Positions 1-21,401 of a stretch of DNA of 21,401 nucleotides are shown piece by piece. Location of the stretch: IMG/VR virus record IMGVR_UViG_3300034013_000906, positions 1 to 21,401 of that record; one strand, written 5' to 3'. Both the position numbers and the translations under genes were made by a program. The notes under the pieces were generated by a model that saw only the letters and a list, made by a program, of their open reading frames with translations, did not search any database and was not told the DNA's origin. Positions within the stretch are counted from its first letter, which is position 1, and each line of letters begins with the position of its first letter. Source of the stretch: a virus.

Positions 1-1896
1 TTCACCGAGGCCGCAGCCAAAGTCGGCGTGGCGTTCGATATCTCGGCCGATCAGGCTGGCGACGCGATGGCCAAGATGATGACGGGCCTTGGCATGACAC
101 TGCCCGAGGTTATCAGCCTGTCAGACGCCATGAACCACCTTTCCAACGCGCAAGCTTCCAGCGCCGCAGAGATCCTCGATGTGGTGCGCCGCGTTGGCGC
201 GATGGGCAAGCAATATGGCTTCACCGCGGAACAGACTGCGGCCTTTGGGTCAGCGATGATCGCCTCCGGCGCGCAGACTGAAGTGGCCGCCACGTCCTTC
301 ATGAACATGGGCCGCGCCCTCACGCGCGGGGCATCGGCAACGAACCGTCAGAAGGCCGCGCTTGGGCAGTTGGGCCTTGAAGCCGGGGACGTTGCAAAGC
401 GGATGCAGACGGATGCCGTCGGCACCACCATCCAGGTGATGGAGGCGATATCCAAGCTGCCTAAAGAAATGCAGGCGGCGGTTTCGTCGGATTTGTTCGG
501 CGACGAGGCGCGGGCGCTTGGTCCGCTGCTGACCAACCTGCCACTCTTGCGCGAGAGTCTCGGGCTTGTCGGCGACGAAAGCAAGTATGCCGGGTCTGCG
601 TTCAAGGAATTCGCTGCGCGGTCGGCAACCTTCCAGAACCGGATGCAGACCTTCAGAAACGTCATGTCGGCGCTGTCGATCACAATCGGCAACGCCCTGC
701 TTCCCGTGCTGACGGACATGATGGCTCGGATCGAGCCTATCATCGACATGATTTCCAAGTGGATTGAGCGAAACCCTGACCTTACGGCGGGGATTATCTC
801 GGCCACGGCGGCGATCATCGGTTTGCGTGTAGCCCTGTCGGCTCTGTCTTTCATGGGCCTGATGGGGCGCGGTGGGGCATTGTCCCTGCTTGCGGCGGGC
901 ATGAACACTGTCGGTGCTGCGGCGCTTCGCTTGGGCGGCGCAGCGCGATCCGCCATCGCCTTGCAGACAGCCCTTGGGGCAATGGCTGGCGGGCAGACTC
1001 TCGGCACCCTGTCGAAGCTGGGCATCGGGCTAAAGGCCGCTGTCATGGCCGTACCCGGCATGGGGGCGCTTGGATCGGCCCTGTCAGCCATCGGCGCGGC
1101 AATTGCCACGATCAGCGCCCCGGTCTGGGGCCTGTTCGCCGCCATAGCCGTCGCTGTCGCAGCTGCTGGCGTGGCGATCTACAAGTATTGGGACCGCATC
1201 ACCGCAACCCTCTCCGGCGTCGGGCAGGCCATTGGCGAAATCCTTGCGCCTGCGTTCGAGGCGATCCGGCCCGTGCTGGATTGGTTTGCACCTCTTGGTG
1301 ACGCCATCGCGGCGGGCTGGGAGAAGGCCGGGGAGGTGATCGGGCGGGTGGGCGAGTGGCTCGGCTCAATCTTCGCCAAGGAAGTTCTGTCAGAGGATCA
1401 GAAGGCGCAGGCCAAGCAATCCGGCTACGACTTTGTGATGAACCTTTGGAACGGCATGAAGCAGGTGATGGCCGATCTTCTGGCGTGGGTGGGAAACAAG
1501 GCGTCCGAAATCCTCGCGCCCTTCAAGGCCATGGGCGAGACGATCAAGTCGTATCTCCCCGGTGGCACCGTCACGGCGGCGAACAACCCGGCTGGCGAAT
1601 TCGAGGGGCTTGCAGGCGCCAATGCCAAGGGCGGGCCAATGTCCCCCGGCAGGACGTATCTGGTGGGGGAGCAAGGGCCGGAACTCGTGACGCCAACCCG
1701 GTCTGGCTACGTCCACCCCAACGGTTCGGGCGGAGGTAGCACCTCCATCGGTGGCGTCACGGTTCACGCGCCAATGCACTTCCACGGCGTTTCGGCAGCG
1801 GACGCGGAAGAACTGTTCCAACGGTTCAGCCGCCGCCTTTCCCAAGAACTGGGTAACGCCCTTCGCGGATCGATGTCTGACCCAATCGCGAACTGA
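1..1896 (+). CDS. Phage tail tape measure protein, TP901 family (5' end outside window)
   Basis: This protein sets tail length and occupies the tail lumen during assembly. The reading frame is open from base 1, so the gene starts upstream; the first in-window GTG (28) is not a real start. About 631 residues are visible. The first 230 residues are Ala/Gly/Met-rich helical sequence typical of the TP901 tape-measure core (for example GFTAEQTAAFGSAMIASG and LFGDEARALGPLL). A long hydrophobic, Gly/Ala-rich stretch follows at roughly residues 260-400, as expected for the membrane-interacting part. Near the C-terminus is the common tape-measure signature GGPMSPGRTYLVGEQGPELV, followed by a Gly/Ser-rich tail. 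The downstream GpU, X and D genes fit the order of P2-like tail modules. Family assignment is confident; exact length is unknown. Confidence 0.93.
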   Translation, partial: FTEAAAKVGVAFDISADQAGDAMAKMMTGLGMTLPEVISLSDAMNHLSNAQASSAAEILDVVRRVGAMGKQYGFTAEQTAAFGSAMIASGAQTEVAATSFMNMGRALTRGASATNRQKAALGQLGLEAGDVAKRMQTDAVGTTIQVMEAISKLPKEMQAAVSSDLFGDEARALGPLLTNLPLLRESLGLVGDESKYAGSAFKEFAARSATFQNRMQTFRNVMSALSITIGNALLPVLTDMMARIEPIIDMISKWIERNPDLTAGIISATAAIIGLRVALSALSFMGLMGRGGALSLLAAGMNTVGAAALRLGGAARSAIALQTALGAMAGGQTLGTLSKLGIGLKAAVMAVPGMGALGSALSAIGAAIATISAPVWGLFAAIAVAVAAAGVAIYKYWDRITATLSGVGQAIGEILAPAFEAIRPVLDWFAPLGDAIAAGWEKAGEVIGRVGEWLGSIFAKEVLSEDQKAQAKQSGYDFVMNLWNGMKQVMADLLAWVGNKASEILAPFKAMGETIKSYLPGGTVTAANNPAGEFEGLAGANAKGGPMSPGRTYLVGEQGPELVTPTRSGYVHPNGSGGGSTSIGGVTVHAPMHFHGVSAADAEELFQRFSRRLSQELGNALRGSMSDPIAN

Positions 1897-1950
1897 CGGG
1901 CGCGGGCCGCATTGCGCGGCCCCGCCGCAAATGCCTCAAGGATGCCCGCC

Positions 1951-2382
1951 ATGCTCATGATGATCGGCCCGCTGCGCTTCCAGATCGCGCCGTTCAATGC
2001 GACGGAGGTGTCGCATAGCCACACGTCGGACTTCGCTGAAAAGCCAGTGGTTGGCACCCGCCCGCCACTGGAATTCGTGGGCGAGGGTGGGGAGACATGG
2101 AACGTCCGCGCCAACCTGTTCCCGGAGCGGTTCGGGGGTGAGGCGAACCTATCCGCCCTTCAAGCCCTGCGCGCGTCCGGCAAGCCCCAATACATGATGC
2201 GCGGGGATGGCCGGCTCATGGGGTGGGTGGTGATCTCAGACGTGCGTGAGCGATCCTCGTATCTGGACCGGCAGGGCAGGGGCCGCGTGGTGGAGGTGGA
2301 TATCACCCTGCGCCGCGCGTCTAAGCCAAGCCCGACCCGCTTCTTTTCCGCGATTCAGTCCCTCGCGGCTGGCCTGTTCTGA
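1951..2382 (+). CDS. Phage tail protein, P2 GpU family
   Basis: A 143-residue protein, close to the roughly 140 residues of P2 GpU, which acts at tail completion. It begins MLMMIGPLRFQIAPFNATEV and contains KPVVGTRPPLEFVGEGGE, a pattern seen in this family, then a GWVVISDVRERSSYL segment and a basic C-terminal region. I chose ATG 1951 because AAGGA (1938-1942) lies eight bases upstream; ATG 1942 in the same frame overlaps that ribosome-binding site. It follows the tape measure gene and its stop is 7 bp before the tail X start, so the tail genes are probably co-transcribed. The family call rests on remembered sequence pattern and gene order. Confidence 0.88.
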   Translation: MLMMIGPLRFQIAPFNATEVSHSHTSDFAEKPVVGTRPPLEFVGEGGETWNVRANLFPERFGGEANLSALQALRASGKPQYMMRGDGRLMGWVVISDVRERSSYLDRQGRGRVVEVDITLRRASKPSPTRFFSAIQSLAAGLF

Positions 2383-2389
2383 GGGTGCC

Positions 2390-2623
2390 ATGCAGATCAT
2401 AGCCACCGAAGAAATCACCGTCGCCGGGGATGGCATCACGCTTTCGCGCCTGATCTGGCGGCGCTTCCGGCGCGCGGTGCCGGGGCTTGCGGAGGCGACG
2501 CTTGACGCCAACCCCGGCCTGTCCAGCCTCGGCCCCATCCTGCCGATCGGGACCGTCGTGCGCCTGCCCATCCCGCAAGACGAAAACGACACGCCGCAGC
2601 TTGATGCGATCCGGCTGTTCTGA
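2390..2623 (+). CDS. Phage tail protein X (LysM-like)
   Basis: A 77-residue protein of the P2 tail protein X family, small LysM-like baseplate/tail proteins normally found between GpU and GpD. Visible family features are LSRLIWRRFRRAVPGLAEAT, the ANPGLSSLGPILPIGTVVRL segment typical of LysM-type folds, and the end PIPQDENDTPQLDAIRLF. The start is ATG 2390, with GAGGG (2381-2385) overlapping the stop codon of the GpU gene. A longer open frame upstream (from 2246) runs inside GpU and is not used. The next start (2632) lies 8 bp after the stop. Confidence 0.9.
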   Translation: MQIIATEEITVAGDGITLSRLIWRRFRRAVPGLAEATLDANPGLSSLGPILPIGTVVRLPIPQDENDTPQLDAIRLF

Positions 2624-2631
2624 GGTCCACC

Positions 2632-3630
2632 ATGCAAGCGAAGTGCGATATCCTCATTGCCGGGGCCAGTATCCTGTCGGCTCTCGGCAGGCGGTTGATA
2701 TCTGTTAGCGTCACGCTCCCGGCAGACGGGCAGGCAAGCAGCGCGACATTGACCATAGACGATACCGATGGCGCGGTGATCCTCCCGAAACTCGGCCGCC
2801 CCATTGCTGTCCTCTTGGGCTGGCAACCTGGGGGCATCCGGCCTGTGTTCGCCGGGACTGTTGACGAAGTGCGATCATCAGGCGGGCGGTCCGGCAGGAT
2901 CCTCAATATCAGCGCCAAAGGCTTTGACGCCACAGGCGCGGCGAAGGGCCAGCAGCGCAGGCATTGGGACGACAAGACGGTCAAGACCATCCTGCAGGAC
3001 GCGGCCAAGGACGCGGGGATCGACGCTGTGTCAGTTGACCCTGCTCTGGCCGACAAGGTGATCGACTACTTTTCCATGATGGATGAAAGCTTCCTCGCCA
3101 TGGGGCGGCGGCTGGCCAAGGAGGTCGGCGGTCACTTCAGGGTGGAGGGCGAGAAGGCCGTCATGTCCAAGCGCGGGGCAACCTATGCACCAATCGTCAT
3201 GGCATCGTGGGGTCTCAATCTCCACACGTGGGATATCCGCCCAACTTCTTCCCGCGATCTTTATGGCAAGGTCAAAGCCCCTTGGTATGACAAGAAGGCG
3301 GCGAAGTGGGATGCGGTCGAGGTCGATACAGGCCTCGAATCCACCGCGGTCCTGACCCTCCGTGAAACCAGCGCCACCAAAGAGGAGGCGCAGCGGCGCG
3401 CAGACGCCCGCGCCGAGACGGTGAAGCAATCGGCGGGCGAGGGAAGCGTGACCATCGAAGGTGACACCGGGGCCGTGCCTGACGGCTTGTGCCTTGTCAC
3501 CGGAACCAGACCCGGCATCGACGGCACCTATCGCATCGCCTCCGTGACTCACAGCTACAGCCGATCCGGCTTCACCACAGACATTCAGCTTTCGCAGCCT
3601 CAAGGCGGCGCGGGCAAAGACAGCCGATAG
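2632..3630 (+). CDS. Phage late control gene D protein (GpD-like tail/baseplate protein)
   Basis: A 332-residue protein of the phage GPD family, which forms the hub/tail-tip region in P2-like tails; the name 'late control' is historical. Visible features include an N-terminal beta-rich domain (SVTLPADGQASSATLTIDDT), the GWQPGGIRPVFAGTVDEV segment, a central ILNISAKGFDATGAAKGQQR stretch, and the DYFSMMDESFLAMGRRLAKE helix found in this family. The C-terminal part ends in a beta-rich YRIASVTHSYSRSGFTTDIQ segment. It is somewhat shorter than P2 GpD (about 387 residues). The start is ATG 2632 with GAGG overlapping the previous stop. It closes the tail module; lysis genes begin 12 bp later. Confidence 0.92.
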   Translation: MQAKCDILIAGASILSALGRRLISVSVTLPADGQASSATLTIDDTDGAVILPKLGRPIAVLLGWQPGGIRPVFAGTVDEVRSSGGRSGRILNISAKGFDATGAAKGQQRRHWDDKTVKTILQDAAKDAGIDAVSVDPALADKVIDYFSMMDESFLAMGRRLAKEVGGHFRVEGEKAVMSKRGATYAPIVMASWGLNLHTWDIRPTSSRDLYGKVKAPWYDKKAAKWDAVEVDTGLESTAVLTLRETSATKEEAQRRADARAETVKQSAGEGSVTIEGDTGAVPDGLCLVTGTRPGIDGTYRIASVTHSYSRSGFTTDIQLSQPQGGAGKDSR

Positions 3631-3642
3631 GAGGCCTCCGAA

Positions 3643-3990
3643 TTGGACCAGAACGATCCGAACCTCCTGCGGGAGGTCTTTTCCCCATTGGCTGCGGCCC
3701 TTGCCTTCTTCGGCGGTCTTGGCGGTCTCGTCCGGGCGCTGGTGCTGCGTGTGAGTTGGCGCGAGACGATCCGCGTGATTGTTGTCGGCATGATCACGGC
3801 CTTCGGGCTTGGCACCCTGTCGCCCTACGTCCTGCGCTTCCTGATCGGAGATCTGCCGGAGGGCTTGGGTTCAACCCTCGGCGTTCTCTGCGCGTCCGCC
3901 TTCCTGGTCGGCCTGATCAGCGTTGCGCTGGTCGAGCGGTTTATCACGCGCACTCAGGCAGAGGATCACGACAATGGACCGACTGCGTAA
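3643..3990 (+). CDS. Putative holin (three-segment membrane protein, TTG start)
   Basis: A 115-residue protein with three likely membrane segments: around residues 13-36 (PLAAALAFFGGLGGLVRALVL), 43-67 (IRVIVVGMITAFGLGTLS) and 78-98 (LGVLCASAFLVGLISVALV), and a charged tail. It lies directly before the endolysin, where holins or other pore-forming lysis proteins are normally encoded, so this role is inferred from topology and position rather than from a specific family match. The start is TTG 3643, supported by GGAGG (3630-3634) eight bases upstream; a weak start would suit a lysis-timing gene. Its 3' end overlaps the next small membrane ORF by 17 bp. Confidence 0.7.
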   Translation: MDQNDPNLLREVFSPLAAALAFFGGLGGLVRALVLRVSWRETIRVIVVGMITAFGLGTLSPYVLRFLIGDLPEGLGSTLGVLCASAFLVGLISVALVERFITRTQAEDHDNGPTA

Positions 3991-4102
3991 GATCGGCATC
4001 CGCCGGGCGAAGAGACGCCCCTGCGATGATTTCTGGCACACGATCCGATGGGGCGGCGTCATTGCCGCCCTTTTGTTCTTGATCCTCCCCCGCATCATCT
4101 GA
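3974..4102 (+). CDS. Small single-pass membrane protein in the lysis cassette
   Basis: A 42-residue ORF: MDRLRKIGIRRAKRRP, then CDDFWHTIRWGG and a hydrophobic C-terminus VIAALLFLILPRII. The strongly basic N-terminus and one C-terminal membrane segment predict a cytoplasm-facing tail and a single anchor. It overlaps the holin candidate by 17 bp in another frame, has GAGGA (3961-3965) about eight bases upstream of its ATG, and stops 9 bp before the endolysin start, so it fits the operon. It could be a second holin component, an antiholin or a pinholin-like protein; no family is recognised. It is too short for most gene finders. Confidence 0.6.
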   Translation: MDRLRKIGIRRAKRRPCDDFWHTIRWGGVIAALLFLILPRII

Positions 4103-4111
4103 GGTGTAGCG

Positions 4112-4612
4112 ATGAAACTCCCAACCGTCCCGTGGGTCACGGAACTGCAATCCGTCCTTGGCCTCCACGAGGTCCGCGACCGCGCCAAACTATCCGCATG
4201 GCTCCGCTCCGACGGCAAGACGCTGGGCGACCCGTCCAAGCAGCCCTGGTGTGGTGACGCGGTGGACACTGCCATTGCCCGTGCCATGCCCTCCGAACCC
4301 CGCCCCGGCGCGCTGGGAGAAAACCCATACTGGGCGCGCAACTGGGCGCTGTTCGGTGTGTCCTGCCCGCCGTCCTACGGCTGCATCGGCGTGTTCGTCC
4401 GCGACGGCGGCGGTCATGTCGGCTTCATCGTTGGCGAGGACGCGACCCACTACCACGTTCTCGGCGGCAATCAGGGCAATACGGTTTCCGTGGTCCGGAT
4501 CGACAAGAAGCGGTGCATCGGAACCCGCTGGCCGTCCACAAGCAAAGACCGCCGCGCGCCCCTGCCGCGCATGTCGCCAAAGGCTGCTGGCGTCTCAACG
4601 AATGAGGCGTGA
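4112..4612 (+). CDS. Endolysin, NlpC/P60-like amidase (TIGR02594-type)
   Basis: A 166-residue peptidoglycan hydrolase candidate. The layout matches TIGR02594-type papain-fold lysins: a catalytic Cys in PWCGDAV (Cys47), a His in GGGHVGFI (His102) and a polar residue in VLGGNQGN (Asn120/Gln121). There is no signal peptide or membrane anchor, so it would need the upstream holin candidate to reach the wall. The C-terminal 25 residues are basic and Pro-rich. The start is ATG 4112 with GAGGTG (4101-4106) overlapping the previous stop. It is followed at once by the Rz/Rz1-type pair, giving a complete Gram-negative lysis cassette. Confidence 0.87.
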   Translation: MKLPTVPWVTELQSVLGLHEVRDRAKLSAWLRSDGKTLGDPSKQPWCGDAVDTAIARAMPSEPRPGALGENPYWARNWALFGVSCPPSYGCIGVFVRDGGGHVGFIVGEDATHYHVLGGNQGNTVSVVRIDKKRCIGTRWPSTSKDRRAPLPRMSPKAAGVSTNEA

Positions 4613-4613
4613 C

Positions 4614-4922
4614 GTGGCGGCGATCCTCAAGCACTGGCGATTGATCGCGCTGGCCGTCGTGATCCTTGCCGCCTTCCTGTCTGGTTTGCGGTTGGGTTCG
4701 GAATACCAGCTGGGCCGCCAAGCCCGCGACGAAGCCGCGCGTCTGGCCGAAGAAGCCGACAGCGCAAAAGCCCGCAACCGCGCCGAAGCCCTGCGCCTGA
4801 TCCAAAGGGCCGAGGCAGAGGCAACCTACAGGAGTATCACAGATGAAGCCCGTGCCGATCCTGACGGCGCTCTGCCTGCTATCGGCATGCGGGACGCCGA
4901 GCGTCTCAACGCCATCCGCTGA
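4614..4922 (+). CDS. Rz-like inner-membrane spanin subunit
   Basis: About 102 residues. It has an N-terminal membrane anchor (HWRLIALAVVILAAFLSGLR) followed by a charged, Ala/Glu/Arg-rich helix (QARDEAARLAEEADSAKARN and AEALRLIQRAEAEA) that should form a periplasmic coiled coil. This is the usual inner-membrane spanin layout, needed for fusing inner and outer membranes at the last step of lysis. GTG 4614, two bases after the endolysin stop and with GAGG at 4604-4607, is my preferred start; ATG 4602 in the same frame is the alternative and overlaps the endolysin. The Rz1-type gene is embedded in its 3' end in another frame, which supports the call. Confidence 0.75.
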   Translation: MAAILKHWRLIALAVVILAAFLSGLRLGSEYQLGRQARDEAARLAEEADSAKARNRAEALRLIQRAEAEATYRSITDEARADPDGALPAIGMRDAERLNAIR

Positions 4923-5091
4923 TCAGGTACCGCCGAGCCTGACAATCCCATGCGACGGCCCTCGGTGGGTGCCTGAGCGTGACCTGTCCCGCGCTGAGGC
5001 TGTGCCAATCTGGCTTGCGGATCGACAGGCCCTCGTTGAGTGCGGCTCCCGACACGGGGCCTTGGTCAGCGCCATCACACCAGCGCCTTAA
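4843..5091 (+). CDS. Rz1-like outer-membrane spanin lipoprotein
   Basis: An 82-residue protein with a short signal sequence and a lipobox: MKPVPILTALCLLSAC, lipidated Cys16. The mature part is Pro/Ser-rich at first (GTPSVSTPSADQVPPSL). It starts inside the Rz-like gene and overlaps it by 80 bp in a different frame, which is the classical nested Rz/Rz1 arrangement. ATG 4843 has AGGAG (4830-4834) eight bases upstream. The mature lipoprotein would sit in the outer membrane and contact the Rz-like coiled coil across the periplasm. It is the last gene before the terminator at 5102-5139. Confidence 0.78.
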   Translation: MKPVPILTALCLLSACGTPSVSTPSADQVPPSLTIPCDGPRWVPERDLSRAEAVPIWLADRQALVECGSRHGALVSAITPAP

Positions 5092-5101
5092 GCGCCCATA
5101 T

Positions 5102-5139
5102 AGCCCCCCCGTCCGGTGATCCCGGGCGGGGGGCTTTTT
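5102..5139 (+). terminator. Rho-independent terminator of the late (tail/lysis) transcript
   Basis: AGCCCCCC (5102-5109) pairs with GGGGGGCT (5128-5135), with further G/C-rich sequence in the loop, followed by a T-rich run continuing as TTTTTGTTTTT to about 5145. It begins 11 bp after the spanin stop. Confidence 0.9.
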
Positions 5140-5210
5140 GTTTTTCTGGGCCTGTGCTATCCATCGTGCAAGGAACAGGGCCACGCCGAGACCTGACGGA
5201 CGCCGCGAGG

Positions 5211-5367
5211 AGCGGGCCGGGATTCAGTGGCAGGACTGGCAGACTAAACCGGAACCCGCGGCTGGATCGTAAGCCACTGTGGTAATCCGGGCCGAGGGGA
5301 GCCCGTGCCGCAAGCGCAGATGCGACGGTGAAGCCGAAAGGTGCCTTCTGCGAAGCGGGCCGGGATT
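5211..5367. repeat. 14-bp direct repeat AGCGGGCCGGGATT, two copies 143 bp apart
   Basis: Exact copies lie at 5211-5224 and 5354-5367. The first is part of the long-range stem with AATCC at 5284-5288; the second is the left arm of the hairpin at 5355-5382. Because both copies can pair with CCCGGCCCGC (5373-5382), alternative structures are possible. Confidence 0.8.
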
Positions 5368-5382
5368 GATCACCCGGCCCGC
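5355..5382. other. 10-bp perfect hairpin overlapping the integrase stop codon
   Basis: GCGGGCCGGG (5355-5364) pairs with CCCGGCCCGC (5373-5382) across an 8-base loop that contains the integrase stop codon (5370-5372). No U-run follows on either strand, so it is not a standard terminator; it could be an RNA-processing or mRNA-stability element for the integrase transcript. Confidence 0.6.
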
Positions 5383-6440
5383 GTCAACTTCTCCAGCCAA
5401 GGCCATCCCGCCCACTTATCGCCCGTCGCGCGCAGGTGGGCGTAACGTTGTAGGCTAGACCAGCTGCGGTGGCCGGAGACGCTTGCGGCTTGCGGGATCG
5501 TCCTGCCCATCTCGAACAGGCGCGACACGCCTTCGTGGCGCAAGTCGTGGAAGTGTAGATCCTCGATGGCCAGCACCTTGCAGGCGCGGGTGAAGGCGGC
5601 GCTCACGGCATCGGTCGAGAAGGGGAAGATCCTTGGGTCTGTCTTGGGCATGGCGCGGGCGATGCGCTCGGCTTCGGGGGGCAGATCGACCCAGACGTTG
5701 TTGCCTGCCTTTTCGCCGGGGTGCTTCATGTCGCGGACCAAAACCCGGCCCTCCTCCAGATCGGCCCATGTGATGCGCAGGCACTCCTCAAGGCGGCGGG
5801 TTGAGAACATCGCGAACCCGGCGACCATGTGCATTGGCAGGGCGTTGCGGCGGTGTGACCGCGTGACGAAGACATCCATCAGGCGGTTCATTTCATCTAT
5901 GGTCGGGCGGCGGTCGCGCTTGCCGGATTTGGACACGGCCCCGAGGCGCTTCAGGGCGTCCATGGCCTTCGCCATTTCTGCTGGCTCAAGGCGCATGCCC
6001 CACGCGGTGTTGGCGACCCGGAAAACGGCGGACAGGTGGGACAGGTAGTTCATCACCGTCTGCGGCTTGCGCTCGGCCCCAAGGCGGCTGGCGTAGGCGA
6101 CAATCTCGCGGCTGGTGATCTGTTCGCAGTCCATCCCTGCGATACTGTCGCGCCGGATCGCGTCGAGAACCTGGGCCTTGGTGCGGCCGATCTCTTTGCG
6201 GCTGGCCTTCAGGTATTTGTCGATCGCATCATCCAGCGTCCCCGAAGGGTGCATGGCCGCGTCCAGCGCACCGGGGAGGGCTAGTTCCGCCTCTTTCCGC
6301 TTGGCCCATGAGCGCGCGTCCTTTTCCTTGTCGAAGGTCTGTGCGGTGGTGTAGATCACCCGCCCATTGCGCTTGATCTTGATCTGCGCGGTATAGGCTG
6401 TTGAGCCATCTTTTCGGACGCGTGGGTTGATGGTCGCCAT
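5370..6440 (-). CDS. int: Site-specific tyrosine recombinase (phage integrase)
   Basis: A 356-residue integrase that would insert and excise the phage at its attachment site. The N-terminus is an arm-binding-like domain (MATINPRVRKDGSTAYTAQI), followed by a core-binding helical domain (about 65-165) and the catalytic domain. Visible catalytic residues are Arg in FSTRRLEEC (215/216), Lys239 in DMKHPGEK, His298 and Arg301 in HFHDLRHEG, His324 in SGHRSW and the nucleophile Tyr333 in LQRYAHL. All are present, so the enzyme looks intact. ATG 6440 is the start. The gene is separated from the upstream early operon by a terminator (6641-6675), implying its own promoter in 6441-6640. The stop codon lies inside a perfect hairpin. 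Confidence 0.95.
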   Translation of the reverse strand: MATINPRVRKDGSTAYTAQIKIKRNGRVIYTTAQTFDKEKDARSWAKRKEAELALPGALDAAMHPSGTLDDAIDKYLKASRKEIGRTKAQVLDAIRRDSIAGMDCEQITSREIVAYASRLGAERKPQTVMNYLSHLSAVFRVANTAWGMRLEPAEMAKAMDALKRLGAVSKSGKRDRRPTIDEMNRLMDVFVTRSHRRNALPMHMVAGFAMFSTRRLEECLRITWADLEEGRVLVRDMKHPGEKAGNNVWVDLPPEAERIARAMPKTDPRIFPFSTDAVSAAFTRACKVLAIEDLHFHDLRHEGVSRLFEMGRTIPQAASVSGHRSWSSLQRYAHLRATGDKWAGWPWLEKLTRAG

Positions 6441-6465
6441 CGGTGCTACAGACCTCAGAATCGGG

Positions 6466-6478
6466 CCTACAATGTAGG
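6466..6478. promoter_or_regulatory. Palindrome CCTACA-A-TGTAGG upstream of integrase (candidate operator)
   Basis: A perfect 6-bp inverted repeat around one base, 26 bp upstream of the integrase start codon in the likely promoter/leader region. A related GCTACAG occurs at 6445-6451. It may bind a regulator of integrase expression or the recombinase itself; the protein partner is unknown. The 6441-6640 region is more AT-rich than its surroundings and holds no credible gene. Confidence 0.45.
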
Positions 6479-6640
6479 ACTGAACCTGTGGAAACGCACA
6501 ATAACGGATTCAGACTAACAAGAACGTAACGGAAACGACAAAGTGCAAGCTGCTGATAACTCAGAAAAACATAATGTTTCCAATGCCTTCCGTCTGTCGG
6601 TTGCACCGATGATGGACTGTCCCGCGATTTCCGGAAAAAC

Positions 6641-6675
6641 AAAGCAGGGCAACCTCTTACGGCTCCCTGCTTTTT
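6641..6675. terminator. Bidirectional Rho-independent terminator between early operon and integrase
   Basis: AAAGCAGGG (6641-6649) pairs perfectly with CCCTGCTTT (6665-6673). A T-run follows on the plus strand (6671-6675), and on the minus strand the complement of the A-rich 6635-6643 gives TTTGTTTTT. In the minus direction it would end the long early transcript 37 bp after its last gene, insulating the integrase. Confidence 0.85.
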
Positions 6676-6711
6676 CTGTAGCCCAGACGTAGCCCCGAAG
6701 TCGGTCCAGTC

Positions 6712-6960
6712 CTAGCTGGCGATTTTCTGCGCCACCACCCTGCGCTGATCAATGTAGGCCGCGAGGTCGCCGAGGTGAACCCCTTTCGCACCCTTCTGGC
6801 TGGCTTCCATTTCGATCACTGGCAGCTTGATTTCGCCGCCTCTGATCTTGCGCCAAAGGACAGGCTCAGTCAGGGCGAAGTGAACCTTTGCCACCTCATC
6901 CAGCGGCACCACGGCGCGGCCCTCGTGTTGGGCCATAAGGAGGAACATGGTCTGGCTCAT
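6712..6960 (-). CDS. PrtN-family (pyocin activator-like) protein
   Basis: An 82-residue protein starting MSQTMFLLMAQHEGRAVVPL, with LRKI-like VLWRKIRGGEIKLP and SQKGAKGVHLGDLAAYIDQR. This pattern matches the PrtN family, whose founding member activates pyocin genes in Pseudomonas; many phage-encoded relatives of unknown target exist. ATG 6960 is preferred over the upstream in-frame start at 7005 because GGAGAAG precedes it and the preceding 39-residue ORF overlaps it by ATGA. It is the last gene of the left operon, upstream of the terminator and the integrase, a place where excisionase or directionality factors often lie, so a role in excision or early/late control is possible but unproven. 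Confidence 0.75.
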   Translation of the reverse strand: MSQTMFLLMAQHEGRAVVPLDEVAKVHFALTEPVLWRKIRGGEIKLPVIEMEASQKGAKGVHLGDLAAYIDQRRVVAQKIAS

Positions 6961-7076
6961 TGGGCTTCTCCATGCAGCGGGACAGGTGGCAGCGTCCGTA
7001 GCCACTCGTTGATTTCGGACGCGGTGATTTCGGGCGCGGGGTAGGGTGTCGGCTTGGGCTTGGTGCGCTTATTCAT
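6957..7076 (-). CDS. 39-residue hypothetical protein, coupled to PrtN-like gene
   Basis: Small ORF beginning MNKRTKPKPTPYPAPEITAS and ending EINEWLRTLPPVPLHGEAQ. It is basic and Pro-rich at the N-terminus with one amphipathic helix. Its stop overlaps the PrtN-like start (ATGA) and its start overlaps the stop of the 58-residue ORF upstream (ATGAATAA), which argues that it is translated. No family is recognised. Confidence 0.6.
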   Translation of the reverse strand: MNKRTKPKPTPYPAPEITASEINEWLRTLPPVPLHGEAQ

Positions 7077-7245
7077 CAGCATCCCCGCGCCCCCTGATTT
7101 CCTCGGCTTCTTCGCGCTTCAGTTCTTCCAGCATTGCGCGCAGGATTTTGACCGTGGGCCACTCTCCGATGGGGCAACGTTGGGTGCGCATGTGTTTGAT
7201 CGTCACATCCAGCGCGCGGATTTGGAGTTTGCGGGGTGGGGTCAT
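7069..7245 (-). CDS. 58-residue hypothetical charged protein
   Basis: Begins MTPPRKLQIRALDVTIKHMR and ends in a highly charged helix (AMLEELKREEAEEIRGRGD). Start ATG 7245 has GGGGGTGAGG just upstream. The end overlaps the next ORF by 8 bp. It looks like a small helical phage protein of unknown role; overlap with both neighbours supports translation. Confidence 0.6.
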   Translation of the reverse strand: MTPPRKLQIRALDVTIKHMRTQRCPIGEWPTVKILRAMLEELKREEAEEIRGRGDADE

Positions 7246-7310
7246 CCCTCACCCCCTTCCTGCGGCGCTGACAGCAGGCGCGGGACGAAGTGCAGCGTGT
7301 GCTTACCCAT
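7242..7310 (-). CDS. 22-residue micro-ORF bridging two early genes
   Basis: MGKHTLHFVPRLLSAPQEGGEG. The ATG (7310) overlaps the last codons of the 72-residue upstream gene and the stop overlaps the ATG of the 58-residue gene (ATGA). It fills what would otherwise be the only non-coding gap in this stretch, so it may be translated mainly to pass ribosomes on to the next gene. The length alone gives no statistical support. Confidence 0.35.
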   Translation of the reverse strand: MGKHTLHFVPRLLSAPQEGGEG

Positions 7311-7521
7311 CTTCGCCCTCCGCAGGCGGCATGTCCAGCATCGCGGCGGCGGTCGAGGCGCGAACGGCGAGGGGGTGGGTCGCGTCTTCCCGCGCCCAAC
7401 GTGCCTCCGTTTCGCGGATGGTGGCCTTCTGTTCCTCCGTCAGCGGGTTGCCCGCAATGTCGGTGTCTGGCGTCACTCCTTTAAGGGCGCGACGGGCGGC
7501 TTTCTGTTCTGGCGTCATCAT
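7303..7521 (-). CDS. 72-residue hypothetical charged helical protein
   Basis: Begins MMTPEQKAARRALKGVTPDT and continues with charged, helix-forming sequence (LTEEQKATIRETEARWARED), ending PPAEGEDG. Two adjacent ATG codons (7521, 7518) are possible starts, overlapping the TGA of the upstream exported protein. No recognised family. Confidence 0.6.
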   Translation of the reverse strand: MMTPEQKAARRALKGVTPDTDIAGNPLTEEQKATIRETEARWAREDATHPLAVRASTAAAMLDMPPAEGEDG

Positions 7522-7913
7522 CCGATCGCATCCTCATATATGTGGATCACGCCCGCGCCGTTCTCCGGCACACGGACCCGCGCGGGTTCAGCCCGCAGCC
7601 CGCCCGGAGGCCAGACCGTCATCACGTCGCCATCTGGAGTGCGTTGAACGATCACGAGTACGCCGTGGCCGTCAGGACTCAGGCCGTCGAGGGTGGCGAC
7701 GCAGTAGAAAAACCGCCTGTTGCTGCGAAGGTCCGGGAGGTCGAAAACAACCTCGGCCCGCGCTTCCTCGCTCTCGCTCGGCTGGATTGCGATGTAGCTT
7801 TGCGGCCCGAGGCGGCATGTCTCGCTGGCGATGGCAGGAGACGCGGCGGCTGACAGGGCCACGCCCGCGATGATGGCGAGGAACAGGATGATGATCCAAA
7901 CGTCGTTTTTCAT
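7518..7913 (-). CDS. Exported or membrane-anchored small phage protein
   Basis: A 131-residue protein with an N-terminal hydrophobic segment (NDVWIIILFLAIIAGVALSA) followed by ASPAIASE, a plausible signal-peptidase site, so it should be periplasmic or membrane-anchored. The rest is beta-rich (SYIAIQPSESEEARAEVVFD, RRFFYCVATLDGLSPDGHGV) and carries two Cys residues after the signal region that could form a disulphide. ATG 7913 is chosen because GGAG precedes it and the hydrophobic segment then lies at the true N-terminus; the longer in-frame ORF would run through the upstream gene. Exported early phage proteins sometimes block superinfection, but nothing here proves that. Confidence 0.65.
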   Translation of the reverse strand: MKNDVWIIILFLAIIAGVALSAAASPAIASETCRLGPQSYIAIQPSESEEARAEVVFDLPDLRSNRRFFYCVATLDGLSPDGHGVLVIVQRTPDGDVMTVWPPGGLRAEPARVRVPENGAGVIHIYEDAIG

Positions 7914-7924
7914 GCTGTTGCTCC
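7908..7924 (-). repeat. Copy 1 of a 17-nt gene-junction repeat (GGAGCAACAGCATGAAA)
   Basis: On the minus strand this sequence holds the Shine-Dalgarno, the end of one gene (Gly-Ala-Thr-Ala-stop) and the ATGAAA start of the next. An exact second copy lies at 8802-8818, also at a gene junction. Confidence 0.85.
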
Positions 7925-8101
7925 GTTCTGCGCGGCGATGCGCTCTTTCAAACTGTTCCTGAGCATGCTTGCCTTGTGCCATGCGACTGGCAGATCGCCG
8001 CTCCGGCACTCGCGGCCAATCTGGCCTTCGATGCGGTCGCATTCGGCTCGCATCCAGTCATCAAGCGCAGCGATCAGCTTTGCATTATGCTCCGGCATCA
8101 C
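7910..8101 (-). CDS. 63-residue hypothetical protein
   Basis: Begins MMPEHNAKLIAALDDWMRAE and is largely helical and charged, with CDRIEGQIGRECRSGDLP in the middle and an AAQNGATA end. Two adjacent ATGs (8101, 8098) overlap the TGA of the upstream gene; GGGGGTGAG is the ribosome-binding site. Its own stop overlaps the start of the exported protein (ATGA). No family recognised. Confidence 0.6.
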   Translation of the reverse strand: MMPEHNAKLIAALDDWMRAECDRIEGQIGRECRSGDLPVAWHKASMLRNSLKERIAAQNGATA

Positions 8102-8583
8102 TCACCCCCGATTTTTGCGAGGACGGCGCGGGCGTAATACTCCGCTTGCATTTGAACCGTGGCCCCTTGGCACCCACACTCGTGACCATCACAGCAAAGC
8201 CGTTCGTCAGGTTTTGAATATGCCGCAAGCAAGCCCCGCAGCGCATCCACCAGTTCACCCATCGCGGGGGTGGGCGTGTCGAGGGCGGCGAGAATGGTCT
8301 TTGCGTCCTCCAGATCAACCGCTACCTCGTAGGGTGCCAAATCAACCCGCTCACCTGTTTCAACGGCATCTTCTGCGTCCGCCGCCATGTCCATTTCCGC
8401 GCCGTTGATGTTTTCACGCAACCTGTCGATAACGTCAGGCCCCACCCGCACCCCCGGCGCAACGGCTGGAATGGCAACAAGCGTGTCAGGATAAGCCAAT
8501 TCCCGCCCCCGGCAGATCAGGCACTCGGTCGCGTCCCGGCTGGTGGGGATGCTGTGGTCTGTGCAGTTGTGGTCGGTGGTCAT
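8098..8583 (-). CDS. Hypothetical phage protein with two Cys clusters
   Basis: A 161-residue protein with an N-terminal ATECLICRGRELAYP motif and a C-terminal ERLCCDGHECGCQGATV motif; the clustered Cys/His residues suggest metal binding, possibly one zinc site or two. The middle (about 60-120) is acidic and helical (NINGAEMDMAADAEDAVETG). ATG 8583 is used because it overlaps the upstream stop (ATGA); the longer in-frame ORF begins inside the neighbour. It lies in a run of small early genes of unknown role. It is not assigned to a family. Confidence 0.65.
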   Translation of the reverse strand: MTTDHNCTDHSIPTSRDATECLICRGRELAYPDTLVAIPAVAPGVRVGPDVIDRLRENINGAEMDMAADAEDAVETGERVDLAPYEVAVDLEDAKTILAALDTPTPAMGELVDALRGLLAAYSKPDERLCCDGHECGCQGATVQMQAEYYARAVLAKIGGE

Positions 8584-8807
8584 GCTGCGTCCTCGATGTT
8601 CAGAATGGCGCGGATGCTGAAGCGAATGTTGTCTCGCCCGCACTCATAGGCGTGCGCGAGGGCTGTAGCGATCTTGGTAACCTCCCGGCGGTCAGCGCAT
8701 TCGATGGGCGTGCTGCCGAACGGATGACGCAGCATCGGCTTGCCGCCCTGCCACTCGACTTCCATCGTAAGGTCGCCAATGTGCAGTTGTTCTGGTGTGG
8801 ATTTCAT
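8580..8807 (-). CDS. 75-residue hypothetical protein
   Basis: Begins MKSTPEQLHIGDLTMEVEWQ with short beta-like stretches (GGKPMLRHPFGSTPIECADR), then a helix (EVTKIATALAHAYECGRDN). The start lies in the second copy of the 17-nt junction repeat and overlaps the stop of the upstream ASCH-like gene. No family recognised. Confidence 0.6.
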   Translation of the reverse strand: MKSTPEQLHIGDLTMEVEWQGGKPMLRHPFGSTPIECADRREVTKIATALAHAYECGRDNIRFSIRAILNIEDAA

Positions 8808-8818
8808 GCTGTTGCTCC
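8802..8818 (-). repeat. Copy 2 of the 17-nt gene-junction repeat (GGAGCAACAGCATGAAA)
   Basis: Identical to 7908-7924. Here it ends the ASCH-like gene (again Gly-Ala-Thr-Ala-stop) and starts the 75-residue gene. Confidence 0.85.
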
Positions 8819-9487
8819 AATCTGGTCGATGTTCCCGCGCTGGACGGTGAAGGTGTAGGCGGCAACCCAATCGTTGCGCTCCCATGCGTCAGCGCCGTGC
8901 AGGCTGTTCCAGAGCTTCGCGAAGGATCGCTCTGCGTGGCGCCCACCGGGTTCTTCGATGCCAACGGCGGTCAGACTGTGCGGCCAGATGCCGGGAACGT
9001 AGTAGAAGGGCGGGTCGGCGCTCTCCATTTCGACCCCTTCGGCGAGGGCGTCGTCCTCGCTGATGTCCTGCAACCGCTGCACCCGCACTTCGGTAACGGT
9101 CAGGGTCAGGCGCGAGGCCCAGCGGGGCATGAAGCGGCCATGGCGGTAGCGCCCGGCGCATCCCGGATCACTGTCGCGTGGGTCAGGATCGGCGGCATAG
9201 TAGATCGGCGCTGACGAGGGAATGTCGCGCGGCGCTAAGTCGTCATATCGCGCCTCGCACCGCCACGACTCCCGCACATAGAGGCGGTCGCCGAAAACGA
9301 AAGCCGGGGCCTTGAAGTCCACAGTGCAGCGGTTGCTTTCCGGCGCGATTGCCCAGCCAGGGCCAAAGGTGCGTGCGGATTTAATCCCGCTTGGCTGCGG
9401 GTTCATAACCCTCCGCGTCTGCGTCTTGCGCCCGTCCATAAGGGCGCGGACCATCGGGGCGGAAAAGAGGATGGGAAGGTCACCCAT
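8804..9487 (-). CDS. ASCH-like (PUA-fold) phage protein
   Basis: A 227-residue protein. The N-terminus LPILFSAPMVRALMDGRKTQ with TRRVMNPQP, a GDRLYVRESWRC segment, FMPRWASRLTLTVTEVRVQR, LQDISEDDALAEGVE and the end NDWVAAYTFTVQRGNIDQI are shared by a widespread group of phage early proteins that resemble ASCH domains. ASCH domains have a PUA-like fold thought to bind RNA or nucleotides; the role in phages is not established. ATG 9487 overlaps the stop of the upstream 64-residue gene. The match is from remembered pattern and the ASCH assignment is less sure than the existence of the gene. Confidence 0.75.
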   Translation of the reverse strand: MGDLPILFSAPMVRALMDGRKTQTRRVMNPQPSGIKSARTFGPGWAIAPESNRCTVDFKAPAFVFGDRLYVRESWRCEARYDDLAPRDIPSSAPIYYAADPDPRDSDPGCAGRYRHGRFMPRWASRLTLTVTEVRVQRLQDISEDDALAEGVEMESADPPFYYVPGIWPHSLTAVGIEEPGGRHAERSFAKLWNSLHGADAWERNDWVAAYTFTVQRGNIDQIGATA

Positions 9488-9674
9488 GCTGCACCCCCTT
9501 CAAAGGCACACCAACGGCCACCGTCGTCTCGCCCGTCCGCACAGCCAGCTTGCCGTGCATGTCGGTGGGCAGAGCGTCAGGACGGCGCGGGTCGCAGGGC
9601 TGCGCGGTCGGGCCTTGTGCGGCGATGTAGGGGCTGATCTGGACGGTGGTGATGGGGTGGATGGGGTCACGCAT
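9480..9674 (-). CDS. 64-residue hypothetical protein
   Basis: Begins MRDPIHPITTVQISPYIAAQ and ends GETTVAVGVPLKGVQHG. It carries Pro-rich and beta-like stretches and no obvious domain. Its start is 1 bp after the stop of the upstream gene, and its stop overlaps the ASCH-like start, so it fits the operon. Confidence 0.55.
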   Translation of the reverse strand: MRDPIHPITTVQISPYIAAQGPTAQPCDPRRPDALPTDMHGKLAVRTGETTVAVGVPLKGVQHG

Positions 9675-9675
9675 A

Positions 9676-9891
9676 TCAGCCCCCCGTCAGCATGCGGCGG
9701 CGCTCGACCTCGCGCAGGGTTTCGATGGACCGTTCGCAGTTCTCGGCGGCGGCAAGGTATGCAGCCAGTTTCGCGCGGCTATCGGCCAGCGTTTTCTCGT
9801 CGCGGCTTACCTGAATTTCGGCGTTTCCGGCGCTGGCGCGGAGCGATGCGGCCTTTTCAGCCAGCAACCGAATTGCGGGGGTAGGGTTCAT
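9676..9891 (-). CDS. 71-residue coiled-coil hypothetical protein
   Basis: Begins MNPTPAIRLLAEKAASLRAS and is almost wholly helical and charged (DEKTLADSRAKLAAYLAAAE, IETLREVERRRML), predicting a short coiled coil. ATG 9891 overlaps the stop of the upstream membrane protein (ATGA). Unknown role. Confidence 0.6.
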   Translation of the reverse strand: MNPTPAIRLLAEKAASLRASAGNAEIQVSRDEKTLADSRAKLAAYLAAAENCERSIETLREVERRRMLTGG

Positions 9892-10067
9892 TCCATGAGT
9901 CCTTCGATCTTGGAGAGAATTCGGTCATGCGCCGCGCCGAAATCCTCGGCGATAGAGCGCAGGGCGATGGAGCGGGTATGCCGGGCGGCCAGATCGAACA
10001 GGCCGCCGACGGGCAGGAGGAGCAGGGCAAGCAGGACGAGGCCCGCGATTTTGAGGCGGCGGATCAT
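9888..10067 (-). CDS. 59-residue single-pass membrane protein
   Basis: MIRRLKIAGLVLLALLLLPV begins the protein with a basic start and a clear membrane segment (about residues 7-25), followed by a charged helix ending DRILSKIEGLME. ATG 10067 has GAGGGG seven bases upstream, overlapping the end of the exonuclease gene; the longer in-frame ORF runs inside that gene and is not used. Unknown role. Confidence 0.6.
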   Translation of the reverse strand: MIRRLKIAGLVLLALLLLPVGGLFDLAARHTRSIALRSIAEDFGAAHDRILSKIEGLME

Positions 10068-10069
10068 CG

Positions 10070-10804
10070 TCAGCCCCTCGCCATCTTGCGGAGCCAGTAC
10101 CGGGCCGAAAACTTGGTGTCTTCGTCCAGCTCCGACTTGTCGCGGATCCACTCGAGGTAATCCTCCGGCACCTCGTCGAACCGCTTGCCTCTGTGCTTTC
10201 CGAAGTTGAACCGCGTGTGCAGGGCGGGCCACTTTGATATCTCGACCAGCTCCTCGACGGTCTTTTCACACAGGAGGCTGGCGAGGATATGCGCGGTCAC
10301 ATAGGCGTCGGGCAGGGCGCGGTGCGGCGGGTCAGCCAGTTGCGGATCGAACTGATACAAGCCGTCAACGCCAAGCCAGTAGCGCAGCACCTGATTGCCG
10401 AAGCCGGGGGCGTCAGGCCAGACCACCCGGGCGCACTTCATCGTGCATATCCACCGCCGCCCGTGGCCCGCGTGGAAGTGCTGTTCGAAAGAGGCGTTGT
10501 GCGCCGCAACCACGTCGTCCAGACCGAGGCCATCCCAGAACGGAAGCCACAGCGCCTCGATTGGCTGTTCTTCGGCCAGCATCGCCTCGGTCAGGTGATG
10601 CACCGCCTTTGCTTCGGGCGGGATCACACCCAAGACGGGGCGGGCGAGGGCTGTCCACTGGCTTTCGATGGTCGCGGTTTCCAGCACATAGTCGATGCGG
10701 CCGAGTTCGATCACTTCGGCGCCGGGGTCGTCCTGTGTCCCGGTCGTCTCAAAGTCGATCACTCGGATGCGCGAGGCGGGACCGTGTTCAATGACGTCGC
10801 TCAT
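10070..10804 (-). CDS. DnaQ/ExoX-like 3'-5' exonuclease (DEDDh)
   Basis: A 244-residue exonuclease candidate. Motif ExoI is VIDFETTG (Asp17, Glu19). ExoII is [10 protein letters not shown] with Glu107 where Asp is more common. ExoIII is [14 protein letters not shown] (His161, Asp166), the DEDDh type. The C-terminal part [20 protein letters not shown] with WIRDKSEL resembles the extra C-terminal domain of E. coli exonuclease X. It may trim 3' ends during phage recombination or replication. Start ATG 10804 overlaps the SSB stop (ATGA), so translation is coupled to SSB. Confidence 0.88.
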
Positions 10805-11298
10805 GCCCGCACCTCCGGGCCGAAAGGGATTTCGTCGTCCATGTCGTTGTGGCCCCCGGCACCGCCCGTAGACCCGCCGCGCCCACCAGCACCGTAGCCG
10901 TCACCTTGAGAGCGCCCGCTATCGCCACCACGGCGGTCGCCATCCTCACGAGCATCCAGCGATTGCAGGACGCCGTTGTAAGGGCGCACCGTGATTTCGG
11001 TCGTGTAGCGATCAGCGCCGGATTGATCCTGCCACTTGCGGGTTTCAAGCTGGCCCTCGATGTAGACCTTCGACCCCTTGCGCAGATATTGCTCCGCGAA
11101 CTTGGCCGCCCCTTCGGCGCTGATGGCAACGCTATGCCACTCGGTCCGTTCTTTGCGCTCCCCGCTGGCCTTGTCCTTCCAACTTTCGGAAGTCGCCACC
11201 CGAAGGTTCACGATCTTTCCGCCGTTCTGGAAACTCCTGACCTCAGGATCGCGCCCTAAGTTGCCGAGTATGATGACTTTATTGACTGAGGCGGCCAT
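10801..11298 (-). CDS. ssb: Single-stranded DNA-binding protein
   Basis: A 165-residue SSB. The OB-fold starts [20 protein letters not shown] and continues with [26 protein letters not shown] and [15 protein letters not shown] Gly/Arg/Asp-rich linker (about 120-150) leads to the acidic tip DMDDEIPF, which in cellular SSB recruits partner proteins. Here six residues (GPEVRA) follow the tip instead of it being the very end. ATG 11298 is one base after the methyltransferase stop; the longer in-frame ORF reads through that gene. Neighbouring ExoX-like nuclease, RecT and RecE-like genes place it in phage recombination and replication. Confidence 0.94.
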
Positions 11299-11299
11299 G

Positions 11300-12712
11300 T
11301 CAGGCGCTCTCCTTCCATGCGTGAAAGACGGTGGTGTTGATGTTGGTCCCGCTCTCGGCAAAGGAGCCGACGGGGAGGTCTTTGAAGCCGTCGCGCCCGG
11401 TGTAGGTCGATATCTTCATCCCGTTGGCCCTGGCCCAATCCGGGCCGAGCAGGCCATGATCGGTGCGCGCGGTGATCGGGAGGATGGCGACCAGTTGTCC
11501 GCCCGGTTTCAGGAAGCGGCAGGCGTGGGTGACGTGCTTGTGGTAGTGCCGCCCGTAGAAGGGCGGGTTCATGACGACGAGGTCAAAGAAAAGATCGGGT
11601 CGCGCTGGCCCTCCCGTTTCAAGGAAGTTGGTACAGAAGACCCTGTGTCCCTTTGACCTTGTCTCCGCCGCCCGTGTGGCGTCGACCTCAATCCCCCAAG
11701 CTTCGGCACCCTTAGCGCGCAGCGCATCCATGATCCGCCCGTCGCCGCAGGAAGGCTCCAACACACGCTTGCCGCGCAGGCCGTCGATATCGGCAAGGAC
11801 GCGGTCTATCACTGCCTGCGGCGTCGGGTAGAACTGTAGATCCTTGGCGACCTCGGTAGAGGCGCGGCGGGAGGGGCGATCTTCATCAGCGCCGGGGCAA
11901 TCGGGCAGCACGTCGCCGTAGAACTCGGCCAGTGCCCGGTTGATATCCCGTAGGGCATCGTCGCCGAAAAACAGGTGGGCGTTGCCGTTCTGAAACCGCT
12001 TGAGCCAGACCCCGCGACCGAGAACCTTGATCGTTTTTTGCTCCGTGTCCCACTTGCTCTGGAACGGGTCAGGAAACTCGCCGCCGTCGCGCATGGCGTC
12101 CCCGTTCTTGTTCAGAACGGACAGTTCGGCGTGAGTCAGGAGGGGCTTGCCCTGATAGGCCGACAGAGCATTCAGGATATCGCGCAGCTTGTCGTGGCCG
12201 TGGCCGTGGATTGAGCCGTAGTAGGATAGGATCACCCGTTTTGGGAGGCCCTTGACCCCGATCTTGACCTTCTCGTGGCTCTTGTAGGCCGGATCGAGGT
12301 CGGCAAAGACCTCGGCAAGCCCGCGCAGGATCGCGGCGCGCGGGTTCTCAAGATAGGGCGCGAAGGTGGCGCGCAGGTTGTCCAGCGTGAACGGCGGCGG
12401 GGCGGCCATGGACTGCTCCCAAAGCTTCTTGTCCTTGGCGCTTGCGATTTCGGAGAGGTTCAACCCTTTCCAGACGTGCTTCCATGCGGAGCGGCGCAGG
12501 CTGACCTCCAAGGTCTTCGCGCTGTTGCCGCGCCCCGTGTCTATGGTTTCGCCGCCCCACTCCCCGCCCACGCAGGCAGCGGCCTTGAGGTCGCCCGCAG
12601 CCCGATCGAAAGCGGCCAGCGCGTCAGGGATGGCCGCGACCTTGGCGTCATATTCAGCCACAACGTCAGGCAGGCTGCGCAGTTTGGCGATTTCGGTGCT
12701 GTGCGCGTTCAT
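11300..12712 (-). CDS. DUF4942-containing class I DNA methyltransferase (probable N6-adenine)
   Basis: A 470-residue two-part protein. Residues about 65-265 match DUF4942-type sequence ([40 protein letters not shown]). After DLQFYPTP (291-298), the C-terminal part is a SAM-dependent methyltransferase, with motif [12 protein letters not shown] (317-327) and the catalytic MNPPF motif (381-385), an NPPF type usual for N6-adenine or glutamine-type amino methyltransferases. Phages use such enzymes to protect their DNA from host restriction. No cognate restriction gene is seen in the window. ATG 12712 overlaps the stop of the YbcO-like gene. The DUF4942 N-terminus may help in target recognition, but its function is not known. 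Confidence 0.88.
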
Positions 12713-13062
12713 CGCGTCACCTCGCCGGAGGGAACCTGGATGATGCCGTCAGCCACCAGCCGGGATTGCGTCTCGGCGAGGCCGCGCAACATCGCGTCTA
12801 GAACAATCGCTGCGGTCAAGCCGCGCTTTTCCCAGCTGTGGGTGTCGATGGCCGCATGACAGGCAGAGCATGCAAAAGCTGTGTGTAGGTCACTCACCTT
12901 CGACCCCATACTTTTCCCGATGCCGGGAAGGTGAGCGGTGACAGTGGTCTGGTTGTTGTGATTGCAGATCCCCGGCAGGCGAAGGCTGCAAGGTTGGCCG
13001 CGCGCGGCCTTCATGATGGCCGATGACCTCACCTTGGGGAGCAAATGCGGATTGGCTATCAA
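12709..13062 (-). CDS. YbcO/DUF1364-like small nuclease
   Basis: A 117-residue protein with the DUF1364 pattern: VRSSAIMKAARGQPCSLRLP with GICNHNNQTTVTAHLPG, then FACSACHAAIDTH. Cys25, Cys33, Cys65, Cys68 and His69 are likely zinc/active-site residues of this HNH-like family, whose lambdoid members are endonucleases acting on recombination intermediates or branched DNA. The start is TTG 13062, whose TTGA overlaps the stop of the HNH gene; GGAAGGG lies upstream. The conserved N-terminal part lies before the first ATG (residue 17), so a downstream start is unlikely. It sits with RecT, SSB and ExoX-like genes, consistent with a recombination role. Confidence 0.82.
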   Translation of the reverse strand: MIANPHLLPKVRSSAIMKAARGQPCSLRLPGICNHNNQTTVTAHLPGIGKSMGSKVSDLHTAFACSACHAAIDTHSWEKRGLTAAIVLDAMLRGLAETQSRLVADGIIQVPSGEVTR

Positions 13063-13655
13063 GACGCCGCCCTTCCATGGTTTGGGTGAAAACCAAGACG
13101 AGCCTGAGCGTCGCGGCGGGCGGCTACTGCTGAATCGAAGTCATCGAACTGTCCGATGAAAATCGTCTTTCTTTCAGAAACAATCTGCGCGACCCATTTG
13201 CCACCAAACCTTTCAGTCCAAGTTACCCCGGTAACGCCACTGGTGTTGTCCGAGCGGATAGCGCAATTCTTTGCGTTTCCGGAGGCACTCACCTCGCGGA
13301 GGTTGACCCATTGATTGTCGAGCTTGTCGCCGCTAATGTGGTCGATGTAGGCAGCCTCGCGGCCTGTGACCATTTTCCAAATTACACGGTGAGCGACGAC
13401 TTTAACGCCGAACAAGGTGCCTCCGAAATAGTCAGACCTTACTTGCTGGAGCGCGGGCTTTCCCGCCATTTTGGCGTTCCAAGCTGCATGGTTATGGGTG
13501 GCGCTTTGCGCCCCATCGCGGAAAAGGCTCAGCGGCCTTTCACGCCAAGTTAAACGGCCAATATCAGGGCTGTAATCAAGGATAGTGAGCAAGCAGGCCT
13601 GATCAGGGAGCGGAGCCCTGTGGCGTCGGTTTTCATAAGGATTCAGGACTTCCAC
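13059..13655 (-). CDS. HNH endonuclease with AP2 DNA-binding domain (homing-type)
   Basis: A 198-residue protein. The HNH motif lies at about 88-123 (VVAHRVIWKMVTGRE, then YIDHISGDKLDNQWVNLREV), followed by the AP2-type domain at about 138-185 (SGVTGVTWTERFGGKWVAQI, IFIGQFDDFDSAVAARRDA). This is the common free-standing homing endonuclease layout of phages. The coding sequence is visibly more AT-rich than its neighbours, suggesting a later arrival. The start is GTG 13655 with GAGGG upstream, just after the previous stop. It interrupts a run of otherwise overlapping recombination genes, without visibly breaking any of them. Confidence 0.9.
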   Translation of the reverse strand: MEVLNPYENRRHRAPLPDQACLLTILDYSPDIGRLTWRERPLSLFRDGAQSATHNHAAWNAKMAGKPALQQVRSDYFGGTLFGVKVVAHRVIWKMVTGREAAYIDHISGDKLDNQWVNLREVSASGNAKNCAIRSDNTSGVTGVTWTERFGGKWVAQIVSERKTIFIGQFDDFDSAVAARRDAQARLGFHPNHGRAAS

Positions 13656-13657
13656 AG

Positions 13658-13906
13658 TCAGCCCTCCGTCAGCACAGTGACGACGCAGCAGGCAGGGCCG
13701 CCGTCGTCTGTGGAGTCGGGGGCAGCACTCACGCTGGCCACATCACCGCCCGCCGCCCTGATGGCGCCTGCGGCCACCGCCTGCGCTTGGCTGGCGTCCA
13801 TGCCGATCACCGTGGCGGAAACCTGATCCGGGCCGACCTCAAAGGCGCAGCAGAAGGCGTTTTCCATCGCTGTCAGCGCAGCTTGGGATGAGAGGCGGGC
13901 GGTCAT
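13658..13906 (-). CDS. 82-residue hypothetical protein
   Basis: Begins MTARLSSQAALTAMENAFCC and contains an Ala-rich helix (GMDASQAQAVAAGAIRAAGG) and an end PDSTDDGGPACCVVTVLTEG. The ATG overlaps the stop of the 93-residue gene. The Cys pairs (residues 19-20 and near the C-terminus) are notable. No family recognised. Confidence 0.6.
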   Translation of the reverse strand: MTARLSSQAALTAMENAFCCAFEVGPDQVSATVIGMDASQAQAVAAGAIRAAGGDVASVSAAPDSTDDGGPACCVVTVLTEG

Positions 13907-14184
13907 TCCTCGCCCTCCTTCTTTGTGAAGGATTGGAGCCGCTCAAGGTCCAACGCCAGCAGCTCGTTGCCGTCGATGGGGATCAGGCGGGCGATGCACC
14001 AGCGCACATGGCCCTGCTGACCCTGTATGCGCTTCACCCGATCCAAGCAGGAGGCCATAGACGTGTCGCAGCCCTCTGCCTCCATTACTATTGGGGCTTG
14101 CCCACCCCATTCGGCTATCACGACGTAAGCGCCTTCCTCGCGGCGCGCCCAACGGTCGATTTGCATGATGCGCGGCAAGGTCAT
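13903..14184 (-). CDS. 93-residue hypothetical protein
   Basis: Begins MTLPRIMQIDRWARREEGAY, has a beta-like VVIAEWGGQAPIVMEAEGCD segment and a C-terminal helix ending SFTKKEGEE. It starts four bases inside the end of RecT (ATGA), so it probably depends on RecT translation. Its position directly after the annealing protein suggests a small accessory, but no family is recognised. Confidence 0.6.
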   Translation of the reverse strand: MTLPRIMQIDRWARREEGAYVVIAEWGGQAPIVMEAEGCDTSMASCLDRVKRIQGQQGHVRWCIARLIPIDGNELLALDLERLQSFTKKEGEE

Positions 14185-15083
14185 TCCTCACCCGCCTTTC
14201 GCGCGCAGTCGTAAGAGGCAAGCCAGTCGCCAGCGAGGGCCGGATCAGCATGGTAGGGGCATGATGTGCGCGGCTGACCACCATGCGCCGCGACAATCCC
14301 CTGATCCCATGCGGCCGATCCGGGCGCGCCGTCGTCGGTTACGATGCTGTCGGTCCAGTGGCCCTCGGATGCTTCGTCCCCTGCCTGAACCTCGGCGGCC
14401 TGTTCCGTCGCCTGCGGGGCCTCCTCGCGCGCCTTGGCGGCAAGCGCGGCCATCGGATTCGAGCGGGCCTCTTGCGGGGTCACGTCCCGCATGCCGACGC
14501 TCGTCTCGATTTCCTCCTTTTCGTAGACCCCAAGGATCACGTCAGGGAAGTGACGGCGACACATCGCGCGGACGGAATAGTACCAAAGTTGTTGGTCAGG
14601 GTCGGCCTTCCAGAGCGGCGAGTTCTTGGTCGTGATGGTCCCGATCTCGGGGCCTTCGTATTCGATGCGGTCGCCGTCAGTCGTGTCGCACCACAGCCGC
14701 CACTTGCGCTTGGCCCCTTCGCCCTCAACCTTGCCCTTGATCCGGCCCTTGATTGGCGCGCGCTGCTCGATCACCGCGTGGATCAGCTGCGCCTCGTAGG
14801 CGATCCGGTCATTGACCGAGTAGGACTTGTTCGCCACAGCGAAGGGGTCCATGCGCCAGTTGAGGGCTTGCAGGGACACCGCCAAACATGCGCCGGGTTG
14901 GCCGCGAAGGTGCTTCGGAACTGCCTGCCCCGCCACCGCCATCAGCTTCGAGAACTCCATCACTTGGCCCATGTCCGCGAAGGACAGCCCGCCAACCTGC
15001 GACGAAATCTGCGTCCCGCCCGCGACAGCGAGGTCCGTCCGCGCCGCGATCCGTTCTTCAATGGTGGGGTTCTGCTGGTTCAT
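14181..15083 (-). CDS. RecT-family single-strand annealing protein
   Basis: A 300-residue recombinase. The core carries the RecT pattern: MAVAGQAVPKHLRGQPGACL with AVSLQALNWRMDPFAVANKS, YSVNDRIAYEAQLIHAVIEQ, then QQLWYYSVRAMCRRHFPDVI. RecT anneals complementary single strands after a partner exonuclease resects the ends. The last 100 residues are an acidic, Ala/Gly-rich linker with a C-terminal ASYDCARKAGEE tail. ATG 15083 overlaps the coiled-coil protein stop (ATGA). The RecE-like nuclease two genes upstream is its likely partner, and SSB follows downstream. Confidence 0.9.
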   Translation of the reverse strand: MNQQNPTIEERIAARTDLAVAGGTQISSQVGGLSFADMGQVMEFSKLMAVAGQAVPKHLRGQPGACLAVSLQALNWRMDPFAVANKSYSVNDRIAYEAQLIHAVIEQRAPIKGRIKGKVEGEGAKRKWRLWCDTTDGDRIEYEGPEIGTITTKNSPLWKADPDQQLWYYSVRAMCRRHFPDVILGVYEKEEIETSVGMRDVTPQEARSNPMAALAAKAREEAPQATEQAAEVQAGDEASEGHWTDSIVTDDGAPGSAAWDQGIVAAHGGQPRTSCPYHADPALAGDWLASYDCARKAGEE

Positions 15084-16015
15084 TCTTGCACCTGGAATTT
15101 GACGTGGGGGATGAAGCCGCCCGCAATTGCTTGCGTCACTTCGGCGGCCTGCTGCTTGTTCAGATCAAAGCCGCGCAGGGCCACGAACACCCGGCGCTTG
15201 GCCGCGTTTTCCGGGGTGTCGGCCGGCGATGCTGGCGGCAGTGGAGTGATCGGGGCAGGGGCCTCGGCAACGGGCGCGATAGGTGCGACTGGTGCTTGCG
15301 GCGCGGCGGTCGCCGGGGCTTCGGGCTCAGACGCGGCAATGACAGGGGCTGCGGCTTTTTCGGCCTGCATCTGCGCCACCTTCCGGCGCAGTTCTTCCAG
15401 TTCCGCATCCCTGCGGGCCTGTTCGGCGGCCTGTTCCCGCGCATGCTTTTCAGCCGCCTCGGCGTCCTCGATCTTCTGCGTCAGGAAGCGGAGGAAATAG
15501 TCCTTCTGCTTCGTCGCCGCCTCAACGAATTCCTCCCACTCCTCGCCGATCTCGATCCCAATAGTGGTCTCGCGCAGCGCCCTCAGTGCGACGGAGTCCG
15601 CGGGAACGGTCGGGGGCGAGAACAAGTCCGCGATGCGATCCTTGTGGGCTTTGACCCGGGCGGCGTCCTTGGCCTCCCAATCCGTCAGGGGCTTGCGGAC
15701 CTTCTCTTTCAGGTCGTCCAGCCTCTCGCGCATGGTCTTGCGGCGCTTGTCGACGGCGGCGATGGCTTTCTTCTGGTCGGCGACAAGTTCGGCGCCAGCA
15801 TCATCCCACGTCGTCTTGGTGCGGGCGACCTTGTAGGCCAGAGACTTGATGCGTTCGCGGCCCTTCTGGTCGGCCACGGTCAGGTGCTCGGCCAGCACCT
15901 CCTTTTCGAGGGTGTCCAGCATTGCGGCAAGGGCCTTGTCGTCCTGCAGGGCGGCGATGGCCGGGGAGAGGTCGGGGAGCAGGATTTCCTGCTTGGTCGG
16001 GGATAGATCGTTCAT
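15080..16015 (-). CDS. Coiled-coil protein between RecE-like and RecT genes
   Basis: A 311-residue protein with long charged helices (ERIKSLAYKVARTKTTWDDA, KAIAAVDKRRKTMRERLDDL, AEAAEKHAREQAAEQARRD), then an Ala/Pro-rich linker (about 225-270) and a small C-terminal domain (RVFVALRGFDLNKQQAAEVT, GGFIPHVKF). Proteins of this layout are often found next to RecT in phages (DUF1351-like in general shape), and may be a partner or scaffold for the recombination pair. The exact role is unknown. The gene is 7 bp from the RecE-like stop and overlaps the RecT start, so the three are co-translated. Confidence 0.75.
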   Translation of the reverse strand: MNDLSPTKQEILLPDLSPAIAALQDDKALAAMLDTLEKEVLAEHLTVADQKGRERIKSLAYKVARTKTTWDDAGAELVADQKKAIAAVDKRRKTMRERLDDLKEKVRKPLTDWEAKDAARVKAHKDRIADLFSPPTVPADSVALRALRETTIGIEIGEEWEEFVEAATKQKDYFLRFLTQKIEDAEAAEKHAREQAAEQARRDAELEELRRKVAQMQAEKAAAPVIAASEPEAPATAAPQAPVAPIAPVAEAPAPITPLPPASPADTPENAAKRRVFVALRGFDLNKQQAAEVTQAIAGGFIPHVKFQVQE

Positions 16016-16022
16016 CTGTTCC

Positions 16023-16982
16023 TCACGGGGCTTGGCAGGTGGCGTTCATTTCTTCGAGGAGCCTCTCACGGTCCTCTTTGCGGCGGTGGTAGGCCCCGAC
16101 ATGTTCGCCGGGGCCGGGCCAGTGGTTGGAAATCAGGCACTCGGCGATGCGATCCAGCGCGCGCCGATTGCGGAACCTGGCGATGGCCAGTTCCTCGGGG
16201 TCGATGTAGCGAAGGATGGGGTGATGCGGCGGTTCTGAGCATTGTGCGACAATCCCCGTCACGCTGGCGCGCTCGCCGAACAGGCGTTCAAGCCCTTCGT
16301 CGCCAAGCGCGATCTGCATGTCGTAGCCGCCCTTGTCGATATTCCGATCCACCAAGGCGGCGTTGAACGGATTGCCCCGCGCGGCCATGCGCTTGTAGTC
16401 GATCACGCTGGTCGACAGGCTGATCACGTCGGGGCGAGACAGAACCCAGATCCCGGTGCGCTCGTCTTGCCAAGCCAAGGTTACTTCCGGCAGGCCCTTG
16501 AGGACAGCCGCAGCGGCGACGTCGCGCTCAAGGACCGCTCCCATGAGGCAAATCTCATCGAATTCCTCCGTGGTCAGCCAATGGCCTTCCTCGGCTTCAA
16601 CGCGCTGCCAGTATTCGACCGACGCGATGGCGGCATCAGTGGCGGTGCCGCGCTCGTAGTTCTCGATCTGCGCCTTCGTGGGCTTGCGCGGCTTGTCCTC
16701 GTCGTGGACGTTGAACCCCTCAAGAACCCGCATGGGGCCACCCTCGACATAGAGGGCCATCGCCACACCAAGGCGCAGGGCGTCGGTCTCTTTCTTCTCG
16801 AAGCGCTCCGGGTTAATCCGATGGAAGGCAAATACGTCCGCCGGAGTTTGAAGCTCCATAGTCCTGAGGACGCCGGACGTTACGCTAAAACCGTCGCAGG
16901 GCTGGCTGTGGTGCTGCGAGAGCGGGATGCGATACAGACCGGGCTGGCTGATCTTCTCGCCGTCGGAGAGGGTGCGGATCAT
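16023..16982 (-). CDS. RecE-like (exonuclease VIII type) PDDEXK nuclease
   Basis: A 319-residue protein. GLYRIPLSQHHSQPCDG and SGVLRTMELQTPADVFAFH match the N-terminal part of RecE-type nuclease domains. Likely catalytic residues are Glu166 (LPEVTLAW), Asp185 (LSRPDVISL), Asp195 and Lys197 (VIDYKRM), and the GYDMQ motif (Tyr220, Gln223). The helix that in relatives carries a His (pattern G-x-x-x-H) reads RLGVAMALYVEG here with Ala in that place, so activity may differ. It would resect double-strand ends for RecT. ATG 16982 overlaps the stop of a 37-residue ORF; the longer in-frame ORF runs into that ORF. Confidence 0.83.
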   Translation of the reverse strand: MIRTLSDGEKISQPGLYRIPLSQHHSQPCDGFSVTSGVLRTMELQTPADVFAFHRINPERFEKKETDALRLGVAMALYVEGGPMRVLEGFNVHDEDKPRKPTKAQIENYERGTATDAAIASVEYWQRVEAEEGHWLTTEEFDEICLMGAVLERDVAAAAVLKGLPEVTLAWQDERTGIWVLSRPDVISLSTSVIDYKRMAARGNPFNAALVDRNIDKGGYDMQIALGDEGLERLFGERASVTGIVAQCSEPPHHPILRYIDPEELAIARFRNRRALDRIAECLISNHWPGPGEHVGAYHRRKEDRERLLEEMNATCQAP

Positions 16983-17092
16983 TGCGCCACCTCCGCCGCC
17001 GCATGAGCGGTCCAAGCCGCCTCGGCCATCACGCCAATAACGGGGCCAGCAACGGCGCAAAGCGCCAGGGCAAAGAAGTGCTTACGCATCAT
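16979..17092 (-). CDS. 37-residue small membrane/signal-like protein
   Basis: MMRKHFFALALCAVAGPVIG, then VMAEAAWTAHAAAEVAQ. The basic start plus hydrophobic core (residues 6-21) predicts a membrane segment or signal peptide. It overlaps the end of the 113-residue gene at its start and the RecE-like start at its stop (ATGA). Too short to classify. Confidence 0.55.
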   Translation of the reverse strand: MMRKHFFALALCAVAGPVIGVMAEAAWTAHAAAEVAQ

Positions 17093-17423
17093 GGGGCCGC
17101 CCCTTGTGGCTGTGTTTGGTGTAGGCGGGCGGCTCACCGCGCGTAACCTTGTCGCAGAGCAGATCGACCGCGCGGGCGCTGTGGTTGAGGCCCGCTAGCT
17201 GCAAGACGATGCGGCCATCGGCAGACACCGCCCATGCCCGGAAGCGGCGCAGGGCGCTGTCGACCCGATCGGTGTCCTTTGCCACCCGCGCCTTGCGGAC
17301 CTCATGGGCGGCTTCGTTCACCGCCGTCAGGGCCACAGCCGCCCAAAGCTGACGCATGGACTCTGCCTCAAAGCGCAATCCTGCGCGCCAGTCAGGGGTG
17401 CGCTCGGAAATGGCGGGCATCAT
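17082..17423 (-). CDS. 113-residue hypothetical protein
   Basis: Begins MMPAISERTPDWRAGLRFEA with helical sequence (LWAAVALTAVNEAAHEVRKA, VDSALRRFRAWAVSADGRIV) and a basic tail (AYTKHSHKGRPHDA). Two ATGs (17423, 17420) overlap the upstream stop. The pattern resembles small phage early proteins seen next to recombination genes, but no function is known. Confidence 0.65.
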   Translation of the reverse strand: MMPAISERTPDWRAGLRFEAESMRQLWAAVALTAVNEAAHEVRKARVAKDTDRVDSALRRFRAWAVSADGRIVLQLAGLNHSARAVDLLCDKVTRGEPPAYTKHSHKGRPHDA

Positions 17424-17860
17424 GCGGCACCGCCTTCAAGCTGCGCCTTGATGGCATTGGTGCGCTGTGCAAGAGCTTCATGGTGGATTTGGCAAAGGCC
17501 AACTTCCGGCAGCGGCAACAGGCGACCATTGGGGTCGAGGCCGTAGCGCAGGTTCAGTTGCCGCGCATAGGCAATGGTCTCACGGACGTTCTCTGTCGGG
17601 TCGAGGTCGTCAGCGCAGACAATTGCCCCGTGGACTGTGCTCATCCAGATCGCGTCAGAGGCTTGCGTGTGGATTTTCACGCGGGCGCTTGGATAGATCA
17701 GCAGGCGCGGGAAGGTCATAGATGCGTCAGGCGACCGCATGGCGATCAGGCCAAGAAAAGCCCTGTCGGCTTCGTCCTCGTCGCGGACAACAAGCACGGT
17801 CGGGATGCTGCGATGGATAAGCGCCATCACCCGCTGAAGCAAAGCTTCATGGTCCTTCAT
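17420..17860 (-). CDS. 146-residue hypothetical protein downstream of CCUCCUCCC hairpins
   Basis: Begins MKDHEALLQRVMALIHRSIP, with TVLVVRDEDEADRAFLGLIA, a beta-like RLLIYPSARVKIHT and a C-terminal helix. ATG 17860 is preferred to the upstream start because AAAGGAGAG lies six bases before it, and because the sequence before that is the two-hairpin element, which is untranslated. The leader therefore contains loops complementary to its own ribosome-binding site, so its translation may be controlled by this element. No family is recognised. Confidence 0.7.
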   Translation of the reverse strand: MKDHEALLQRVMALIHRSIPTVLVVRDEDEADRAFLGLIAMRSPDASMTFPRLLIYPSARVKIHTQASDAIWMSTVHGAIVCADDLDPTENVRETIAYARQLNLRYGLDPNGRLLPLPEVGLCQIHHEALAQRTNAIKAQLEGGAA

Positions 17861-17880
17861 CGTTCTCTCCTTTGGTGGGT

Positions 17881-17947
17881 GCTCCATCCGGGCCGGGAGG
17901 AGGAAGGCCCGGATGGAGCGGTTGGGCGGCGGGAGGAGGTGCCGCCC
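17881..17947 (-). ncRNA. Tandem hairpins with CCUCCUCCC loops (cuckoo/CcsR-like anti-Shine-Dalgarno RNA)
   Basis: Read on the minus strand: GGGCGGC, loop ACCTCCTCCC, GCCGCCC (17947-17924); linker AACC; then GCTCCATCCGGGCC, loop TTCCTCCTCCC, GGCCCGGATGGAGC (17919-17881). Both stems are perfect (7 and 14 bp) and both loops share CCTCCTCCC, complementary to Shine-Dalgarno sequences. Two hairpins with this loop motif define the cuckoo RNA family of alphaproteobacteria, including the CcsR RNAs of Rhodobacter sphaeroides, which are processed from a transcript downstream of a small ORF. Here too a 55-residue ORF ends at the base of the first hairpin. The next gene begins 20 bases after the second hairpin. 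No U-run follows, so it would have to be processed from the operon RNA. Expression is not shown by the sequence. Confidence 0.72.
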
Positions 17948-18114
17948 TACTTCGGTCGCTGCGCCAGTTCGGCGCGGCGCAGTTCGATCAAGTTGCGGAC
18001 AGCCGGGGTAAGGCCCGGATTTCCGGCATGGTGGATCAGGATTCCGTCCAGTTCGTCGGGATCGGTGATCTTCGGCAGCTTCGCCCGGAGGTCCGCTTCA
18101 CAAAGAGCCAGCAT
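17947..18114 (-). CDS. 55-residue small protein directly before the CCUCCUCCC hairpins
   Basis: Begins MLALCEADLRAKLPKITDPD and ends NLIELRRAELAQRPK. Its stop codon (TAG) touches the first hairpin, and its start overlaps the upstream stop (TGATG). It is basic and helical in its second half. It does not look like DUF1127, the family of the ORF that precedes CcsR RNAs, so only the layout is shared. Unknown function. Confidence 0.65.
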   Translation of the reverse strand: MLALCEADLRAKLPKITDPDELDGILIHHAGNPGLTPAVRNLIELRRAELAQRPK

Positions 18115-18347
18115 CAGCGCCGCCCCTTCATGTGGCCGAGTGTGCCGATGCGTTCCCCGATCCGTTCCGCCTGCGCCGCGCCAAAGCGCGAGGTTAGGAC
18201 ATTGGCCAGCACTTCCGGCAGCTGCTCTGCGCGGAAAGCGCCGAGGGCTTCGGTGAGCATCAGTTCGGCTGTCGAGGGGCTGATGAACAGCGCAGGGTCT
18301 GCGCGCTTGATCGGTTCTGGCTCGGGTTTCCTGAATGGGAACGTCAC
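18114..18347 (-). CDS. 77-residue hypothetical protein (GTG start)
   Basis: VTFPFRKPEPEPIKRADPAL begins it; then a long Ala/Glu-rich helix (LMLTEALGAFRAEQLPEVLA, SRFGAAQAERIGERIGTLG) and a basic end MKGRR. GTG 18347 overlaps the stop of the upstream gene (GTGA) and has GGAGG seven bases before it, which fits better than the longer in-frame ORF inside its neighbour. No family recognised. Confidence 0.6.
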   Translation of the reverse strand: MTFPFRKPEPEPIKRADPALFISPSTAELMLTEALGAFRAEQLPEVLANVLTSRFGAAQAERIGERIGTLGHMKGRR

Positions 18348-18520
18348 TTCACGGCCTCCATCGTGTTCGGGTCCAGTTGCGCGCCGGGACGCCAGCCAGT
18401 GCCGTTGCAGGCATCGCAGGGGGCCGAGGTCCATCCGGTGTAGCTTTGCGCCGATGGTTCCCGGTAGTGGCCCTTGCCGTGGCAGGTCCGGCAGAAGTCG
18501 TCGGGGTTGTAGAGGGTCAC
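18344..18520 (-). CDS. 58-residue DnaJ-type zinc-finger-like protein (GTG start)
   Basis: VTLYNPDDFCRTCHGKGHYR begins it, followed by CDACNGTGWRPG. Two CxxCxGxG-type knuckles (CRTCHGKG and CDACNGTG) are the repeat found in DnaJ-type Cys-rich domains and in many small phage proteins. One zinc ion bound by four Cys is likely. GTG 18520 is chosen because GAGGG is eight bases upstream, and the N-terminal extension of the longer ORF is not domain-like. Possible chaperone, RNA or DNA contact; unknown. Confidence 0.7.
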   Translation of the reverse strand: MTLYNPDDFCRTCHGKGHYREPSAQSYTGWTSAPCDACNGTGWRPGAQLDPNTMEAVK

Positions 18521-18530
18521 GGGTGCGCCC

Positions 18531-18710
18531 TCAGTTCGCCAGCAGCGCCGCAAGGGCGTTGCAGTAACGGGCGTGGCGCAGGCAATCGCGGATCGCGCTG
18601 ATAGCGGCTGCGCGGGGCAGGTTCCCTGCCGCCGCATCACGGCGCAGGCGGCCTGCGTTTTTCAGTTCAATCGCTGCGATGGCGCGGGCAGATCGGATGT
18701 CGCGGGGCAT
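18531..18710 (-). CDS. 59-residue hypothetical protein, first gene of the left early operon
   Basis: Begins MPRDIRSARAIAAIELKNAG and is basic and helical (RLRRDAAAGNLPRAAAISAI, CLRHARYCNALAALLAN). ATG 18710 has the strongest ribosome-binding site of the operon, AAGGAGG six bases upstream, and sits about 20 bases after the predicted promoter start. As first gene after the left promoter it should be made early. No family recognised. Confidence 0.65.
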   Translation of the reverse strand: MPRDIRSARAIAAIELKNAGRLRRDAAAGNLPRAAAISAIRDCLRHARYCNALAALLAN

Positions 18711-18735
18711 TGCGTCCTCCTTGGTGATGGGAGGA

Positions 18736-18764
18736 TTAGTTGCATGTGGCGCAACTGTGTGCAA
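18736..18764 (-). promoter_or_regulatory. Predicted left early promoter (PL)
   Basis: On the minus strand, TTGCAC (18764-18759), 17 bases, AACTAA (18741-18736). The operator GTTGC-N7-GCAAC lies inside the spacer and reaches the -10 region. The layout is nearly the same as at the cro promoter (TTGCGG, 17 bases, AACTAC). Confidence 0.5.
18739..18755. promoter_or_regulatory. Operator OL1, GTTGC-N7-GCAAC
   Basis: Perfect inverted half-sites, GTTGC 18739-18743 and GCAAC 18751-18755. The minus-strand form GTTGCGC-N5-GCAACTA is shared with the site at 20506-20522. Confidence 0.7.
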
Positions 18765-18771
18765 CAGAAAA

Positions 18772-18788
18772 GTTGCACTATGTGGAAC
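18772..18788. promoter_or_regulatory. Operator OL2, GTTGC-N7-GGAAC
   Basis: One mismatch from the consensus; 33 bp centre-to-centre from OL1. Its minus-strand form GTTCC-N7-GCAAC closely matches the site at 20472-20488 (ATTCC-N7-GCAAC). Confidence 0.6.
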
Positions 18789-18793
18789 ATTTT

Positions 18794-18822
18794 TTGCCAA
18801 CCCCCGAAACCCATGCTACGAA
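18794..18822 (+). promoter_or_regulatory. Predicted rightward promoter for the 56-residue gene
   Basis: TTGCCA (18794-18799), 17 bases, TACGAA (18817-18822). It starts six bases to the right of OL2, so the repressor could also affect it. Confidence 0.4.
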
Positions 18823-18875
18823 TCGGTCACCGCGTGGTGCGGTTGGGGGTGCCCATGAGAGACGGAGAGAGCGCG

Positions 18876-19046
18876 ATGGCTGAAACGAAAGCGCCGCCCG
18901 AAGGCGGCGCTATGGCTTGGGACGACGTGGGTACGCTGGCAAAGCGCATTCAAGTAGAGATGGAGCGGCGATTTGGACCGTGTATAGGGTCGCAGGCTGT
19001 CTCTGACGCGATTGCAGATTCAATCCGGCAGGTGGTTTACGAGTGA
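18876..19046 (+). CDS. 56-residue hypothetical protein, divergent from the left operon
   Basis: Begins MAETKAPPEGGAMAWDDVGT and continues with a helix (LAKRIQVEMERRFGPCIGSQ, VSDAIADSIRQVVYE). ATG 18876 has GGAGAG six bases upstream; ATG 18855 in the same frame is possible. It is the only rightward gene between the left operon and cro with its own plausible promoter. The end overlaps the end of a minus-strand gene by 10 bp. Unknown role, possibly regulatory because of its place between operators and repressor. Confidence 0.6.
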   Translation: MAETKAPPEGGAMAWDDVGTLAKRIQVEMERRFGPCIGSQAVSDAIADSIRQVVYE

Positions 19047-19333
19047 CCCTCGGCGCGCGGTGGCGGAAGGTTCGCCACCGCCGACCTCAGAAGTCCAGAG
19101 AGCTCTTTCCTGCCCTGCGAATCCGCAATATCCGCAGACTCTCTTATATCGGCAATGAGCGTTTCGGCGGTTTCACGCGACAATGCCAGCACAACAGCAA
19201 TTGTCATCCTGAATGTCGTATGCGCGAGGGTCGCAACGTCCTCCGGCGTTAGGTTAGCGGCCTCAAAGTCTTTGATTTTCAGTTCCACCTGCTTCCCCCC
19301 TGGAGCATTGATTTGTTGTTTTGAAAATGGCAC
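19037..19333 (-). CDS. 98-residue hypothetical protein (GTG start)
   Basis: The visible sequence contains ELKIKDFEAANLTPEDVATL, TTFRMTIAVVLALSRETAET and LSGLLRSAVANLPPPRAEGH. It is helical with a hydrophobic middle. GTG 19333 lies 3 bp after the stop of the exported protein gene; an internal GTG (19288) with GGGGGG before it could also be used. It probably shares a transcript with the exported protein, and perhaps with the repressor. No family recognised. Confidence 0.6.
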   Translation of the reverse strand: MPFSKQQINAPGGKQVELKIKDFEAANLTPEDVATLAHTTFRMTIAVVLALSRETAETLIADIRESADIADSQGRKELSGLLRSAVANLPPPRAEGHS

Positions 19334-19336
19334 GGA

Positions 19337-19846
19337 TCATTCCGCAAAGCACCCGGCCTTAACGGCGTCGCCCGCCGCAGTGCTGCCGCTCGGGCTGAAA
19401 GTGTCGGAGATCTGGAGGTTGATGGAGGAGACCTCAGCCCCGATGGGAATGTCTTTGCTGGTCGAGATCATCTCTTCCGCCAGAGCCTTCAGGAACGCCT
19501 CATCGCTGGCCACGATGGCCTTATACTGCTCGTTCCAGCCGGTCAGCATGGCATCCGCTTTGACTAGGTTGCCGCCGCCATCCCTCAGGATCATCTGACC
19601 CAGCAACATACCGATATCAGAACCGCTGTCCCTGATCAGCATTGCGACCATCGGCTCTTTTCCAGTGCCGCACTCGAAGCGCAGCAGGGTTCCATTGTCA
19701 CCATAGGAGGTGACGGTCACGTTGACGTTGCCGAACACGTCCTCACCGGAATTTTGAACGTCCCATGCCGCAGCTGCGATTGTCGGAATAGCTGCGAAGC
19801 CAGCAGTCAGGCAGATCGTAGCGAAGGAAAGTTCAGGCTTGGTCAT
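19337..19846 (-). CDS. Exported protein with signal peptide, possibly lysogeny-expressed
   Basis: A 169-residue protein beginning MTKPELSFATICLTAGFAAI, with a cleavage site likely after PTIAAAA before WDVQNSG, so it should be periplasmic or secreted. The mature part is beta-rich at first (VFGNVNVTVTSYGDNGTLLR, FECGTGKEPMVAMLIRDSG) and helical later (AFLKALAEEMIS). Two Cys residues in the mature part could form a disulphide. ATG 19846 has AAGGAG upstream. It lies downstream of the repressor in the same direction, a place where lysogenic-conversion ('moron') genes are common. Function unknown. Confidence 0.7.
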   Translation of the reverse strand: MTKPELSFATICLTAGFAAIPTIAAAAWDVQNSGEDVFGNVNVTVTSYGDNGTLLRFECGTGKEPMVAMLIRDSGSDIGMLLGQMILRDGGGNLVKADAMLTGWNEQYKAIVASDEAFLKALAEEMISTSKDIPIGAEVSSINLQISDTFSPSGSTAAGDAVKAGCFAE

Positions 19847-19923
19847 AAGCGTCTCCTTGAATTGGGAATCGAGGACTCCGTTCAAGGGAGCGTCCATGCC
19901 TTATCGCGCCATGTCGCCTCGCA

Positions 19924-19951
19924 AAAATAATTACGCACAACGGCTAATCAA
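19924..19951 (-). promoter_or_regulatory. Possible promoter for the exported protein gene
   Basis: Minus strand TTGATT (19951-19946), 16 bases, TATTTT (19929-19924), in a short AT-rich patch about 80 bp upstream of the start. The match to consensus is moderate. This and the next inverted repeat are the only recognisable items in the gap 19847-20060. Confidence 0.3.
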
Positions 19952-19958
19952 AAGGCGA

Positions 19959-20001
19959 CGGAGCAAGTATTCCACCTGTTCATCCACAAGTTCTTGCTCC
20001 G
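19959..20001. repeat. Inverted repeat CGGAGCAAG / CTTGCTCCG
   Basis: Perfect 9-bp arms (19959-19967 and 19993-20001) around 25 bases, in the gap between the repressor and the exported protein gene. No U-run follows. It could be a protein-binding site, a mRNA processing element or a weak terminator. Confidence 0.55.
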
Positions 20002-20073
20002 TTCCGCCTTGCACAACCTGTCCGATCACCTTTTGTTCTGGTATAGGTCGGGCTGTGATAGATGGGGGTAGGG

Positions 20074-20253
20074 ATGACGGAGGCGGACTTTGTGACGGCG
20101 ATCAGGGGCATGACCCCGGAACAGATCGACAGGCTCATTCAGCTTGCGTCGGATCGTCAGCTTTTGCCAGCTTCACCAACTCGGTCCAAATGCCCCGGCG
20201 ATCTTCCGGCGTGTTCCGAAATGCCTGGACCAAGGCCCGCTCTACGGGGCTGA
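20074..20253 (+). CDS. Doubtful 59-residue ORF, antisense to the repressor 3' end
   Basis: Begins MTEADFVTAIRGMTPEQIDR with LIQLASDRQLL, which looks protein-like, preceded by GGGGG (20064-20068). But from 20135 on it runs opposite the repressor coding strand, and the later residues are Pro/Cys-rich and shadow-like. It may be a real small gene whose last part overlaps, a remnant, or chance. Confidence 0.3.
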   Translation: MTEADFVTAIRGMTPEQIDRLIQLASDRQLLPASPTRSKCPGDLPACSEMPGPRPALRG

Positions 20254-20437
20254 GGTCTTCCGAGAAGATGTCGGCAAGGGTGACGCCGAGGGCTTCCGCG
20301 CACAGCCTATAGGTCTCTAGCATGGCGCTCTTGTGCATGCTTTCGGCTCGGCTGACCTTTGATTTGGTCGCGCCGATCATGTCTGCCAAGTCTTCTTGCG
20401 TTAGGCCGCGAAGATCGCGGAGGCGTCTAAGGTTCAT
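20135..20437 (-). CDS. XRE-family phage repressor (CI-type, short)
   Basis: A 100-residue protein with an N-terminal helix-turn-helix: MNLRRLRDLRGLTQEDLADM with IGATKSKVSRAESMHKSAML. The rest is a short helical dimerisation-type tail (DLSPVERALVQAFRN). It has no C-terminal S24 (LexA-like) autoprotease domain, so it would not be self-cleaved on DNA damage. It is divergent from the Cro-like gene across 95 bp that contain paired operators, the classic lysogeny switch. ATG 20437 is the start; further upstream the frame stops. It is predicted to bind GTTGC-N7-GCAAC, but which of repressor and Cro prefers which site is not shown. Confidence 0.85.
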   Translation of the reverse strand: MNLRRLRDLRGLTQEDLADMIGATKSKVSRAESMHKSAMLETYRLCAEALGVTLADIFSEDLSPVERALVQAFRNTPEDRRGIWTELVKLAKADDPTQAE

Positions 20438-20471
20438 AGCGCCATCCTGCGCTCAGGGCGCGACACCGGCA

Positions 20472-20488
20472 ATTCCGCAATGTGCAAC
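20472..20488. promoter_or_regulatory. Operator OR2, ATTCC-N7-GCAAC
   Basis: Weaker copy of the operator, 34 bp centre-to-centre from OR1, with the same distance and half-site pattern as OL2. It lies 34 bp upstream of the repressor start, where it could affect the repressor's own promoter. ATTCCGCAA (20472-20480) also pairs with TTGCGGAAT (20497-20505). Confidence 0.55.
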
Positions 20489-20496
20489 CGATCCTC

Positions 20497-20525
20497 TTGC
20501 GGAATGTTGCGCTTTGTGCAACTAC
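20497..20525 (+). promoter_or_regulatory. Predicted cro promoter (PR)
   Basis: TTGCGG (20497-20502), 17 bases, AACTAC (20520-20525). The register relative to the operator is the same as at PL (TTGC-N5-GTTGCGC-N5-GCAACTA). Confidence 0.5.
20506..20522. promoter_or_regulatory. Operator OR1, GTTGC-N7-GCAAC
   Basis: Perfect half-sites GTTGC 20506-20510 and GCAAC 20518-20522, overlapping the predicted -10 of the cro promoter and ending 10 bp before the cro ATG. Confidence 0.7.
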
Positions 20526-20532
20526 TTCGTGC

Positions 20533-20739
20533 ATGACGCACCTTGCAGCCTATCTCGCCGAAACCGGCATGAAACAGAACAAGCTTGCGGAGCTGGTCGG
20601 CATTCACCCGTCGGTTCTTTCCCGCTTCCTTAAGGGCGACGCCCGACCGTCTCTCGATACCGCCTTTGAAATCGAACGGGTAACGGGGGGCGGGGTTCCC
20701 GCAGTTTCGTGGGTGCGCGAAAAGCCATGCGCCCGCTGA
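20533..20739 (+). CDS. Cro-like helix-turn-helix regulator
   Basis: A 68-residue protein: MTHLAAYLAETGMKQNKLAE, then LVGIHPSVLSRFLKGDARPS, a clear HTH of the Cro/CI-like type, ending in RVTGGGVPAVSWVREKPCAR. It should oppose the repressor on the same operators. I prefer ATG 20533 because it begins just before the HTH domain and the longer ORF (from 20482) would run through the operator/promoter. The predicted start of transcription falls within a few bases of this ATG and there is no Shine-Dalgarno, so the mRNA may be leaderless. The 153 bp after it (20740-20892) hold no gene. Confidence 0.83.
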   Translation: MTHLAAYLAETGMKQNKLAELVGIHPSVLSRFLKGDARPSLDTAFEIERVTGGGVPAVSWVREKPCAR

Positions 20740-20892
20740 TGCCTCTCCTCCCCGCTGCCTCCTTCCCATCTCAAGACCCCATAGCCGCTTGCATGGTCAC
20801 ACCCTGCGCGCCGCGCCCGCTTTTGTCACGGAAACACGGTTTCAGTTTTTCCGCCTGACCATCCCTCAGACCAATCACCAACAGAGGACGAC

Positions 20893-21327
20893 ATGGCCCA
20901 CAATCCAGACAGCATGATGATCCGAGCCCACATGGCCCGCCTTGTCCGAGAAGCGGGAGGCGTAGAGGCCGCCGCCGCGCTGATCAGCGCAGATACGGGC
21001 AATGAAATGTCCAAGGGCACCGTCTCAAAATACAATGCTGGCCTGCTCGAGTGGAAGCTCGTTGAAATCCTTGCTCTTGAGCGAGCAGTAGGCGCCCGGC
21101 CTGTCAGCCGTTGGGTGGCCAATGGCGTCCCTGAAGTCGGCGAGTCCGCCAGCCTCATGGTGGCGGTAGCAGCCGCCGCAAAAGAACACGGTGAAGCCAT
21201 CGCCGCCGTGATCGCCGCCAGCATGGGAACAGGCAGCCTGTCCATCGCCAAGCGAGAACTTCAGGAGGCCAGCGTGGCCCTGCAAAGCCTGACGGCCACG
21301 CTGGCAGGGCTGGAAGCAAGCAAATGA
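20893..21327 (+). CDS. Putative phage regulatory DNA-binding protein
   Basis: A 144-residue protein with an N-terminal helical part that looks like an HTH (MMIRAHMARLVREAGGVEAA, MSKGTVSKYNAGLLEWKLVE, ILALERAVGARPVSRWVANG) and an Ala-rich helical C-terminal half (VAVAAAAKEHGEAIAAVIAA) suited to oligomerisation. ATG 20893 has GAGGA upstream. In position after cro it resembles CII-like or other early regulators; I cannot assign it to a named family with confidence. It is separated from cro by 153 bp that include a small inverted repeat GAAACACGGTTTC (20831-20843) followed by a T-run, possibly a weak terminator or operator. Confidence 0.7.
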   Translation: MAHNPDSMMIRAHMARLVREAGGVEAAAALISADTGNEMSKGTVSKYNAGLLEWKLVEILALERAVGARPVSRWVANGVPEVGESASLMVAVAAAAKEHGEAIAAVIAASMGTGSLSIAKRELQEASVALQSLTATLAGLEASK

Positions 21328-21332
21328 TGGTT

Positions 21333-21401
21333 TCAGATCAACCGCGTAACGCCGACCACAACCGCGGCTATCCCCAGCGCGTAAAGCACCAAGCCCGGAA
21401 C
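21333..21401 (-). CDS. C-terminal end of a membrane protein (truncated by window edge)
   Basis: Minus strand: the last 22 residues VPGLVLYALGIAAVVVGVTR-LI form a membrane segment and end at a stop (21333-21335), five bases after the end of the plus-strand regulator. The remainder lies outside the window. It converges with the regulator gene. Confidence 0.4.
   Translation of the reverse strand, partial: VPGLVLYALGIAAVVVGVTRLI

Follow-up and report, generated by a model that had tools for sequence, protein, structure and literature searches.

The window, the whole stretch of DNA analysed here, comprises the 21,401 bases of an IMG/VR record that derives from a temperate phage. Phage tail genes occupy its left side, and a leftward operon encodes HNH, a DUF4942 methyltransferase, RecT, a phrog_1376 protein and Exonuclease VIII (Exo VIII), with an HTH repressor further right. 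The phage host is probably a member of the Rhodobacteraceae, judging by sequence: the only named relatives of Exo VIII found in genome contigs lie in Rhodobacteraceae contigs, at 47-48% identity. Within the operon, two hairpins are located upstream of the Exo VIII and RecT genes, between a 55-aa and a 146-aa ORF (ORF55 and ORF146). The relevant features are as follows.

5370-6440, minus strand: tyrosine integrase
14181..15083, minus strand: RecT single-strand annealing protein, same operon
16023..16982, minus strand: Exonuclease VIII (RecE-like, DUF3799), with Rhodobacteraceae relatives
17082..17423, minus strand: DUF6280 protein, 113 aa, overlapping the ORF146 stop at 17420-17423
17420..17860, minus strand: ORF146, downstream of the hairpins, with the Shine-Dalgarno sequence (SD) AAAGGAG; no known family
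17881..17919, minus strand: hairpin 2, 14-bp perfect stem GCTCCATCCGGGCC/GGCCCGGATGGAGC, loop TTCCTCCTCCC
17924..17947, minus strand: hairpin 1, 7-bp perfect stem GGGCGGC/GCCGCCC, loop ACCTCCTCCC
17947..18114, minus strand: ORF55, upstream of the hairpins; no Pfam or PHROGs match, and not DUF1127
18114..18434, minus strand: 106-aa ORF, same operon, upstream of ORF55; no known family

Searches of viral contigs, Rhodobacteraceae genomes, phages and plasmids returned no convincing relatives of the 146-aa, DUF6280 and 106-aa proteins. Residues 257-295 of RecT, at its C-terminus, match ribosome modulation factor RMF (PF04957) at E 4.8e-5, marginally below the cut-off of that family; an RMF-like tail on an annealing protein is an unusual fusion.

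Architecture of the hairpin pair

Neighboring genes of the operon overlap, as seen where the ORF55 start meets the stop of the 106-aa ORF at 18114 (TGATG) and where the phrog_1376 and RecT genes share 15080-15083. Among them, the 86 nt between ORF55 and ORF146 (17861-17946) form the only sizeable gap, which is mostly filled by both hairpins. On the minus strand the order is TAG-GGCGGC-ACCTCCTCCC-GCCGCCC-AACC-GCTCCATCCGGGCC-TTCCTCCTCCC-GGCCCGGATGGAGC-(20 nt)-ATG. The G of the ORF55 stop codon is thus the first base of hairpin 1, 4 nt separate the two hairpins, and the ATG of ORF146 follows 20 nt past hairpin 2, with its SD AAAGGAG within those approximately 20 nt. An earlier note on this DNA had described adjacent perfect minus-strand hairpins of 7 and 14 bp with motif-bearing loops, placed after the stop of a 55-residue ORF and 20 bases before the next start; both the hairpins and their placement are present in the sequence. 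The motif CCTCCTCCC is found in both loops and occurs only twice in the whole record, each time at this pair, and the two hairpins have one 9-nt loop sequence in common. No other perfect hairpin in the window is as long as hairpin 2. Inspection of the sequence 3′ of it revealed no U-tract; with no terminator, any transcript of the operon would include the hairpins.

The unit has a predicted folding energy of -42.5 kcal/mol alone and -49.6 kcal/mol with its flanks, compared with -35.5 +/- 3.5 kcal/mol for shuffled sequences (z -4.1). Among 1000 equally long sequences generated by an order-1 Markov model, CCTCCTCCC in the loop of a stem of at least 7 bp appeared approximately 0.001 times per sequence. 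Since even one such hairpin arises so rarely, two adjacent ones are not a product of chance. In the predicted minimum-free-energy fold, both hairpins are closed, both loops are fully unpaired and the SD of ORF146 lies outside.

Relation to the cuckoo/CcsR RNAs

Cuckoo/CcsR RNAs are bacterial stress and nutrient regulators; the traits of a CcsR/CIN1 locus include processing by RNase E with CcaF1 and a stress (RpoH) promoter. Of 149 Rhodobacteraceae genomes sampled, 106 contain tandem CCTCCTCCC motifs, which often form a single clustered array in each genome; in two of the host loci examined, a DUF1127-like protein is encoded directly upstream. This is the CIN1 layout known for CcsR (PMC10253847). 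A covariance model, R1, was built from 31 host Rhodobacteraceae CcsR-type units only; in their alignment the loops are invariant, and compensatory change affects 14 of the 15 consensus pairs. R1 scores the hairpin pair at 34.7 bits (E 1.4e-5, with E-values from a short calibration), while the next best match in the window reaches 14.6 bits. The Rfam model ar14 (RF02344) aligns both anti-SD (aSD) hairpins at 37.9 bits, below its gathering score of 58.8; host units from ten Rhodobacteraceae loci obtain 34-56 bits and likewise stay below it. The window is not among the matches of Rfam CcsR1 (RF02791, gathering score 65.3 bits) at E <= 10, and no Rfam model matches the window at its gathering threshold.

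The cuckoo family definition (Reinkensmeier and Giegerich 2015), as far as it is relayed in PMC10746234 and PMC3927594, calls for two to four adjacent hairpins, an unpaired CCUCCUCCC in every hairpin loop, an alphaproteobacterial origin and expression as a small RNA. The window has two such hairpins, each with this motif unpaired in its loop, and the alphaproteobacterial origin is indicated indirectly, by the Exo VIII relatives. The further trait of constant loops with compensatory stem changes, in the same relayed form, was observed in the host units and in one phage group. At the level of sequence, the pair thus has the structure and loop motif of the cuckoo family, but it stays under the Rfam thresholds and lacks the features specific to CIN1 loci, there being no DUF1127 upstream and no terminator after the unit. 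A profile search found no DUF1127 gene (PF06568, CcaF1-like) anywhere in the record. The family resemblance asserted in the earlier note is borne out by the match to a host-only model, by an ar14 score like that of true host units and by similar units in viral sequences. Of the checks it had proposed, the covariance search gave a match with R1, a score below the ar14 cut-off and no RF02791 match at E <= 10; the comparison with host CcsR loci and other phages yielded a host-model match and at least 60 viral loci, and in the window neither DUF1127 nor a terminator.

Compared with known systems, the window pair shares with CcsR1-4 of Rhodobacter sphaeroides and the CIN1 arrays two adjacent hairpins with CCUCCUCCC loops, a unit of approximately 65-75 nt, variable stems and a small upstream ORF. 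It differs from them in being one unit rather than an array, in having a non-DUF1127 ORF upstream and no final terminator, and in the start of the next phage gene 20 nt downstream. The loop motif is identical in ar14/NfeR1 of the Rhizobiales; NfeR1, however, stands alone as a gene under a promoter of its own and has three aSD hairpins (PMC10746234), whereas the window has two hairpins inside an operon.

The genome of Pseudooceanicola endophyticus (G001), which holds host locus L131, has five dispersed single CcsR-like units (L132, L134, L136, L146 and L147) besides its main array. They are approximately 82-94% alike over 80-300 bases and have unrelated flanks, which suggests, as judged from these five copies, that the unit itself spreads within genomes.

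Hairpin pairs in other viral sequences

Searching IMG/VR for pairs of the motif with a spacing of 15-45 nt returned at least 119 stretches. Many of the raw pattern matches were proline-rich coding repeats containing CCTCCTCCC, which were removed by the stems and the model score. R1 reached 30 bits or more in 41 of the 94 loci searched, with a gap down to the next at 25 bits, and two further scans yielded another 22 loci, all scoring at least 37 bits. In all, at least 60 further IMG/VR loci have R1 scores of at least 30 bits and fall into about two dozen sequence groups, as grouped by eye. Two loci, L112 and L199, were rejected as phage units: they carry DUF1127 and are CIN1 loci of the host that lie within prophage contigs; some other viral loci may therefore also be host flanks. 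A test of the window and 20 further records for a DUF1127 gene was positive only for L112.

In the L015 group, stems change in a compensatory manner while loops remain constant, with 21 double-change cells against 8.9 in shuffles and a covariation of 0.269 against 0.141. As the motif was the route to nearly all phage loci, their loop constancy is partly due to selection. The orthologous leaders L179-L184 were found through their protein and not the motif; their tandem hairpins are kept, and loop 2 is changed in L180 and L184. In L179-L183, L037, L062 and L080, the tandem hairpins lie shortly past promoter-like sequences (TTGACA-type boxes in several) and upstream of one common small MQT... protein.

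A search of INPHARED with the region or the whole window gave no match. Of the isolated phages examined, five Paracoccus phages, RcapMu and Sinorhizobium PBC5 (seven in all, the last in its first 50 kb) contain no clear unit. In Rhodobacter phage RcapNL, one lone CCTCCTCCC hairpin lies between gp52 and gp53 (L192, 32718-32759), and a GCGGCGG hairpin that lacks the motif comes after it. No report of phage-borne cuckoo/CcsR members was found in the open-access literature searched, a scope outside which the founding cuckoo paper lies.

Phage and host units differ in form: those of phages have no DUF1127, in the case of the window no U-tract, and often lie sandwiched between the stop of one gene and the start of the following one. 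An SD-preceded start lies 10-50 nt past the last hairpin in 7 of 18 phage groups but in only 1 of 32 host arrays (Fisher p 0.002), and the same comparison with shifted positions in those phage loci gives p 0.007. All seven distances fall within 23-31 nt; in the window the distance is 20 nt. Such starts occur in these 7 of 18 groups in sense and in none in antisense. The reverse orientation was seen in 0 of 22 loci, three of which came from scans, one of which also demanded AGGAG downstream. Many host arrays run into a T-tract; the window unit does not.

Genes adjoining the units, from simple gene calls on the viral contigs, include those for Exo VIII (window), RecE/YqaJ (L063), Sak4 (L205) and a Dda-like helicase (L025), so that several units sit within DNA-recombination operons; others are an antirepressor (L036), the major head protein (L104) and QueE (L222). 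The anatomy of L205 is that of the window, with a 64-aa ORF before the unit and a start codon approximately 40 nt after it. No tandem unit lies near the Exo VIII gene in the Exo VIII relatives examined, which indicates that the unit does not travel with the exonuclease. The presence of similar hairpin pairs in many other viral sequences suggests that phages may be using a gene-silencing device of their hosts.

Candidate roles of the pair

On balance, the pair probably represents an in-line, phage-borne anti-SD module of the cuckoo/CcsR type, putatively cut from the operon mRNA or acting within it, and working in trans on SDs. The unit would be transcribed together with the recombination genes during phage activity. 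It may then be cut out by RNase E at its flanks, as host CcsR is, or may act while still in the mRNA. Its two open loops would base-pair with the SDs of host, and perhaps phage, mRNAs and lower their translation in the manner of NfeR1. Trans action is favored by the predicted open loops together with three precedents. The loops of NfeR1 silence ntrB at its SD (PMC10746234), and CcsR1-4 are processed by RNase E out of the ccaF1 3′-UTR (PMC10253847, PMC8625941). DicF, from a defective lambdoid prophage of E. coli, is freed by RNases from a polycistronic prophage mRNA (PMC9438474). The proposed layout would parallel this small RNA module inside a phage operon; DicF differs in sequence and in target, as it blocks FtsZ synthesis, and for the window release from the mRNA is a proposal. 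Mimicry of the 16S 3′ end, lowered host translation and takeover of CcsR regulation, as put forward in the earlier note, are possible.

A broader and rather doubtful extension is that temperate phages of alphaproteobacteria commonly carry such in-line, terminator-less cuckoo units in early operons for takeover. On induction, loops resembling the 16S tail would flood the cell and silence those host mRNAs that depend on an SD, or else would usurp CcsR regulation, and the overlapping, translationally coupled genes of the phage itself would be less affected. If phages do carry the units widely in recombination and immunity-region operons, these would be a candidate tool for takeover at the RNA level. 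The window unit would also offer a natural single-unit system for probing what repeated anti-SD loops do, free of host CcaF1 and multi-copy arrays.

The main rival is an intercistronic element for mRNA stability or processing, which has a modest chance of being the correct account. The hairpins would block exonucleases and set half-lives, or a cleavage point, between two parts of the operon, namely the upstream small ORFs and the 146-aa/DUF6280/Exo/RecT genes; the loop would only recruit RNase E or a CcaF1-like protein and have no mRNA targets. The exact position between a stop codon and the next SD, the one sizeable gap among overlapping genes, the similar sandwich in other phages and the very stable stems (-42.5 kcal/mol for the unit) all speak for such an element. 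However, a pure barrier requires no fixed loop, and here a 9-nt loop is repeated in both hairpins and, in another phage group and the host units, the loop is kept while the stems change.

A translational switch in cis, in which a loop pairs with the SD of ORF146 and shuts the gene off, is unlikely. The earlier note had stated that the sequence ahead of the next start can pair with the loops. This pairing is possible, as the SD is complementary to the loops and 20 nt away, but the predicted energies with AAAGGAGAG near the ORF146 start are weak (-7.5 and -8.8 kcal/mol). Pairing of the loop with 16S (-9.2 kcal/mol) is at least as strong, and several other phage start regions are better partners, the best being that of Exo (-13.8 kcal/mol). 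The switch on gene 17420-17860 itself was not borne out by folding: with the loops open, the hairpins closed and the SD outside, the unconstrained fold of the window equals the fold limited to local pairs (ddG 0.0), the 7- and 14-bp stems stay closed and no long-range alternative appears, within a model that leaves out a loop-SD pseudoknot. Constrained folding and SD-swap controls reject the switch for the window. In most leader-type phages it is also unsupported: among nine such sequences in the SD-swap test, only L184 beats unrelated SD regions, and the alternative pairing in the others is no better than with such regions (18-42% of controls equal).

The L184 leader is the one case that favors regulation in cis. 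At approximately 1905-2003, hairpin 1 contributes its aSD segment to a long alternative helix with the SD region of the first gene (ddG -24 kcal/mol, equaled by 0.5% of controls), and this leader is possibly a true cis switch, as modeled by folding.

Quite improbable is a decoy role, in which the unit mimics host CcsR and titrates CcaF1, RNase E or G-rich antagonists, thereby freeing host mRNAs. The tandem motifs in 106 of 149 Rhodobacteraceae genomes make a host partner pool likely, and the phage-encoded anti-sRNA decoys AsxR and AgvB of E. coli, as they are cited in PMC12559287, set a precedent; few host loop partners are known besides SDs, however. An ordinary transcription terminator, a DNA element or a chance GC-rich inverted repeat would explain the perfect GC-rich stems but is scarcely credible given the absent U-tract, the duplicated 9-nt loop, the expectation of approximately 0.001 per genome for even one such hairpin, the sense-strand placement in other phages and the match to the host RNA model.

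Other perfect inverted repeats in the window lie at 5355-5382 and 21268-21305 (10 and 12 bp, respectively). The former is at the 3′ end of the integrase gene and is perhaps a terminator or an attachment-site feature.
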